A stretch of 64,000 bases of DNA from Sphingobacterium paucimobilis HER1398. GTDB taxonomy: Bacteria > Bacteroidota > Bacteroidia > Sphingobacteriales > Sphingobacteriaceae. Below are positions 1-64,000 of this stretch, piece by piece. The notes below the pieces were generated by a model that saw only the letters and a program-made list of their open reading frames with translations, was not told the origin of the DNA and did no database searches. Positions within the stretch are counted from its first letter, which is position 1, and every line of letters begins with the position of its first letter. The stretch is from the NCBI RefSeq assembly GCF_000416985.1, contig NZ_ATDL01000014.1:186001-250000 (forward strand), given 5' to 3'. The translations under genes were made by a program, and so were the position numbers.

Positions 1-315
1 TTTGTCACGAGAGGTGAAAAAACCTGTGGATTCTACAACTATATCAATTTGCAAATCGGACCAAGGTAGCTCCACAGGATTTTTTTTGTTGAGTATCGTT
101 ATTTTCTTCCCGTTTACATTCAGAAAATCTTCGCCATGGGTTATTTCTCCTGGAAAGGGGCCATGTACTGAATCGTATTTCAATAGATGGGCTAGCGTAG
201 CGGGGTCTGTCAGATCATTGATTGCTACAATGTTGATGTTAGGAATCTGACGAACCAGTAGGTTGCGTAAGGTATGTCTACCTATGCGACCAAAGCCATT
301 TATTGCTATTTTCAT
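1..315 (-). CDS. gap: Glyceraldehyde-3-phosphate dehydrogenase, N-terminal part (cut by window start)
   Basis: Read on the minus strand from the ATG at 315, the first 105 codons encode the N-terminal NAD-binding Rossmann region of GAPDH, the glycolytic enzyme that converts glyceraldehyde-3-phosphate to 1,3-bisphosphoglycerate in the cytoplasm. The start reads MKIAINGFGRIGR, the hallmark nucleotide-binding motif. It is followed by a VAINDLTDP-type segment and, near the cut end, by VVESTGFFTSRD, which matches the stretch leading to the catalytic domain. The catalytic cysteine would lie outside the window. A hairpin repeat (367-427) sits about 50 bases upstream of the start and may lie in its leader. 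Identity is certain from these motifs; the paralogue type cannot be told from this fragment. Confidence 0.95.
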   Translation of the reverse strand, partial: MKIAINGFGRIGRHTLRNLLVRQIPNINIVAINDLTDPATLAHLLKYDSVHGPFPGEITHGEDFLNVNGKKITILNKKNPVELPWSDLQIDIVVESTGFFTSRDK

Positions 316-366
316 ATGTAAATTATATGTTTTTCAAAGGCCATCAATTTGTCCCAATTTGTCGAG

Positions 367-427
367 ATGGAATATCCAAGCTGTTTTTATTGGCGCTTGT
401 GCATCCAATGTTAGATGGATATTTCAT
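367..427 (-). repeat. Hairpin repeat, copy 1 (also a possible 27-codon ORF)
   Basis: Two 12-base arms (367-378 and 416-427) form an inverted repeat, ATGAAATATCCA against TGGATATTCCAT on the minus strand, with one non-Watson-Crick pair and a 37-base loop. The same arms recur at 5177-5243 (loop also 37) and, with changed stem bases, at 5300-5344. It lies upstream of gap. On the minus strand the left arm could start a small ORF (427 to 344, 27 codons) beginning MKYP with LDIP further on. Copy 2 has the same two tetrapeptides, but both are encoded by the stem, so peptide similarity may only reflect the hairpin. Confidence 0.6.
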
Positions 428-456
428 GATGGATATAACTTGTTGTGTCGAGCTTA

Positions 457-1101
457 TTATTTTGTGTAGGCTGCTATTATTTCATTGATGTTTTTGTCAC
501 CATCCCAATGTGTCTGTAGTTTATTGTCTTTCCCATAGACATAGTTAGCAGGGAATTGTCCTGGGACATGGAATTTTTGTATGAATTCCTGATTTCTGTC
601 GTACAGCACCTCAACGTTGGGTTTGCCAACTAATTCTTTGGCAAATGTTTCTAAGAAAGAAGCCATCAATGCTGGGTCGTTCATGGAAACAAAGTATATA
701 TTGACACCTTTAATCCGGTCGTAGTTTTTTCCTAATGCTGCTGCCTCTGTTCTGCAGTGGGAACATCCCGGGTCAAAAAGAATGAAAACTGTTTTTTTTC
801 CTGTAGGGATATCGCTATTCGTAAATGAAATACCTGATTTTACTTTATAAAAAGTAAAGGCCGGAATCTGTGCTATAGGATCGCCTTGAGCAAGATTGCT
901 CATGTTGCTTTCGGGAGTTTGAGGGGCTGCACTATTGGTATTATGTTCATGCGCACTATGATCGTGACCGCTGTGATCGTGACCTTGATGGGCGTCCGCT
1001 TCTGTTTTGGTTTTTTCCGTATTACTTGGGGTATTAGAGCAACTGGATAACCCCAACGATACGCTTACAATAAGATAAGCTGGTATAATCATTTTCTTCA
1101 T
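457..1101 (-). CDS. Lipoprotein with His-rich segment and redoxin/TlpA-like domain
   Basis: A 214-residue protein with a lipoprotein signal (hydrophobic stretch, then LSSCS with the lipidated Cys near residue 21). A low-complexity linker carries the His-rich segment HQGHDHSGHDHSAHEH at about residues 38-53, a likely divalent-metal binding stretch. The C-terminal 140 residues resemble the thioredoxin-like AhpC/TlpA fold: KTVFILFDPGCSHCRTEAAAL supplies a CxxC at about residue 113, followed by the strand IYFVSMND and a conserved-looking proline region (FHVPGQFPANYVYG). It is probably periplasm-facing and involved in thiol redox chemistry or metal handling. The gene stands alone, convergent in position with the secDF terminator. 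Function is inferred from motifs only; a copper- or zinc-related role is possible but unproven. Confidence 0.75.
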   Translation of the reverse strand: MKKMIIPAYLIVSVSLGLSSCSNTPSNTEKTKTEADAHQGHDHSGHDHSAHEHNTNSAAPQTPESNMSNLAQGDPIAQIPAFTFYKVKSGISFTNSDIPTGKKTVFILFDPGCSHCRTEAAALGKNYDRIKGVNIYFVSMNDPALMASFLETFAKELVGKPNVEVLYDRNQEFIQKFHVPGQFPANYVYGKDNKLQTHWDGDKNINEIIAAYTK

Positions 1102-1210
1102 ACGTTTGTTTTTTGTCCTTACAAACTTAGATAAAATGCTTTGTATTTAGCGAATGCCTATAGGAAAAAACTGTGAATCTGACGTTGTTATGTTGAATCT
1201 AATAGACATA

Positions 1211-1241
1211 AAAAAAGGCTATCATTCGATAGCCTTTTTTT
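1211..1241 (-). terminator. Intrinsic terminator of secDF (bidirectional-looking)
   Basis: AAAGGCTATC and GATAGCCTTT form a perfect stem around ATTC, flanked by A and T runs on either side. It follows the secDF stop codon by about 20 bases on the minus strand. Confidence 0.9.
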
Positions 1242-1259
1242 ATAATATCTGATGACAGA

Positions 1260-4256
1260 TTAAGGTGTCACTACTTTTACTTTTTCCTCAGCTGGCTTAG
1301 CAATTGCTTTGTCTTTACCTAAGTCATATACTGTAGGAGCCGCTAGTACAATCGAAGAGTATGTACCTACGACAATACCGATCAGGATCGCAAAAGAGAA
1401 ACCTCTGATAACCTCTCCACCGAATACGAACAATACTGCTAGTACGAAGATAATTGTTAATGAAGTAATAATTGTACGGCTCAATGTGGTATTGATTGCT
1501 TGATTTACAACATCTCCAAAGTATTTATTCATACCTTTTGACTTGCTTACATCTTCACGTATACGGTCAAATACAACTACTGTATCATTGACCGAATAGG
1601 CCAGTACAGTAAGGAATGCCGCTACAAAGTGCTGGTCAATATCCAATGAGAATGGAACAATGCCATCTAATATAGAGAATAGACCTAATAGAATAATACC
1701 ATCATGTATCGTTGCGACAGCTGCACCCACTGAATATTGCCATTTGTGGAAACGCACTAAGATATAAGCTGCAATAATCAATACAGAAAGTATACTAGAC
1801 CAGGCTGCTCTTCCTTTAATATCTGATGCAATAGATGGCCCTACCTTTTGAGAAGAAAGGATTTCGTATTTATTTCCTTGCTCTTTGGATAGACCTTCAT
1901 TTAATTTTGCTAATACTTCCGCATCAGCTTCATCCGAAGTTTCTGTGATATGATAAGTTGTTGTTACACGAACCTGGTTCTCACTACCAAATGTTTTTAC
2001 CTCTGTGGTGGACTGGAAAGTTTCATCTAAGTTTTTACGAATAGTTTCTAGATTAACAGCTTTGTCATAACGAACAGTATAGGTACGTCCTCCTTGGAAA
2101 TCTACACCTAAAGTGAATCCTTTGGTGAAAACGAAACCTAAAGAGATTGCTACAGCGATCAGTGATACGATATAGAATTTTTTACGGTTTTTGATAAATT
2201 GATAGTTTGCGTTTTGAAGTGTTTTCTCCGACCAAGGGAATGAAACTGATATTTTCATATCTCTGTCTAACATAAACTCGAAAATCAAACGCGATATAAA
2301 AATAGACGTAAATAGCGATGTGATAATACCAATCATCAATGTTGTCGCAAAACCTAAGATAGGTCCTGAACCAAAGAAGAATAATACAACACCAACTAGA
2401 CCTGTCGTAATCTGGGAGTCTAAGATGGATGGTAATGCATGTTTATAACCATCGGCTATAGCTTGACGAACACTTTTGCCTAGGCGAAGTTCTTCACGTA
2501 TACGTTCGTATATCAGTACGTTGGCATCCACAGCGGTACCCATTGTCAATACGATACCAGCAATACCAGGTAGTGTCAATACTGCGTTTAATGATGCTAA
2601 AATACCTAATAAGAAGAATACGTTGAATAATACCGCAATATTAGCTGCCCAACCTGCTCTATTGTAATAGACAACCATGAATATCATTACGACTACAATA
2701 CCAATTATCGCAGAGTTAACTCCTGAGTCAATTGCTGCCTGTCCTAATGAAGGACCTACAATAGCTTCTTCTACGATTTTAGCTGTTGTAGGAAGGCGAC
2801 CTGCCTTCAATACGTTAGCTAAATCTTTCGTATCTTCAATAGTGAAGTTTCCTGAGATTGAAGAACTACCTCCTGGGATTTCATTGCTTACGGTAGGGGC
2901 TGAATATACCACGCCATCTAAGACGATAGCGATTGATGCTTTAGTCTGCGCTGCTTTAGCAGTGATACGTCTCCATTCTTTAGCACCATAAGAATTCATC
3001 TGCATGGATACTTCAGGAGCATTGGTTTGTGGATTGAAAGCATCTCTAGCGTCTGTAATAACTTCACCTGTCAATACTGCTCCGTGTTCTCCAGGAATCG
3101 GTTTGATCGCATATAGGGACAGGAAATTAGGGCTACGGTGCTCCGGTTTTACAGCCCACATCAATTTTAAGTTTGAAGGGATCTGTGATTTAATCTCTGG
3201 TCTTGCTAAGTAAGCATTTACTTTAGCTGTATCTTTTAGGTTTGCTATACCTACTTGGGCGCCAGGTGCTAACTGTTGTTGACCATTCTCAGCTTGATAT
3301 ATGGATGGCATCAATACACTGAACAGTGGGTTTTCGTTTGCTAGATTGGCAGCTATGGTACTGGAATCTTGTTTGTCTCCTTTATTCGTTCCAAGGTTCG
3401 CAAGTAGATTGTCCTCTTTTTTGGTGGTATCTACTGCTGTTGAATCTGTTGTAGAAACTGTTTTTGGTGTTTCGTTAGTTTTCAGCGAGCTTGCTAGAGA
3501 ACGATTTATGTTCTCTAATAAAGGATAGATCTGCATGTTGTCATGCGTTTCATAGAACTCTAATTTGGCTGACCCTTGTAAGAGTTTGCGCACGCGACTT
3601 TCATCATTGACACCAGGTAGTTCGATAAGGATACGGTTTGTTCCTTGTTGAATCTGAATGTTTGGAGATGCAACACCAAATTTATCAATACGTGTACGTA
3701 ATACTTTGTATGAATTTTGGATCGCATTGTCTGCTTCTTTTTGAAGGAAACTTTTTAAATCTGAATCTGAACTCGTTGCTTTGATGAAAGCGGAGTTATC
3801 TTTTGTCGCAAAAAATGAAGCTAAACTAGCTGATGCACCACTAGCTTTATAATCTTCGATGAAAAGATCGACAACAGATTTGTTTGACGATTTACTTTTT
3901 TGAATTGCTGAGTTTAGAGATGCGTTAAACTTTTCGTCCTTTGGATTGTTAGCTAAGTTTTTAATTAACTCATCTAAGGAAATCTCCATAGTGACGTTCA
4001 TCCCACCTTTAAGATCTAGCCCTAGAGCAAGTTCATAAGATTTACATTCTCTGTACGTGTACTTGGCAAAGCCCAAGTTATAAACCGTTTCACCCGCAAT
4101 GGAATCGAGGTATGCCTTTTCCTTTGCGATATCGCCTCCTGCATATGCCTCAGCTTCACGTTCCACTTTTCTTGTTACAAAAGTGAATGATAAAGAATAG
4201 AGACAAGCTAATGCCACTATTATTACCAAAAATTTAATCAGCCCTTTACTCTGCAT
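1260..4256 (-). CDS. secDF: Protein translocase fusion SecDF
   Basis: A 998-residue membrane protein that fuses SecD and SecF, the RND-type partners of SecYEG that use proton motive force to pull secreted proteins across the inner membrane. The SecD half starts with one N-terminal membrane segment, then LGLDLKGGMNV near residue 80, a long periplasmic domain with an unusual low-complexity Thr/Ser/Lys/Asp insert near residues 265-310, and a membrane block with MGTAVDANVLIYERI. The SecF half begins around residue 660 with its own LGVDFQGGRTYTV motif and ends with SVNDTVVVFDRIRED and a final membrane block. Single-chain SecDF of about 1000 residues is usual in Bacteroidota. It has its own promoter (4428-4461) and terminator (1211-1241), so it is probably monocistronic. 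Confidence 0.97.
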   Translation of the reverse strand: MQSKGLIKFLVIIVALACLYSLSFTFVTRKVEREAEAYAGGDIAKEKAYLDSIAGETVYNLGFAKYTYRECKSYELALGLDLKGGMNVTMEISLDELIKNLANNPKDEKFNASLNSAIQKSKSSNKSVVDLFIEDYKASGASASLASFFATKDNSAFIKATSSDSDLKSFLQKEADNAIQNSYKVLRTRIDKFGVASPNIQIQQGTNRILIELPGVNDESRVRKLLQGSAKLEFYETHDNMQIYPLLENINRSLASSLKTNETPKTVSTTDSTAVDTTKKEDNLLANLGTNKGDKQDSSTIAANLANENPLFSVLMPSIYQAENGQQQLAPGAQVGIANLKDTAKVNAYLARPEIKSQIPSNLKLMWAVKPEHRSPNFLSLYAIKPIPGEHGAVLTGEVITDARDAFNPQTNAPEVSMQMNSYGAKEWRRITAKAAQTKASIAIVLDGVVYSAPTVSNEIPGGSSSISGNFTIEDTKDLANVLKAGRLPTTAKIVEEAIVGPSLGQAAIDSGVNSAIIGIVVVMIFMVVYYNRAGWAANIAVLFNVFFLLGILASLNAVLTLPGIAGIVLTMGTAVDANVLIYERIREELRLGKSVRQAIADGYKHALPSILDSQITTGLVGVVLFFFGSGPILGFATTLMIGIITSLFTSIFISRLIFEFMLDRDMKISVSFPWSEKTLQNANYQFIKNRKKFYIVSLIAVAISLGFVFTKGFTLGVDFQGGRTYTVRYDKAVNLETIRKNLDETFQSTTEVKTFGSENQVRVTTTYHITETSDEADAEVLAKLNEGLSKEQGNKYEILSSQKVGPSIASDIKGRAAWSSILSVLIIAAYILVRFHKWQYSVGAAVATIHDGIILLGLFSILDGIVPFSLDIDQHFVAAFLTVLAYSVNDTVVVFDRIREDVSKSKGMNKYFGDVVNQAINTTLSRTIITSLTIIFVLAVLFVFGGEVIRGFSFAILIGIVVGTYSSIVLAAPTVYDLGKDKAIAKPAEEKVKVVTP

Positions 4257-4427
4257 TTTCTGTATTCGTCTATTAGTTTGATATAGTTTATGTTTTTTAA
4301 TTGCTTTAAATCTCGTGAAAATATGTCAAAGTATCGTTAATCATTGGGCTAAAAAAGGACTGTGAAGTCTTTTTAGAGGCTTGGATTATACTTAACACTT
4401 TAACAAAATATATTTTACCAAGAATCG

Positions 4428-4461
4428 CAAAGGTATAAAAATTTTGTATAATGAAAACAAA
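4428..4461 (-). promoter_or_regulatory. Bacteroidota-type promoter of secDF
   Basis: On the minus strand TTTG (4461-4458) and TACCTTTG (4435-4428) are 22 bases apart and match the TTTG / TAnnTTTG consensus of the primary sigma factor of this phylum. The predicted start site is about 165 bases before the secDF start codon. Confidence 0.55.
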
Positions 4462-4542
4462 ATATATAGATAACTATTGAAAAGTTTTTGTTATGGGAAT
4501 ATGAACAAAATATTAGCAAAAGTGTCTAATGAGGAGACACCT

Positions 4543-4579
4543 ATGGCGCAATCGGACTTTTTGTTTCCGATTGCGCTAT
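4543..4579. terminator. Long inverted repeat, possible terminator without T-run
   Basis: GCGCAATCGGA (4546-4556) pairs perfectly with TCCGATTGCGC (4566-4576) around a 9-base loop, and outer bases extend the stem to about 14 pairs with one G-T. No T-run follows on either strand. It lies about 70 bases after the end of the minus-strand barrel gene, so it may end or protect that transcript. Confidence 0.45.
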
Positions 4580-4649
4580 GAAAAGGCTTTTTGTTTCAGC
4601 TATGCGTGTTTATTGGCTATAGCATAGGATTGAAGTGGTTGTGTGTGTG

Positions 4650-5150
4650 TTATTTTAACGTGAATTTGAATCCCAGGGTGAATCTTGACGGCTCGAAGCT
4701 CGAATTGTGGGTTAAGTTCCACCAAGGTTTCCAGTCAAAATGAAAGGCCAACGGAGCGGAAGGTATTTTGAATTCGAGACCGACGGCGGGACGAATAGCG
4801 ACATGAGTGTGATTATCACGGTGTTTGTCGTCAAACCAGATACTGTTGTTGTTAAGAAAGGTCAACTGTGGACCTATGCCAACGTACCAACTGAGTCCGC
4901 GAGCGCCACGGATCGGCTGATTGTAGGAGTAATCTACTCCTATTAATGTAACATTGTCACCGAATAGAACCTGTGCATTCCCCGCGTTTTGATTATCAAA
5001 AAAATGTTTGACCTGTGGGCCGCCTAAGGTGGGGCCATCACCTACATCTATGCCTACCCCTAGGGCAGTTCTATAGGACTGTGCTTTTACAATAGTCGAG
5101 GAGCCAAGAAACAAAGCTATCGCAAGTACAGATAGAGCCGATTTTTTCAT
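4650..5150 (-). CDS. Small outer-membrane beta-barrel-like protein
   Basis: A 166-residue protein with a clear signal peptide (MKKSALSVLAIALFLGSSTIVKA, cleavage before QSY). The mature part alternates short hydrophobic strands and turns (YRTALGVGIDVG, VTLIGVDYSYNQ, LSWYVGIGPQLTFL, VAIRPAVGLEFKI) and ends with RFTLGFKFTLK, an aromatic-hydrophobic final strand typical of barrel proteins inserted by BamA. The family is common in Bacteroidota as small uncharacterised porin-like proteins; about eight strands would fit. No specific function can be assigned. Two hairpin repeats lie upstream (5177-5243 and 5300-5344), and the start codon region shares 17 bases with the arm of the first one. Confidence 0.7.
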   Translation of the reverse strand: MKKSALSVLAIALFLGSSTIVKAQSYRTALGVGIDVGDGPTLGGPQVKHFFDNQNAGNAQVLFGDNVTLIGVDYSYNQPIRGARGLSWYVGIGPQLTFLNNNSIWFDDKHRDNHTHVAIRPAVGLEFKIPSAPLAFHFDWKPWWNLTHNSSFEPSRFTLGFKFTLK

Positions 5151-5176
5151 ATGTATATAATTTGATTTTCAGTTGC

Positions 5177-5243
5177 CATATGGAATATCCAAAATATATT
5201 CATTCGTGTTTGTGAAGTTGCTGCTACATGGATATTTCATATG
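5177..5243 (-). repeat. Hairpin repeat, copy 2 (also a possible 23-codon ORF)
   Basis: Arms CATATGGAATATCCA (5177-5191) and TGGATATTTCATATG (5229-5243) pair over 15 bases with one mismatch around a 37-base loop. Stem sequence and loop length match copy 1 at 367-427, but the loop sequence differs. On the minus strand an ORF from 5240 to 5169 would encode 23 residues starting MKYP and containing LDIP. Confidence 0.65.
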
Positions 5244-5259
5244 TATATAATTATTTCGT

Positions 5260-5279
5260 GATCCGCCAGTTGGCGGATC
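5260..5279. repeat. Short palindromic element
   Basis: GATCCGCC and GGCGGATC flank AGTT, giving a perfect 8-pair stem. A T-rich stretch follows on the plus strand, so a weak terminator is possible; a REP-like dispersed palindrome is the alternative. It lies between hairpin copies 2 and 3. Confidence 0.5.
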
Positions 5280-5299
5280 GGTTTGTTTTTTATTGTCTT

Positions 5300-5344
5300 A
5301 TGGAGTACTCAAGAGGAATGCTTCGCTAAACATGAGTATTTCAT
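5300..5344 (-). repeat. Hairpin repeat, copy 3 (shorter loop, changed stem)
   Basis: Arms ATGGAGTACTCA (5300-5311) and TGAGTATTTCAT (5333-5344) form the same kind of stem as copies 1 and 2 with a 21-base loop. Bases differ on both arms in a way that keeps pairing (TATCC/GGATA becoming TACTC/GAGTA). The minus-strand reading frame starting MKY stops after 11 codons because the second arm supplies TGA. Confidence 0.55.
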
Positions 5345-5568
5345 CTGAACTTGTATGTATTAGTATAATTAAATAAAAGGTGATGAAGCTTTACTGTGGT
5401 CGCATACTCTGTATATTGAAGATAGCGGCAAAGGGTGCTTCGGTCTTTTATAGTTGTGCTTCGTAAAGCTAAGCAAAGAACTTGCCAAAATGTTGCGATT
5501 GGCTTTAATTGTTGGTTAAAAAAATGAATATAATCTGAGCGTCATTAAATGGGGGCTGTTATTTTTAT

Positions 5569-5599
5569 TTTGGTTTTTTGATAAAAAATTGTAATTTTG
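5569..5599 (+). promoter_or_regulatory. Promoter of guaB
   Basis: TTTG (5569-5572) and TAATTTTG (5592-5599) are separated by exactly 19 bases, an excellent match to the Bacteroidota housekeeping consensus. The start site would be about 28 bases before the guaB ATG. The TTTGCC/GGCAAA palindrome overlapping the -7 end could be an operator, but only one copy is present. Confidence 0.75.
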
Positions 5600-5611
5600 C
5601 CTGGCAAATAG

Positions 5612-7108
<1,497 letters not shown>

Positions 7109-7130
7109 TTTATTTTTTGTAAAAAAGTAA

Positions 7131-7168
7131 AAAGGAAGGTGCCTAGATAGGTGCCTTCCTTTTTTTTG
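7131..7168 (+). terminator. Terminator of guaB
   Basis: AAGGAAGGTGCCTA and TAGGTGCCTTCCTT form a 14-pair stem with two central G-T pairs, followed by a run of T. Confidence 0.9.
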
Positions 7169-7244
7169 TTTGCTTTTCCATATTTATTACTGTAAATTGT
7201 CATTGGTTATCAACTTTATATATCATTTATTTAAAAATATAGTT

Positions 7245-7367
7245 ATGGGAAAAGGAGATAAGAAGACAAGAAGAGGTAAGATTATAATGGGATCTTATGG
7301 AAAGCGAAGACCCGGACGGAAAAAAGAGCTTGGAAAGAGCCAGACTGTCCCAAAAGATAGTAAATAG
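7245..7367 (+). CDS. 30S ribosomal protein THX
   Basis: A 40-residue, strongly basic protein starting MGKGDKKTRRGKI and containing GSYGKRRPGRKK, the pattern of the short THX/bTHX family that sits in the head of the 30S subunit in Thermus and is widespread in Bacteroidota. The start chosen is the ATG at 7245, since the family begins MGKGDKK; the open frame extends upstream but is not family-like. A strong hairpin terminator follows the stop immediately. The protein is a structural ribosome component with no known catalytic role. Confidence 0.88.
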   Translation: MGKGDKKTRRGKIIMGSYGKRRPGRKKELGKSQTVPKDSK

Positions 7368-7389
7368 GCAACCGAAAGGTTGCTTTTTT
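7368..7389 (+). terminator. Terminator of the THX gene
   Basis: GCAACC-GAAA-GGTTGC followed by TTTTTT: a six-pair stem with a GNRA tetraloop directly after the stop codon. Confidence 0.92.
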
Positions 7390-7503
7390 ATTAGTGAGGC
7401 TTTTTAGTTGGTGGATATTATGTTTTTTTGTTATTGTTTTTGTATTAAATTGTGTTTTAAAATATGAATTTAATAAAAATATAAGCTTTTTGATATTAAA
7501 TTG

Positions 7504-7511
7504 TATATTTG
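7504..7511 (+). promoter_or_regulatory. Possible -7 element for ppc
   Basis: TATATTTG matches the TAnnTTTG element about 90 bases before the ppc start. No TTTG was found at the right distance upstream, so the promoter is tentative. Confidence 0.35.
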
Positions 7512-7602
7512 TTGCGTGCTTTTCAGGAGATCCTATTGCTAAGACGATCCTGTATTGGCAAACTAATCAGTGATACGAAAGGATCATACATAATTTATTG
7601 AA

Positions 7603-10179
7603 ATGAAATTAAGTCAAAAACAAGCCGTATTTGAGAATGAAGTGCTCACGCGCTTTGATTTATTTAAAAGTCTATTCTTAACATTGCCTTTTCAACGTGT
7701 AAAACATACAGGTACATTGCTTCCATTTTTTACGACACATTGTGAGCAGGGTGTAGAAAAGAACTCGACTCCAGAGGCTATCATTGATAGTTTTTTTCAA
7801 CAGTATGAGCAATATATCCAGGATGAGGATCGGGTTGATCTTCTTTTTCGGATTGTTCAGTACATAGAGCGACAGGTTGTTTTATTTGATGCAATAGAGG
7901 ATTCTTCTTTTCAGTCTGTAGGTAAAAGTGATGAGATCGGAGGGTTAAATTCTTTGTTTCGGTTGGCTCAGAATGATGGCAAGCTAAAAAAACAGCTCGT
8001 AGAGAAGTTGCGTGATTTTTCAGTACGTCTAGTGTTGACTGCTCACCCTACACAGTTTTATCCAGGTCCGGTGTTGGGGATAATTAATGATCTGATCGAA
8101 GCTATAAAAGCAAATGATATTTCCAATATTCACTTATTGTTGCAGCAATTGGGGAAAACACCTTTTATCAAACAACAGCGGCCTACTCCAGTGGATGAAG
8201 CGATAAGTCTGGCCTGGTACTTGGAAAATGTTTTTTATAAGGTTACTTCTGGTATCCAATCTAAAATCGATGATGAACTGGAGGTTCCCTCGGAAGATGT
8301 AAAGCAGTTGATAGAGTTGGGTTTTTGGCCGGGGGGGGATCGGGATGGAAATCCTAATGTAACCGTGGAAAGTACGAAAAAAGTAGCGGGGATGTTAAGG
8401 ACTATTTTATTCCGGTGCTATTATCGCGATTTTAGGGTGGTGAAGCGACGGATTACCTTTAAGGGCGTGGAAAGTTACTTGGAGAATCTTCAGGAGATAT
8501 TCTACACTAATAGTTTTCATACAGTGGATAATCCTACAGATGATACGACAGAAATTCTTAAGAACCTACATGCTATTAGGGAGGTACTTCATTCTTTACA
8601 CAATGGACTTTTTGTTGAGCTTGTTGAGGATTTGATCCGTAAGGTAAATACGTTTGGGTGCTACTTTACGACATTGGACATTCGTCAGGATAGTTCCGTA
8701 TTGCGACAGACTATGGATTATTTGGTTCAGGAGCATGGGGAAGAGGTAGGTGTTGAGCTGAATCAGCTAACAAGGGACGAGGAGAGGAAACAACGAGCGC
8801 TTCGTTTTACCGAGAATGATTTGGCATATCAAGAGGATGCTGAGCCGCTTGTGAAAGATACAATAGGGGTAATACGGCTTTTGAAGGATATTCAGCGTTC
8901 GGGAGGTGAACGTGCTGCACAACGTTTCATTATTTCAAATTGTCAACAGGCTTCGGATATATTGGGGCTGATGCAGTTGTTTTTGTGGGAGGGGTGGGAG
9001 ACCGATAAGTTGTTTGTTGATTTTGTGCCTCTCTTCGAAACTGTGGATGATTTGTCTCGTGCGGCAGCAGTGATGCGTACATTATATAGTAACCCTCATT
9101 ATGCTGCTCATCTCAAAAGACGAGGAAATAAGCAAACTATTATGCTTGGTTTTTCGGACAGTACGAAAGATGGTGGATACTTGATGGCCAATTGGTCTAT
9201 TTACAATGCCAAAGTGGAATTGACTGCACTCGCTAGGGAATATGGAGTTGATCTGGTATTTTTCGATGGCCGTGGAGGTCCTCCGGCACGTGGGGGTGGC
9301 AAGACGCAACGTTTCTACGCGTCTATGGGGACAGAAATTGAGAACAAACATATTCAATTGACTATACAGGGGCAGACCATCAGTAGCCAGTATGGATCGT
9401 TGGATACAGCGCAGTATAACATTGAACAGTTACTTCATGCAGGATTGATTTCGGAGATAAAGCAAAATCAAGGAGATACACTGACGGAAAAGCAGAAGCA
9501 AATTATCGAAGATATGGCGGAAGCAAGTCATACTAAGTTTTTGTCTCTGCGTAATCATCCTTTGTTCTTGACCTATCTAGAAGCATTGAGTCCGTTGAAA
9601 GCACTTTCTTCTATCAATATCAGCAGTCGTCCTGTGAAAAGGAATTCGGATAAAGATCTTCGGTTAGAGGATCTTCGAGCTATATCGTTCGTTACTTCAT
9701 GGAGTCAGCTAAAACAGAATATTCCTGGTTTCTTTGGCGTAGGGACAGCTCTTCAATGGGCTGAGGAGAATAACCTTTGGTCTTATGTGCGGAATCTTTA
9801 CGAAAACTCTGGTTTTTTCAATACGCTGATTGATAATTGCATGATGTCTATGACAAAATCTAATTTTTCTATCACGTCTTATATGAAGGATGATCCGACT
9901 TTTGGAGAGTTCTGGAATATATTGCATGACGAGTATACAAAGACTAAGAATTATCTGCTGAAATTGAGCGGAGCTACTGTACTGATGGAAAATTATCCGG
10001 TCGAACGTGCTTCTATTTTGGAACGTGAAAAGATAGTACTGCCGCTATTGATTATCCAGCATTATGCGATCCGTATATTGCGTGCAGGGGACTTGTCTGC
10101 TGAGCAGGAGGAGGTTTATAGAAAGCTTATCGGGCGTACTATATATGGTGTTGTCAATGCTGGAAGAAATCTTGCATAA
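7603..10179 (+). CDS. ppc: Phosphoenolpyruvate carboxylase, divergent Bacteroidota type
   Basis: An 858-residue cytoplasmic enzyme predicted to carboxylate PEP to oxaloacetate, refilling the TCA cycle. LTAHPTQ puts the essential histidine at residue 148; the family usually has HPTE. WPGGDRDGNPNV, GFSDSTKDGGYLMANW and the C-terminal RTIYGVVNAGRN block are all recognisable. The usual FHGRGG loop reads FFDGRGGPPARGGG here, with Asp at residue 555 where E. coli has His579, while both Arg positions of the loop remain. The protein ends in NLA instead of the usual QNTG, which forms part of the allosteric site in characterised enzymes. The fold and role are confident; kinetic and allosteric behaviour may be unusual. 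It stands alone in the region. Confidence 0.92.
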   Translation: MKLSQKQAVFENEVLTRFDLFKSLFLTLPFQRVKHTGTLLPFFTTHCEQGVEKNSTPEAIIDSFFQQYEQYIQDEDRVDLLFRIVQYIERQVVLFDAIEDSSFQSVGKSDEIGGLNSLFRLAQNDGKLKKQLVEKLRDFSVRLVLTAHPTQFYPGPVLGIINDLIEAIKANDISNIHLLLQQLGKTPFIKQQRPTPVDEAISLAWYLENVFYKVTSGIQSKIDDELEVPSEDVKQLIELGFWPGGDRDGNPNVTVESTKKVAGMLRTILFRCYYRDFRVVKRRITFKGVESYLENLQEIFYTNSFHTVDNPTDDTTEILKNLHAIREVLHSLHNGLFVELVEDLIRKVNTFGCYFTTLDIRQDSSVLRQTMDYLVQEHGEEVGVELNQLTRDEERKQRALRFTENDLAYQEDAEPLVKDTIGVIRLLKDIQRSGGERAAQRFIISNCQQASDILGLMQLFLWEGWETDKLFVDFVPLFETVDDLSRAAAVMRTLYSNPHYAAHLKRRGNKQTIMLGFSDSTKDGGYLMANWSIYNAKVELTALAREYGVDLVFFDGRGGPPARGGGKTQRFYASMGTEIENKHIQLTIQGQTISSQYGSLDTAQYNIEQLLHAGLISEIKQNQGDTLTEKQKQIIEDMAEASHTKFLSLRNHPLFLTYLEALSPLKALSSINISSRPVKRNSDKDLRLEDLRAISFVTSWSQLKQNIPGFFGVGTALQWAEENNLWSYVRNLYENSGFFNTLIDNCMMSMTKSNFSITSYMKDDPTFGEFWNILHDEYTKTKNYLLKLSGATVLMENYPVERASILEREKIVLPLLIIQHYAIRILRAGDLSAEQEEVYRKLIGRTIYGVVNAGRNLA

Positions 10180-10250
10180 TAGATAATCCGAAAGTATGGC
10201 GAATTCTGATAGATATTTTATATTTTTGTATTCGAAAAAAAAGAATTAAA

Positions 10251-10802
10251 ATGAAATTAAATACTTTGTTTTTTGCCGCAGTATGTGCAGGTACGTTGTT
10301 CAGCTCTTGTGTAGACAAAACAGCAAGAGAGAATCAGTTGAAATATACTCATACTACTTTGGTAGATGGTGATGCTTTTTCTGCTTTCCAAAAAGTTGGC
10401 GAGACGGCACAGGTAGGTGTAATTGTAGCTGAACACGAAGAAGCTAGTGGTGATGCTAAATCAAAAGAGGTGGCTGCTAAAGTGAAAGCTTACTACGAAC
10501 AATTTATCCCGGCTTTGGACACGATTGCTAGAACGGTACAAATCGATTTTCCGATCAAAGGTGTACCTGCTCCGGAGTTAACAGGAAGTGTGGCTACTGA
10601 CTCTACTGAAGCTACTAGTAGTATACATACAGATTATGTGCATAACGCACAGCATGAAATTGGCTTGATTAAAGATCAATTAACCCGATTGACTCGTAAC
10701 ACAAATAAGGACTTACGTGCTTTTGCAGAAAAACAAGTGAGTATTGTTTCTGACCTTTATAAGCAAATAGGTGGTAAGGAAGAAGCGCATGCGCACCATT
10801 AA
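10251..10802 (+). CDS. Alpha-helical lipoprotein, resembles DUF4142
   Basis: A 183-residue protein with a lipoprotein signal (TLFSSCVD, Cys near residue 20). The mature part is largely helical, with two stretches, DAFSAFQKVGETAQVGVIVAEHEEA and HNAQHEIGLIKDQLTRL, that recall the four-helix DUF4142 pattern in which His and Glu residues may bind metal. It ends in AHAHH. It is predicted to be periplasmic or outer-membrane anchored. The family assignment is by general pattern only and the function is unknown. A good terminator follows. Confidence 0.65.
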   Translation: MKLNTLFFAAVCAGTLFSSCVDKTARENQLKYTHTTLVDGDAFSAFQKVGETAQVGVIVAEHEEASGDAKSKEVAAKVKAYYEQFIPALDTIARTVQIDFPIKGVPAPELTGSVATDSTEATSSIHTDYVHNAQHEIGLIKDQLTRLTRNTNKDLRAFAEKQVSIVSDLYKQIGGKEEAHAHH

Positions 10803-10820
10803 CAGCAGTTTTTGTGCTAT

Positions 10821-10854
10821 AAAAAAAGGGAACATCTATGTGTTCCCTTTTTTT
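10821..10854 (+). terminator. Terminator after the 10251 lipoprotein gene
   Basis: AAAGGGAACA and TGTTCCCTTT pair around a six-base loop, with A and T runs flanking. Confidence 0.92.
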
Positions 10855-10926
10855 ATATGTTAATTCTAACGTTAATTTAATGAAAAATTAATATTAAAAC
10901 GTTATTATTGGCAGATTAAAAAAACA

Positions 10927-11823
10927 ATGCCGGTGAGATACGCAGCTATAGATATAGGTTCCAATGCAGTCCGATTGTTGATTGCGGATATTTTAGAAAA
11001 GAAGGATGAAGTGGTGTATACTAAGAACACCCTGCTCCGAGTGCCATTGCGTTTAGGTGATGATGCTTTTATTGATAAGCATATATCTGTGGGTAAATTC
11101 CAAGATATGGTCAAAACAATGCGTGCTTTTAGAAACCTAATGGACGTCTACAAGGTCACGGATTACATGGCTTGTGCAACATCGGCGATGCGGGATTCGG
11201 ATAATGGTGCAGAGGTGGTTAAAGCTTGTCAAAAGGAAGGTATCGACATACAGATTGTAGATGGAGGGATTGAAGCTAAAATTATCTATAATTCTTATTT
11301 GAGCAGTACTATTGATAAGACTAAGGTATACCTTTATATTGACGTGGGAGGGGGAAGTACGGAGATAACCTTATTTGCGAATGGAGAGCTTGTTGACTCC
11401 CAGTCTTTCAATTTAGGGACTATTCGTATATTGGACAATCAGGATGAACCAGAGACTTGGGATAAGATGCGGCGTTGGGTCAAGGAGAAGACAAGGGGAT
11501 ATAAGAATATATATGGTATAGGTACGGGGGGCAATATTAACAAATTGTCACGTATTGCCAATGAGAAAGGTGATAAACCGATGACTTATGCGAAACTTAA
11601 AGCTATTTTCGATCATTTAAATTCTTTTTCCTTGAAAGATCGTATTCATGAGTTGGGGTTACGTTCGGATCGAGCCGATGTTATCATTCCTGCCTCAGAA
11701 ATTTTCCTGACGATTATGAAGGTAGGTCATTTGAAAAACATTGTGGCTCCGCGAGTTGGCTTGGTTGATGGAATTATTCAGACACTTATTGATAAAAATT
11801 TAAAAAATAATAAGCAGAATTAG
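10927..11823 (+). CDS. Ppx/GppA-family phosphatase
   Basis: A 298-residue protein of the actin/hexokinase-like exopolyphosphatase and guanosine pentaphosphatase family. AAIDIGSNAVRLLI is the first phosphate-binding loop, ATSAMRDSDNG and GGIEAKIIY form the catalytic region (the Glu of GIEAK is the expected general base), and YIDVGGGSTEIT is the second phosphate-binding loop. It is about 300 residues, so it has only the two core domains and no C-terminal HD-type domain. It hydrolyses polyphosphate or pppGpp; which one cannot be told from sequence. The ATG at 10927 gives the family-typical start. A tRNA gene with its own promoter follows. Confidence 0.92.
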   Translation: MPVRYAAIDIGSNAVRLLIADILEKKDEVVYTKNTLLRVPLRLGDDAFIDKHISVGKFQDMVKTMRAFRNLMDVYKVTDYMACATSAMRDSDNGAEVVKACQKEGIDIQIVDGGIEAKIIYNSYLSSTIDKTKVYLYIDVGGGSTEITLFANGELVDSQSFNLGTIRILDNQDEPETWDKMRRWVKEKTRGYKNIYGIGTGGNINKLSRIANEKGDKPMTYAKLKAIFDHLNSFSLKDRIHELGLRSDRADVIIPASEIFLTIMKVGHLKNIVAPRVGLVDGIIQTLIDKNLKNNKQN

Positions 11824-11824
11824 C

Positions 11825-11854
11825 TTGTGACTTTAAAAAAAAGCTATATTTTTG
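11825..11854 (+). promoter_or_regulatory. Promoter of tRNA-Leu
   Basis: TTG (11825-11827), 19 bases, then TATTTTTG (11847-11854), ending ten bases before the mature tRNA. It overlaps the last bases of the upstream phosphatase transcript unit. Confidence 0.55.
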
Positions 11855-11864
11855 TCGGAGTAAT

Positions 11865-11948
11865 ACCCAGGTGGCGAAATTGGTAGACGCACCATCTTGA
11901 GGGGGTGGCGCTCGCAAGGGCATGGCAGTTCGAATCTGCTTCTGGGTA
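11865..11948 (+). tRNA. tRNA-Leu, anticodon GAG
   Basis: The acceptor arms ACCCAGG and TCTGGGT pair with one G-T and are followed by discriminator A. The D-arm contains AAATTGGTAGACGC, the anticodon stem CCATC/GGTGG encloses TTGAGGG with anticodon GAG, a long variable arm (class II) follows, and the T-loop reads TTCGAAT. CCA is not encoded. It reads CUC/CUU leucine codons. Confidence 0.95.
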
Positions 11949-11950
11949 CA

Positions 11951-11984
11951 AAAAAAGCGATCATATTCTGTGATCGCTTTTTTT
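11951..11984 (+). terminator. Terminator of tRNA-Leu (bidirectional)
   Basis: AAAGCGATCA and TGATCGCTTT form a ten-pair stem with A and T runs on either side, directly after the tRNA. It may also end the convergent Fe-S operon transcript. Confidence 0.92.
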
Positions 11985-12000
11985 ATGTCATTTTCAGGTT

Positions 12001-12789
12001 TTAGAGATTGTTGACTCTTGCTGTAATTTCTGCGATATCAAGTACCTGTATTTCTTTTTCCTTTATTTTTACGCCATCCTGTAACATCGTCATGCAAAAT
12101 GGACATGCTGCTGCTACAACAGTTGCGTTGGTTTCTATCACATCTTCTATACGTTCAATATTAACGTCCTTGTTGCCAGCTTCTGGCTCTTTAAACATCT
12201 GTGCACCGCCAGCTCCACAGCATAAACCATTGCTTCGACAGCGCTTGAGCTCGACTAAGTCTGCGTCTAGCACCTCTAAAGCTTTACGTGGAGCTTCATA
12301 CACCTCATTGGCGCGACCGAGATAACATGGGTCGTGATAGGTAATGCGCTTGCCTTTGAAGTCATGACCGTCAGCAGGCTTTAACTTACCTTGTTCGATA
12401 AGGGATTGAATCAATTGTGTATGGTGTATTACTTCATAGTGTCCTCCAAGATCAGGATATTCATTCTTTAAGGTGTTGAAGCAGTGGGGACACGCTGTGA
12501 CTATTTTCTTGATTTCATATCCATCGAGTACCTGTATGTTCATCATAGCCTGCATCTGAAACAAGAATTCGTTTCCGGCCCGTTTGGCAGGGTCGCCTGT
12601 ACAACTCTCTTCTGTCCCCAAGATGGCGTATTTTATGCCGACATGGTGGAGTATCTTACAGATGTCTCTTGTGATCCGTTGTGCCCTTTCGTCAAAAGAG
12701 CCAGCGCAACCGACCCAAAATAGTATATCTGGAGACTCGCCTTTGGCAACTAATTCAGCAATTGTAGGTATGTGTATTTGATTTTCCAT
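12001..12789 (-). CDS. CCG-domain (Fe-S)-binding oxidoreductase subunit, HdrB/GlpC/LldE-like
   Basis: A 262-residue soluble protein with two cysteine-rich CCG-type domains. The first has FWVGCAGSFDERA and VTACPHCFNTLKNEYP; the second has YHDPCYLGRANEVYEAPR, LCCGAGGAQMF and AACPFCMTMLQDG. Such domains bind a noncubane Fe-S cluster in HdrB and occur in LldE, GlpC and related electron-transfer modules. The start is 12 bases after the stop of the upstream gene (12802-14094), which supplies the ferredoxin and membrane part, so the two form a bicistronic electron-transfer module at the inner membrane. The physiological donor and acceptor are unknown. This pair is common in Bacteroidota. Confidence 0.9.
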   Translation of the reverse strand: MENQIHIPTIAELVAKGESPDILFWVGCAGSFDERAQRITRDICKILHHVGIKYAILGTEESCTGDPAKRAGNEFLFQMQAMMNIQVLDGYEIKKIVTACPHCFNTLKNEYPDLGGHYEVIHHTQLIQSLIEQGKLKPADGHDFKGKRITYHDPCYLGRANEVYEAPRKALEVLDADLVELKRCRSNGLCCGAGGAQMFKEPEAGNKDVNIERIEDVIETNATVVAAACPFCMTMLQDGVKIKEKEIQVLDIAEITARVNNL

Positions 12790-12801
12790 GTCTAAGAATC
12801 T

Positions 12802-14094
12802 TTATTGATTGGCCCAATTCGCCCGATCAGCTTGTGCATATTTCCAGGGAGCTCCGTTATTTTCCATATTTCCAAGCATTCCGTTGATACTGGTAGGGGC
12901 TTTGGATTCTTCCATGACAACGTATTGCCTAAGCCCCATTATGATCTCTAATGGGTTGATATTTACAGGGCATTGTTCAACGCAGGCATTACAACTTGTA
13001 CAGGCCCATATTTCCTCCCTAGTGATATAATTGTCCAGTAACGATTTATTGTCGTCTACAAAGGACTTGTTCGTGTCTATATTCTTGCCAATTTCTTCGA
13101 TACGGTCTCTTGTATCCATCATAATCTTACGCGGTGAAAGCAATTTTCCTGTGATATTGGCAGGACAAGAGGAGGTGCAGCGGCCACACTCTGTACAGGT
13201 ATAGGCATCGAGTAGGTTTTTCCAAGTCAAGTCCACGGCATCTTTTACACCAAATCGGGACACTTCACCACTAGGAGGAGGAATGCTCGGATCCAACATA
13301 GCTTTTACTTCTTCGGTAACAGAGGACATGTTCTCAAATTTACCCTTTGGCTCTAGTTTTGTGAAATAGGTATTTGGAAAAGCAAGAATGATATGAAGAT
13401 GCTTGGACAAAGGAAGATAGTTGAGGAAAGCAAATACTCCTACTATATGGAACCACCAGCAAATACGTTCTATTAAAACCAGGTTGGTAGAAGCTTCTGG
13501 AAGTAAGGGCAGAAGAAAAGTGCTTATGGGAAATGCGCCAACGGCAGTGTAATGGGAATAGTTAAGTATCTGTAGTTTTTGATCTGCGGCATTCATGATA
13601 AGAAATGCAGCCATTAACAAAATCTCCGTTATCAAAATAATATTTGCATCTGTTTTTGGCCAGTTATTTAATTCGTGTTGATTTAGGCGTCTCAGTTTTA
13701 AGATATTTCGTCTAATGAAGAAAATAACACAGGATAACAAAACGAGTAGTGCAAGTATTTCGAAGCTATAGATTAAAAAATTATAAAATCCGCCCATAAA
13801 GGACAGCACACGATGGGTGCCAAATATCCCATCGATTACGATTTCCAGCATTTCAATGTTGATGATACAGAAACCAACATATACACATAGATGGAGCAAT
13901 GCTGGTATCGGACGCTTAAACATCTTTTTTTGGCCAAAGGCTACAAGTAGCATTGTCCTTAATCGCATACTGGGATTATCAAATCGATTGACCGTTTTGC
14001 CTAATTTGATGTTTCTGTAAATCTTTGCTGCATTCTTGTAAAAGAAAAATCCTGCAGTAATGAGTAGGAATGTAAATATTAATTGACCAATCAT
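12802..14094 (-). CDS. Membrane-bound 4Fe-4S oxidoreductase subunit
   Basis: A 430-residue protein. About six hydrophobic segments lie in the first 240 residues (near 3-20, 60-80, 100-128, 150-170, 185-205 and 215-235), with histidines that could ligate heme as in HdrE/NarI-type subunits. A soluble C-terminal part has two ferredoxin motifs, CTECGRCTSSCP near residue 296 and CTSCNACVEQCP near 365. It probably passes electrons between a membrane quinone or heme and the CCG subunit encoded just downstream. It is the first gene of the operon. The upstream sequence contains a TATATTTG element on the minus strand (14124-14117) and a 14-base palindrome. Confidence 0.88.
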   Translation of the reverse strand: MIGQLIFTFLLITAGFFFYKNAAKIYRNIKLGKTVNRFDNPSMRLRTMLLVAFGQKKMFKRPIPALLHLCVYVGFCIINIEMLEIVIDGIFGTHRVLSFMGGFYNFLIYSFEILALLVLLSCVIFFIRRNILKLRRLNQHELNNWPKTDANIILITEILLMAAFLIMNAADQKLQILNYSHYTAVGAFPISTFLLPLLPEASTNLVLIERICWWFHIVGVFAFLNYLPLSKHLHIILAFPNTYFTKLEPKGKFENMSSVTEEVKAMLDPSIPPPSGEVSRFGVKDAVDLTWKNLLDAYTCTECGRCTSSCPANITGKLLSPRKIMMDTRDRIEEIGKNIDTNKSFVDDNKSLLDNYITREEIWACTSCNACVEQCPVNINPLEIIMGLRQYVVMEESKAPTSINGMLGNMENNGAPWKYAQADRANWANQ

Positions 14095-14139
14095 AGTTTT
14101 ATAATCAGGTTCAAAACAAATATAATTAATATATGGATA

Positions 14140-14153
14140 TTATGCGTGCATAA
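14140..14153. promoter_or_regulatory. Palindrome upstream of the Fe-S operon, possible operator
   Basis: TTATGC-GT-GCATAA is a perfect 6+2+6 palindrome placed 16 bases upstream of a TATATTTG -7 element on the minus strand. Its position in the -33 region suits a regulator site, but only one copy was seen. Confidence 0.35.
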
Positions 14154-14249
14154 CATGTATTTAGAAGGATTAAAAATTAGGTAGGAAAAGTGTGGGAAAA
14201 ATGGTGGGATAGTAGTATGCGAACCATCTGGTAATAAAAAATATAACGT

Positions 14250-14295
14250 TTTGTTCTTTTTTTTAGATAAAACTGCTATATTCGTTTACGTACAC
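14250..14295 (+). promoter_or_regulatory. susC1 promoter with LacI-type operator
   Basis: TTTG (14250-14253), 23 bases, then TATATTCG (14277-14284), whose last base starts the palindrome-like site GTTTACGTACAC (14284-14295). The operator overlaps the expected transcription start, as expected for repression. The same site, in the same relation to a TTCG-ending -7 element, is found before nagA and before the 22419 gene. Confidence 0.65.
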
Positions 14296-14427
14296 GATAT
14301 CCTTTTAGAGCTTTATAAACCTATGATATCCCTTAGAGCTTAAGAATTGTGTGAGATAGAAGCAAAAGCTTTTATTTAATCGAGTATAGTAATCAGTTTA
14401 ATAAAGTAGAATTATAAATTTAAAATT

Positions 14428-17400
14428 ATGAGATCAAAAGTTTACATGCTTTGTGTCTTTTTGGGCTCACCGTTTTTAAGTCATTCTTCCTTCTATAGTA
14501 GTGGAAAGGATAGAGTTAAAGTCGATTTGGTGATTTCTCAACAGAAGCTTATTGGAAAAGTTGTTGATAGTAACGGCAATCCTCTTCGGGGAGTTAGTGT
14601 TAAAGTTAAGAATACGATACAGTCTGTAGGTACTAATGGCGATGGTGATTTCGAACTTTCGGGACAACTTCTAGGGAAAACTCTGATTTTTTCAAGTGTC
14701 GGGTACGTACCAAAAGAAATTGTGGTTTCGAGTTTGAAGGATCTAGCCGTTGTTCTTGAACTCGATGAAGGTAATCTTGAAGAGGTTGTTGTTGTTGGTT
14801 ACGGTACTCAAAAAAGAAAAGAACTGACTGGTTCAATATCGTCTGTTAAATCTGCAGATCTAGAGAAGGTAGCTAGTAATTCTTTTACTGGGGCAATACA
14901 GGGAAAAGTTCCAGGGGTAACTATAACGAATACGAGTGGCGCACCTGGTGGCGCTAGTTCGGTTAGAATCCGTGGTGTAGGGACTACGGGCGGGAATCAG
15001 CCGTTGTATGTTATCGATGGATTTCCTGTGGGAGGTAGTAATATGTCCGTCAGTGGCAATTCGGATCAGGTTGATGGGATGTCGATTGTCAATCCCAATG
15101 ATATTGAATCTATAGAAGTGCTGAAAGATGCTGCTGCGGCTTCCATTTATGGAGCTCGGGCTGCAAATGGGGTTATTTTGATTACAACCAAACGAGGGAA
15201 GGATGGAATTAGTTCGGCAGATCTAAGTACATATACAGGATTCCAAGAGCTTTGGAAGAAACCGAAGTTTTTGAATGCGGAGCAATTTGCTACCTTGGCA
15301 AATGAACTGTTCGCAAACTCGAAGATGACCTCGAATCCAGAGTGGGCGAATCCCTCCGCATTAGGGAAAGGTACGAACTGGATTGATGAGGTATTTAGGA
15401 CAGCACCTATGTATAACGTTGATCTGTCTGTGATGGGGGGAAATCAAAAGGTGAAAAATGCTTTGTCGATAGGTTATCGAGATCAGTCTGGAACACTTAT
15501 CGAAACATGGAATAAACGCTATACGGGGCGCGCCAATGTGGATATTCAAGCCAATGAACGACTGAAATTCGGCGGTAGTTTGGCTTTTGCTTACACGAAT
15601 GGGAAGGGATTGCAGAATGAAGATTTCAGACTAGGAGTATTTAATCTGGCGCAACAGTTTTATCCTACATTAGGCTTGGAAGATGTAGTGGACGGTTCTT
15701 CTGCCTATTACTCGACTCAAGGAGATAATCCCTACCTACGCGCAAAGTCTGTTGATAAGCGGCTTCGTAACATGCGATTATATGGAAATGCGTTTGGTGA
15801 GTTAGTCATTTTTCCGGGGCTGACATTTAAATCGAGTATCGGGTTGGATTATGCTGCTAATCGTACAACTAGTTGGGAACCTAAAGTACAACGCGGGTTC
15901 TACAGCAATCCTCTTGCTATATTGAGCGAAACACAGACTCAGGGGCTGAATTGGTTGATTGAAAATACATTAAATTATAATAAGCAGTTTGAAAAACATA
16001 GCCTGTCCGCTGTAATCGGCCAAACTGCGCAGCGTAATGCGAGTGATTGGATCTCTATTACAGCGAGAGATTTTCAAAATGAAACGATTCGTGTCGTCAA
16101 TACCAGTTCGGATGCAAATCGTAGGGGTACAGGTACAGGATCAGTGTATACGCTAGCTTCTTATTTAGGTCGGGTCAATTATTCGTACGCAAACAAGTAC
16201 TTGTTCTCTGCTAGTATTCGTCGTGATGGATCGTCAAATTTTGGTCCCTCTTACAAATGGGGAAATTTTCCGTCTGTATCTGCTGGATGGAATATTTCGG
16301 ACGAAGAATTTTTCAATCAGACAGGGCTAGTGAACAGCCTGAAATTGAGAGCGAGCTGGGGACAGCTGGGAAATGATGCAATAGGTGCGTTTGGCTACTC
16401 CAGTACGTTTGGATTAGGCCGGGTATTGGATAATTATATCTTAGGGGCCAATCAAGGCCTGATCACTGGTGCCAGCATGATACGTCCTGGCAATATGGAT
16501 CTAAAATGGGAAACGAGTGAGCAGTTGAATTTTGGGGTAGATGCTACTTTTTTGAATAATCGGGGGTATTTAACCGCTGAATATTATATCAAAGACACTA
16601 GAGATATGTTAGTGAGTCTGCCGGTTTCCTTGGAAGCGGGATTTGAGACCGCACCTTCTGTAAATGGTGGTAAGATACGTAATTCAGGATTTGAATTGTT
16701 GGTCGGTTATACTGGAGGGAGCGCCTTTAAATATGATGTAAGTGTCAATCTTTCGACTTTGAAGAATGAGGTCTTGTCTATGGGAGCAGGTAATCCTATA
16801 TCAGGACCCTTAGTGGGCTTCACAAGTATGAATAGCTCTTATACACAGGTAGGTCAGCCTATAGGTTCTTTTAGGGGGTATATTGTAGAGGGTATTTATC
16901 AGAATGATTCTGAGGTTGATAAGACTTTCCAACCGAATGCTTCGGCAGGAGACTTTAAGTATCGAGATGTTAATGGAGATCGGGCGCTGACGGATGACGA
17001 TCGTGTTATATTGGGTAATCCTTGGCCCAAACTAACCTATGGTATGAATATGGATTTTTCATATAAAGGATTTGATCTGAATTTGCTTTTACAAGGGGTT
17101 GCTGGAAATGATATTTTTCATGTTAATAAATTTTCTACCTATCCTATTAAGTACTTTGGAGGTAGTGGGGTCATTAACGCATCTGCAGATGTATTGGAAC
17201 GTTGGACTCCGGAAAAAGGAGGGAGTACTGTTCCTATTTTGAAATACACAGATTTGAATGGCAATTACGCGAACCTTTCTTCTTTTTACATCGAAAATGG
17301 AGCTTATCTGCGATTACGCAATGTAACACTTGGATACACGTTGCCTACGGTACTTTTCGAAAATAGCAAAATGATCAAGCGTGTACGTATATATAGTTCA

Positions 17401-17541
17401 ATTCAAAATGCTTTCACTATTACAAAGTACAGTGGTTTTGATCCAGAGATTGGGTCTACTAATCCTCTTGCTTCTGGTGTAGATGATGGGGTATATCCTG
17501 TGCCGCGTACGTATATGTTTGGGGTAAAGGTAGGGTTTTAA
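14428..17541 (+). CDS. SusC-family TonB-dependent outer-membrane transporter (1)
   Basis: A 1037-residue TonB-dependent receptor that imports an oligosaccharide together with the SusD-like lid encoded next. After a signal-like N-terminus comes a CarboxypepD_reg-like beta domain (about residues 40-118, VGKVVDSNGNPLRGVSVKVK), a TonB-box-like VVVVGYGTQKRKELTGS, the plug with GKVPGVTITNTSGAPGG and ASIYGARAANGVILITTKRG, and a beta barrel ending YMFGVKVGF. There is no STN domain, which agrees with the absence of a sigma/FecR pair at this locus and with control by the LacI-type operator just upstream. It is the first gene of a susCD unit that ends at the hairpin at 19108-19153. Confidence 0.95.
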   Translation: MRSKVYMLCVFLGSPFLSHSSFYSSGKDRVKVDLVISQQKLIGKVVDSNGNPLRGVSVKVKNTIQSVGTNGDGDFELSGQLLGKTLIFSSVGYVPKEIVVSSLKDLAVVLELDEGNLEEVVVVGYGTQKRKELTGSISSVKSADLEKVASNSFTGAIQGKVPGVTITNTSGAPGGASSVRIRGVGTTGGNQPLYVIDGFPVGGSNMSVSGNSDQVDGMSIVNPNDIESIEVLKDAAAASIYGARAANGVILITTKRGKDGISSADLSTYTGFQELWKKPKFLNAEQFATLANELFANSKMTSNPEWANPSALGKGTNWIDEVFRTAPMYNVDLSVMGGNQKVKNALSIGYRDQSGTLIETWNKRYTGRANVDIQANERLKFGGSLAFAYTNGKGLQNEDFRLGVFNLAQQFYPTLGLEDVVDGSSAYYSTQGDNPYLRAKSVDKRLRNMRLYGNAFGELVIFPGLTFKSSIGLDYAANRTTSWEPKVQRGFYSNPLAILSETQTQGLNWLIENTLNYNKQFEKHSLSAVIGQTAQRNASDWISITARDFQNETIRVVNTSSDANRRGTGTGSVYTLASYLGRVNYSYANKYLFSASIRRDGSSNFGPSYKWGNFPSVSAGWNISDEEFFNQTGLVNSLKLRASWGQLGNDAIGAFGYSSTFGLGRVLDNYILGANQGLITGASMIRPGNMDLKWETSEQLNFGVDATFLNNRGYLTAEYYIKDTRDMLVSLPVSLEAGFETAPSVNGGKIRNSGFELLVGYTGGSAFKYDVSVNLSTLKNEVLSMGAGNPISGPLVGFTSMNSSYTQVGQPIGSFRGYIVEGIYQNDSEVDKTFQPNASAGDFKYRDVNGDRALTDDDRVILGNPWPKLTYGMNMDFSYKGFDLNLLLQGVAGNDIFHVNKFSTYPIKYFGGSGVINASADVLERWTPEKGGSTVPILKYTDLNGNYANLSSFYIENGAYLRLRNVTLGYTLPTVLFENSKMIKRVRIYSSIQNAFTITKYSGFDPEIGSTNPLASGVDDGVYPVPRTYMFGVKVGF

Positions 17542-17558
17542 TTAGTTGATAAAATAAG

Positions 17559-19076
17559 ATGAGACAAGTAAAAAATATAGTGCTGTTTGCTTTGTTGAGC
17601 ACGGCTACAGCATGTAGCGATAGCTTTCTTTCGTTATCGCCTACGGATACTTTGGTAGAAGATAAGTTCTTTGCTAATATTTCAGATGCCGAGGCTGCAT
17701 TGGTCGGCGTATATGGTTCTCTGCAAAAAGAAGAAGCGTTTTCGAATGTAAGGGATGCTGCTGACATTGAGTGGGCGATTTCGGGAGATATGTATGAGAT
17801 GGATCGAAGCGCAAATCGGATCGAGCTGCACTCTTTGGTTTTTCCGGCCACCAATACTATACTACGTGATGTATATACAGCAGCGTATATTGGAATTGGT
17901 AGAGCTAACATGGTTATTTCAAAAGTCTCTGTCATGAATGACGTGGACGAAAAATCTAAGAGTAAAATAATTGCACAAGCAAAATTTATTCGTGCATTAT
18001 TTTACTATCGTCTGGTTACTTATTTCGGTGGAGTTCCATTGATAGATGCACCTTTAGATGCCAGCTCAAACCTCCAAATACCTCGTGCTAAAGCAGAGGA
18101 TATCTGGGCGTTTCTAGAGAAAGATCTACAAGAAGCAAAAGAGAGCTTGCCAATTAAGTGGGATAGTAAGGACGAAGGGAGAGTAACGTCTGGAGCATGT
18201 AGAGCATTATTAGGGAAAGCCTTTTTGTGGCAAAAGAAATATCCAGAGGTTATCTTGGTTACGGAAGAATTGTTCGATGAGAAACGCTATAAGCTGCTCG
18301 ATGATTATCGTTCAGTTTTTATGGAAAGTAATGAAAATAATGATGAAATATTGTTTTCTACTCAATTTAAGGAAGGGGTGGATGCCGAGGGGAATAATCT
18401 AGTGAAGCGTACCGCTCCACGTGGTGCTTCTAAAGAATTCACAGGAGGAGATGCTTGGAGTAACTTTGTTCCTGATAAACACTGGGTGAATGCGCATGAA
18501 AAAGACAGCAATGCTCAGATTAAAGATAAGCGTTATTGGGCAACGATTATAGGACCAGGTGAAAAACATCAAAATATGCCTGCTTTTGTGATGCCGACGG
18601 ATGTGCCTGCAGGGTGGTCGCATTCGGGATTTATCATGACAAAATATTGGCAAAAGCCAACTCCAACATTTTCTGGCGTTAATGCTCCAGTCATCCGTTT
18701 TGCTGAGGTGCTCTTAAACTATGCGGAGGCATTGAATGAAGAAGGTCGGGGAGATGACGCTATAGAAGAGGTTAATAAAATTCGGACAAGAGCTGGGTTG
18801 GATGATTTGTCGAATGGTCTTGCTAAGGATAAGGTCTTGGATGCCATTTTTCAAGAACGGCGAATGGAATTCATATGGGAGCCCACTGGTGGTTTTTCTG
18901 ATTTAAATAGAAGTGGACGTTTCCTGGAGTTTATCGCTGCGGAAAGACCTAACTATGATGAATTGAACGTCGATCAGAAACCTTGGTTAAGTACCAAGCC
19001 TATCGTGTTTCCGATACCTAGAGATGCATGGGATCGTAATAAGGCTTTAAACCAAAATGATTATTATAGTTTCTAG
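17559..19076 (+). CDS. SusD/RagB-family surface lipoprotein (1)
   Basis: A 505-residue lipoprotein that caps the SusC barrel and binds the glycan. The lipidation site is in TATACSDSFLSL near residue 19. TPR-like helices follow, including NMVISKVSVM and AKFIRALFYYRLVTYFGGVPLID, the typical SusD signature, then VIRFAEVLLNYAEALNEEG and IRTRAGLDDL, and a C-terminal FQERRMEFIWE segment ending PIPRDAWDRNKALNQNDYY. The gene starts 17 bases after the susC stop, so the two are co-transcribed. The specific ligand cannot be read from sequence; the nearby nagA and nagB-like genes suggest an N-acetylated amino sugar glycan. Confidence 0.95.
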   Translation: MRQVKNIVLFALLSTATACSDSFLSLSPTDTLVEDKFFANISDAEAALVGVYGSLQKEEAFSNVRDAADIEWAISGDMYEMDRSANRIELHSLVFPATNTILRDVYTAAYIGIGRANMVISKVSVMNDVDEKSKSKIIAQAKFIRALFYYRLVTYFGGVPLIDAPLDASSNLQIPRAKAEDIWAFLEKDLQEAKESLPIKWDSKDEGRVTSGACRALLGKAFLWQKKYPEVILVTEELFDEKRYKLLDDYRSVFMESNENNDEILFSTQFKEGVDAEGNNLVKRTAPRGASKEFTGGDAWSNFVPDKHWVNAHEKDSNAQIKDKRYWATIIGPGEKHQNMPAFVMPTDVPAGWSHSGFIMTKYWQKPTPTFSGVNAPVIRFAEVLLNYAEALNEEGRGDDAIEEVNKIRTRAGLDDLSNGLAKDKVLDAIFQERRMEFIWEPTGGFSDLNRSGRFLEFIAAERPNYDELNVDQKPWLSTKPIVFPIPRDAWDRNKALNQNDYYSF

Positions 19077-19107
19077 AATTACTATAACATTTTCCTCGTG
19101 TTTATTC

Positions 19108-19153
19108 AAAGAGATCTTTTGTTCGCTTTACAGTGCGAACAAAAGATCTCTTT
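19108..19153 (+). terminator. 19-bp perfect hairpin after susCD
   Basis: Arms 19108-19126 and 19135-19153 are perfectly complementary over 19 bases with an 8-base loop. There is no T-run after it. It lies 30 bases after the susD stop, so it either ends the susCD transcript or stabilises its 3' end. Confidence 0.65.
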
Positions 19154-19217
19154 AGGGGGATTGAATGGATTGAAAAGTTATTTATATAGATGTTTATTTT
19201 TTGAAATATGAATTTAC

Positions 19218-19260
19218 TTTGGATGAAGTCTAAAAAAGTTGTATTTTCGTGTACGTACAC
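19218..19260 (+). promoter_or_regulatory. nagA promoter with perfect LacI-type operator
   Basis: TTTG (19218-19221), 20 bases, TATTTTCG (19242-19249), then the perfect 12-base palindrome GTGTACGTACAC (19249-19260) overlapping the -7 end and the predicted start site. It controls the nagA, nagB-like, lacI unit, so the regulator would be autoregulated. Confidence 0.72.
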
Positions 19261-19281
19261 AATTGTACTATTAACCAAATA

Positions 19282-20475
19282 ATGAAGAAAACGTTATATT
19301 ATAATGCTCGGATAATTCTTCAGGACAGTATCGTCTGGGGAGCCGTACTTGTAGAAGGAAAAAGAATAAAAAGGATTATTGAGGGAAAGATTGTAGGGCT
19401 TGACGAATTTCAAGATACAGATTTCCTAGATCTAAAGGGCAACTATCTTTCACCTGGTTTTATTGATATTCATATACATGGTGGGGGAGGATATGATTTT
19501 ATGGATGGAACGGAAGAAGCATTTCGCGAAATAGCTGTTGTCCACGCCCAATATGGTACGACTGCTCTTGTCCCCACGACATTGACAACTACAAAGGAAC
19601 AGCTTGAAGAAACTTTGAATAGTTATACAAAAGTTAAAGAGCAAATTATTAATGGAGCGCAGTTTTTAGGAATGCATCTCGAAGGCCCTTACTTCGCATT
19701 ATCACAACGAGGTGCACAGGATCCTCGTTATATTCGTAATCCGGATCCTGATGAATACCGCTACTTGATTGAGAATTATTCAAGTATTGTAAGATGGAGT
19801 GCGGCTCCCGAGCTAGAAGGGGCTTTGGAGTTTGGAAAGTACTTATCTCAAAAAGGAATTATTGCTGCTATTGCTCATACTGATGCAATTTATGAGGATG
19901 TTGTAGCTGCACATAACATAGGGTTCAATCTTATGACTCATTTTTATTCGGCTATGTCCAGTGTAAGTAGACGTAATGCTTTTCGCTACGCAGGAGTTGT
20001 TGAGGCGGGGTATCTCATCGATGATTTCGATCTGGAATTGATCGCAGATGGTATTCATTTGCCAGATCCCTTATTGCGGTTGATATATAAAGTAAAAGGA
20101 CCTGACAAGATGGTTTTGATCACTGATGCTATGCGAGCAGCTGGCACAAATGTGAATGAATCTGTCTTGGGAAGCTTGGAAGATGGTTTGGAGGTGTTGG
20201 TTGAAGACGGAGTGGCAAAACTGAAGGATCGTTCAGCTTTTGCCGGGTCCGTTGCTACTGCTGATAGATTGATCCGAACAATGCTTAAGCTCGGAGACAT
20301 TCCGCTAGAAGAAATAATACGGATGATTACTTTTAATCCGGCTCGAGTGATGAAGGTAGCTGATCGGAAAGGCAGTATTGCGCTAGAGAAGGACGCTGAC
20401 CTTGTTGTTTTTGACGATGATGTCCGTGTTTTGATGACAGTAGTTAACGGACGGATAGTATATCGAATAGATTAA
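19282..20475 (+). CDS. nagA: N-acetylglucosamine-6-phosphate deacetylase
   Basis: A 397-residue amidohydrolase predicted to remove acetate from GlcNAc-6-phosphate in the cytoplasm. Family motifs are PGFIDIHIHGGGG (metal-binding region), HLEGPYF, AIAHTDA, LMTHFYSAM, ELIADGIHLP and LITDAMRAAG, where the Asp is the expected catalytic base. The start is taken at the ATG at 19282; an in-frame GTG at 19249 falls inside the operator palindrome and the residues it would add are not family-like. The next gene starts 5 bases after its stop. No GlcNAc kinase is visible in the locus, so phosphorylation would have to come from elsewhere, or the true substrate may be a related N-acetyl sugar. Confidence 0.92.
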   Translation: MKKTLYYNARIILQDSIVWGAVLVEGKRIKRIIEGKIVGLDEFQDTDFLDLKGNYLSPGFIDIHIHGGGGYDFMDGTEEAFREIAVVHAQYGTTALVPTTLTTTKEQLEETLNSYTKVKEQIINGAQFLGMHLEGPYFALSQRGAQDPRYIRNPDPDEYRYLIENYSSIVRWSAAPELEGALEFGKYLSQKGIIAAIAHTDAIYEDVVAAHNIGFNLMTHFYSAMSSVSRRNAFRYAGVVEAGYLIDDFDLELIADGIHLPDPLLRLIYKVKGPDKMVLITDAMRAAGTNVNESVLGSLEDGLEVLVEDGVAKLKDRSAFAGSVATADRLIRTMLKLGDIPLEEIIRMITFNPARVMKVADRKGSIALEKDADLVVFDDDVRVLMTVVNGRIVYRID

Positions 20476-20480
20476 TTATT

Positions 20481-21239
20481 ATGAAAAGAAAAGTAGAGAA
20501 CTTGAGCGTGGGTATTTATGCAACGCGAGAACTAATGGGGGATGCTGTAGCGCAAGATGTGCACGATGCTATCCACGAGTTGTTAAAGAAGAGGGATACT
20601 GTGAATATTATATTCGCGGCAGCACCTTCACAAAGAGATCTGTATGCAAGCTTATTGAATATGAATATTCCTTGGGAGAGGGTTAATGCCATGCATATGG
20701 ATGAATATGTAGGGATTAGCCCCGAAGAGCCTCAGAGCTTTCGTAATTATTTAAAGACGAATCTTTTTGATAAGATTCCGCTGAGGTCAGTTTCGTACAT
20801 CCAGGGGGAAAGCAAAGATATTGTTGATGAATGTCAACGGTATACTTCAATATTGAGCAACAATGTCCTAGATATTGTATGTATGGGGATAGGAGAGAAT
20901 ACTCACATAGCTTTTAACGATCCTCCTCTTGCGAGATTTGATGATGTAGAAACGGTCAAGGTCGTCGAATTGGATCCAATCTGTCGCCAGCAACAGGTTA
21001 ATGATGGCTGTTTCCCTAGTCTAGAGGATGTTCCAACACACGCTTTGACATTGACCATACCTGTATTGTTGTCTGCAGAGTACATTTTTTGTGTAGTGCC
21101 AGGAAAGACTAAGGAACAAGCAGTTTATCATACTCTTTATGAGGACGTTTCTGAAACTTACCCGTCGACTATTCTTAGACAACATGTAAGAGCAAAACTA
21201 TATTTAGATACAGAAAGCAGTAGACTTTTGGAAAGTTAA
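20481..21239 (+). CDS. Glucosamine-6-phosphate deaminase/isomerase-like protein
   Basis: A 252-residue protein of the NagB/6-phosphogluconolactonase superfamily. MHMDEYVGI supplies the Asp matching NagB Asp72, with IIFAAAPSQRDLYASL as the phosphate-loop region. The NagB catalytic stretch GxGxDGHIAFNEP reads GIGENTHIAFNDP here. The His is kept, but the Asp matching E. coli Asp141 is Asn, and Glu148 is Asp. It sits 5 bases after nagA and 37 bases before the lacI gene, which points to the next step in amino sugar breakdown. The altered acidic residues could mean a different amino sugar phosphate or a changed mechanism, so I do not assign the symbol nagB firmly. Confidence 0.85.
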   Translation: MKRKVENLSVGIYATRELMGDAVAQDVHDAIHELLKKRDTVNIIFAAAPSQRDLYASLLNMNIPWERVNAMHMDEYVGISPEEPQSFRNYLKTNLFDKIPLRSVSYIQGESKDIVDECQRYTSILSNNVLDIVCMGIGENTHIAFNDPPLARFDDVETVKVVELDPICRQQQVNDGCFPSLEDVPTHALTLTIPVLLSAEYIFCVVPGKTKEQAVYHTLYEDVSETYPSTILRQHVRAKLYLDTESSRLLES

Positions 21240-21276
21240 AAAAAAATTCTTTACTTGAAGGCTAATTGGTATCCAT

Positions 21277-22335
21277 ATGCAAAAGAATAATGAACTGTCG
21301 GGCGTAAAAGAAATTGCGAGAAGAGCTAATGTTTCAATTGCAACAGTGGATCGTGTGATTCACAATAGAACTGGGGTTTCTGCAAAAACAAAGGAAAAAA
21401 TTGAGGCTATCATTAAGGAGATGGACTATAAGCCTAATCTTTTGGCTAGAAGTTTAGCCTCCCGAAAGGTCTTTCGCTTTGCTGTTTTAATTCCACGTGA
21501 ATCTCAAGAAACGGAATATTGGAGAGCTCCGCTTGAAGGTATAAATGCCGCTTGGTCAGAAATTCGGATGTACGGAGTAGAGGTTGTTTTTTTTCATTAT
21601 GAACTCAACGACAGAGAGACATTCAATCAGCAAGCGAATAGTATTCTTAAGGAAAGTTTTCATGGTGTTATTTTAGCACCTTCTTTTATTAGTGAAGCCC
21701 TGGAGTTTTTTTATAGATGTGAGGCCAAGAAGATAAAATGTGTTTTCATTAATTCAGATATATCGAATGTCAACCCGTTGAGCTATGTGGGCCCCGATTT
21801 GTTTCAGTCTGGTAAATTGGCTGGTAACCTATCGAAGTATCTTATTCCAGATGGAGGGAACATTCTTATTTTTAATGTGTCTAGGGAGTTGGGGGCGGAA
21901 CATCATTTGCTAAAGAAGGCGACAGGTTTCAAAAGCTATTTTGAAGAGAATAAATCAACTTCTGTCGTCAATATGTTGACAGTTCATAGGACTGATTATG
22001 ATTCCGTAATGGCAGAGTTGGGGAGGTATTTGCAGGAAAATGTAGTGGATCTGCTGTTTGTCACCAATTCTCGGGTTTCTACGGTAGCCAAGTATTTTGA
22101 AGCCAATAATATTACAAATATAAAACTGATTGGATATGATTATCTTACTCAGAATATAGCGTATCTAGAGAAAGGTATCATCGATTTCTTGATCTGTCAA
22201 AAACCAATAGAACAGGGATATAAAGGACTGTTGACACTGTATGAGTACTTTGTTGAAAGTGAGAAGATTGAAAAGGTGCAACTGATGCCTATCGATATTC
22301 TAACAAAAGAGAATTATAAATACTACAAGAATTAA
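21277..22335 (+). CDS. LacI-family transcriptional regulator
   Basis: A 352-residue regulator. The N-terminal helix-turn-helix and hinge helix (residues about 9-62) read VKEIARRANVSIATVDRVIH and end with NLLARSLAS, the usual LacI form. The rest is a periplasmic-binding-protein-like effector domain (SYVGPDLFQSGKLAG, VVDLLFVTNSRV, LIGYDYL, CQKPIEQGY). It is the third gene of the nagA unit. The palindromes at 14284, 19249, 22368 and 61654 are the likely binding sites, since LacI proteins bind 12-20 base palindromes with a central CG. The effector is probably a sugar or sugar phosphate made in this pathway. Whether it represses or activates is not visible, but operator overlap with the start sites argues for repression. 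Confidence 0.93.
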   Translation: MQKNNELSGVKEIARRANVSIATVDRVIHNRTGVSAKTKEKIEAIIKEMDYKPNLLARSLASRKVFRFAVLIPRESQETEYWRAPLEGINAAWSEIRMYGVEVVFFHYELNDRETFNQQANSILKESFHGVILAPSFISEALEFFYRCEAKKIKCVFINSDISNVNPLSYVGPDLFQSGKLAGNLSKYLIPDGGNILIFNVSRELGAEHHLLKKATGFKSYFEENKSTSVVNMLTVHRTDYDSVMAELGRYLQENVVDLLFVTNSRVSTVAKYFEANNITNIKLIGYDYLTQNIAYLEKGIIDFLICQKPIEQGYKGLLTLYEYFVESEKIEKVQLMPIDILTKENYKYYKN

Positions 22336-22367
22336 ATAGATGGAAATTTATTTGCGAATAAATTTTC

Positions 22368-22379
22368 GGGTACGTACAC
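22368..22379 (+). promoter_or_regulatory. LacI-type operator before the oxidoreductase operon
   Basis: GGGTACGTACAC differs from the nagA palindrome by one base. It follows directly on AATTTTCG (22361-22368), a -7-like sequence as at the other two promoters, 40 bases before the 22419 start codon. A clear -33 element was not found. Confidence 0.65.
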
Positions 22380-22418
22380 TATTTACTATCTTTATAATAT
22401 AACATAATAAACCGCATT

Positions 22419-23414
22419 ATGAAAAATCTAAGTAGAAGAGACTTCGTTAGTATGAGCTCCTTGGCTTTGGGCGCGACGATGATAAATACAGCGTCCGCAA
22501 TTCCTTTCTTTCAAGACAGAGGGAAACGTATTGGTATCATTGGTTTAGACACCTCCCATGCTATAGCTTTTACGAAATCCTTGCATGATAGTCCTGAAAA
22601 ATTTCGTGATTATAAAGTAGTGGCTGCTTATCCCTATGGTACAAAGACGATTCCTTCAGCTACGGATCGTATTCCTAAATATATTGCAGATATTGAAAAG
22701 TTAGACGTAAAGATTGTAGATTCTATCTCGTCTTTGTTGAAGCAAGTTGATTATGTGTTGCTGGAAACCAATGATGGTCGGTTGCACCTAGATCAAGCTC
22801 GCGAAGTTTTCAAAGCAAAAAAGCCTGTTTTTATCGATAAGCCAATAGCAGCATCTTATAAGGATGCACAGGAGATAATGCGTCTGTCCAAAGAACATAA
22901 TGTTCCTTTTTTCTCTTCTTCTTCGTTGCGTTATATTACCGGTATGAAGGATATTATAGAAGGCAAATATGGGAAAGTGTTAGGAGCAGATGTTTATTCG
23001 CCCGCAGCCCTAGAACCTAGTCACCCGGATTTCTTTTGGTATGGGATACATGCTGTAGAAATGTTGATCACTGCAATGGGGGTGGGGTGTAAATCGCTGA
23101 ATCGTACCCATACTGATGGGACTGATATCATAGTAGGTGTTTGGGAAGACGGACGTATAGGAACCGTAAGAGGAACGCGTACAGGAGCCGCAGCCTTCGG
23201 TGGGACTGTCTATTGCGAAAAAGGCGCAATAAAGTTAGGTGATTTTGTGGGGTATGCCCCATTATTAGAAGAAATAGTTGCATTTTTTGACTCAGGAAAA
23301 GTTCCAGTTGATGGGGCCCAAACTTTGGAAATATGCGCTTTTATCGAAGCTGCTGATCTGAGTAAAAAAATGCAGGGACGAACAGTCAATTTAACAGATA
23401 TAACCTTAAAATAA
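22419..23414 (+). CDS. Tat-signal Gfo/Idh/MocA-family oxidoreductase (1)
   Basis: A 331-residue protein. LSRRDFVSMSSLALGATMI near the N-terminus is a twin-arginine signal, so it should be exported folded, with any NAD(P) already bound. The mature protein begins with a nucleotide-binding fold (RIGIIGLDTSHAIAF), then LLETNDGR and the VFIDKPIA segment with the Lys expected in the active site, and a C-terminal alpha/beta dimer-type domain with HPDFFWYGIHAVEMLI. This superfamily includes sugar dehydrogenases and NAD-dependent glycosidases such as GH109. It is the first gene of a five-gene unit controlled by the operator at 22368. Reaction and substrate are unknown; an amino sugar glycoside is suggested by nagA next door. 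Confidence 0.88.
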   Translation: MKNLSRRDFVSMSSLALGATMINTASAIPFFQDRGKRIGIIGLDTSHAIAFTKSLHDSPEKFRDYKVVAAYPYGTKTIPSATDRIPKYIADIEKLDVKIVDSISSLLKQVDYVLLETNDGRLHLDQAREVFKAKKPVFIDKPIAASYKDAQEIMRLSKEHNVPFFSSSSLRYITGMKDIIEGKYGKVLGADVYSPAALEPSHPDFFWYGIHAVEMLITAMGVGCKSLNRTHTDGTDIIVGVWEDGRIGTVRGTRTGAAAFGGTVYCEKGAIKLGDFVGYAPLLEEIVAFFDSGKVPVDGAQTLEICAFIEAADLSKKMQGRTVNLTDITLK

Positions 23415-23426
23415 AAACTTACTATT

Positions 23427-24776
23427 ATGGATAATAATTCGAGAAGAGATTTTATCAAGAAAACATTGATCGCATCTACTGCTGTAGGATTGGGCGGAGT
23501 CTTGCCTGGTTTTAGTGCTAAAAGTTATAATAGGATTGTCGGTGCTAACGAGAAAATGCGAGTCTCTGTAATGGGGGTTAACTCTCGAGGTGCGGCGTTA
23601 GCTCAAAATTTTGCTAGTCAGGCACAGAGTGAGGTAATTCATATATGTGATGTCGATAGTCGAGCTATTGATAAGTGTAAGACAGGACTGACTAAGTTCC
23701 AAAACACAGGAGTAACAGGATTTAAAGACTTTAGAAAGTCGTTAGAAAGTAAGGACGTAGATATTTTTGTTGTCGCGGCGCCGGATCACTGGCACGCTCC
23801 AGCAGCTATTCTAGCGTCCCAAGCTGGTAAAAGTGTTTATCTAGAAAAGCCATGTGGCCATAATCCTAGAGAGGGAGAATTATTGGTTGCTGCAGCAAAC
23901 AAGTATGGAAATGTTATCCAGATGGGGAATCAACGAAGATCGTGGCCTAATGTGGTTAAAGGTATTGAAGAGGTGCACAATGGTACTATAGGTAAAGTGT
24001 TTTATGCTAAGACTTGGTATACGAATAATCGTCCTTCGATTGGGATTGGGAAAAAAACGGCTGTTCCTTCTTGGTTAGATTTTGATCTATGGCAAGGGCC
24101 TGCTCCTCGTGCAGCGTATCAGGACAATTTATTGCATTATAACTGGCATTGGTTTTGGAATTGGGGAACCGGAGAAGCTTTGAATAATGGTACACATATG
24201 GTTGACTTAGCACGCTGGGGCTTGCAGGTGGACTATCCTACTCGAGTAAGCTCTAACGGTGGTCGATATGCGTATAAAGATGATTGGGAAACACCAGATA
24301 CGCAGGTTATAAGTCTTGAGTTCGGTCCGGATAAAATGATTACTTGGGAAGGACGAAGCTGTAGTGCTATGACAACCGAAGGTTCTAATGTCGGTGTGAT
24401 GTTTTATGGATCTAATGGCTCTCTGCAAATCGATGGAGCAAATTCTTATAAATTGTTCGACATTAAAGGTAAATTGGTTAAAGAGGTAAAAGACAGTGGA
24501 CCTATTAATACGGCTAGTCTTAGTAGTCCCTCACAGCAATTGGATGCATTACATATGCAGAATATGTTTTCTGCAATGAAGAAGTCAGGTAACCTTAATT
24601 CGGATATTGTTAGTGGACATAAAAGTACATTGTTGGTACAATTGGGAAATATTGCGCTTAGAGCTGGTAAGCAGTTGGAAATAGATCCTAAGAATGGACA
24701 CATTTTGAATGACAACAATGCTATGAAAAATCTGTGGTCAAGAGAATATGCTAAAGGGTGGGAGCCTAAAGTCTAA
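23427..24776 (+). CDS. Tat-signal Gfo/Idh/MocA-family oxidoreductase (2)
   Basis: A 449-residue protein with a twin-arginine signal (SRRDFIKKTLIASTAVGLGG). The NAD(P)-binding part has RVSVMGVNSRGAALAQNF; then come VVAAPDHWHAPAAILA, the SVYLEKPCGHN active-site segment and IQMGNQRRS, all typical of the large secreted subgroup of this family in Bacteroidota and Planctomycetes. The C-terminal part holds WHWFWNWGTGEALNNGTHMVDLARW, rich in aromatic and His residues as in a sugar-binding pocket. It starts 12 bases after the previous gene. It may oxidise or reversibly oxidise a sugar ring, or act as an NAD-dependent glycosidase. The two Tat proteins are not close copies of each other, so they probably do different steps. 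Confidence 0.9.
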   Translation: MDNNSRRDFIKKTLIASTAVGLGGVLPGFSAKSYNRIVGANEKMRVSVMGVNSRGAALAQNFASQAQSEVIHICDVDSRAIDKCKTGLTKFQNTGVTGFKDFRKSLESKDVDIFVVAAPDHWHAPAAILASQAGKSVYLEKPCGHNPREGELLVAAANKYGNVIQMGNQRRSWPNVVKGIEEVHNGTIGKVFYAKTWYTNNRPSIGIGKKTAVPSWLDFDLWQGPAPRAAYQDNLLHYNWHWFWNWGTGEALNNGTHMVDLARWGLQVDYPTRVSSNGGRYAYKDDWETPDTQVISLEFGPDKMITWEGRSCSAMTTEGSNVGVMFYGSNGSLQIDGANSYKLFDIKGKLVKEVKDSGPINTASLSSPSQQLDALHMQNMFSAMKKSGNLNSDIVSGHKSTLLVQLGNIALRAGKQLEIDPKNGHILNDNNAMKNLWSREYAKGWEPKV

Positions 24777-24782
24777 AGCGAT

Positions 24783-26096
24783 ATGGGAGTTAGTAATGTT
24801 AAAACTGCAGCTAGTCTGACGAAAAGAGAGACTATCGTATCTATAGGAATTATAGGTGTCCTGTTTTTTATGTTTGGTTTTGTCAGTTGGGTTAATGCCA
24901 TACTGATACCTTACTTTAAAATAGCTTGCGAACTGACCAATTTTCAGTCCTATCTCGTCACATTTGCATTTTATATTTCCTATTTGGTCATATCCATGCC
25001 TTCTTCTTATCTTCTTAAAAATAAAGGGTTTAAGAATGGTATTATGATTGGCTTTTTTATTATGGCATTTGGCGCATTTATGTTTATTCCTGCTGCCTTG
25101 ACACGTACTTATGAAGTGTTTTTAGTAGGCTTATTTTCGTTGGGTGCTGGGTTAGCGATTTTGCAGACTGCTGCCAATCCTTATGTAACTATATTGGGGC
25201 CTAAAGAGCGCGCTGCACAGCGCATCTCTATCATGGGGATATGTAATAAGGCTGCCGGGATCTTGGCTCCTTTAATCTTTGCTACAGTGGTTTTGCGTGC
25301 TACTGATTCTGATTTGTTCAAGAACCTTGAAATGATGGATGTAGCACAGCGCTCGCAAGAACTTGACGTTTTTATCCGACGCGTGATAGCGCCTTATACG
25401 GTTCTGGGCTTCATTCTGGTAGGGTTGGGGTTACTGGTTCGTTTTTCCCCACTACCGGAGATTGATACTGAACATGAGGATGCGGATGTGGCGGCAGCCA
25501 ATTCGTCAAAAAACAGTATCTTTCAGTTTCCACATCTGATCTTAGGAGCGATTGCTATTTTCCTACATGTAGGTACGCAGATTATTTCAATAGATACTAT
25601 TATAGGCTATGCGGGATCAATGGATATTGATCTCTTAGAGGCTAAGGTTTTTCCTTCTTACACCTTGTTCCTGACTATAGTGGGGTATCTTTGCGGAATC
25701 GTTTTGATCCCCAAAGTAATGAGTCAAGTTACTGCTCTGAGAGTGTGTACGATTCTAGGATTGATTCTGTCTCTTGGGATAATCTATCTTAATGGAGATA
25801 TTACATTGTTAGGACATAAAGCGGATGTTTCAATATGGTTTATCGTTTTGTTAGGCTTCGCGAATTCGCTGGTTTGGGCAGGTATATGGCCATTAGCGTT
25901 GAGTGATCTTGGAAGGTTTACGAAGCAAGGAGGCGCTTTGTTGATTATGGGGTTGTGTGGTAATGCAATCATGCCAATGATATATGGTCACTATGCTGAT
26001 GTATTTGATTTGAGAACGGCCTATTGGGTATTGGTTCCGTGTTATCTGTATTTGATTTTTTATGCGGTCAAAGGCCATAAAATTCGTAAATGGTAA
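24783..26096 (+). CDS. MFS sugar transporter of the FHS (FucP/GluP/NagP-like) type
   Basis: A 437-residue inner-membrane protein with about twelve hydrophobic segments. FFMFGFVSWVNAILIPYFK near residue 30, LTNFQSYLVTFAFYISYLV and GLAILQTAANPYVTILGP are characteristic of the fucose-hexose-proton symporter group, which in Bacteroidota includes N-acetylglucosamine transporters (NagP). It starts 6 bases after the preceding gene. It should carry the product released in the periplasm into the cytoplasm by proton or sodium symport. The position between exported oxidoreductases and cytoplasmic NagA fits transport of GlcNAc or a 3-oxo or similar derivative, which is inference. Confidence 0.92.
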   Translation: MGVSNVKTAASLTKRETIVSIGIIGVLFFMFGFVSWVNAILIPYFKIACELTNFQSYLVTFAFYISYLVISMPSSYLLKNKGFKNGIMIGFFIMAFGAFMFIPAALTRTYEVFLVGLFSLGAGLAILQTAANPYVTILGPKERAAQRISIMGICNKAAGILAPLIFATVVLRATDSDLFKNLEMMDVAQRSQELDVFIRRVIAPYTVLGFILVGLGLLVRFSPLPEIDTEHEDADVAAANSSKNSIFQFPHLILGAIAIFLHVGTQIISIDTIIGYAGSMDIDLLEAKVFPSYTLFLTIVGYLCGIVLIPKVMSQVTALRVCTILGLILSLGIIYLNGDITLLGHKADVSIWFIVLLGFANSLVWAGIWPLALSDLGRFTKQGGALLIMGLCGNAIMPMIYGHYADVFDLRTAYWVLVPCYLYLIFYAVKGHKIRKW

Positions 26097-27481
26097 AAAT
26101 GAGATTAGATAGGAAAATTTATTTATGGAGTGCTTTGTGCCTATTGGGAACAGGCTGTGTTCAGAATCAGTCTTCCAATGGGGATGACGATCGTATTAAT
26201 TTGGTAGTAGTACAACCAGAACACTTCCATGCCGCGCTTGTGCAGAAGTATAAAAACTCGGAAATAAATTCAGAGGTACATCTTTTTGCAGATACGATCA
26301 CCAGTGCAGAAGCTTATCAAAACCTTATACAGCAGTATAACTCAAGATCGGAAAGTCCTACAGATTGGAAAGTCATTCCCTATTATGGGAATGACTTTCT
26401 AGACAAGGCTTTTAAGAGCAATGTTGGAAATGTTGTGGTATTGGCAGGTGACAATAAAGAGAAGATAGAGTTTATATCTCACTCAGTAAAGAATGGTAAA
26501 GATGTTTTTGCAGATAAACCATTGGTGATAAATATTGACGGTTATAGTAGGCTTGCTGAATTTTTCAATACTTCTTCGCCTCAGTCTCCATTAATATTTG
26601 ACATTATGACTGAGCGCTATGATGTGAAGAATATTATTGCTAAGACATTATTGAATGATATCGGGTTTTCGGGGGGAATTGATAAAGATGGAGGCGAACA
26701 TGCTGTTAAATTTAATAGTACCCATCATTTTATAAAGGAGGTTTCTGGGAAACCATTGATACGTCCAGCTATGTTTTACAATACATTACAGCAGGGAGAG
26801 GGATTGGTTGATGTGACTACTCACTATATTGATTTAGTCTATTGGATGCTTTCTTCGGAACAAACAATAGATATAAATAAAGATTTAATATTGGACAGTG
26901 CATTTAGATGGTGTACAAAGGTGACTAAAAATGACTTTGAAAAATCCACTGGTATGAAACAGTACCCTGGTATGTTAAAGCAGTCTCAAACAAACGAAGG
27001 AGATCTTGATGTATACAGTAATGGAAAAATGGCTTTTAATTTTAAAGGTGTTCCAATCTCTATTGCTGTTCAATGGAATGTGGAATCTCTAGACAAAAGA
27101 GGTGATCAGTTTTCTGCGGTTTTTAATGCCAAAAGACTCCGTTTAGAGATAAAGCCAGACGAAGCAGAAGTAATATCTGTATTTATAATACCAAAAGAAG
27201 ATAACGGAAAATTTGAGGCGGATTTGAGACAAGCGCTTCAAGGGATAAAAGACTTACCAGGATTAGATATTATTAAGAGCAAGGGGGCTTATAAAGTTAT
27301 TATACCTCAAAAACTATATCTAAGTCATGAGGATCATTTTGCTAAGGTTTTGGAGCAATTTGTAGCTTATCGAAAAGCTAAGGCTTTACCCGAATGGGAA
27401 AAATCTTTTATGTTAGCTAAGTATTATTTAACGACCCAAGCTTTGGCGAAGGCGAAGAGTATTGAATATGAAGAAAATTAG
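26090..27481 (+). CDS. Lipoprotein of the putative-oxidoreductase family (Gfo/Idh/MocA-like)
   Basis: A 463-residue protein overlapping the transporter gene by 7 bases; an alternative ATG at 26099 avoids the overlap. LCLLGTGCVQNQ is a lipoprotein signal. The body starts LVVVQPEHFHAALVQKY, then has NVVVLAGDNKEKIEF and GKDVFADKPLVINIDGY, where the Lys of ADKP corresponds to the superfamily active-site Lys, and YNTLQQGEGLVDVTTHYIDLVYWML. The C-terminal third matches what I recall as the 'putative oxidoreductase C-terminal domain' of Bacteroidota. The usual GxGxxG loop is not evident, so cofactor binding is uncertain. It is the third member of this superfamily in one operon and would be membrane-anchored in the periplasm. 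Confidence 0.8.
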   Translation: MVKMRLDRKIYLWSALCLLGTGCVQNQSSNGDDDRINLVVVQPEHFHAALVQKYKNSEINSEVHLFADTITSAEAYQNLIQQYNSRSESPTDWKVIPYYGNDFLDKAFKSNVGNVVVLAGDNKEKIEFISHSVKNGKDVFADKPLVINIDGYSRLAEFFNTSSPQSPLIFDIMTERYDVKNIIAKTLLNDIGFSGGIDKDGGEHAVKFNSTHHFIKEVSGKPLIRPAMFYNTLQQGEGLVDVTTHYIDLVYWMLSSEQTIDINKDLILDSAFRWCTKVTKNDFEKSTGMKQYPGMLKQSQTNEGDLDVYSNGKMAFNFKGVPISIAVQWNVESLDKRGDQFSAVFNAKRLRLEIKPDEAEVISVFIIPKEDNGKFEADLRQALQGIKDLPGLDIIKSKGAYKVIIPQKLYLSHEDHFAKVLEQFVAYRKAKALPEWEKSFMLAKYYLTTQALAKAKSIEYEEN

Positions 27482-28601
27482 TTTTTTTATCCTTTCATTT
27501 TTATTTTGCCAAATTTTATTAGGACAAAAAAATCGTTTGCACGAGAAGATAAGCCCTTATTTCTATCCTCCGGATTCGTTGCGTAATGATTTTGGAAGTT
27601 TTCGTTCTCCACTATTATTCAGCAATGGTAAACAAGTGAAATCTGCAAAAGAGTGGAAAGAACGTAAAGCGGAAATAAAGCGGGACTGGGAAGGTTATTT
27701 GGGAGCCTGGCCCGATCTTTATACTGAACAAAAATTTGAGTATATCGATACGGTGTATGAAGACACGTATACGCAATATAGTGTGCGCTTTAAATGGACT
27801 CCAAATGAATGGACGAAAGGATATTTACTAGTTCCTAAAAATAAAGTAGGTAAGATGCCTGCGGTAATCAGTGTATTTTACGATGCAGAAAGCTCTATAG
27901 GGATAGGAAGCAAAAGTAGGCCATGGCGACCGTGGCGAGATTTTGCAAAACAACTGGCAAATAGAGGGTTTGTCACTTTGGCTATTGGTACGAAGGAGGC
28001 TTCGGAACGCAATGAATTTTCACTTTACTATCCTTCTATTGATTCGGTGTCTGTTCAACCGCTATCGATGCTTGCTTATGCAGCAAATAATGCCTATTAT
28101 GTTCTCGCTAACTGTAAGAACGTAGACAAAAAACGAATCGGTATTGTGGGGCATTCTTTTGGTGGTAAATGGGCTATGTTTGGATCCTGTCTTACCGATA
28201 ATTTTGCTGCTGCTGCCTGGTCTGATCCAGGAATCGTGATGCAGGAGGGGAGAGAATCTATTAATTATTGGGAGCCGTGGTATCTTGGTTTTCATCGTAA
28301 ACCTTGGCGTAAGAGAGGTTTGATTACCGATCAGAATCCAGCGTATGGTGTGTATAATCAGTTGAGAAAGGATGATAGAAACCTACATGAACTACATGCT
28401 TTGATGGCTCCAAGACCCTTTTTGGTTTCGGGAGGGGCGGAAGATCCGGTCACACAATGGAGAGCGTTGAATCATAGTGTCGAAGTGAATAAACTCTTGG
28501 GGCAAAAGGAAAGAGTGGCTATGACGAATAGACCTACACATTCCCTGACTGAAGATGCGACGGAAGCGATATATACATTTTTTGAATATTTTTTAAAATA
28601 G
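27468..28601 (+). CDS. Secreted alpha/beta hydrolase (acetyl xylan esterase/dienelactone hydrolase-like)
   Basis: A 377-residue protein with a signal peptide (KISFFILSFLFCQILLG). The catalytic triad is visible: nucleophile Ser in IGIVGHSFGGKWAMFG, a likely Asp in GGAEDPVTQW and a His in RPTHSLTEDA. KMPAVISVFYDAESS is the strand and turn for the oxyanion hole. The start is the ATG at 27468, which overlaps the previous gene by 14 bases. It resembles carbohydrate esterase-like hydrolases of glycan loci and may remove an acetyl or acyl group, or open a lactone formed by a sugar oxidoreductase; the second idea fits the redox context but is inference. It is the last gene of the operon. Confidence 0.85.
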   Translation: MKKISFFILSFLFCQILLGQKNRLHEKISPYFYPPDSLRNDFGSFRSPLLFSNGKQVKSAKEWKERKAEIKRDWEGYLGAWPDLYTEQKFEYIDTVYEDTYTQYSVRFKWTPNEWTKGYLLVPKNKVGKMPAVISVFYDAESSIGIGSKSRPWRPWRDFAKQLANRGFVTLAIGTKEASERNEFSLYYPSIDSVSVQPLSMLAYAANNAYYVLANCKNVDKKRIGIVGHSFGGKWAMFGSCLTDNFAAAAWSDPGIVMQEGRESINYWEPWYLGFHRKPWRKRGLITDQNPAYGVYNQLRKDDRNLHELHALMAPRPFLVSGGAEDPVTQWRALNHSVEVNKLLGQKERVAMTNRPTHSLTEDATEAIYTFFEYFLK

Positions 28602-28603
28602 TA

Positions 28604-28637
28604 TTGTTTCAGTCATGCACTAGAGATGGTATATTTG
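28604..28637 (+). promoter_or_regulatory. Promoter of the first ECF sigma gene
   Basis: TTG (28604-28606), 23 bases, then TATATTTG (28630-28637). The predicted start site leaves a 60-base leader before the sigma gene at 28703. Confidence 0.45.
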
Positions 28638-28702
28638 TTATAATAAATCTAGTATTGTAATATACTAAAGTTGTTTTTTAAACCGGTTTCTAAAGCCTCT
28701 TT

Positions 28703-29263
28703 ATGAAAGATCATGAAGATCAAGTTTTACTGATTCGCCTTTCTGAAGGAGATGAAAAAGCGTTCCTAATGCTGTACGACAGGCATTGGGAACGCTTATT
28801 TATTTATGCTGTCCATATAGTAAAAGATCAGGATGAAGCTGAAGATGTGATTCAGGAGGTTTTTGCGAAGCTATGGAGGATTAAGGAAAGTCTGCTTGAT
28901 GTTAAGAATCTCAGTGCGTACCTCATTACAATAACAAAAAATCAGGCGCTGAGAAGTATTTTAAACAGTAAGCGAATGAATGATGGACTACATTCGTTTG
29001 TGGATTATATAGACGCTCATTATCCTTCTATAGAGAAAGAGTACGAAGCTAGGGAATTGGCAACATTGATTGATAAACATATTGACCGCCTGCCCGAAAA
29101 GATGAGAGAAATATTTGTGCTAAGTAGAGAGAATGGTCTTTCTAATAAGGAAATCGCCAAGTCTTTAAATATTTCAGAACATACGGTCAAGAAGCAGATT
29201 AATAATTCCCTAAAGCGGATCCGTTCCAATATCCGTTATATCTTATTGATTTTTATTTCCTAG
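28703..29263 (+). CDS. ECF-type RNA polymerase sigma factor (locus 2)
   Basis: A 186-residue sigma-70 factor of the Bacteroidetes FecI-like group. Region 2 is LMLYDRHWERLFIYAVHIVKDQDEAEDVIQEVFAKLW, and region 4 is LPEKMREIFVLSRENGLSNKEIAKSLNISEHTVKKQINNSLKRI with a clear helix-turn-helix. The downstream fecR-like gene and an STN-type SusC form the standard trans-envelope signalling chain, in which substrate binding by SusC releases sigma from FecR to raise transcription of the glycan locus. It is the first gene of locus 2, with its own likely promoter. Confidence 0.95.
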   Translation: MKDHEDQVLLIRLSEGDEKAFLMLYDRHWERLFIYAVHIVKDQDEAEDVIQEVFAKLWRIKESLLDVKNLSAYLITITKNQALRSILNSKRMNDGLHSFVDYIDAHYPSIEKEYEARELATLIDKHIDRLPEKMREIFVLSRENGLSNKEIAKSLNISEHTVKKQINNSLKRIRSNIRYILLIFIS

Positions 29264-29346
29264 AAAAGTAATTCTATTTTTTTTTCACTTTTATCTAATA
29301 CCTCTTCTTCTTTTTAGGCTCTATATAAGAAAACCTAAAAACTAAA

Positions 29347-30492
29347 GTGACAATAGAAGAAGCAAAATCGTTATTGGAAAGATACGTGAAGGAACAATGT
29401 AGCCCTCAAGAAAAGCGTATGGTAGAGGGTTGGATTGATAAGCAAATTGGTTCCCAGTCCTTCATATGGTCGAGCGAAGAACAAGCTTTGCTCGCCAAAG
29501 CTAGAATCAAGAAGCAATTGGAGAGGCAGATAAGCGTCCCTGTTAAAAAAAATCGCTTGGTATTACTCAGGTGGGGGGGAGGCTTTGCTGCTGCAGTCCT
29601 GTTAGTTTTTTTTGCAATTTGGTCGATTCGTTCATATGAGCCTAAATATGGTCAACTAGAAGTAGCGGTAGGAATAAGCAAAGTGGTCCAACCTGGCTTG
29701 TATTCAGCCACATTGACGATGGGAGATGGATCGGTTATTGATCTTGATGCATCAGATAGTGGCTTATTGCTAGACAACAGTGTAGTACAGGTCAATAAAC
29801 TTAACGATGGGCAGCTTGTTTATAAACGTAACAGTAACAGCTCGTTGGCAAAGGTGGATACCAATGAAGTTGCTGTACCAATAGGAGGAAATTATAAAAT
29901 AACACTGCCAGATGGCACCAAGGTCTGGTTAAATGCTGCATCCAAATTAAAATACCCAATCCTGTTTACAACCAATACACGTATGGTGCACTTGGAAGGA
30001 GAAGCTTATTTTGAGGTTTCCAAGAATGTAAAGCAACCTTTTGTCGTTAGAGCGGGAGATACCGAAACTCTCGTTACTGGCACTAGTTTCAATTTATCTG
30101 CATATAAAGAAGACAGGCGTATCGTTACTACTCTAGTAGAGGGTGAGGTGCATGTGTCAAAAGGAAGTGAACGATTTAAATTATCACCAGGACAACAATC
30201 TATCAGTACCCCTGATACAAAGCTTACTAAACGCGAGGCGGATATTGATGCAGTCTTGGGGTGGAAAAGTGGATACTTTGTGTTTGATGATCAGGAAATA
30301 GAAACTGTATTTAGAGATATAGCGCGTTGGTATGACGTCGATATTTACGTCGATAGAAAGGAAATAGTTGGCAAGCGTATCGGGGGGGCATTTTCCAAGA
30401 AGCGTGATATTGAAGAGTTGTTGCATTACTTGGAGAAGCTTAAGGTGCTGTCATTTAAAAAAGAAGGAAGGAGGATAACCGTTATGATATAA
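29347..30492 (+). CDS. FecR-family anti-sigma factor (locus 2)
   Basis: A 381-residue inner-membrane protein. The first 75 residues are cytoplasmic and should bind the sigma factor, a single membrane segment spans about residues 77-95 (GFAAAVLLVFFAIWSI), and the rest is periplasmic with the FecR core (VPIGGNYKITLPDGTKVWLNAASKLKYP, HLEGEAYFEVSKNVKQPFVV) followed by the C-terminal DUF4974-like part (GYFVFDDQEIETVFRDIARWYDVDI). The start is a GTG at 29347. It should sense the STN domain of the SusC protein encoded next. Confidence 0.95.
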   Translation: MTIEEAKSLLERYVKEQCSPQEKRMVEGWIDKQIGSQSFIWSSEEQALLAKARIKKQLERQISVPVKKNRLVLLRWGGGFAAAVLLVFFAIWSIRSYEPKYGQLEVAVGISKVVQPGLYSATLTMGDGSVIDLDASDSGLLLDNSVVQVNKLNDGQLVYKRNSNSSLAKVDTNEVAVPIGGNYKITLPDGTKVWLNAASKLKYPILFTTNTRMVHLEGEAYFEVSKNVKQPFVVRAGDTETLVTGTSFNLSAYKEDRRIVTTLVEGEVHVSKGSERFKLSPGQQSISTPDTKLTKREADIDAVLGWKSGYFVFDDQEIETVFRDIARWYDVDIYVDRKEIVGKRIGGAFSKKRDIEELLHYLEKLKVLSFKKEGRRITVMI

Positions 30493-30495
30493 TCT

Positions 30496-30556
30496 AAATT
30501 ATCTGTACGGCAATGCTTTTAAATGAGAAAACCAGAAGTGTTCGTACCACTTCTGG
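30496..30556 (+). promoter_or_regulatory. Leader element before susC2 (shared motif plus hairpin)
   Basis: AAATTATCTGT followed by ACGGCAATGC (30507-30516) recurs, with one change and a three-base insertion, at 42656-42679. A hairpin CCAGAAGTG/CACTTCTGG (30532-30540 and 30548-30556) follows. It lies between fecR and susC2, about 90 bases before the susC2 start. Confidence 0.45.
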
Positions 30557-30638
30557 AATCCCTGCTCTGAATACCATAGCAATGTCGGTTAAATGAAAGT
30601 CATCTATTTAATAATCTTTTTATAACCTAACTAATCAA

Positions 30639-33600
30639 ATGTACCAAAAAAAGATGTTAAATCCGTGTGTCATGAAGTACTATGCACGGATGAAGTATTT
30701 CCTATTTATGATAAAAATTATTATCTCTATCGTGCTGTTCACAACTTGTAATTTAAGTGCTAGTATAGTTAACGGACAAAAGGTTAATCTGAAGGTGAAA
30801 AATGTGGACTTGAAAGCAGTCTTTCGAGAAATTCACAAACAGACAAACTACGATTTCTTGTATGTTTCTGCTGATTTAAAGGGAACGACTACTATTGACA
30901 TTGAGCTTGTGGATCAACCGCTGAGACAAGCTTTAGAGAGTATTCTGAGATCTCAGCCTATCGATTTTGAAATAGATAAGAAAACCGTCTTAATTAGGAG
31001 AAAGAAAACCGTAATTGAGGCTAAGGTCATTCAAGAAGCTATTTCGGTAACAGGAAGAGTAACGGATTCACTTGGTAGCCCACTAGAAGCGGTCAATGTT
31101 CGGGTAAAAGGTAAAAATGTAACTACGGTATCCAACTCAGAAGGTTACTATAATATTAACGTACCGCAAGCAGGCGATATTTTAGAATTTAGGATACTAG
31201 GGCACCTGAGCCAAGAATACATTGTAAATACGAATACGAGGATACTAAATGTAGCTATGAAACTGATGCGCCAAAATATAGAAGACGTGGTAGTCATCGG
31301 CTACGGCGAGGTAAAGCGCAGAGATCTAACGGGCTCGGTGGGCTCGGTGAATATGTCAGAGCTTGAAAAAGCTCCGGTTATGTCCTTTGATCAAGCATTG
31401 GCAGGAAGAGTAGCTGGAGTTCAAGTGTCTTCTGCAGACGGACAGCCGGGGTCCGAAGGAATTAACATTGTCATACGAGGAGCCGGTTCATTGACGCAAA
31501 GTACCGCTCCGCTGTATGTCGTGGATGATTTTCCTATAGAAGACTTTGATGCGGGCAGTCTGAATATGGACGACATCGAATCCATAAATGTGCTTAAGGA
31601 TGCGTCAGCTACGGCAATATATGGTGCGCGAGGTGCAAATGGTGTGGTGGTGATCGAAACAAAGAAAGGCAAAGTGGCACAACCCGAGATTGCCTATAGC
31701 GGTTCATTGGGGTTTCAACAGACGATTCGTCAGATGTCACTCATGAGTCCCTACGAGTTTGTGAAATATCAGAGGGAACTCACCAACCACAATGAGCAGA
31801 CATATAGTCTTTACACGCCGAAAGATCTTCCCGAGACAAGCCCGTTTTACAAAGCCGATGGACGGACATTGGAAGACTACCGTAATATGCAAGGCATCAA
31901 TTGGCAGGATCAGGCTTTCCGCAGTGGCAAAACAAACATACATCAATTGTCCTTGCGGGGCGGAACACCACAAACGCGTTACTCACTCTCTAGTTCGATC
32001 TTTAATCAGCAAGGTGTCATTATCAATAGCGGTACCAGTCGTGTGACGGCACGACTATCCTTGGATCAGACGATCAATAAAAAATTGAAAACGGGTGCTG
32101 TTGTCAATTATTCCAGTAATCCTTCTTTCGGAAGAGTCATATCTGGAGAAGAGACCCATGGATACAGCTATCTCATGTATTCCGTCTGGGGATACCGTCC
32201 TGTATCGGGAAGAGAAAACGAGTTTGGTATTGACGAAGTACTGCTGACCGGTGAAATAGACCCAGAGAGCGATGCAACTAGTTTTTTGATCAATCCGGTC
32301 TTGAACCTACAGAACGAATATAGCCGACAATCTAAAAAGAACCTAACCGGAAACGGCTATGTGGACTATCGTATAAATAACGCACTGACACTGCGTACAA
32401 ATGCTGGTTATACGTCGTATGAGGTCGAAGATAGGGGCTTTTTTAATTCGATGACAAATAGGGGTACGCCACGAAACCCCAACAACCGGGGTACGCAAGG
32501 CACACTGGGATATACAAATCTTATTACATGGAAATCTTCAACATTTCTGACATACCGAAAGCGATTTGATCGGCTGCACAACGTAAGTGTCATGGCGGGG
32601 ATTGACTTTCACCAGACATCAACAAAGCGATACGGGTTTTCGACCAACTATATAGAAGAAGCGTCTTTGGGTTTTAGTGGTATGGATGATGGCTTACCAG
32701 CAACCACGACCATGGTATTTAGCAAAAATAGATTGAATTCGTATTATGGTAGGGCAAACTATGGATTCAAGTCGAAATATCTTTTTACTGCTACATTTCG
32801 GGCTGATGGATCGTCTAAATTCCCTACTAAGAATCGATGGGCATACTTTCCGTCAGCAGCTCTCGCCTGGAGAGCTAGTGATGAAAACTTTTTGAAGGAC
32901 ATTTGGTGGATATCTGAAGCGAAACTACGGACAAGTTACGGTCTTACGGGTAATAATCGGGTAACTGATTTTGCCTACAAGCCAACTGTTATTGCTACCG
33001 ATATAGCGCAGGCATATTCGTTCAACAATGCCAACCCTGCACTTGGCTACTATCCGGGGAGCCGCGGAAACGACGATCTGAAGTGGGAAACCACCAGACA
33101 GATGGATATTGGTATAGATCTGTCTTTGTTTGATAAACGGGTGGAACTGGTAGCGGATGTGTATAGGAAAAGTACGGAAGACTTATTGTTGAATGCAAAT
33201 ACACCATCTCATACGGGGTTTACCAAAGCTTATAAAAATATAGGTTCTCTACGCAACGATGGATTGGAGATCACACTCGGCATCACCAACATCAAGAAAA
33301 CCAATTTCAAGTGGCGAAGTGATTTCAATATCAGCTTCAACCGCAACAAGATTACAGCACTGACAGATGACGAAAGCCGGATGTTTTCACGCGTATCATG
33401 GGATGCTATTCATAACAATTCCTATCTGTACTCGGCACAGGTAGGACAGCCGGCCTCTATGTTTATCGGCTATCTGTTTGACGGTGTCTATCAGGTAGAT
33501 GATTTTACCTGGCAGGGAGGCAGTGATCCTTCTATTCCGCACGCGTCTAGGGCATACCTACTGAAAACCCATTTGCCGGATAACGGAAGCTCTTCAAGGG

Positions 33601-34190
33601 ACAAGGTCCAACCAGGTGACATCAAGTACAAGGATATCAACAGCGATGGTACCATCAATCAATATGACGAGACGATCATAGGGAATCCAATGCCCGTTCA
33701 TGTCGGAGGTTTTGCTAATAATTTTAATTATAAAAATTTTGAACTGAACATTTTTTTCCAGTGGTCTTATGGCAACGAAGTATATAATGCCAACCGCATT
33801 TATTTTGAGGGAGGAAGACCGGTAAATGCGCGAAACCAATTTGCCAGCTATGTCGATCGTTGGACATTTGAAAATGCCAGCAACGAACATTTTAGAGCAG
33901 GCGGACAGGGTCCATTAGGCAGATACTCTTCCAAGCAAGTTGAGGATGCATCTTACCTTAGGCTCAAGACAGTATCTCTTAGTTACCTGTTCCCTAAAGA
34001 ATTTACAAATAAATTTAAAGTAAAGAATCTCAGTGTCAATGCGACTGCTCAGAACCTGATCACTTGGACCAACTATTCGGGTATGGATCCCGAGGTCTCT
34101 GTACGCAACCATGTGCTCACACCCGGTTTTGACTGGTCGGCATATCCGAGAGGAAGAACAATTGTATTTGGTATTAAAGCTAATTTATAA
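30639..34190 (+). CDS. SusC-family TonB-dependent transporter with STN domain (2)
   Basis: An 1183-residue outer-membrane transporter. A long N-terminal signal region is followed by a secretin/TonB short N-terminal (STN) domain at about residues 50-115 (VNLKVKNVDLKAVFREIHKQ), which contacts FecR. A CarboxypepD_reg-like domain follows (SVTGRVTDSLGSPLEAVNVRVK), then VVVIGYGEVKRRDLTGSVGS, the plug (AGRVAGVQVSSADGQPGS, TAIYGARGANGVVVIETKKG) and the barrel, ending RTIVFGIKANL. An earlier start than the signal core is possible; three Met codons lie in the first 24 residues. Codon use (CGG, GGC, CCG) looks more GC-rich than in the flanking genes, which may point to transfer. SusD2 starts 4 bases after its stop. 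Confidence 0.95.
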   Translation: MYQKKMLNPCVMKYYARMKYFLFMIKIIISIVLFTTCNLSASIVNGQKVNLKVKNVDLKAVFREIHKQTNYDFLYVSADLKGTTTIDIELVDQPLRQALESILRSQPIDFEIDKKTVLIRRKKTVIEAKVIQEAISVTGRVTDSLGSPLEAVNVRVKGKNVTTVSNSEGYYNINVPQAGDILEFRILGHLSQEYIVNTNTRILNVAMKLMRQNIEDVVVIGYGEVKRRDLTGSVGSVNMSELEKAPVMSFDQALAGRVAGVQVSSADGQPGSEGINIVIRGAGSLTQSTAPLYVVDDFPIEDFDAGSLNMDDIESINVLKDASATAIYGARGANGVVVIETKKGKVAQPEIAYSGSLGFQQTIRQMSLMSPYEFVKYQRELTNHNEQTYSLYTPKDLPETSPFYKADGRTLEDYRNMQGINWQDQAFRSGKTNIHQLSLRGGTPQTRYSLSSSIFNQQGVIINSGTSRVTARLSLDQTINKKLKTGAVVNYSSNPSFGRVISGEETHGYSYLMYSVWGYRPVSGRENEFGIDEVLLTGEIDPESDATSFLINPVLNLQNEYSRQSKKNLTGNGYVDYRINNALTLRTNAGYTSYEVEDRGFFNSMTNRGTPRNPNNRGTQGTLGYTNLITWKSSTFLTYRKRFDRLHNVSVMAGIDFHQTSTKRYGFSTNYIEEASLGFSGMDDGLPATTTMVFSKNRLNSYYGRANYGFKSKYLFTATFRADGSSKFPTKNRWAYFPSAALAWRASDENFLKDIWWISEAKLRTSYGLTGNNRVTDFAYKPTVIATDIAQAYSFNNANPALGYYPGSRGNDDLKWETTRQMDIGIDLSLFDKRVELVADVYRKSTEDLLLNANTPSHTGFTKAYKNIGSLRNDGLEITLGITNIKKTNFKWRSDFNISFNRNKITALTDDESRMFSRVSWDAIHNNSYLYSAQVGQPASMFIGYLFDGVYQVDDFTWQGGSDPSIPHASRAYLLKTHLPDNGSSSRDKVQPGDIKYKDINSDGTINQYDETIIGNPMPVHVGGFANNFNYKNFELNIFFQWSYGNEVYNANRIYFEGGRPVNARNQFASYVDRWTFENASNEHFRAGGQGPLGRYSSKQVEDASYLRLKTVSLSYLFPKEFTNKFKVKNLSVNATAQNLITWTNYSGMDPEVSVRNHVLTPGFDWSAYPRGRTIVFGIKANL

Positions 34191-34194
34191 CCTG

Positions 34195-35817
34195 ATGAAA
34201 AAGATAAGTTTACAAATAATCATTATTGTCACCTTTGGCCTCAGTTTATTCAGTTCGTGCAATAAATTTTTGGATATAAAATCGGAGGATTTTCTGACTT
34301 CGGAAGAATATTATGAAAATGACCGACAACTGCATGCGGCGCTGAATGCTGTCTACTCTGTATTAGGAGATTATAGGCTTTATGGGCGGGATATGCTGCG
34401 TATGGGATTGGATGCCGATGATGGCTTCTATAATGTGGTCAATACGCTATCTGGTGTAGAAATATATGATGTCGCAGCCGCCGACACAAAAATCGGTAAT
34501 TTTTGGACAGCCTGTTATCTAGGTATAGATCGTGCCAACTCGTTGTTGGCAAATGTCGATCGGTCGGACGCTATTTCGGTAGGAGTGAGAGACCAGATAA
34601 AAGGAGAGGCTTTGTTTCTTAGATCTTACTTTTATTTTTTATTGGTCAGTAATTTCGGCGGAGTACCTTATGTGACGCAAAATACACAGGTTGTTCATAT
34701 TCCCCGAACCGCTCCCGAGCTTATTTATGCCAATATCGTCAGCGATATGGAGCTAGCAGAGAGTCTCGTTTTGCCGATCAAAGAGATAGGCTATGGCGGA
34801 CGGGTCAGTAAATCTGCCGTGCGAGGTATATTGGCACGTGTCAATCTTTTCATCGCCGGTCAACCCGTAAACGACCAAAGCCGTTATGCGGAAGCGCGTA
34901 AATGGGCCAAGATGGTAATAGACGATGCAGAAGCAGCACACGAGCTGAACCCGGATTTTTCACAGGTCTTCATCAATTATGCAGCAGATAAGTACGATAT
35001 TAAAGAGAGTATATGGGAAGTGGAGTTCTATGGTAATCATCAGGATGTCTATAGGGAAGGAGGGCAGATTGGTGCCTACAATGGGATTAGGTATATAGGG
35101 ATGACTGTCAACGGAGAACGCGTAATGGATCCGAACTACGGCTACTCTCTTGGCATGGTGAATGCTTCTGGGACATTGTGGGACAAATATGAAGATCCCG
35201 GCTCTCTGGTTTCTCCGGACCTAAGAAGGGACTGGGCGATAGCTCCATTTTCAGTCTCTGGAGTTCCCGCCGTAGAAAAACCGAGGACCATCGAACAGAT
35301 CTATGAGCGTAACTGTGGAAAGTACAGAAGAGAATACGAAGTACTTTTGCCAAGAGACCATCAGTACACGCCGATCAATTTTCCGCTTCTTCGTTATGCA
35401 GATGTACTACTGATGTTTGCCGAGGCCGATAATCATGTGAATGGGGGGCCTACGCAAGATAGCTATCAAGCTATTAACAGTGTCCGGAGACGGGGATATG
35501 GTCTTCCCATGGGCCAAACTGCTCCGGGTGTCGATCTGCAAGGTTTGGATCAGGAAAAGTTCTTGAAAGAACTGCAGAACGAGCGATCGAGAGAATTGTC
35601 TTTCGAATATCTGAGGAAAGGTGATCTGGTGCGATGGGGGATTTTTTGGGACAAAATGGAAGATGCCCTTGACCGTGCCGAGCAGTCTGGTCTGCAGTCT
35701 AGTATGTCGCACGCACTGACATATTTTAAAAATGTGTCGAAAAGAGATGCCCTGTGGCCGATACCCTCTTATGAAAGAGGGGTGAATTTGAAATTGGATC
35801 AAAACCCCGGTTGGTAA
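34195..35817 (+). CDS. SusD/RagB-family surface lipoprotein (2)
   Basis: A 540-residue lipoprotein. The start chosen is the ATG at 34195, because it gives a standard lipoprotein signal (LSLFSSCNKFLDI, Cys near residue 23) and lies 4 bases after susC2. The SusD signature is present: LGIDRANSLLANV, GEALFLRSYFYFLLVSNFGGVPYVT, LLRYADVLLMFAEADNHVNGG and FLKELQNERSRELSFEYLRKGDLVRWG, ending WPIPSYERGVNLKLDQNPGW. It acts with SusC2 to bind the glycan at the cell surface. Substrate specificity is not visible. Confidence 0.95.
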   Translation: MKKISLQIIIIVTFGLSLFSSCNKFLDIKSEDFLTSEEYYENDRQLHAALNAVYSVLGDYRLYGRDMLRMGLDADDGFYNVVNTLSGVEIYDVAAADTKIGNFWTACYLGIDRANSLLANVDRSDAISVGVRDQIKGEALFLRSYFYFLLVSNFGGVPYVTQNTQVVHIPRTAPELIYANIVSDMELAESLVLPIKEIGYGGRVSKSAVRGILARVNLFIAGQPVNDQSRYAEARKWAKMVIDDAEAAHELNPDFSQVFINYAADKYDIKESIWEVEFYGNHQDVYREGGQIGAYNGIRYIGMTVNGERVMDPNYGYSLGMVNASGTLWDKYEDPGSLVSPDLRRDWAIAPFSVSGVPAVEKPRTIEQIYERNCGKYRREYEVLLPRDHQYTPINFPLLRYADVLLMFAEADNHVNGGPTQDSYQAINSVRRRGYGLPMGQTAPGVDLQGLDQEKFLKELQNERSRELSFEYLRKGDLVRWGIFWDKMEDALDRAEQSGLQSSMSHALTYFKNVSKRDALWPIPSYERGVNLKLDQNPGW

Positions 35818-35834
35818 TACACAAATGCAATAAC

Positions 35835-36770
35835 ATGAAAAATTATCATATTTTATTTATCGTTAGTGCCGTTCTTTTTTTCGGATGCCGAAAGGAAGAG
35901 GTAGAGACTCCCCATTTTGATGTCGAGGTCGAAGCTTTAGAATACAAAGTAGGGGAAGAGGTGAAATTCAATTTTTCGGGAGAAGTCGACCAGTTGTCTT
36001 TTTTTTCCGGTGAAATGTTGCAATCCTACGAATATAGTAAGGAGAGTCGGATGTCTACAACCGAAACAGTAAAAGTATCATTCCGAACAAACGTAACATA
36101 CAACACTCAACCCGATCAATTGGCTGTTTTTGTGTCCAATGACTATAATGGTAGCGGAGCTTATTCAGACTTGGTATCGGCCACCTGGCTAGGAGAAAAT
36201 GATTTCTCACCATGGTTTAAGGTGGCACCAGAAGATAACCCTTGGGGGCAATCTAATAATTATTATTCAGGCGAGATCGACCTTATTGATGCATTCAAGA
36301 AGGATAAGCCTCTCTATATCGGATTTCGCTATAAGCATACCAAAGGTACAGGGATTCCTCGGAATTGGTATGTCTATAACATGAATGCAACAGCAAGTAC
36401 ATTACTAGGTACGAGCACTTTGTTTAATACTGTAGGTGTGTTTTCACTGGTTTATGACAATAATTTTGTGAATGAGGCCTTAAAAACCAGTCAGATAACG
36501 ACCTATATGCTACTTCGGCTACCTACGGATCTACGATCTGTTGAAGAAGCAGAGGTTTGGGCTGTTTCCCCACCGATTTATCTGGAGGAGATTGATCACG
36601 GTCCAGACAGGTCTGTTCCTGTTAAAGGGTTCAGAGATCCTATGCCCAGTGAGTTTAAACATACCTATACAGATCCTGGCAAATACATAGTCACTTTTGT
36701 AGGAGGCAATACCACTGTAAACGGTGAGAAAGAAAAGATAAAGCAAATCGAATTGATCATTAATGACTAA
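35835..36770 (+). CDS. DUF5017-like surface lipoprotein (first of tandem pair)
   Basis: A 311-residue lipoprotein; FFGCRKEE places the lipidated Cys near residue 17, with acidic residues after it as in surface-export signals of Bacteroidota. The N-terminal beta domain (FDVEVEALEYKVGEEVKFNFSG and LSFFSGEMLQSYEY) and the downstream jelly-roll-like part with VFVSNDYNGSGAYSDLVSATW resemble what I recall as DUF5017. The next gene is a close relative with the same block order. Position right after susD suggests a SusE/SusF-like surface glycan-binding protein. No enzyme motif is seen. Confidence 0.75.
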   Translation: MKNYHILFIVSAVLFFGCRKEEVETPHFDVEVEALEYKVGEEVKFNFSGEVDQLSFFSGEMLQSYEYSKESRMSTTETVKVSFRTNVTYNTQPDQLAVFVSNDYNGSGAYSDLVSATWLGENDFSPWFKVAPEDNPWGQSNNYYSGEIDLIDAFKKDKPLYIGFRYKHTKGTGIPRNWYVYNMNATASTLLGTSTLFNTVGVFSLVYDNNFVNEALKTSQITTYMLLRLPTDLRSVEEAEVWAVSPPIYLEEIDHGPDRSVPVKGFRDPMPSEFKHTYTDPGKYIVTFVGGNTTVNGEKEKIKQIELIIND

Positions 36771-36783
36771 ACCTAAAAAGAAA

Positions 36784-37785
36784 ATGAAAAAGAATATATT
36801 ATTACTGATGGCAGCGGTCTTTTTTCTGGCGGCCTGTGGAAAGAAAGCGTCTCTTCCTGAACCTGAACCAACTCCTGAACCTGAACCCGAAGTGGTTATT
36901 CCGGATTTTGATGTGACATTGGTCGACGGATCGTATAAAGCAGGAGACGAAGTAAAGTTTGAGTTTACAGGGAAAGAAGTGGATGAAATCTCTTTTTATT
37001 CAGGTGAATTTCTGCATGAATATGCATATCACGATAAGGATCGTATATCAAAGAGCCAATCTTTAGTAGCTTCTTTTAGAACGAATGTAGAGTTAGGGGC
37101 ATCGCCACGCCAGCCTGATCAAGTATCCGTGTTTGTGTCGACTGATTACAATGGCGGAGGGACTCATGCAGATGTAGTTAATGCTACTTGGAAAGGAAAA
37201 GAAGACTTTGACGATTGGTTCACTCTTGCGCCAAATGATAATCTTTGGAATCAAACAGACTATCTATCCGGAAGCATTGATCTTTTGGAGGTCTTCGAAG
37301 AAAATAAACCTTTGTACTTGGCTTTCAGGTATCGGAACAAAAAAAATGGCTCAGGAGGAACGGAGGCAGGATATGCTCGAAGCTGGTATATATATAATCT
37401 AAATGTGACTACTACATTACTGTCTGAAAGTAAATCTCTACATACCAACTATCTTGGCTTTTCTTTAGTTTACGGAGATGAATTTAGTAGTGACGATCTG
37501 AAAACGAGTTTAATCACTGCCACTGGAGGACATATGAACTTGAAATTGCCAGTCGGGCTTCGACAGGTCGAAACAGAACTATGGGCCATTTCTCCTGCAA
37601 TCAATTTAGAGGAAATAAACCACGGTCTTGACATTCCCAAAGCCACGGTAAAAGATGTTAATGCTACTATGCCGAAGGAATTCAAGTACGCCTTTGCCGA
37701 ACCGGGGAATTACAAAGTAACCTTCGTTTACAAAGAAGGTGAACTAAAGAAGACAAAACATATTGAATTGACTATTTCAGAATAA
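36784..37785 (+). CDS. DUF5017-like surface lipoprotein (second of tandem pair)
   Basis: A 333-residue paralogue of the preceding gene. LAACGKK is the lipobox, followed by a Pro-Glu spacer (PEPEPTPEPEPE) absent from its neighbour, then FDVTLVDGSYKAGDEVKFEFTG and SFYSGEFLHEY. VFVSTDYNGGGTHADVVNATW matches the neighbour's equivalent closely. The start at 36784 gives the signal peptide; an in-frame ATG at 36763 overlaps the upstream gene. It is probably a surface glycan-binding protein held further from the membrane by the spacer. The pair looks like a local tandem duplication that has since diverged. Confidence 0.75.
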   Translation: MKKNILLLMAAVFFLAACGKKASLPEPEPTPEPEPEVVIPDFDVTLVDGSYKAGDEVKFEFTGKEVDEISFYSGEFLHEYAYHDKDRISKSQSLVASFRTNVELGASPRQPDQVSVFVSTDYNGGGTHADVVNATWKGKEDFDDWFTLAPNDNLWNQTDYLSGSIDLLEVFEENKPLYLAFRYRNKKNGSGGTEAGYARSWYIYNLNVTTTLLSESKSLHTNYLGFSLVYGDEFSSDDLKTSLITATGGHMNLKLPVGLRQVETELWAISPAINLEEINHGLDIPKATVKDVNATMPKEFKYAFAEPGNYKVTFVYKEGELKKTKHIELTISE

Positions 37786-37786
37786 C

Positions 37787-39862
37787 ATGTTACTAATGAG
37801 GGAATTACTATCTATACTGCCGTTGTTGTTGGTCTTCGTCTATGCCCCTGTCGAAGGCTCCATTAATATTCCACAGGAAGAGGATAGGGTTTTCTTGAAC
37901 AACGGCGAAGTGGTGCTGGAGTTTGAGAGTAAGGACACATTCAGATTGTTGGGACTGTCGGGTAGCAAAGGCAAGACATGGGCCGTGAAAAGACAGCAAG
38001 ATCTGGTATGGCAGATATTCATAGTCGGCCAAAATGGTCAGCCGGTCATGGTCAACTCCCAAAACGCAACGTACACGGGAGCAGAGAGTGTCGAACAAAA
38101 GGACAAGAAGTCTTTCGTGTTTTCGTGGTTATATTCCTTGCCGGATGGGACATCGGGAAAAATATTCATGACTGTATCGGTAAGCAAAGGTAGCTCCCTT
38201 TCCAACTGGGATATTCGAAGCGAATTTCCCCAAGGTTGGACAGTAAATAATTTGACATTCCCGATCATTACCCTTGAAAAGTCGGCGAATCAAAAGATGA
38301 TCATGCCAGCCAACTGGGGAGCGGAATATGATATAAACGCTATCACGAACGATCGGTTTTTAGGGAGATACCCAAGTAGCCGTCATACGATGCAATTGAT
38401 GTTACTGCACGACGATAGGCATACGTTTTATTTTGCTACGCATGACCCCAAAGCCAATCTGAAAGAATTTTCAGCACGTATAACGGCTAAAGATGTTGAA
38501 TTTTCAAAGAACATCGTTCCATCGGAGGCATGGAATGACCAAGGCAAATTTAGCTTGCCCTGGTCTACCGCTATTGGACTATCGGACAAAGGTTGGGAAG
38601 ATGCTGTCACGAAGTGGTACCGCCCGTTCACTTTCGAAACGGAATGGGGGAAAAGGAAGATTACGGAAAAAAAGCATCCTGAATGGTTGCTAAATTCTGA
38701 CCTATGGTTAGTAGGAGGCCATGTCAACGATCAAGAACTCGCACGGGCGCACAAGGCCTTGGACTATTTTGGAGTACAGACCGCTTTTCATTGGTACTAT
38801 TGGCATAATTCTCCCTTCGATACCAAGTATCCGGAATATCTTCCCGCTAAAGAAGGATTTGATCGTATTGTTAGGGAAATTCAGGAAAAGGGCAGTCATA
38901 TCGTACCTTATGTCAACGGCCGGTTGTGGGATGTGGATACAGAAAGTTATCAGCATCAGGGAGGGAAGGAGGCGACTGTTCTGAAGAAAGATCTGTCTCC
39001 ATTTACGGAGATGTATGCCTCCGGTGCAACAAATGCGGTCATTTGCCCTAGTTCGCCTGTATGGAAAAAGGTATTGGTCGATCTGACGGATAAGATACAA
39101 GGGGATGTTGTTAGTACGGATGGTGTTTATTACGATCAGGTGGCATCGGCACGGGGACTTCCGTGTTTTGACCCGAGCCACGACCATCCGCCCGGAGGAG
39201 GTTCGTTTTGGGTAGATGCGTACAGGGATATTTTCGGCGAGGTAAGGACCTCGCTTAAACCAAATAGTATTATTTCTGTAGAACAAAATGCCGAGCCCTA
39301 TCTGGATATGTTCGATTTGTTTTTAATGGTCAATTATCCACAAAGAACTGACTTTCGTCCGGTGCCGTTATTTCCGATAGTTTATTCAGACCGAGCTCTT
39401 TTGTATGGCTTTTATATCTACAATCATCAAAATCTCAGCTATCGGGTCAAAAATGCTTTGACGCTTTTATGGGGCGCCCAACTCAATGGTGGAAGGATCG
39501 AATTTGTACAATACTCTGCGATGAAGGGGCATGTAGCTTTTTTGAAGGATCTGGTTTCTTTTCGGAAAGAAAACCATGATCTCTTCATAGGCGGTAGATT
39601 GATGAAAGAAATCACCCCTGGTGGTAACAATCCTGTTTTGACGGTGCCGAACTGGCCTGCGCGTGCATCTGTAGACGGCACTTCGCCCGCTGTGAGGGGG
39701 GCAGTTTGGCAAAGCCGTACAGGTCGATATGCAGTGGTATTAGTCAATGTTGATGAGCAAGCACATGAGATCAGCCTGCCGCACCTTGGCCAGCCGATCA
39801 AGATACAGGCCGGAGCGTGTCTGCGGATCGATGTCGATCAATCAAAACTTAATAGTCTCTGA
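37787..39862 (+). CDS. Secreted glycosidase-like protein, DUF6259 type (first of tandem pair)
   Basis: A 691-residue protein with a short signal peptide (ELLSILPLLLVFVYAPVEG). The N-terminal third is a beta-sandwich-like region (VFLNNGEVVLEFES). The middle has FHWYYWHNSPFDTKYPEYLPAKEGF, IVPYVNGRLWD, DGVYYDQVA, DHPPGGGSFWVDAYRDI and SVEQNAEPYLDMFDLFLM, the order expected for a TIM-barrel glycosidase related to GH36/GH31-type folds. I recall this pattern as DUF6259. The Asp in DGVYYDQ and Glu in VEQNAE are candidate catalytic acids. It starts one base after the previous stop and is followed by a highly similar copy. The substrate is unknown. Confidence 0.75.
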   Translation: MLLMRELLSILPLLLVFVYAPVEGSINIPQEEDRVFLNNGEVVLEFESKDTFRLLGLSGSKGKTWAVKRQQDLVWQIFIVGQNGQPVMVNSQNATYTGAESVEQKDKKSFVFSWLYSLPDGTSGKIFMTVSVSKGSSLSNWDIRSEFPQGWTVNNLTFPIITLEKSANQKMIMPANWGAEYDINAITNDRFLGRYPSSRHTMQLMLLHDDRHTFYFATHDPKANLKEFSARITAKDVEFSKNIVPSEAWNDQGKFSLPWSTAIGLSDKGWEDAVTKWYRPFTFETEWGKRKITEKKHPEWLLNSDLWLVGGHVNDQELARAHKALDYFGVQTAFHWYYWHNSPFDTKYPEYLPAKEGFDRIVREIQEKGSHIVPYVNGRLWDVDTESYQHQGGKEATVLKKDLSPFTEMYASGATNAVICPSSPVWKKVLVDLTDKIQGDVVSTDGVYYDQVASARGLPCFDPSHDHPPGGGSFWVDAYRDIFGEVRTSLKPNSIISVEQNAEPYLDMFDLFLMVNYPQRTDFRPVPLFPIVYSDRALLYGFYIYNHQNLSYRVKNALTLLWGAQLNGGRIEFVQYSAMKGHVAFLKDLVSFRKENHDLFIGGRLMKEITPGGNNPVLTVPNWPARASVDGTSPAVRGAVWQSRTGRYAVVLVNVDEQAHEISLPHLGQPIKIQAGACLRIDVDQSKLNSL

Positions 39863-39875
39863 ATTAATGCATAGC

Positions 39876-41948
39876 ATGAAGAAAATACTTTTTGCAGCAC
39901 TAACCGTTCTATTAACGACCTCGACGTATGCAAAGGCTCCCCGTCATATCGTCCAGAAGAAACAGCGTGTATCGCTGAGCAACGGCGAGCTGCTGTTGGA
40001 GTTTGAAAGTGGGGACTCTTTTAAGTTTCTTGCGCTATCGCAGAGGAACGGAAAAAAATGGACGGTGACACGACAACAGGATCTGGTTTGGAAATTGGCG
40101 GTAGTCGGCGCAGGCGGGACATCCGTTACATTGAACTCACGGGATGCGGATTATATAGGTGTAGAAGCAATAGAGGAACGAGATAAGAAATCATTGGTCT
40201 TTTCATGGTCATATCCATTGGCAGGGGCTAACCCCGGAAAAATTTTCATGCATGTTTCCATCAATAGCAGCAACACCCTTTCTGATTGGGATATACGCGG
40301 TGAATTTCCGGCCGGTTGGAAGGTCGAAGACTTGACTTTTCCGATCGTCACATTCGAAAAGGTTGCAGATGAGAAAATGATCATGCCGGCCAACTGGGGT
40401 GCTGAATATGACGTAAATACTATTAACAACGAGTTGTTCTTGGGAAGGTATCCCAGTAGCCGTCATACGATGCAATTGATGTTGCTCCACGAAAAAAAGA
40501 ACGTATTATACTTCGCCACCCACGATCCTAAAGCGAACTTGAAAGAGTTTTCCGCAAGAATATCTCCAGCAGACATCGAGTTTTCGAAAAACATCATCCC
40601 ATCTGCTGCATGGAATAATCAGGGGAAATTTCATTTACCTTGGTCTACATCGATTGGTGTATCAAGCGATGGATGGGAGAATGCCGTCACTACGTGGTAC
40701 CGGCCTTTTACTTTCGAAACCGAATGGGGCCAAAAAAAGATTGTTGATAAGCAGTATCCCGAATGGCTGATCAATTGTGATATGTGGTTGACAGCCAGTA
40801 CACCGAGTGTTGCAGAATTGCAAAGGACACATACAGCGCTTACTTATTTCGGATCACAGACTTCTTTCCATTGGTATTATTGGCACAATGCCGATTTTGA
40901 TACCGAGTATCCAGAATATTTCCCCTCGAAACCAGAGTTTGCAGGCATCATCAGGGAGGTTCACGATCGTGGAAGCCATGTAGTGCCCTATATCAACGGT
41001 AGGCTATGGGATGTCGCTACGCCAAGTTATGAAACTGCTGGAGGGAGAGAGGCTACGGTACTTAATAAGGATCTGACACCGTTCACCGAGACATATGCTT
41101 CGGGAGCGACAAACGCTGTGATTTGCCCATCTTCCATCGTATGGAGACAGAAGATGGTACAATTGACCAATCGTATTATAGGCGATGAATTGGAGGCGGA
41201 TGGTGTCTATTTTGACCAAGTAGCTTCTGCGAGGGCACTTCCTTGTTTCGATCCAAACCACGACCATCCACCGGGAGGAGGTTCTTTCTGGGTGGATTCA
41301 TACCGGGAAATCTTCCGCGATGTGAGGTCTTCACTAAAGGCAGGGAATATGATTTCTACCGAACAGAATGCAGAACCTTACTTGGATATGTTTGATTTAT
41401 TTCTGATGGTCAACTATCCTCAGGGAAAGAATTTTGCACCAGTTCCTCTATTTCCGATAGTTTATTCCGACCGGGCTTTTTATTATGGTTTTTTTATCTA
41501 TAACAAGGTAAATATGAGCTATAGGGTCAAAATAGCCCTGATGTTACTGTGGGGCGCTCAGATCCATGCCGGGCAGACCGTACTGACACAATACTCCAAC
41601 ATGGTTCAGAATTCAGCTTTTGTGAGAGATTTAGTCGCTTTCCGTAAACGTAATCATGATCTATTTGTGGGCGGTAATCTACTGAAAGAAATTATCCCAA
41701 CCGGAGATAATCCTATTTTATCTGTCCCCAATTGGCCGGCAGACGACTCTACTAATGGAACTTCGTCAGCGGTTAGGGGGGCGCTTTGGAAAAGTCGTAA
41801 CGGTCAATATGCCATAGTACTCGTGAATGCGGATGAAAATCCGCACAACGTAAATTTACCTACGGGCGAATCGCTTTCCTTGCGAGCAGGCGAATCCGCA
41901 AGGGTTAATATTAACGAATCACAACTTAATAAATTTTTATTACTATAA
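39876..41948 (+). CDS. Secreted glycosidase-like protein, DUF6259 type (second of tandem pair)
   Basis: A 690-residue close paralogue of the upstream protein; long blocks are nearly identical, for example the NWGAEYD region, YPSSRHTMQLMLLH, FATHDPKANLKEFSARI, TFETEWG and DHPPGGGSFWVD. The chosen start at 39876 gives a good signal peptide (KKILFAALTVLLTTSTYA). DGVYFDQVA and STEQNAEPYLDMFDLFLM keep the same candidate acids, so both copies are probably active. The difference lies mainly in the N-terminal strand region and in loops such as ANPGKIFM, which could tune specificity. Expected location is the periplasm. Keeping two full-length copies side by side argues for selection for dosage or split specificity. 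Confidence 0.75.
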   Translation: MKKILFAALTVLLTTSTYAKAPRHIVQKKQRVSLSNGELLLEFESGDSFKFLALSQRNGKKWTVTRQQDLVWKLAVVGAGGTSVTLNSRDADYIGVEAIEERDKKSLVFSWSYPLAGANPGKIFMHVSINSSNTLSDWDIRGEFPAGWKVEDLTFPIVTFEKVADEKMIMPANWGAEYDVNTINNELFLGRYPSSRHTMQLMLLHEKKNVLYFATHDPKANLKEFSARISPADIEFSKNIIPSAAWNNQGKFHLPWSTSIGVSSDGWENAVTTWYRPFTFETEWGQKKIVDKQYPEWLINCDMWLTASTPSVAELQRTHTALTYFGSQTSFHWYYWHNADFDTEYPEYFPSKPEFAGIIREVHDRGSHVVPYINGRLWDVATPSYETAGGREATVLNKDLTPFTETYASGATNAVICPSSIVWRQKMVQLTNRIIGDELEADGVYFDQVASARALPCFDPNHDHPPGGGSFWVDSYREIFRDVRSSLKAGNMISTEQNAEPYLDMFDLFLMVNYPQGKNFAPVPLFPIVYSDRAFYYGFFIYNKVNMSYRVKIALMLLWGAQIHAGQTVLTQYSNMVQNSAFVRDLVAFRKRNHDLFVGGNLLKEIIPTGDNPILSVPNWPADDSTNGTSSAVRGALWKSRNGQYAIVLVNADENPHNVNLPTGESLSLRAGESARVNINESQLNKFLLL

Positions 41949-41958
41949 TTTTAAAATC

Positions 41959-42627
41959 ATGAAAAAACTATCTTCTTTAATTTGTTTAATCGTTTTAAGT
42001 ATCAGTGTTTACGCGCAGGAAAATCTTATTGTAGACGGGAAATTTGAACAATCTTCTTTTAGTGTTAACGATATAAACCGAAAAATACCCGGTGCTGGGA
42101 AATGGTTTCCATATTTAACATCGGACAAACAGGCGGTAATGTCTGTTATAAAAGATACAGAGAAAGGCAATGCGGCATCTATACAGACTTTATCCAGTGT
42201 AAGTTATGCTTATTCCTTTATCGGGCAACGAGTTGATAAGGCGCCGGCAGCCGGAATATATACTGTTACGTTTTGGGCTAAGGCTACACATGAAGTTCCT
42301 ACTTATTTCGGCATTTATATAAAAGCCAATGCACCTAAAGGACAAACTTTATATTTCCCACTACAAGGTTTTGATCCGCAGGAAACCCCTTCACGGTCGG
42401 GTGCCTTGAGACAGTCTCGGATAACAAACGAATGGAAGGAATATTCCGTAGATTTTGATCTTTCTAAAGTAGTCAATGCCGTAGCTTCTCCGAAAGTTGC
42501 GAAAGAAGATGTCGTTTTGAGTGCGTCGACTGATGAACATAGGAAGCTTTTTGATTTAAGCATAGCCTGTATGACTAAAAACTCGGGTATGCTGTTTACT
42601 GATGTTAGTTTGACAAAGAAAAACTAA
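41959..42627 (+). CDS. Small secreted protein, carbohydrate-binding-module-like
   Basis: A 222-residue protein with a signal peptide (MKKLSSLICLIVLSISVYA, then QENL). NLIVDGKFEQSSF and the later TVTFWAKATHEV, SRITNEWKEYSVDFDL and GMLFTDVSLTKK are typical of galactose-binding-like beta-sandwich modules (CBM4/9/22-like), where the closing strand describes a side-by-side pair of sheets. There is no attached enzyme domain. It follows the second glycosidase by 10 bases and is followed by a leader element and a new transcription segment. A role in binding glycan is inferred from fold resemblance only. Confidence 0.65.
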   Translation: MKKLSSLICLIVLSISVYAQENLIVDGKFEQSSFSVNDINRKIPGAGKWFPYLTSDKQAVMSVIKDTEKGNAASIQTLSSVSYAYSFIGQRVDKAPAAGIYTVTFWAKATHEVPTYFGIYIKANAPKGQTLYFPLQGFDPQETPSRSGALRQSRITNEWKEYSVDFDLSKVVNAVASPKVAKEDVVLSASTDEHRKLFDLSIACMTKNSGMLFTDVSLTKKN

Positions 42628-42642
42628 TGTAACCAAAACTTA

Positions 42643-42695
42643 CAAAGGCTTCTGGAAATTATTTGTCACACGGCAATGCCTTCCGGAAGTCTTTG
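42643..42695 (+). promoter_or_regulatory. Hairpin and motif before the esterase gene, related to the susC2 leader
   Basis: Arms 42643-42657 and 42681-42695 pair over about 15 bases with two G-T pairs. The loop holds AAATTATTTGT then ACGGCAATGC (42670-42679), the same motif as at 30496-30516 before susC2. A matching ATACCAT occurs downstream in both (near 30570 and 42718). Confidence 0.45.
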
Positions 42696-42819
42696 TTTGA
42701 AATCGGATACCATATAATAAATGAATTAGTTTTTGCTTTAGAGGCTTTTTCGTAAGAGATACCTGCTTTGAAAGCCATGATTTATATGCCAAGGAAACTT
42801 ACTTTAACCAGAACATACT

Positions 42820-44319
42820 ATGATCCTAAGACATACTGCCTCTCTCTTTTTCTTCGTTTTTATACTGTTTAGTCTGTCGTGTGGCGCAAAAGTACCGATG
42901 CTGTCTGATGAACCCGTCATGTCTGATCAGATGAGGCCAACTGTAGCAGGTTCTTCAATTTCGTTGCCACAGATATTTATGGATGGAATGATCCTCCAAC
43001 AACAAAGCGAGGTAAAAATATGGGGGAAGGGAAGTCCTGGAAAAACGCTTGTTGTAGAGACTGGATGGGATAATGGAAGGTACAGCGTTACTGTCGGTGC
43101 CGATAGCTTATGGAAGGTGTTGGTGTCGACGCCAGAAGCCTCATTCGACAGCTACGTCGTGAGGGTGAAGGAGGGCGACAACGAGGTTGTCCTAAACGAT
43201 GTTCTGATAGGTGAGGTATGGCTATGCAGTGGACAGTCCAATATGCACATGCCTATGAAAGGATACTTTAACCAACCCGTTAATGGTTCTTTGGACGACA
43301 TTGTTGCATCAAAGAATAATTTTCTACGCTTCTTTAACGTCAAACAAAACAGCTCGATATTACCACAGTTTCAATGTGAAGGCATGTGGAAAAGTGCATC
43401 TGTTGAAACCACCCCAAATTTTTCTGCGACGGCGTATTACTTCGGGCGTCTATTGCAAAAAACACTCGGCGTCCCTGTCGGACTAATCCACGCCAGTTGG
43501 GGAGGGTCAAAAATCGAAGCCTGGATGTCGAAAGAGTCGTTGGAAGCATTTCCAGAAGTTTCCATTCCCACCGAAGAGCCTGAAAAAAAAGTAGCCCCGC
43601 TCCGAGCTACAGTAATGTACAACGGAATGATCCAACCTGTCGCCGGATATGCGATAAAAGGCGTTATATGGTATCAGGGCGAAGCAAGTGCAAACCAGAA
43701 GGAGTATCAAAAGTACCCGGCGCTTTTCAAAGCTATGCATGCAGACTGGACAGAGAAATGGGGCGCAAAGTCACACTTCCCTATCTACTTTTGCCAGATT
43801 ACACCGTATGCCCATTACACCTTAAAATTAGGTCATTTCATGCGGGAGGCACAACTAAAAATTGCACAAAGCCAACCTAATACGGCAATGGCCGTATTGA
43901 TGGACGTGGGCGAGGAAGATATCTTGCATTGCGCCAATAAGAAAGTTCCGGGTGAGCGACTGGCTTATATAGCGCTGGCCAAACTGTACGGGTTTGATAA
44001 ATTATCGTACAGGAGTCCCGAATTTAGGTCAATTAATACGCTGGACCAAAAGATGATCGTCAGATTTAATCATGCAAGTGACGGGCTGAACTCTTTTGGA
44101 CGAGAATTAACGGGCTTTGAAATCGCAGGCGCTGATCGGATTTTCTATCCTGCCAAGGCAGAAATCGTTCTAAATACGGTCGAACTTTCTTCTTCTTCCG
44201 TGAGTGATCCGATAGCGGTTCGGTATGCGTTTGATAATTATGCTGAGCCTTCGTTATTTGGCATTAATGGATTGCCGGTATCGTCCTTCAGAAGTGATGA
44301 CTGGGATGATATCCAATAG
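42820..44319 (+). CDS. Sialate O-acetylesterase-like lipoprotein (SGNH/SASA family)
   Basis: A 499-residue lipoprotein (FSLSCGAK). The N-terminal beta domain (LPQIFMDGMILQQQSEVKIWGKG) and the hydrolase core are those of the Bacteroidota sialate O-acetylesterase family (DUF303). GQSNM places the nucleophile Ser at residue 140, GLIHASWGGSKIEAWMS is the second block, IWYQGEAS the third, and EDILHCANKKVPGERLAYIAL supplies the catalytic His at residue 370. The motif has ILH where most have DIHP, so the Asp position is changed. It probably deacetylates O-acetyl sugars on the glycan taken up by this locus. It shares its lipoprotein N-terminus with the following gene. Confidence 0.88.
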   Translation: MILRHTASLFFFVFILFSLSCGAKVPMLSDEPVMSDQMRPTVAGSSISLPQIFMDGMILQQQSEVKIWGKGSPGKTLVVETGWDNGRYSVTVGADSLWKVLVSTPEASFDSYVVRVKEGDNEVVLNDVLIGEVWLCSGQSNMHMPMKGYFNQPVNGSLDDIVASKNNFLRFFNVKQNSSILPQFQCEGMWKSASVETTPNFSATAYYFGRLLQKTLGVPVGLIHASWGGSKIEAWMSKESLEAFPEVSIPTEEPEKKVAPLRATVMYNGMIQPVAGYAIKGVIWYQGEASANQKEYQKYPALFKAMHADWTEKWGAKSHFPIYFCQITPYAHYTLKLGHFMREAQLKIAQSQPNTAMAVLMDVGEEDILHCANKKVPGERLAYIALAKLYGFDKLSYRSPEFRSINTLDQKMIVRFNHASDGLNSFGRELTGFEIAGADRIFYPAKAEIVLNTVELSSSSVSDPIAVRYAFDNYAEPSLFGINGLPVSSFRSDDWDDIQ

Positions 44320-44377
44320 CCGATATTGGATTGTCCATACATGCAATAAAACAGAGTACCACCTACAAAAAAGTGCT

Positions 44378-45382
44378 ATGAATATTAGAAACATCATGAG
44401 AAATATCTTCAGCAAGACAAAATATACCTATGGGATCGTTTTTCTTTCTTTCACACTATTTACTTTTTCCTGTGGCGCGAAGCCTATAGTGCTCGATAAC
44501 GAAATCATCTCGCCAAATCAAGATACACGAATGCCCCCACCTGTAGCGATAGGGGAATTAAACAAGAACGCACGGTCGATCAATATTTATATGAATAATG
44601 GGATTGAATTGACTTTCAGACGGGCAGAAAAGGATTATATCCCGGATAAGACAAGCTTCTATGATATTTGGCAACTCTGGGAAGCTTTCGGAAGCAAGGA
44701 AGACGGTAGCAGGGACATTCGCATAGTCCGATCAGGCGAATGGGAGACCGCAATTAAAATCAACGATGATTTTGTAGGCGGGGTGAATCACGGCTTTGAG
44801 CGAAAGACTTCGGTTCAATTTCTTTTGGACGGTCAGCCCATTGCCGAAGAGGAGGATATTGTGCGTCGGCCTTTCCATAGCTTTTATGTTCTACAGGAAA
44901 CTGATCTATATGCATACAACAGTACGGATGAAAAGATTGCTCGGATCATGAAACAGTGGGACTTTAAAGAAGGAGGTACTATAGAGCTTCGTCAGACGGT
45001 AAAATGGCTCAGTCCACAGTCTTTGCGCAATACGTATTTGGCCATGCTACCTGTCTCCAGAGATGAAAACGGTATAAATATCACCTCTAAAGCGGAGAGA
45101 GATGATATCAGGAAAGTCTTCGATGTGTCACAGGCTGGGCATAAAAATCCACTAGGGCCAGGGGGAAAGAATAGTGCTTCAACTTCACTGACACTATGGG
45201 GAGATACATATAAGCTCCGGGTCAGCATCGATCGGGAAGATATTCTGGCAAACAGTAGTTTATGGTTGTCAAACTCAAATATTTACAACAAAATTTATTT
45301 CGATTATACCGGCAGACACGAAGTAAAAAAGGATGAAGTATTCGATATATTGGTTCGTTTTGAGCTAGGCAAAACAGATTGA
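44378..45382 (+). CDS. Lipoprotein of unknown function in locus 2
   Basis: A 334-residue lipoprotein (FTFSCGAKP). The start is set at the ATG at 44378, giving a normal lipoprotein signal preceded by a basic stretch. The mature N-terminus, CGAKPIVLDNEIIS, parallels CGAKVPMLSDEPVMS of the preceding esterase, as if both received the same export leader. The rest has many beta-strand-like and aromatic residues (SINIYMNNGIELTF, SFYDIWQLWEAFG, GGVNHGFERKTSVQFLLDG, WDFKEGGTIELRQTVKWLS) and no motif I recognise. It may be a glycan-binding or lyase-related protein, but nothing supports a specific function. Confidence 0.7.
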   Translation: MNIRNIMRNIFSKTKYTYGIVFLSFTLFTFSCGAKPIVLDNEIISPNQDTRMPPPVAIGELNKNARSINIYMNNGIELTFRRAEKDYIPDKTSFYDIWQLWEAFGSKEDGSRDIRIVRSGEWETAIKINDDFVGGVNHGFERKTSVQFLLDGQPIAEEEDIVRRPFHSFYVLQETDLYAYNSTDEKIARIMKQWDFKEGGTIELRQTVKWLSPQSLRNTYLAMLPVSRDENGINITSKAERDDIRKVFDVSQAGHKNPLGPGGKNSASTSLTLWGDTYKLRVSIDREDILANSSLWLSNSNIYNKIYFDYTGRHEVKKDEVFDILVRFELGKTD

Positions 45383-45384
45383 AT

Positions 45385-45420
45385 TCGGTCAATATGGACC
45401 GATGAGAAAGGAGTCTCATC
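45385..45420 (+). repeat. Two adjacent small hairpins after the 44378 gene
   Basis: TCGGTC/GACCGA (45385-45390 and 45397-45402) and GATGAGA/TCTCATC (45401-45407 and 45414-45420) share two bases and lie right after the stop codon. There is no T-run, so processing or stability signals are as likely as termination. The rest of the 209-base gap to 45592 looks AT-rich and empty. Confidence 0.4.
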
Positions 45421-45591
45421 GAATAGTTGTCCGATTACGGTATCCGTCCTGCCAAGTACGTATTTATTTATCGTGTAAAGATTATACGGCACGAATGCTC
45501 CAATATTATTCGAACAAGAGGGACTGCTAGCTAAAGATAGGGAAGTGATAGTCAAAAAAGAAAAGCTATTGATAATTATAATTTTATAACC

Positions 45592-46857
45592 ATGTTTTAT
45601 TGCCATTTTAAATTTATTTATTTTTTATTCTTGTTTAGTCTTGTTTCGTGTGGGAAAGAAGCTGTTGTTCCCGCCAAATCAGAACCTCCCGTGTCTGTGA
45701 GGGAAGATATTGACGAAGAACAGGAAGAGACAATCATATTGTATGTTGCGCCTGATGGAATTGGGAAAAGCGACGGATCATCGGAGCACGATGCAGCTTA
45801 TTTTGCAGATAAGACTTTTTGGACTCAGGTTCAGAACAGCTTAGCGCAGTCTGAAGTTGAAGTAAAGTTTCTTGTAGGAAACTATGTACGGGCTTACACT
45901 CATGATCCGTTTGTTTTTAAGCAAATGGGTAATAAGGATAACCGTTTAATACTAAGAGGAAGCGAGGGAGTTGAGTTTAGGTTACCTCAAACAGGGGGAG
46001 TGGCCAATTATATTATGGATTTTCAAGGATCTCAAAATATAACAATTGATAATATGCACTTTAGTGGGGACGGTGCTATACAGTATGTGATGAGATTTAC
46101 AAGATCTGGAACTGTTCCTACGACTAATATCCTTGTGGAAAATTGCTCGTGGATAGGGATGTCTGGTGTACAGTATGGAGCATCAGGCTGTCATTATGAA
46201 ACAACAAGTCATATTACTTATAAGAACTGTACATTTAAACAAATTGGATCTACGACAAGTGCCCATATGATTTACAACGCCTATGGAGCTACCCATATTC
46301 ATATTATAAACAGCCATTTTGAAGATTGTGCAGGTGACTATATCCGTTATAGAGATCAGAGTGACTATGGATTGGTAAAGGGATCGACTTTTATTCGTAA
46401 TAAAAAGATTGCCAACTTGGATTTTATATGGCTTCCCGCCTTTATAGCACTACCGGTATTTAACGACATAGATCCGGGAGATGAATTCTTTACTAACAAT
46501 ATTGCAGTTGTAGATAACAAGTTTGTTGATAATGCTGTTAGTAAAACAGATAAAGTCGTTTCTTTTCACCATTCTGGGTTTTCTCCTGATGGCAGGAAGT
46601 ATCTGCTAACCGCAGCAGAAGGAGCTGTTTTGAAGGAAGGTCCAGATTTCGATAAACGGGAATTATTGATTAACAACTTCGGTATTGATCCAAGTAAGGT
46701 TAGAATACATGGCAATACCTATCCTCCGAACACCACAAACGTTGTTATATTACAGACTGTTGCCAATTACGGGGCTGTGGATCTAGGTTTTAGAGGTTTC
46801 GGAAATATAGCAAGTTTAATAAACACCAGTTCAGTACCGTTTTCTTGGGAAAAATAA
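45592..46857 (+). CDS. Right-handed beta-helix lipoprotein, polysaccharide-lyase-like
   Basis: A 421-residue lipoprotein (LVSCGKE near residue 20, followed by an acidic spacer DEEQEE). From residue 55 the sequence repeats the short strand-turn units of a parallel beta-helix: NRLILRGSEGVEFRL, NITIDNMHFSGDG, NILVENCSWIGMSG, HITYKNCTFKQIGS, HIHIINSHFEDCAGDYIRYRD and IAVVDNKFVDNAV. This resembles pectate lyase and chondroitinase B-type folds. The segment GDYIRYRDQ has basic residues that could be catalytic or substrate-binding. It may be a lyase for an acidic polysaccharide or an isomerase-like epimerase; activity is not proven by any motif I can name. Confidence 0.75.
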   Translation: MFYCHFKFIYFLFLFSLVSCGKEAVVPAKSEPPVSVREDIDEEQEETIILYVAPDGIGKSDGSSEHDAAYFADKTFWTQVQNSLAQSEVEVKFLVGNYVRAYTHDPFVFKQMGNKDNRLILRGSEGVEFRLPQTGGVANYIMDFQGSQNITIDNMHFSGDGAIQYVMRFTRSGTVPTTNILVENCSWIGMSGVQYGASGCHYETTSHITYKNCTFKQIGSTTSAHMIYNAYGATHIHIINSHFEDCAGDYIRYRDQSDYGLVKGSTFIRNKKIANLDFIWLPAFIALPVFNDIDPGDEFFTNNIAVVDNKFVDNAVSKTDKVVSFHHSGFSPDGRKYLLTAAEGAVLKEGPDFDKRELLINNFGIDPSKVRIHGNTYPPNTTNVVILQTVANYGAVDLGFRGFGNIASLINTSSVPFSWEK

Positions 46858-46874
46858 TTTAGACTTATTGTAAT

Positions 46875-47564
46875 ATGAAGACGTTTTGTTTTGGAATGGT
46901 TCTGTCGATTTTTGCCGTATCCTTTTTATCCGCACAAACCCCAGGGGCCGGCAACATTCTCTATGTCAAAAAAGGCAGTAGCGGAAATGGTACTTCGTGG
47001 GAAGATGCTTTGGGGGAGCTTTCAGAGGCTTTATCCTGGGCTTCGGGGTGGGATCCGGCAAATGAGGGCATGCTCCGTATTTGGGTAGCAAAAGGGAAAT
47101 ACCTGCCGACCTCGGATGAAACAGATCGAAATGCTTCTTTCCAATTGGTAAATGGTGTACACGTTTATGGCGGTTTTTTAGGAGATAGAGGTACAGAAGG
47201 CGACCTTTACACACGTGATTGGGAAAAAAATGAGACTATTCTATCCGGGGATATCGATCGGAATGATAAAGCACAAGTTATTAATGATCCTAATACACAA
47301 ATTATAGGGAAAAATAGTTATGCAGTCGTCAATGGCTCGCATGCTGAAGGTCGGGCGGTACTTGATGGCTTTATCATTACGGGAGGCCATGTAGATGAAA
47401 ATAGTAAAATGAAATGTGGGGGAGGTATATACAATTCTAATGGCAAGCCTACATTAAGAAATTTGATTGTTACCGGAAATATCTCGCTACAAGGAGATAG
47501 TATATGTAATGTAGATAGTGGTTCCCCCGAGTTGACAAATGTAAAAATAGTTAATAATCGATAG
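46875..47564 (+). CDS. Truncated beta-helix surface protein, partner of the next gene
   Basis: A 229-residue protein with a signal peptide (MVLSIFAVSFLSA). It is highly similar to the N-terminal part of the following protein: NILYVKKGSSGNGTSWEDALGELSEALSW against NILFVKQGSAGDGSSWANALDELSEALSW. It stops after the beta-helix repeats (TNVKIVNNR) without the linker, MBG-like domain or sorting domain present in the neighbour. It therefore lacks an evident anchor or type IX signal. It may be a shortened duplicate that is being lost, or a soluble helper. No frameshifted remains of a C-terminal domain were found after the stop. Confidence 0.75.
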   Translation: MKTFCFGMVLSIFAVSFLSAQTPGAGNILYVKKGSSGNGTSWEDALGELSEALSWASGWDPANEGMLRIWVAKGKYLPTSDETDRNASFQLVNGVHVYGGFLGDRGTEGDLYTRDWEKNETILSGDIDRNDKAQVINDPNTQIIGKNSYAVVNGSHAEGRAVLDGFIITGGHVDENSKMKCGGGIYNSNGKPTLRNLIVTGNISLQGDSICNVDSGSPELTNVKIVNNR

Positions 47565-47690
47565 TGTGACTGGGAGAGTACAAGACTTAGACCAATCGAT
47601 ATCTTTCTAGGTTAAAAACTGGATTTGTATCAAGTAAGCGAACAATCATTAAAGAACATGGGAGCTATTTATTTAATCATTTACAGGTCA

Positions 47691-49337
47691 ATGGGGCGGT
47701 TCGAAAATAGAGGCAACAAAATTACCTGTTTTTTTATATCACCAACCTATTTGTTAGCGTTAGCTTTTTCCTGTTTATATAACGCGTCTCTTTCGGCACA
47801 GACACCCTCGTCGGATAATATCCTTTTTGTCAAACAGGGGAGTGCAGGAGATGGATCTTCATGGGCAAATGCGCTCGATGAATTATCTGAAGCTTTGTCT
47901 TGGGCAAATCATAATTGGGATGCTGATAGTAATGGTCCCCTGCAGATTTGGGTAGCAACTGGCAAGTACTTGCCCACAAACAGCGCAACTGACCGAAATG
48001 CAGCCTTTCAGCTAGCAAACGGGATAAAAGTCTACGGAGGTTTTTTGGGTACTGAAGGTGCTTTCACCGAACGGGATCGAACGAAGTATATGACCATTCT
48101 CTCTGGAGATATCGATGGCAACGACGAAGCAACGGTCATTACGGATACAGAAAAAGAGATAAAAGGTAACAATAGTTATACAGTAGTGAATGGTTCGGGG
48201 ACTGACTGTACAGCTGTTCTGGACGGTTTTATCATTACTGCAGGTAGTGCCAACGACAATACAAAAGAAAGTTTAGCCTCATGTAATAGCGGAGGAGGTA
48301 TCTATCTCTATCAAGGGAATCCAACATTGGCAAACCTTGTTATAATGGGCAATCAGGCTGTGTTTGGTGGCGGTATTTATAATCGGGAGAGTTCGCCAAG
48401 TTTAACGGGTGTTAATATCAGCAATAATAAAGCGCTAAGTGGTGATGGGGATGGAATATTCAATGAAAGCAATAGCCAGCCTGACTTAACCAACGTAGTG
48501 ATTATTGGGGGGTGGGAGAATGGTGTAGGGGATTACTCGATTACCATGAGTAATGGCGATATTGTCCCTATCTTGACTATAGTTGCCCATTCTGACCAGA
48601 GCAAAGTGTACAGTGGTGATGATCCGATCTTGACTTATACGGCAAGCGGATTTCTCCATGGAGACGGTAATTCGCTCCTGTCAGGATCATTGTCCAGGGA
48701 AATAGGGGAAGATGTAGGGAAGTATCTTATAAACCAAGGGACGCTTTCAGCTACCAATTATATCTCGTCCTTCGTGAGCGCAGACTTTTTCATTGTAAAG
48801 TCTCCGCAAGAGATTGCTTTTACATCACCCAAAGAGCTGTTGCTCAGTACAAGAATACAACAGTTGACCGCATCAGCAAGCAGTGGGCTACCCGTTACAC
48901 TCCAATTAGACCATACCTCCATAGCATCTTTGGCGGAAAAAACGCTTCACATGTACAAGACAGGAACCATTACTGTCACTGCTTTACAGAACGGCAATAA
49001 TAACTATGAGGAAGCAGAGTTAGTAAGCATATCGATACGCATTGTCGATCCCGTTCCCGAAAATATTCCATTACGAGTGTGCAAAGTTTTATCTCCAAAT
49101 GGGGATGGTATTAATGACTTTTTGGTTATTGAAGGAATAGAGAGATATCGCGACAACAAGCTAATCGTTTTTGATCAAGGCGGTAATATCCTTGCAAATA
49201 TCGAAGGATACAATAATGGAACCAAGGTATTTGACGGGAAAGGTTTGAGTAATGATACATACTTCTATTATTTGGATGTAACAATAGATGGTAAACAGAG
49301 AAGACTAAAAGGCTTCTTTGAGTTGAGAAACTACTAG
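47691..49337 (+). CDS. Surface beta-helix protein with MBG-like domain and type IX sorting domain
   Basis: A 548-residue protein taken from the ATG at 47691; earlier starts at 47658 and 47625 exist, but the N-terminal hydrophobic core FISPTYLLALAFSCLYNASLSA is the signal. It has a beta-helix region like the previous gene (about residues 35-260), then an MBG-type repeat (KVYSGDDPILTYTASGFLHGDG, LSATNYISSFVSADFFIV), a further immunoglobulin-like stretch (QQLTASASSGLPVTLQLD), and a C-terminal gliding-motility CHU_C-like domain (VCKVLSPNGDGINDFLVI and DGKGLSNDTYFYYLDVT). That last domain is a type IX secretion and cell-surface attachment signal. It probably binds or cleaves a polysaccharide at the cell surface. 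Confidence 0.85.
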   Translation: MGRFENRGNKITCFFISPTYLLALAFSCLYNASLSAQTPSSDNILFVKQGSAGDGSSWANALDELSEALSWANHNWDADSNGPLQIWVATGKYLPTNSATDRNAAFQLANGIKVYGGFLGTEGAFTERDRTKYMTILSGDIDGNDEATVITDTEKEIKGNNSYTVVNGSGTDCTAVLDGFIITAGSANDNTKESLASCNSGGGIYLYQGNPTLANLVIMGNQAVFGGGIYNRESSPSLTGVNISNNKALSGDGDGIFNESNSQPDLTNVVIIGGWENGVGDYSITMSNGDIVPILTIVAHSDQSKVYSGDDPILTYTASGFLHGDGNSLLSGSLSREIGEDVGKYLINQGTLSATNYISSFVSADFFIVKSPQEIAFTSPKELLLSTRIQQLTASASSGLPVTLQLDHTSIASLAEKTLHMYKTGTITVTALQNGNNNYEEAELVSISIRIVDPVPENIPLRVCKVLSPNGDGINDFLVIEGIERYRDNKLIVFDQGGNILANIEGYNNGTKVFDGKGLSNDTYFYYLDVTIDGKQRRLKGFFELRNY

Positions 49338-49455
49338 ATAAATATGGCAAGATAAAACAATTCATTACGTAACAATTTGAAAAACAAGTCTTAGCCTGTT
49401 ATTGACATTTTGACCGGCAGATAATTCTGAAAAGATAAAATATTCCAATTTTTTC

Positions 49456-49486
49456 CAAGAGCTGTTCCGTTAAGGAATGGCTCTTG
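49456..49486 (+). terminator. Probable terminator of locus 2
   Basis: CAAGAGCTGTTCC (49456-49468) and GGAATGGCTCTTG (49474-49486) pair over 13 positions with two G-T pairs and a five-base loop, followed by TTTA. Confidence 0.7.
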
Positions 49487-49537
49487 TTTATGGAGGTCAA
49501 GAGGAATAGGTTGCTATTTTATTTTCTATTACTTACA

Positions 49538-49571
49538 TTTGATTCTACTAACCATAGAGATTATAAATTTG
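49538..49571 (+). promoter_or_regulatory. Promoter of the second ECF sigma gene
   Basis: TTTG (49538-49541), 22 bases, then TAAATTTG (49564-49571). The predicted transcription start falls on or within a few bases of the sigma gene's ATG at 49577, so the message may be leaderless. Confidence 0.5.
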
Positions 49572-49576
49572 AAGTA

Positions 49577-50122
49577 ATGGACAGAACCTTTACAGAATCG
49601 CGCATTAAAGCACTTTTTGTACAGTATTATGTTGTGCTTGTAGAGTATGCAACGCACCTAATAGACTGTAGGGAGACCGCTTTAGATATTGTTCAGGATG
49701 TCTTTCTCAAATTGTTAGAAAGAGAAAAAGACCTGCCAGAGCAGGAAAGGCAACTTAAGAGCTATTTGTATACCGCTGTAAAGAATGCTTCCTTAAACCA
49801 TATAAGACACTTGAAAGTGGTGAATGGTCATCATAAACAAAGTGAATGGGAAGAAGAGTCAGACATACGACTTTTGGATGCGCTAATCTATGCGGAGACA
49901 ATTGATAGTTTGTATAGGGCGATAAATAAACTTCCTCAATCCTGCCAAGAAGTCTGTCGCTTGACCTACTTGGAAGGAAAATCCAATGATGAAGCTGCAG
50001 AACTGTGCGGGGTGTCTGTGAATACCATAAAAACTCAAAAAAGACGCTCCGTAGAATTGTTGCGAGTAAGACTTGAACCCCTGATCAATACCATTAAAAT
50101 TTTGCTTCTCTTTTTCATGTAG
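49577..50122 (+). CDS. ECF-type RNA polymerase sigma factor (locus 3)
   Basis: A 181-residue FecI-like sigma factor. Region 2 reads LVEYATHLIDCRETALDIVQDVFLKLLE and region 4 LPQSCQEVCRLTYLEGKSNDEAAELCGVSVNTIKTQKRRSVELLR. The start at 49577 (MDRTFTESRIKALF) matches family starts; an upstream in-frame ATG at 49484 would sit inside the preceding terminator hairpin. It forms a regulatory unit with the FecR-like gene at 50249 and the STN domain of SusC3. It drives or contributes to expression of locus 3. Confidence 0.93.
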   Translation: MDRTFTESRIKALFVQYYVVLVEYATHLIDCRETALDIVQDVFLKLLEREKDLPEQERQLKSYLYTAVKNASLNHIRHLKVVNGHHKQSEWEEESDIRLLDALIYAETIDSLYRAINKLPQSCQEVCRLTYLEGKSNDEAAELCGVSVNTIKTQKRRSVELLRVRLEPLINTIKILLLFFM

Positions 50123-50248
50123 GGGACTATTTTGAACTTTCTTAAAAATATTTTCATTTCTTTTCATCCTTTATGAAGACATGCGTGTCTTAGTAGTAAG
50201 GAGGAGATGAATGAGGAAAATTATAATCATTTTTACTGGAATTAACCA

Positions 50249-51406
50249 ATGGATCAACAACAGATAAGATCAGCTGAACTCGTTGCGAAGTATTTGAAAA
50301 ATACGCTTTCTTCTGAAGAAACGAAGGAACTGGAATTATTATCAGAAAAGTTTCCTCATCTGAAGTCGTGGCTAGAAGATTCGGACCAATCTATGGCTCA
50401 GATTAATAGTAGAATATCCAAATACCCACCTTTGGATTTAGAAAAGGATTGGCAGGACATACTCACCCGAAGGAAATCGGTCCGGAACACTGCAAAAAGT
50501 ATGAGAAAATGGTGGGCAATAGCGGCTTCCATTTTGGCGATTAGTATAGTCGGAGCAGGACTATTTGCTATTAGGTACGATCAGAAATCGTCGATAGAGG
50601 AGAATCATACGGCTGCGATACTTCCTGGGACCGATAATGCGGTACTGACACTCTCCGATGGGGCCAAAATCGTATTGGAAGCAGGAGGTAGCCATACTAT
50701 TGTAGATGGAGACGTTCAATTACAAACTGTCAATGATATGTTGGATTATCGTTCTGTAAAGCATACCGAATCTCAGAGGCATGTTTTACAGGTTCCTTTA
50801 GGAGGGACTTACCATATACAGCTTTCGGACGGTACAAAGATTTGGTTAAATGCAGATTCTGAATTAGACTTTCCTTCATTTTTCACAGGTAATGAACGGA
50901 GAGTGAAAATTCGAGGAGAAGCTTATTTTGAGATTGCTAAAGATGCTTCTAAGCCTTTTAAGGTCGATATACACGGGACTGAAGTGGAGGCATTGGGTAC
51001 GGCATTCAATATCAATACACATTTGTACAGTGGTAAGATAAAGACCATTCTTACTGAAGGAAAGATCAAGGTAACCAATGGTGCCGAATCTAAGATTATT
51101 AACGCCGGTTACGAAACAATAAGCAGTATGTCGGGAATCGAGGTGAAGCAAGCAGATATAGAAGAGGCTTTGGCATGGAAAGAAGGCTATTTTTATTTTA
51201 ATAGCAAAAGAATTAAAGAAGTATTGGAGGATATCGCAAGATGGTACCAATTAGATTTAGATATTCTCACGCCCTTGGCCGATAAGAAATATATGGGAGG
51301 TATTAAAAAGAGCGCATCGATAGATAAAGTGTGCGCCATTTTGAATGACCTGACACCTTACGAAGTGCTGGTTGATAACCGAAAACTGATTATAAAACAG
51401 AAATAA
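50249..51406 (+). CDS. FecR-family anti-sigma factor (locus 3)
   Basis: A 385-residue inner-membrane anti-sigma factor. The first 85 residues are cytoplasmic, a membrane segment covers about 87-107 (WWAIAASILAISIVGAGLF), and the periplasmic part has the FecR core (VPLGGTYHIQLSDGTKIWLNADSELDFP, KIRGEAYFEIAKDASKPFKV) and a C-terminal DUF4974-like stretch (GYFYFNSKRIKEVLEDIARWYQLDL). It has the same domain plan as the locus 2 protein but different periplasmic sequence, as expected if each FecR senses its own SusC. Confidence 0.95.
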   Translation: MDQQQIRSAELVAKYLKNTLSSEETKELELLSEKFPHLKSWLEDSDQSMAQINSRISKYPPLDLEKDWQDILTRRKSVRNTAKSMRKWWAIAASILAISIVGAGLFAIRYDQKSSIEENHTAAILPGTDNAVLTLSDGAKIVLEAGGSHTIVDGDVQLQTVNDMLDYRSVKHTESQRHVLQVPLGGTYHIQLSDGTKIWLNADSELDFPSFFTGNERRVKIRGEAYFEIAKDASKPFKVDIHGTEVEALGTAFNINTHLYSGKIKTILTEGKIKVTNGAESKIINAGYETISSMSGIEVKQADIEEALAWKEGYFYFNSKRIKEVLEDIARWYQLDLDILTPLADKKYMGGIKKSASIDKVCAILNDLTPYEVLVDNRKLIIKQK

Positions 51407-51464
51407 ATCACTAAAAACCTAACGATATGATATAAGAAAGTATGAAATGAGTGTGTCGAAAAAA

Positions 51465-51488
51465 CTGAGGGTAAGGCAATACCCTCAG
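51465..51488 (+). promoter_or_regulatory. Hairpin between fecR and susC3
   Basis: CTGAGGGTA and TACCCTCAG form a nine-pair stem around AGGCAA, about 70 bases before the susC3 start. Locus 2 also has a nine-pair hairpin in the fecR-susC gap. No T-run follows, so a leader or processing element is more likely than a terminator. Confidence 0.4.
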
Positions 51489-51554
51489 TATACAGACAAG
51501 GCTATACTAAATGCGTTAATTATTTAATTATTAAACCTTAATCTATACAAAAGT

Positions 51555-54500
51555 ATGCATAATATTTGTATGCGACAACGGTATCGAGACCGTTGTGCCC
51601 ATCTATTCAAAATCATCTTTGTAATGAAATTGATTATCATAATTATTACCATCGCAAGTCTGAATGCGATGTCTAAAGGATTAGCACAGACGCTCTCCCT
51701 GAAACTGAAGAATAAAACTATTGAGGAGGCTTTTTCGGCTGTAAAACAACAAACTGGCTATAGATTTATCTATCCAGAAGAAGTGTTACGGGACGATCGA
51801 ATGATAAATTTAGACGTAAAGAATGCTTCTTTAATATCTGTATTGGATGTTTTGTTTAAGAATAGCGGGCTTAGCTACCAGGTGCATGACGGAACCATTG
51901 TCGTAAAAAAGTCCTTTAATACCAAGTTGGGAATTAGAGAAGAATCCATAAGTCAACAGATGTTTTCGGGTACGGTAACGGATCAGTCAGGGGGAGGCCT
52001 GGCAGGTGTCACGATTCGGAATCTGACAACGGGAACAACATCGGCGACAAAGGAAAATGGGAGGTTTGAATTGTCTGGTGTTCAATTGGGCCATGAACTC
52101 GCTTTTTCGTTGATGGGATATCAATCCTATCGATTGAAAGTAGAGAATCTTGAATTCAAATTGGTGAGATTATCAGTAGAAGATCAGCATCTCGATGAGA
52201 TTATTGTGATAGGCTATGGTGAACAGACTAGGCGGAATGTGGTGGGATCTGTTAGCCAGATCAACGGAGACGAATTACAGAAGGCTCCTGCTATGAATAT
52301 TACCAACGTATTGGGAGGTAGATTACCAGGCCTCACTACATTGCAGCAGTCTGGGAGACCAGGAGCAGATAATGCGAGCCTAAGAATCCGAGGGATAAGT
52401 AGTTACGGTAATAATCAAACGCCTCTGATTATGATCGATGGAGTCGAGCGCCCTTCATTTGCTTATCTCGATCCTTCAGAGATCGAGACGATTTCGGTTT
52501 TGAAAGATGCAGTATCCACAGCAGTGTATGGATTGCAGGCTACGAATGGAATAATTTTGATAACGACGAAGAAAGGTAAAGCGAACGATACGAAGATAAA
52601 CTATGACGGTTCGTTTCAAATAGGTAAAAACACCCGTTTCCCCAAATTTTTGAATGCTATCGATTATATGCTTTGGTATAATAAAGGGACAGAAATGGAT
52701 AATGATTATCGGTTGAATCAAAATCAAGAACCTGTTCCCTATGTCTATGGACCTCAGTTAATCCGATCTATTTATGACGGGACTAATACCAATCCTCTGT
52801 TTGGACAGACAGATTGGGTCGGCGAATTACTTGCAAATAATAGTTATTCACAGCATCATGCCGTTTCTATTTCAGGCGGAGGTGAAAAATCAAAGTATTT
52901 TTCGTCACTATCCCATTTAGATCAAGGGGGTGTTATAAAAAACACAGATTTTAAACGGTACAACATCAGAAGTAATGTTTCTTCTAATTTGACGAACTAC
53001 TTGTCGACGGATCTAAAACTAGCTTATCGAGTAGAAGTAGGCAAAACGCCAGGTATTTCACCAGATAATACTTCTTTTCTTAATCCCTTCTATCAAGCAG
53101 CAATGATGTTACCCAATCTTCCTATGTATGCGGATAACGGTGTATATACAGCACATAATAGTTCTGTCGGGTGGGTAAGTCCATTAGCATCTGTAGAACA
53201 TTCTGGATATCAGCATAGAAATAACCATATCTTTCAAGGGGATGCCAATATCAAGTTTGTTGTACCTGGCATAGAAGGGTTAGATGTTCAGTTGTTGGTT
53301 GGTTATGACAAGACTAATTTAGAGTCGAAGATTTGGTTAGAGCCTTATAAGCTGATGGGGAGGGGACGTGACCAAAAAACAGGAACCTATACGGAAATGA
53401 ATACGGTACCAGGTATTACCAAGACTTCATTAACGCAAGCTCGTAATGAAAATAGTAGGATGACCTTTAGACCTTACATCAACTATTTAAAGACGTTCGG
53501 TTTGCATGATATTAGCTTTTTGGGACTTTATGAGTGGTCAAAGTATCAGTCTAGTACTTTGTCTGGGATAGCTCGTAATTTTCCTTTGGAGGGGATACAT
53601 GAACTGGAGTTTGGTAGCACAGATCCGTTGGATATAACCCGTCCGGGAGGAGGCAGCTCTCAAACCGCTAGAGCGGGGTATGTGGCAAGGTTGAATTATA
53701 CGTTCAATAAAAAGTATCTTTTAGAAGCTGCGTCACGTTGGGATGCATCTGTAAATTTTGACAAAGCGTACAGGTGGAGAATGTTCCCAGGTTTAGGGCT
53801 TGGCTGGATTCTTTCAGAAGAGCCTTTTTTTAAAGAAAATGTCGATTTTGTCGATTTTTTTAAATTCAAATATTCTGTAGGCAGAACTGGTAATGATAAG
53901 TTGAGCAGTTCCCTCGAATTTGCCTACCTGCAGACCTATGAACGACCTGATAAGGGAGCTCCTGTTTATGTGATTGGTGGTGTGCCCGTAACTTCGATAT
54001 ATACAAGTAAACCGCCAAATCCAATGCTGTCTTGGGAGACGAGTGTTACACACAATATCGGATTTGAATCTCAGTGGCTTAATAATCGTTTTGGATTTGA
54101 CTTTGAGTTTTTTAGGCGATATACCACGGATATCATTAATAATGCATCCAGTGAGTACCCTCCAACAATGGGTGGATATTTCCCCGCTCAGGTCAATGAT
54201 GGCGAAATGTTAAACAGGGGTATCGATGCACAGGTGAGATATCGCGATCAAGTTAATTCATTTAAGTATAGTATAACAGCTAATTTTAATTGGGCAAAGA
54301 ACAAGATTATAAAGCGACGGGAAAGTGAAAATTTGCCTGAATGGCAACGGACGGTTGGACGCTCCTACGGTGAAAAACTAGGTTTTATAGTCGATGGTAT
54401 TTATCAGACATGGGAAGAAACTAAGGATGCGGTTTCTCCATCTGGTGGAGTAGTAGCTCCTGGGTTTTATAAGTATAGAGATCTTAATGGCGATGGAAGA

Positions 54501-55076
54501 ATATCACGTGCTGATGATATGACTTTTATCGGTCGCAGTAATATGCCAGAGATGATGTTTGGGTTAAATATAGACTTGCAATATAAAGGTTTTGATTTTT
54601 CTACTTTATTTCAAGGAGCTGCATTGTCTAGTGTACTGATGTCAGGGTTATATGAGGGGTCTTCTGCTACTGAAGGTTTGGAATCTACTACAGTAATGTC
54701 TAGAGCATTCTATCAGAATGGAAATGCCCCCTATTTTTTGGTAGAAAACTCTTGGACACCAGATAATCCTAATGCTGAGTTTCCACGGCTCACAGCAGGA
54801 AAGGCTTCTTTAGGCGCTCATCATGCTCATAGTAATTCTGGCTTTTTGAGAAATGGAGCCTATCTCCGTGTCAAGTCTCTGCAGCTCGGATATACGATCC
54901 CAACACACATAATACAAAAAGCTAAGCTGGCGGGCATTAGGCTACATGCAACAGCATCTAATCTATTTACCTGGGACTATCTCAAATATTTTGATCCAGA
55001 AATGCCTAATGTGAACAATGGATTTTATCCTCAACAAAAGCTTTTTGCTTTTGGATTATCAGTCACCTTTAAATAG
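51555..55076 (+). CDS. SusC-family TonB-dependent transporter with STN domain (3)
   Basis: A 1173-residue transporter. Signal region to about residue 45, STN domain about 48-115 (LSLKLKNKTIEEAFSAVKQQ), CarboxypepD_reg-like domain (FSGTVTDQSGGGLAGVTIRN), IVIGYGEQTRRNVVGSVSQ, then the plug with LGGRLPGLTTLQQSGRPGADNASLRIRGI and TAVYGLQATNGIILITTKKG, and a beta barrel ending KLFAFGLSVTF. The STN domain couples it to the FecR of this locus. SusD3 starts 10 bases after its stop. Its substrate differs from that of SusC2, judging by different partner genes. Confidence 0.95.
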   Translation: MHNICMRQRYRDRCAHLFKIIFVMKLIIIIITIASLNAMSKGLAQTLSLKLKNKTIEEAFSAVKQQTGYRFIYPEEVLRDDRMINLDVKNASLISVLDVLFKNSGLSYQVHDGTIVVKKSFNTKLGIREESISQQMFSGTVTDQSGGGLAGVTIRNLTTGTTSATKENGRFELSGVQLGHELAFSLMGYQSYRLKVENLEFKLVRLSVEDQHLDEIIVIGYGEQTRRNVVGSVSQINGDELQKAPAMNITNVLGGRLPGLTTLQQSGRPGADNASLRIRGISSYGNNQTPLIMIDGVERPSFAYLDPSEIETISVLKDAVSTAVYGLQATNGIILITTKKGKANDTKINYDGSFQIGKNTRFPKFLNAIDYMLWYNKGTEMDNDYRLNQNQEPVPYVYGPQLIRSIYDGTNTNPLFGQTDWVGELLANNSYSQHHAVSISGGGEKSKYFSSLSHLDQGGVIKNTDFKRYNIRSNVSSNLTNYLSTDLKLAYRVEVGKTPGISPDNTSFLNPFYQAAMMLPNLPMYADNGVYTAHNSSVGWVSPLASVEHSGYQHRNNHIFQGDANIKFVVPGIEGLDVQLLVGYDKTNLESKIWLEPYKLMGRGRDQKTGTYTEMNTVPGITKTSLTQARNENSRMTFRPYINYLKTFGLHDISFLGLYEWSKYQSSTLSGIARNFPLEGIHELEFGSTDPLDITRPGGGSSQTARAGYVARLNYTFNKKYLLEAASRWDASVNFDKAYRWRMFPGLGLGWILSEEPFFKENVDFVDFFKFKYSVGRTGNDKLSSSLEFAYLQTYERPDKGAPVYVIGGVPVTSIYTSKPPNPMLSWETSVTHNIGFESQWLNNRFGFDFEFFRRYTTDIINNASSEYPPTMGGYFPAQVNDGEMLNRGIDAQVRYRDQVNSFKYSITANFNWAKNKIIKRRESENLPEWQRTVGRSYGEKLGFIVDGIYQTWEETKDAVSPSGGVVAPGFYKYRDLNGDGRISRADDMTFIGRSNMPEMMFGLNIDLQYKGFDFSTLFQGAALSSVLMSGLYEGSSATEGLESTTVMSRAFYQNGNAPYFLVENSWTPDNPNAEFPRLTAGKASLGAHHAHSNSGFLRNGAYLRVKSLQLGYTIPTHIIQKAKLAGIRLHATASNLFTWDYLKYFDPEMPNVNNGFYPQQKLFAFGLSVTFK

Positions 55077-55085
55077 TAACGATTT

Positions 55086-56774
55086 ATGAAAACGATTAAA
55101 ATAAAGATATTATTGCTAGTGACATGCATGATGAGCGCTTGTTCTATAGATTTGGTGCCTACAGATCGGTATACCGAGGATGTCATTTGGGATAATGAAA
55201 AGAGTATTGAGTTATACATAAATGGGATGTATGCTGAGTTCAGAAATTTTGAATTTGGAAGGTTATCTTTTATCGGTAACGATAATGCTTCAGATGCACT
55301 AACTGATCTGATGAAATATACCTCCAATTCTGCGGGCCGTGGCACAGTCAATGTACTGGCTACGGATGCTTCACGATATACAGCTACATCTCCAGGAATT
55401 GCTTATTGGACAAGTGCCTATAATCGTATACGTCGAATAAATGAATTTTTATATAGCTTAAAGACACATGCTAAGATCTCAGTCGAGCAGCAACAGATGT
55501 ATGAAGCAGAAGCACGTTTTATTCGAGGGTATGTCTACACTTGGCTCGCACGTATTAATGGAAGCTTCGTTATAATAGATAATATTGAACAGCACGCTTC
55601 GATTTACAGTGAGAGATCGTCAGAAGATGAATGTTGGAATTTTATTGCCAATGATTTTGCATTTGCTGCAGAGCATTTGCCTCGGGAGCAGTCTGTGAAT
55701 ATTGGTAAAGTTACCAAAGGTGCAGCTTTCGCAATGCTTGCCAGGACCTGGTTATATGCGGCATCTATAGCTGAATTTGATAAAAAGCTTTATAATAGTG
55801 ATACTAAAACAGGTGTCGATGCTGCTAAGGCAAAGACATACTACGAAAATGCTATTGCTGCTGCACAGAGTGTTGTAGACTTAGCCGATGGAGGGCTGTA
55901 TGATTTGGATTCCAATTATGAATCTATTTTTACCAACTCCAAAAGTAAAGAATCTATTTTTAGAATTGACTATGTTGGTCCTCTGATTACGCATCAATAC
56001 GATTTCGGTTTTGCACCCCCAGGAGATGCTCCAGAGGGACTTACCTACGGAATGCCGACAGCTGAGCTTGTAGATGAATTTGAGATGGCAGATGGAAGTA
56101 AGTTCAGTTGGGCAAACCCTGTACATGCCGCTAATCCTTACGCAAATAGAGAACCACGGTTTTATGCAACTATTTTATATAATGGAGCGAATTGGAAGGG
56201 GCGAGTGTTGGATATTACTGATGGAGGTGGTGTAGACGGTTTTGTTCAGGCAGGAAGTATTTCTGAACCGAAAAATACAATAACAGGCTACTATCCAAAA
56301 AAAATGCTAGACCCGAAAAACACTAGTTTTGTACAGAATAGAAGCACCCAGAGTTGGCATGAAATAAGGTACGCGGAAGTTCTGCTTATCTTAAGCGAAG
56401 CTCAATTATTTGCTGATAGATTGGCCGAAAGTAAGGCTACGTTAAACAAATTAAGAACGAAAAGAGGAGTCCCTGGCGTCAATGCAAATACTAAAGATCA
56501 ACTCTTTGCTGCACTACAACATGAAAGAATTGTGGAGCTAGCACTTGAAGGCCACCGCTATTGGGATTTACGAAGATGGCGACTAGCCCATGTCAAACTT
56601 AATAATGTGCGTTTTACGGGGCATCGAGTTAGCAGGCAAGGCAGTAGTGTTGTCTATACAACTGTCAGCTGCGACACTAAAGACAGGGAATTTATCGGTA
56701 GGATGTATTATCTTCCTATTCCTCTTGCCGAAACACAACGAAATGAGGGCGTTAAACAGATTCATGGTTGGTAA
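55086..56774 (+). CDS. SusD/RagB-family surface lipoprotein (3)
   Basis: A 562-residue lipoprotein; MMSACSIDLVPTDRYTED holds the lipidated Cys near residue 18. SusD signature blocks: NRIRRINEFLYSL, AEARFIRGYVYTWLARINGSF, WHEIRYAEVLLILSEAQLFADRL, LNKLRTKRGVPGVN and ALQHERIVELALEGHRYWDLRRW. It ends with YYLPIPLAETQRNEGVKQIHGW. It forms the lid of SusC3 and binds the glycan at the surface. Confidence 0.95.
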   Translation: MKTIKIKILLLVTCMMSACSIDLVPTDRYTEDVIWDNEKSIELYINGMYAEFRNFEFGRLSFIGNDNASDALTDLMKYTSNSAGRGTVNVLATDASRYTATSPGIAYWTSAYNRIRRINEFLYSLKTHAKISVEQQQMYEAEARFIRGYVYTWLARINGSFVIIDNIEQHASIYSERSSEDECWNFIANDFAFAAEHLPREQSVNIGKVTKGAAFAMLARTWLYAASIAEFDKKLYNSDTKTGVDAAKAKTYYENAIAAAQSVVDLADGGLYDLDSNYESIFTNSKSKESIFRIDYVGPLITHQYDFGFAPPGDAPEGLTYGMPTAELVDEFEMADGSKFSWANPVHAANPYANREPRFYATILYNGANWKGRVLDITDGGGVDGFVQAGSISEPKNTITGYYPKKMLDPKNTSFVQNRSTQSWHEIRYAEVLLILSEAQLFADRLAESKATLNKLRTKRGVPGVNANTKDQLFAALQHERIVELALEGHRYWDLRRWRLAHVKLNNVRFTGHRVSRQGSSVVYTTVSCDTKDREFIGRMYYLPIPLAETQRNEGVKQIHGW

Positions 56775-56786
56775 AAACAAGATACG

Positions 56787-58454
56787 ATGAAAAATAAACT
56801 ATTATACATAAGCTTTTTACTAAGTTGTTTGATTACTTCTTGTAGTAAAGAAATAAAAATAGAGCGGGGGACGGAGGGAGTAATAACCGATATATTTGCA
56901 AATATTGAAGGGTCAGGTCCTCAACGACTGTTTGAGGCCAGATATAGTAACGACACTATTTATTTTGATATCCCCTATTATTACCCAATCAACAGCGATT
57001 ATGAGACAGATTTGACCAAGATTATCGTTCGTGCATCCATATCCTCTGATGCTAAAGTTTCCACTCCTTTTGGAAAACCGATGGATTTAACAAGCCCATT
57101 TAGCTTCACGGTTGTATCAGGAAGTGGAGTAGAAACTAAGTATGTAATCAAAGCTCGTAAATTGGGAGATATAGGAATTGCAGACGCAAAAATAAGTTTT
57201 GAGTTGGATGGAGAGATAGAGGAGGTAGATGGGATATTGATCAATGATGAGCTTCGTTTTTTTATTGTTCCCGGTCAGGATATGAGCCAGACTAAGTTAA
57301 CATTTAGTATAAACAAGCATGCGACTTCTTCTATAGAATCCGGTAGTGTGCTGGATTTAAATACGCCTAAAATATTAACGATATCGGGGCCAGGAGGAGC
57401 GAGCAAGAATTACAATATTGTCTTGACCGAACCAGTTAAGCTTGAATATGGTTTCGGGGTGCATCGGAAACTATGGTTTAAAGAATGGGCAGAATTTGGT
57501 TTTGGAGGCATTGGTGCAGGTGAAGCAGAGCAGAGTCTTGCTGTCAGTGGAGACTATCTGATAATTGGCAAGGCGGGGACTTCCGGCAACGCGCGATATA
57601 TGGTTTATAATCGTTTTACAGGAGAGTATTTAAGGGATATGTATATGCCTTTTACAGCATCTTCTGGAGCTTTTGCAGACAGTCGTCAGCTTATTGCCGA
57701 TGAAAAGGGAAATTTACTTGCAATCAATCGTTCATTGATCAATAACGGCCTCCAAGTTTACAGATATAATAGTCCTTTCGATTTGACTCCGCAGCTTATG
57801 ATAAATACAATTAATAATCAGGGAGCAGGTACGACAGGATTGAGATTAAATGTAACAGGGGATTTAGATGGTGATGCAGTAATTGTGTCTACCAAGTCAT
57901 CTACAAAATCTTTTTACAGATGGGAAATTAAAAATGGGGTGCTACAATCTCAACAACCGACATTAGTTACAGTTGGGGTTGCTAAAGGGAGTACATTTGG
58001 TATCTATCCTGAAGTTCAATACATTCATCCAACAGTTTCTTCCAATTACCTTTTGGCGTTCCAGAATGGTTTCTTTCATGTCAACGGCAATACCGATCAG
58101 CAGATCCATGAAGTTAATATGAGTGCTACATTTTTTATGAATGCATTATCCATAGCGAGGTTCAATAAAGCAACCTATACATTCTTAGGACGATATTATT
58201 CCAACCTAAAAACAATGGGACTCTCGATGTTCGATATCACTGATCCGCAGATGTTCGGTACTCCGACTTCGTCCTCTTTGTATCCTTTGTTTAATGTATT
58301 TAATTCAGAGAGACTCAGAGCAGAACAAGATAGTCCAGGTACAGGAGACATAGCGGTAGGATATTCGCACGACGGAGATCGGATGCAAGTCTATATGCTG
58401 CATGTCGGTTCTGGAGTATTGGCGCACGAATTTACTGTTTATTCACAAAACTAA
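56787..58454 (+). CDS. DUF5018-like surface lipoprotein
   Basis: A 555-residue lipoprotein (LITSCSKE near residue 20). Two similar beta domains follow in the first 220 residues (about 25-125 and 130-215), with FTVVSGSGVETKYVIKARK closing the first and LTISGPGGASKNYNIVLTE closing the second, the layout I recall for DUF5018. The C-terminal 330 residues look like a beta-propeller (repeated FGGIGAGEAEQSLAVSGDYLIIG-like blades, with YRWEIKNGVL). It starts 13 bases after susD3. It is probably a glycan-binding surface protein; no catalytic motif was seen. Confidence 0.72.
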   Translation: MKNKLLYISFLLSCLITSCSKEIKIERGTEGVITDIFANIEGSGPQRLFEARYSNDTIYFDIPYYYPINSDYETDLTKIIVRASISSDAKVSTPFGKPMDLTSPFSFTVVSGSGVETKYVIKARKLGDIGIADAKISFELDGEIEEVDGILINDELRFFIVPGQDMSQTKLTFSINKHATSSIESGSVLDLNTPKILTISGPGGASKNYNIVLTEPVKLEYGFGVHRKLWFKEWAEFGFGGIGAGEAEQSLAVSGDYLIIGKAGTSGNARYMVYNRFTGEYLRDMYMPFTASSGAFADSRQLIADEKGNLLAINRSLINNGLQVYRYNSPFDLTPQLMINTINNQGAGTTGLRLNVTGDLDGDAVIVSTKSSTKSFYRWEIKNGVLQSQQPTLVTVGVAKGSTFGIYPEVQYIHPTVSSNYLLAFQNGFFHVNGNTDQQIHEVNMSATFFMNALSIARFNKATYTFLGRYYSNLKTMGLSMFDITDPQMFGTPTSSSLYPLFNVFNSERLRAEQDSPGTGDIAVGYSHDGDRMQVYMLHVGSGVLAHEFTVYSQN

Positions 58455-59879
58455 ATGAATATGAAAACGAATAATCAAAAGAATATATATATGCCACATT
58501 TTATGCTGCTATTTACAATTCTGACCACCATGATGCAGAGTTGTAAAGATCAAATAGCCAAGTTGCCAATGCCTGATACACATGAAGAAGTTATCGAAAC
58601 CTGGAATCCAGGACATGATGCATTTGTATGGGTAGATGCTACCGCAAATATATTCCAGGGACCGGGCAGATTTAGGGATAAAGAAGATATCAAATTGATA
58701 TTGGACAGTCTTAAGTTCGTTGGGATTAACGGTTTGGTTATAGATGTAAAACATAATACTGGAATGACATTATTCGACTCAGAGTATACTGAAAAATTAA
58801 CGACACATAATGGTTACGCATTGATACCAGATTATGTAGAGTTTATGGTTAGTGAGGCCAAGAGTCGGCAAATGAAAATATACTTTTCAATGAATACGTT
58901 TGTGTATGGTAATTCGTCAGGAAAGGGATATGTGTACAGCAATCCTGATTTTAGAAAGTATGAGTGTATGGCGATGAACGCTGATGGAACTAAATCACCC
59001 ATGTCAGCAAAAGGTAGAAGTTGCTTTCTTAATCCTGCGGCAAAGGAAGTCCAGGATCTTACCATCAATATAATTAAAGAGGCCGCTGTAAAGTATAAAC
59101 CTGATGGTATTATATTAGATTATTGTAGATATCCTGGTATTTATGCAGACTTTTCAGAATTGAGTAAAGAGCTCTTTATTCAATTTTTAGAAGAAAAATA
59201 TAATGATAACAATGCTCGGTTTATGGATTTTCCAAAGGATATCGTTAGTTCATGGAAAGCTGATGGGAATAACGCAAAGCCCAATACTACTGGGAAATAT
59301 TATAAAAAATGGCTGTATTTCAGGGCTAAAGTATTAAGAGATTTTTTTGCTAGAACGAGGCAAGAACTAAAAGTCGCAGCATCTAGCGTTGAATTAGGAG
59401 CTTATTCTGGAGCTTGGTACAACACATATTATGAACAGGGAAACAACTATGCTAGCGAGACCTATGATCCTTTTAATGATGAAGAGCTTACTTTTTCTGC
59501 TTTTGCCATCCCCGGATATCAAGAGAGCGGTTATGCTGAGCAATTGGATCTTTTCTTCTCCGGAAACTATTTCAAACAACTTTATCTAAAGGATAATTCA
59601 GCGACAGCGCACCTAAAATATCATTGGTGGAGTATTGAAGGTTCTATGAATGGTATAGAATACATTACTAGAAATAAAACAAAAGTATATTCAGGAATAG
59701 ATGTAGGTAACGTGACTTATGATTCCGAGGAGGATATCAGTAAGGCGATTAACTATATGTATAATCGTTCGAATGGAGGAGTTTTCGTGTTCGATGTTTG
59801 CCATATTACCGTACCTCGTTATAATCCCTTGAAGAAGGGACTGTGGGACGCGGTAAAAAATGGATTGATTAAAAACTAA
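58455..59879 (+). CDS. GHL10-type glycosidase-like lipoprotein
   Basis: A 474-residue lipoprotein (MMQSCKDQ near residue 30). The body is a TIM-barrel of the glycosyl hydrolase-like 10 (GHL10, YngK/DUF187-type) group: HDAFVWVDATANIFQ, INGLVIDVKHNTG, SRQMKIYFSMNTF, SCFLNPAAKEVQDLTINIIKEA and YKPDGIILDYCRYPG, where the Asp of ILDYCRYP is the typical conserved residue. ASSVELGAYSGAWYNTYYEQG and SGIDVGNVTYDSEEDISKAI close the barrel. It is the last gene of locus 3 and probably the enzyme that cleaves the glycan bound by SusD3. The natural substrate is not known; no other hydrolase is present in this locus. Confidence 0.82.
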   Translation: MNMKTNNQKNIYMPHFMLLFTILTTMMQSCKDQIAKLPMPDTHEEVIETWNPGHDAFVWVDATANIFQGPGRFRDKEDIKLILDSLKFVGINGLVIDVKHNTGMTLFDSEYTEKLTTHNGYALIPDYVEFMVSEAKSRQMKIYFSMNTFVYGNSSGKGYVYSNPDFRKYECMAMNADGTKSPMSAKGRSCFLNPAAKEVQDLTINIIKEAAVKYKPDGIILDYCRYPGIYADFSELSKELFIQFLEEKYNDNNARFMDFPKDIVSSWKADGNNAKPNTTGKYYKKWLYFRAKVLRDFFARTRQELKVAASSVELGAYSGAWYNTYYEQGNNYASETYDPFNDEELTFSAFAIPGYQESGYAEQLDLFFSGNYFKQLYLKDNSATAHLKYHWWSIEGSMNGIEYITRNKTKVYSGIDVGNVTYDSEEDISKAINYMYNRSNGGVFVFDVCHITVPRYNPLKKGLWDAVKNGLIKN

Positions 59880-59903
59880 TATTAAATATAATAGAACTAA
59901 CTT

Positions 59904-59940
59904 AAGCCCCAATAACACATTGAAGTTATTGGGGCTTTAT
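59904..59940 (+). terminator. Bidirectional terminator between locus 3 and the GMC gene
   Basis: AAGCCCCAATAAC (59904-59916) and GTTATTGGGGCTT (59925-59937) pair over 13 bases with an 8-base loop, followed by an AT-rich tail. It lies between convergent genes. Confidence 0.85.
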
Positions 59941-59947
59941 TAATAAT

Positions 59948-61642
59948 TTAAAGTTTTCCATCTTTGAGTTGCTCGACCGCATAATTTGCAGCTCTAGCCG
60001 ATAAGGCCATAAAAGTCAAGGAAGGGTTTTGGTTTCCAGCACTTGTCATACAGGCACCATCTGTTACGAATACGTTAGGACAGTCATGTAATTGATTGTA
60101 TTTGTTGAGTACCGAAGAACTTGGGTCGTTCCCCATACGAGCGCCCCCCATTTCATGAACTTCTAAACCAGGCTGACGACCAAGTTCCAAGTGTTGATCT
60201 ATAGTTTTTATATCCGTGCATCCTGACTCCTTCAGCATTTCTCTCCCAGCTTTAAAAAAAGCTTCCATCATATTCACATCATTAGGAGAGTATCCGACAG
60301 AAGTTATTAGTTTCGGCAAGCCATATTTATCTTTCTCTTTACTAAGACGAACGTGATTTTCAAAGATAGGAACAACTTCTCCCTGCATCATCATACCGAC
60401 TCTCCACTCTCCGGGTTCAGTTAGGCTGTCTTTGAATAGAGGACCTACTTGAGTGCCAATAGGGCGTTTCCACCCCTCGCGATGGGCACTGAATGCAATC
60501 AGGTAGGAACCTTCGAAGCTCGGACTTTTGGTTTGAATGTTTTCAAAGGCAGGAATAAATACCTGAGTAGGGCGTCTACCATAGTAATATTGATCCTCAA
60601 ACCCCGCTATTTTAGCTTGTATCTTACCTCTGTAGTTATGAAACACAATATAATGCCCCAAAATTCCGCTGCTATTTCCTAATCCATTGGGAAAGGTGGG
60701 AGAAGTAGAATTTAGCAATATCAAGTTCGAGTTTAAAGTGGAGGCATTAAGGAAAATTACTTTAGCGTTATATTGTTTTTTTTCTCTTGTATGTGCATCT
60801 ATTACCAGTACGCCAGTAGCTTTTTTTAACTTTTCATCATAGATGACTTTTTCGACGATACTATCTGTTTTCAAAGTTAAGTTTCCTGTTTTTTGTGCGA
60901 CCGGAAGGGTCGAAGAGTTGGCACTAAAATAACCTCCAAAAGGACAGCCTCTTTCGCAAAGTGATCGAGCCATACATTGGCCTCTTCCTTGTGCTTTCTG
61001 TATATCCGTAACCTTTGCAAGATTGGCTGTTCGACCAATAATAGGGAAGCGGTTAGGAAAATTTTTACGTATTGATGCAGAGATATAACTTTCCACCGAA
61101 TTCATTTCGAATGAACCGACGACCTCAGAATCGGGAAGGTTTTCGATTCCATCTCGATTCCCAGATATGCCTATAAACTTTTCAACATGGCTATACCATT
61201 CCGAAAGGTCATCATAAGCTATAGGCCAATCGACAGCAGTATTGAAATTTTTAGGGTTGTTGAACTCAAAATGACTCCAGCGTTGTGTTTGTCTCGCCCA
61301 AAGTAATGATTTGCCTCCTACTTGGTATCCTCTTATCCAGTCAAAAGGCTTTTCCTGAATATAAGCTTGATCGTCGTCATTGATGTAAAAGTGTGAAGTT
61401 GCATCGCTGTAGTTATAGTGTTTACTAATTAAAGGGTTAGCTTTTTTCTTTTCTAGCTTGACATTTCCTGCATAAGGAAATTCCCATGGATCTAGCATGG
61501 CTGTGGGGTAGTCCTTAATGTGTTCTACCTGGCGGCCTCGCTCAAGCAGTAGGACTTTTAGGCCTTTTTCACAAAACTCCTTGGCAGCCCAACTACCCGA
61601 AATGCCTGAACCAACAATTATAACGTCAAAGGTTTCCTTCAT
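59948..61642 (-). CDS. GMC-family FAD-dependent oxidoreductase
   Basis: A 564-residue flavoenzyme of the glucose-methanol-choline family. The FAD loop is at the N-terminus (FDVIIVGSGISGSWAAKEF), with GYQVGGKSLLWARQTQRWS, a Cys-rich stretch CMARSLCERGCPFGG near residue 215, and a C-terminal block LEVHEMGGARMG and FVTDGACMTSAGNQNPSLTFMALSARA carrying the active-site His/Asn pair. It resembles gluconate 2-dehydrogenase-type large subunits and would oxidise a sugar hydroxyl. No signal peptide and no small subunit (subunit 3) gene are adjacent, so it may be cytoplasmic or carried by an unlinked partner. A copy of the LacI-type site lies 12 bases before its start codon, linking it to the locus at 14428-28601. 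Confidence 0.93.
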   Translation of the reverse strand: MKETFDVIIVGSGISGSWAAKEFCEKGLKVLLLERGRQVEHIKDYPTAMLDPWEFPYAGNVKLEKKKANPLISKHYNYSDATSHFYINDDDQAYIQEKPFDWIRGYQVGGKSLLWARQTQRWSHFEFNNPKNFNTAVDWPIAYDDLSEWYSHVEKFIGISGNRDGIENLPDSEVVGSFEMNSVESYISASIRKNFPNRFPIIGRTANLAKVTDIQKAQGRGQCMARSLCERGCPFGGYFSANSSTLPVAQKTGNLTLKTDSIVEKVIYDEKLKKATGVLVIDAHTREKKQYNAKVIFLNASTLNSNLILLNSTSPTFPNGLGNSSGILGHYIVFHNYRGKIQAKIAGFEDQYYYGRRPTQVFIPAFENIQTKSPSFEGSYLIAFSAHREGWKRPIGTQVGPLFKDSLTEPGEWRVGMMMQGEVVPIFENHVRLSKEKDKYGLPKLITSVGYSPNDVNMMEAFFKAGREMLKESGCTDIKTIDQHLELGRQPGLEVHEMGGARMGNDPSSSVLNKYNQLHDCPNVFVTDGACMTSAGNQNPSLTFMALSARAANYAVEQLKDGKL

Positions 61643-61653
61643 AATTTAATGCC

Positions 61654-61665
61654 GTGTACGTAAAC
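61654..61665 (-). promoter_or_regulatory. LacI-type operator before the GMC gene
   Basis: On the minus strand GTTTACGTACAC is identical to the site before susC1 (14284-14295). It lies 12 bases before the GMC start codon. No clear -7 element was recognised next to it. Confidence 0.65.
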
Positions 61666-61761
61666 ATCACTAATTTAGTTCTTTTTTTAAACAGTTGATA
61701 AATATTCACTGTAAAATTTTTACTGTGAATAACAACTAAGAGGATAAAACTCTTGATATAA

Positions 61762-61790
61762 AAAAAGGAGGCTTTAAGCCTCCTTTTTTT
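61762..61790 (-). terminator. Terminator of the ompH genes
   Basis: GGAGGCTT and AAGCCTCC pair around a very short loop, with A and T runs on both sides, 20 bases after the ompH stop on the minus strand. Confidence 0.9.
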
Positions 61791-61809
61791 ATATCAATCT
61801 ATGTAAAGA

Positions 61810-62352
61810 TTATTTAACGCCTAATTTTGCTTTTACTGCTTCTGTTACATCTTCACCACCTTGATAGTATAAAGCTGCTCCAGAACCGATGTCAAAAATG
61901 TAAGCGTAACCTTTTTCTTTAGCAACAGTACTAATTGCATTCATCAATTTAGTTTGAATAGGAGCCATTAATTCTTGTTGTTTTTTGCCGAGATCTTCTT
62001 GCGCTACTTTTTGCACTTCTTGGACACGGGTTTGCATTTGTTGGAACTCTTGACCTATCGTCTGAAGTTTAGTCTGTGTCTCAGCTTTGTTTGCTTCACT
62101 TTGGTTCAACATGAGATCGTTAGCTTCTTTTTCCTTCTTTTGGAGTTCTGCGTACATTCCTTCCAGTTCTTTTTGCTTGGCGTCACCCAATACTTTTAAC
62201 TGCTCTTGAGCAGTTTTGAACTCAGCTGTTGCCTGAAATACTTGATCAGCATCAATATGCCCAATTTTTTGTTGTGCACTTGCTACTTGTACTCCTGCAA
62301 ATAACCCTACTGCTAAAATTGCTCCTTTTACTAAATTTTTCATTCTTTTCAT
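61810..62352 (-). CDS. Skp/OmpH-family periplasmic chaperone (2)
   Basis: A 180-residue protein with a signal peptide (KGAILAVGLFAGVQVASA, mature from QQKIGH). IGHIDADQVFQATAEFKTAQEQL starts the Skp/OmpH core, followed by a long coiled-coil region (about residues 45-120, rich in Lys, Glu and Gln). This forms the tentacles that hold unfolded outer-membrane proteins in the periplasm before delivery to BamA. Two starts are possible (62352 and 62343). It is the second of two ompH genes after bamA, and a strong terminator follows, so the operon ends here. Confidence 0.92.
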   Translation of the reverse strand: MKRMKNLVKGAILAVGLFAGVQVASAQQKIGHIDADQVFQATAEFKTAQEQLKVLGDAKQKELEGMYAELQKKEKEANDLMLNQSEANKAETQTKLQTIGQEFQQMQTRVQEVQKVAQEDLGKKQQELMAPIQTKLMNAISTVAKEKGYAYIFDIGSGAALYYQGGEDVTEAVKAKLGVK

Positions 62353-62421
62353 GTTAAACTCTACAATTACAAATGTAATTATTTTAATAATTCTCTATGT
62401 TAATAAATTAGTTTCTATTAT

Positions 62422-62964
62422 TTATTGTGTTTTTTCTGCTAATGATGGGTCTGGTTTGAATCCCAATTTAGTAATTATATCATTACTTTTATCTAGTCTA
62501 GAGCTAGCAAATAAAAAAGTAACCTCACTGCCTTTATCTAAAACTAAATCTAGTCCCTGAGTAGTTGCAATATCCTGAATTGCCTTAGCAACACGCTCCT
62601 GTATAGGTTTTACTAAACGGACACGTGTTTGAAACAGCTCTCCTTCATAACCAAATTTTTGCTTTTGAAAATCCTTTACTTGTTTTTCCTTGTTAACGAT
62701 CTCATCTTCTCGTCTTTTGCGCATATCATCGTTCAACAATACTTGGTCATTTTGATAGGCTTTGTATAGACGCTCTATTTCGCCATATTGTTTGTCAACT
62801 TCGGCCTGCCATTGTACTGACAAGTCATCGAGGCGTTTTTGAGCTGATACATATTCTGGGATATGCTTTAGAATATATTCTGAATCTACATAAGCGACAC
62901 GTTGCGCAAAGGAAGCGCTAATGCTACAAGTTATAAAAGCTAAAATTGCGAATATCTTTTTCAT
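62422..62964 (-). CDS. Skp/OmpH-family periplasmic chaperone (1)
   Basis: A 180-residue protein with a signal peptide (KKIFAILAFITCSISASFA, mature from QRVAYV). VAYVDSEYILKHIPEYVSAQKRLDDL begins the OmpH core and a coiled-coil region follows. The C-terminal part (ELFQTRVRLVKPIQERVAKAIQDIATTQGLDLVLDKG) matches the family's final strand and helix. It lies 85 bases after bamA on the same strand and 69 bases before the second ompH gene, the usual bamA-ompH-ompH order in Bacteroidota. Its coiled coil differs in sequence from the second copy. Confidence 0.92.
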   Translation of the reverse strand: MKKIFAILAFITCSISASFAQRVAYVDSEYILKHIPEYVSAQKRLDDLSVQWQAEVDKQYGEIERLYKAYQNDQVLLNDDMRKRREDEIVNKEKQVKDFQKQKFGYEGELFQTRVRLVKPIQERVAKAIQDIATTQGLDLVLDKGSEVTFLFASSRLDKSNDIITKLGFKPDPSLAEKTQ

Positions 62965-63048
62965 CTCTATCTTATTTTTCTATTTAATAACAATTTTCAT
63001 TCCTAAGCTATAATTCTATGACAACAATTATACTAAAAAGTTTAAATA

Positions 63049-64000
63049 TTAAAAACCTCCCATGTTTTGCATGATACTGAATGTAAAGCTTTGTTTCCAT
63101 TCACTCGAACGCATTCCTGGAATGGGATCAAACGCATGACCGTAGTCAATCCCCAACATACCAAAGATCGGAAGGAAGATACGAGCTCCCACACCAGCTG
63201 AACGACGTACTTTAAATGGATTTACTTCAGAAAATTTATTCCAAGTATTACCTGCTTCAGCAAATGCTAAAGCGAAAACAGTAGCCTGATCATTCAACAT
63301 GATCGGATGGCGTAATTCGACTTGGTATTTTGCATATATAGGACTACCCGAATTGATTGCTACACGCTGCATATTATTTCCTGTAGATTCTGGTATGATT
63401 GTACCATTGGCATAACCACGCATTGCAATGATTTCCGAGCCTTGTAAGAAGTCAAACCCTTGCATACCATCACCCCCCAGTTTGAAACGCTCAAATGTAG
63501 ATGTTTCTGTACGGTTAGTATAGTTTCCTAGGAAGCCAAATTGAGCTTGTGTCTTAAGGACTAATTTTCCTGCTACTTTCATGTACCATTGTGAATCAAA
63601 CTTCCACTTATGATATTCAGTCCATTTGAAACGGACTTCATCTGGATCTGTTTTATAGTTGATATTGTTCCAAGATGAATAAGGAGGAGTCAACTGTACA
63701 CTAAGACGGATATGCGAACCTGAAGTCGGATATATAGGAGCATCTATTGAGTTTCTACTGATCTCCTGCGTAAAGTTTAAGTTATAAGCCGTCCCGTTGG
63801 CAAACAAGAAGTAATAGTCATAGTTCTGAAGCTTGTAACGCTGGAAAGATAAGGAACTGTTAATTTGGAAATAGTTGTCTGGCCATTGTAGGCGCTTACC
63901 TAGAGATGCAGTAACTCCTGTCATCCAAATACGCTGTAGTTCTGAATCTTTGACCATCTGTTCGCCCGTATAGTAGTTGAATCCACCATACGACGAGTTT
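63049..64000 (-). CDS. bamA: Outer-membrane protein assembly factor BamA, C-terminal part (cut by window end)
   Basis: The last 316 codons of an Omp85-family protein, open to the window edge on the minus strand. Strands such as TASLGKRLQWPDNYFQINSSLSF, GSHIRLSVQLTPPYSSW, GDGMQGFDFLQGSEIIAMRGY (related to the FDxxxVRGY lid-lock region) and VRRSAGVGARIFLPIFGMLGIDYGHAFD make up the C-terminal half of the 16-stranded barrel, ending FSIMQNMGGF. BamA inserts beta-barrel proteins, including the SusC transporters of this window, into the outer membrane. The POTRA domains lie outside the window. The stretch before 63957 (NSSYGGFNYYTG) continues the frame. Confidence 0.96.
   Translation of the reverse strand, partial: NSSYGGFNYYTGEQMVKDSELQRIWMTGVTASLGKRLQWPDNYFQINSSLSFQRYKLQNYDYYFLFANGTAYNLNFTQEISRNSIDAPIYPTSGSHIRLSVQLTPPYSSWNNINYKTDPDEVRFKWTEYHKWKFDSQWYMKVAGKLVLKTQAQFGFLGNYTNRTETSTFERFKLGGDGMQGFDFLQGSEIIAMRGYANGTIIPESTGNNMQRVAINSGSPIYAKYQVELRHPIMLNDQATVFALAFAEAGNTWNKFSEVNPFKVRRSAGVGARIFLPIFGMLGIDYGHAFDPIPGMRSSEWKQSFTFSIMQNMGGF

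Follow-up and report, generated by a model that had tools for sequence, protein, structure and literature searches.

The hairpin repeat that occurs three times in the window is probably one sample of a dispersed family of very small, non-autonomous mobile elements which insert at the pentamer ATGAA, overwhelmingly at translation starts. The window, as the whole analysed stretch is called here, consists of 64,000 nucleotides (positions 186001-250000 of contig C13) from the 5.13-Mb genome of Sphingobacterium paucimobilis HER1398, the host genome in what follows.

In plus-strand coordinates the arms of copy 1 lie at 367-378 and 416-427, and those of copy 2 at 5180-5191 and 5229-5240, each pair enclosing a loop of 37 nt; at copy 2 the outer pairing reaches to about 5177-5243. 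Copy 3 has its arms at 5300-5311 and 5333-5344 around a 21-nt loop, with paired changes among the stem bases. The original prediction had described these three hairpins with two short ORFs, and coordinates, arm sequences, loop lengths and ORFs were all found in the sequence as described. The copies also lie upstream of minus-strand genes as predicted, and copies 1 and 2 moreover end on the start codons of those genes. Copy 1 (311-428, minus strand) has a divergent tail and terminates at the start of gapA (ATGAA 311-315, ATG 313-315). The 5′ end of gapA, which received this copy, occupies 1-315 of the minus strand and is recognisable from its translation (MKIAINGFGR...). Copy 2 terminates at the start of an ORF of 166 amino acids (4650-5150, minus strand; from the ORF list, named outer-membrane-protein-like by eye), and copies 3 and 2 are stacked ahead of this one gene.

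Copy 2 is a complete element of the 96-bp type (5146-5241, minus strand), consisting of a left ATGAA (5236-5240), the hairpin, a tail and a right ATGAA (5146-5150). In gene orientation the 5′ arm, ATGAAATATCCA (5229-5240), holds the left ATGAA, and the 3′ arm is TGGATATTCCAT (5180-5191). Overlapping the 3′ arm is TCCATATG (5177-5184), which is complementary, apart from one A.C, to the terminal CATATGAA (5146-5153). The start codon of the outer-membrane-protein-like gene and the two bases after it make up the right ATGAA, and the gene has the same start at two element-free loci of relatives (L147, L174). Copy 3 (5277-5345, minus strand) is an older element of the 83-bp type with a covaried stem, and it is found without copy 2 before the same gene at L152 and L173. 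Between copies 3 and 2 lies a second small insert, the GC-rich palindrome GATCCGCCA..TGGCGGATC (5260-5279, no strand assigned); a similar palindrome is present at L150 and none is found there at L146, L152 and L173. Copy 1 is absent from L147 and L174 and present at L146, L150, L152 and L173.

A covariance model, R1, was built from 34 copies. Copy 2 scored 102.7 bits with this model, copy 1 69.5 bits (333-428) and copy 3 33.0 bits; all three were among the 34 sequences used for building, so that independent support comes from the count of further copies. There were 9 occurrences of the exact arm pair in the host genome, and it was present in 28 of 60 genomes of the genus; the reversed control pattern gave no hit in either. 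With R1, 49 matches at E<=1 were obtained in the host genome (41 at E<=0.01), and matches were present in 44 of the 60 genus genomes and in 48 of 201 genomes of the family, spanning 13 of 25 genera. The number of copies per genus genome ranged from 0 to 51, which already suggests mobility. Plasmid and phage collections contained no match to copy 2, and of 15 viral contigs carrying the arm pattern none matched R1 at E<=0.1.

The element is larger than the hairpin alone and mostly 80-140 bp long. Read in gene orientation, its layout is ATGAA-ATATCC-loop-GGATAT-TCCATATG-tail-CATATGAA, with a tail similar to GCCATTAAAAGACAAATTATTTA, and its final ATGAA is the start of the gene. The product of insertion can be written as leader-ATGAA-[X6..loop..X6'-TCCAT-NNN'-tail-NNN]-ATGAA-gene, in which the right ATGAA is the gene's own start. 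Since every copy ends in the same ATGAA motif, copies can stack. Loop lengths in 92 distinct copies ran from 15 to 90 nt, mostly 24, 32-38 or 63-90 nt. A 25-base tail pattern (<=3 mismatches) gave 49 matches in the host genome against none for the reversed control; some of these matches precede genes where no hairpin is recognisable. Inspection of the alignments by eye showed no inverted repeat shared by the two ends of the element.

Direct evidence for mobility was obtained by comparing filled and empty sites. The SecD-SecF protein of the host shares 97-98% identity with its counterparts in Sphingobacterium tabacisoli, S. yanglingense, S. faecale and one metagenome-assembled genome (MAG), which places the host near these. 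At eight loci relatives were found without the element or with fewer stacked copies; there the leader runs straight into the gene and the junctions are precise. In S. nematocida and strain xlx-96 neither gapA nor the outer-membrane-protein gene has an element. The insertion at gapA is common to five genomes, and the gapA loci of six more distant relatives (L148, L149, L151, L153, L154, L158) are also element-free, which favours gain over loss. At the outer-membrane-protein gene S. faecale and the MAG carry only the older copy (copy 3 of the window), and S. tabacisoli and the host carry both copies 3 and 2. The second copy of S. tabacisoli sits between ..ACACATATGAAA and CATATGAAA, as in the window, and in S. 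yanglingense a GC-rich palindrome occupies that place instead.

The flanks of 12 other host loci, joined by a single ATGAA without the element, were then searched against 93 genus genomes. Since three candidate places were scored in each genome, the lack of a contiguous hit at a locus does not show that the site is filled. Six of the 12 predicted empty sites gave contiguous matches across the junction in relatives, aligned with the element missing. At one such junction the relatives read AAAACTTACTAAC-ATGAAATATAACC where the host reads AAAACTTACTAGA-ATGAA..element..-ATGAAATATAACC. Two junctions, L094 and L078, are less sharp, since host and relatives differ in the flanking bases there and the gap was placed off ATGAA; a further locus, L084, gave unaligned matches across the junction at 69-70% identity in two genomes (G046, G022). 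Precise insertion, duplication of ATGAA and stacking are thereby shown, and the element is mobile.

Placement of the element on start codons was analysed first in the host genome, where 45 matches formed 40 arrays after omission of four matches on contig C20 that repeat matches on C7. Thirty-nine of the 40 arrays end on a start codon, L092 being the sole array without a gene at its end; six arrays rest on matches with E above 0.01, and of the 34 arrays that include a match at E<=0.01, 33 end on a start. In 33 of the 40 arrays an ORF of 60 codons or more begins at the terminal ATG. This ATG opens a 58-aa lipoprotein-like frame at L128 and a 45-aa frame resembling a GG leader at L145. Three arrays (L082/L095, L087 and L132) reach the start by way of another small palindrome, and at gapA the start lies 17 nt beyond its usual position owing to the changed tail.

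For a background, ATGAA sites were counted in the window: 18 lie at ORF starts, 39 elsewhere between ORFs, and 129 in sense and 62 in antisense orientation within ORFs. Thus 18 of 57 non-coding sites are ORF starts; ORFs were called simply for this count, with a minimum of 80 aa, and the ATGAA duplicated by the elements within the window is among the sites. If insertions were merely excluded from coding sequence, about a third would be expected on starts; the binomial probability against this background is 8e-19 for 39/40 and 7e-16 for 33/34. In relatives, the terminal ATG begins an ORF of 60 aa or more in 51 of 60 copies, the 60 being the top-ranked loci rather than a random sample and including near-identical pairs. 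Of the nine that do not, L110 gives 57 aa, L101, L241 and L246 continue into another copy, a 471-aa ORF begins 27 nt beyond L236, and L102, L103, L116 and L118 lie off any start. In other genera, 24 matches were analysed in 20 stretches of eight genomes; 15 give an ORF of 180 aa or more, four run into a further copy, one is cut by the end of a contig and four lie off a start. The clear exceptions within the genus are L092, L102, L103, L116 and L118, and placement on start codons is a strong preference and not a law. The bias may come from targeting, from selection, or from both.

The genes that receive the element do not form an evident group. The 38 downstream ORFs listed for the host genome look unrelated, with no evident common function; judged by eye from their N-termini they include FabG-like, threonine-synthase-like and aminotransferase-like proteins, GAPDH and many proteins bearing a signal peptide. 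This observation bears on a regulatory leader, either riboswitch-like or a protein-bound RNA hairpin, that serves a regulon and was spread by ordinary evolution. In its favour are the constant orientation before genes, the structure, the position within the 5′ leader and the gapA insertion common to five genomes. Unrelated downstream genes, empty sites in close relatives, stacking of copies and the lack of any Rfam family match at the gathering score within the window speak against it, and we consider it improbable. Of the dispersed regulatory RNA element suggested in the original prediction, the dispersal is right, and a regulon is not supported by the functions of the downstream genes. When 11 single-strand folds were compared with shuffled sequences, nine had z-scores between -1.61 and 0.24; L084 (-4.07), whose best fold is not the conserved stem, and L332 (-3.41) were lower. 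With nine of 11 folds lying at most about 1.6 SD under the shuffled sequences, RNA regulation is not strongly claimed here. A promoter reading, assessed by eye only, was dropped because its motif is not kept among subtypes.

Conservation of the stem was examined by shuffling and by sliding the structure along the alignment. Among 98 matches (92 distinct), 38 doubly changed cells were counted, against 6.7 +/- 2.3 in shuffled alignments and 3-10 in slid structures; five stem pairs were changed on both sides, a number reached by 44 of 500 shuffles and hence not striking. When the set was widened to several genera (78 distinct copies), 83 doubly changed cells were counted, against 22.4 +/- 3.4 (shuffled) and 1-7 (slid), and here seven stem pairs were changed on both sides, reached by 3 of 500 shuffles, which is modest. 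Pairing-preserving variation is thus present. Because these alignments had been fitted to the model, a model-free test was also run for hairpins of the form ATGAA-X6 ... X6'-TCCAT with perfect complementarity. It returned 82 distinct hairpins with 8 different inner stems, and seven permuted anchors returned 0, 2, 0, 1, 0, 0 and 0. The copies from which R1 was built are part of the tested set; viral loci and L175-L190 are not. The loci had been gathered by the ATATCC form, so that an excess of ATATCC stems (58/82) is expected; this applies less to the other seven stems. Further copies and stem covariation together bear out the original prediction of a dispersed repeat with conserved structure.

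The same prediction had offered a family of small peptides, MKYP...LDIP, and on the minus strand copies 1 and 2 do contain ORFs of 27 and 23 codons starting with MKYP, with 23 codons recurring in many copies. Across copies, neither the length nor the frame of the ORF is kept. In relatives, the ORF opened by the copied ATG has 4-39 codons in 57 of 60 copies, and in two of the 60 there is no ATG. Duplication of the target ATGAA explains the shared MK, and the terminal residues are dictated by the stem. Given the spread of loop lengths, the shifting frame and the lost ATGs, the peptide family was rejected as extremely improbable. A second short frame in the tail (ATG GCC ATT AAA ... TGA, overlapping the start codon) was dropped by eye, being broken in several copies.

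One stem position departs from perfect pairing in a constant manner. In 86 of 92 rows position 5 holds an A.C, equivalent to G.T when the other strand is read, and the perfect form ATGAA..TTCAT accounted for only 6 hairpins in the model-free test. On the opposite strand, TTCAT pairs with ATGGA through this conserved G.T.

The three bases following TCCAT covary, in part of the copies, with the three preceding the terminal ATGAA. The test used 90 of 121 distinct copies, the remainder having no recognisable arm or ATGAA. Triplets other than ATG were found in 24 of the 90; 11 of these 24 show exact complementarity to the far end, where shuffling gave a mean of 0.74 and at most 5 in 5000 rounds, and 13 do not. 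The exact cases represent five co-changes in three genomes: CTG/CAG, TAG/CTA and TTG/CAA in G067, AAG/CTT in G038 and ATC/GAT in G160. Nine of the 11 come from G067 and one each from the other two. In eight of them (L120, L330, L333, L334, L335, L336, L338 and L346) the left flank differs from the far-end triplet, which identifies the element's own far end as the pairing partner there; in the other three, left flank and far-end triplet are identical. As the triplets covary between the two ends, ends joined in a circle or a tandem would form one longer hairpin with ATGAA inside its stem. A joined-end hairpin carrying the insertion motif within the stem suggests that the element is recognised as folded single-stranded DNA.

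A possible mechanism can be outlined along these lines. The mobile form would be a folded single-stranded DNA, whose TCCAT arm (ATGGA on the other strand) would read the five-base target by base pairing, in the manner of IS200/IS605 guides or of a folded attC site, and an enzyme acting in trans would cut and join. The element could then represent a new class of mobile DNA that targets start codons, in which the element's own arm pairs both with the ATGAA target and with the far end, insertion falls precisely between leader and gene, a fresh leader is supplied, the target is regenerated for stacking, and the enzyme lies outside the known single-strand transposition systems. We put the chance of this reading at a little short of even.

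Candidate enzymes were sought in the genomes that carry the element. Neither the host genome nor any of seven further genus genomes with at least 20 copies each (G041, G053, G054, G017, G012, G022 and G046) had a match to the Y1 transposase profile (Y1_Tnp, PF01797). It was found in 13 of the 60 genus genomes, and elements are present in 38 of the 47 genomes without Y1 and in 6 of the 13 with it. No genome of the 60 exceeded the TIGR02249 cut-off for integron integrase; matches were below the cut-off only, as they were in all 14 control genomes. Reverse transcriptase (PF00078) matches are present in the host genome and in G012, and none was found in the other eight of ten element-rich genomes searched, including G041 with 52 copies. 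None of these three enzymes follows the distribution of the element. No mobilising enzyme emerged, nor was an autonomous copy encountered.

These distributions bear on three ways in which a known type of enzyme could move the element. First, it could be a non-autonomous element of the IS200/IS605 type, similar to PATEs or to REP/RAYT, mobilised as single-stranded DNA at a TTCAT target by a Y1 HUH transposase. The motif ATGAA/TTCAT is kept at both ends in the junction alignments, the ends show no inverted repeat there, and the hairpin adjoins the target motif, with which its guide-like arm can pair. In IS608 a left guide within the element pairs with the target, TTAC (PMC5934647). Against this assignment stand the genomes rich in copies that lack Y1_Tnp, the higher proportion of element-bearing genomes among those without Y1, and a hairpin that extends across the joined ends and is not contained in each of them. 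An IS200/IS605-type origin is possible and, on this record, doubtful.

Second, the hairpin could be an attC-like site, with circular hairpin cassettes inserted at ATGAA as folded single strands by a tyrosine recombinase. A conserved outer stem, a variable terminal loop, a crossover within the stem, strand asymmetry and tandem arrays are features of integron attC sites. In its sequence the element shares the outer stem, the variable loop, the tandem stacking and the asymmetry, in the form of the strand-asymmetric A.C mismatch; its stem would be longest once the ends are joined, and the crossover would then likewise fall within the stem. It differs in having no gene in the cassette and in occurring without an integron integrase above the cut-off, and its targets are scattered start codons. 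This alternative appears rather unlikely. Membership in neither the IS200/IS605 family nor the integron attC sites is supported. Third, insertion could be RNA-templated, with TTCAT priming the reverse transcription of an RNA whose end is AUGAA. Such a process would account for the ATGAA microhomology at both ends and for the sense orientation, and the host genome and G012 do have reverse transcriptase matches; the eight element-rich genomes in which PF00078 was unmatched leave it quite improbable.

Comparison with other small repeats gives further likenesses and differences. Bacterial MITEs are non-autonomous, about 100 bp long and polymorphic between relatives, with a short duplicated target, and in all of this the element resembles them; unlike MITEs, whose terminal inverted repeats match those of an autonomous transposon, it showed no such repeat between its ends when inspected by eye, and it has a single hairpin at one end. 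REPs lie between genes and are not known to be fused to start codons. In PMC8266576, which also describes TnpA-REP, they are small dispersed palindromes and possibly non-autonomous mobile elements. The element is likewise a small dispersed palindrome, and differs from REP/REPIN with RAYT in that the host genome and the seven other copy-rich genomes had no Y1 transposase match. The original prediction of a REP-like repeat therefore stands as regards a small mobile hairpin, and does not as regards the REP/RAYT class, the PF01797 search of those eight genomes having given no match. With IS200/IS605 elements and PATEs, for which IS608 is the model (PMC5934647), it has in common a short fixed target at the ends, an adjacent hairpin and, as proposed here, a target read by a guide; it differs by the missing association with Y1, by one hairpin whose stem includes the target, and by insertions concentrated on start codons. 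Among reported cases, the nearest one found is that of the TAACTGA direct repeats, which in Beggiatoaceae and some Bacteroidetes lie a few bases ahead of start codons (PMC4679880). These too are multi-copy near the starts of unrelated genes, form arrays and are patchily distributed; they are heptamer direct repeats of unrelated sequence, for which the abstract reports no hairpin and states that a transfer mechanism is not evident (PMC4679880). A literature search, with subscription journals mostly outside its scope, found no paper on such an element in Sphingobacteriaceae.

As read from the sequence, the gene keeps its own start codon upon insertion and the element gives it a new leader. The native leader then ends in the copied ATG, which opens a short ORF, and the gene is read from the leader that comes with the element. 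L238, from one relative, is an exception in which the frame of the copied ATG continues into the gene, giving 466 codons instead of 436. Effects on the expression of single genes are possible, and insertions such as that at gapA, common to five genomes, make a kept leader function possible for some of them.

As a rule, genes are either avoided or broken by mobile elements. By landing on the start codons of unrelated genes, an element of this kind rewrites their leaders and leaves the protein intact. By turning the old start into a short upstream ORF and adding a hairpin, insertion would provide a ready source of variation in translation. The element also poses a testable question, namely how insertion at the level of DNA ends up on start codons, and its pairing rules give concrete predictions for the choice of target and for recognising the enzyme.

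Among the genomes searched, the highest density of the element was found in G067, an incomplete genome (1.5 Mb) from a genus other than Sphingobacterium, where at least 20 matches to the covariance model are listed. The stems and end triplets of these copies differ from those of Sphingobacterium.

Short lipoprotein-like ORFs of similar sequence, from different genomes, carry the element at the start codon at loci L110 (57 aa) and L128 (58 aa). At L145 (host contig C1, near 47986), a 45-aa ORF begins precisely where a weak element match ends; this ORF has a double-glycine leader and was judged by eye to be bacteriocin-like.

In the host genome, contigs C7 and C20 seem to share duplicated stretches, because each of four element matches on C20 has an equal-score twin on C7. 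The duplication would be due either to assembly or to a genuine repeat; the reported contamination of this genome is 3.56%.

Short GC-rich palindromes were observed within or next to the element tail at window 5260-5279, between stacked copies 3 and 2 of the outer-membrane locus, and at loci L087, L095, L132, L292, L294 and L295. The types seen are GATCCGCCA..TGGCGGATC, CCGAGCTTGCGAGCTC and CCCGAC..GTCGGG. At the outer-membrane locus the palindromes vary from relative to relative, and they are frequently located ahead of TAATTATATACATATGAA. These palindromes are possibly additional families of the element's own kind.
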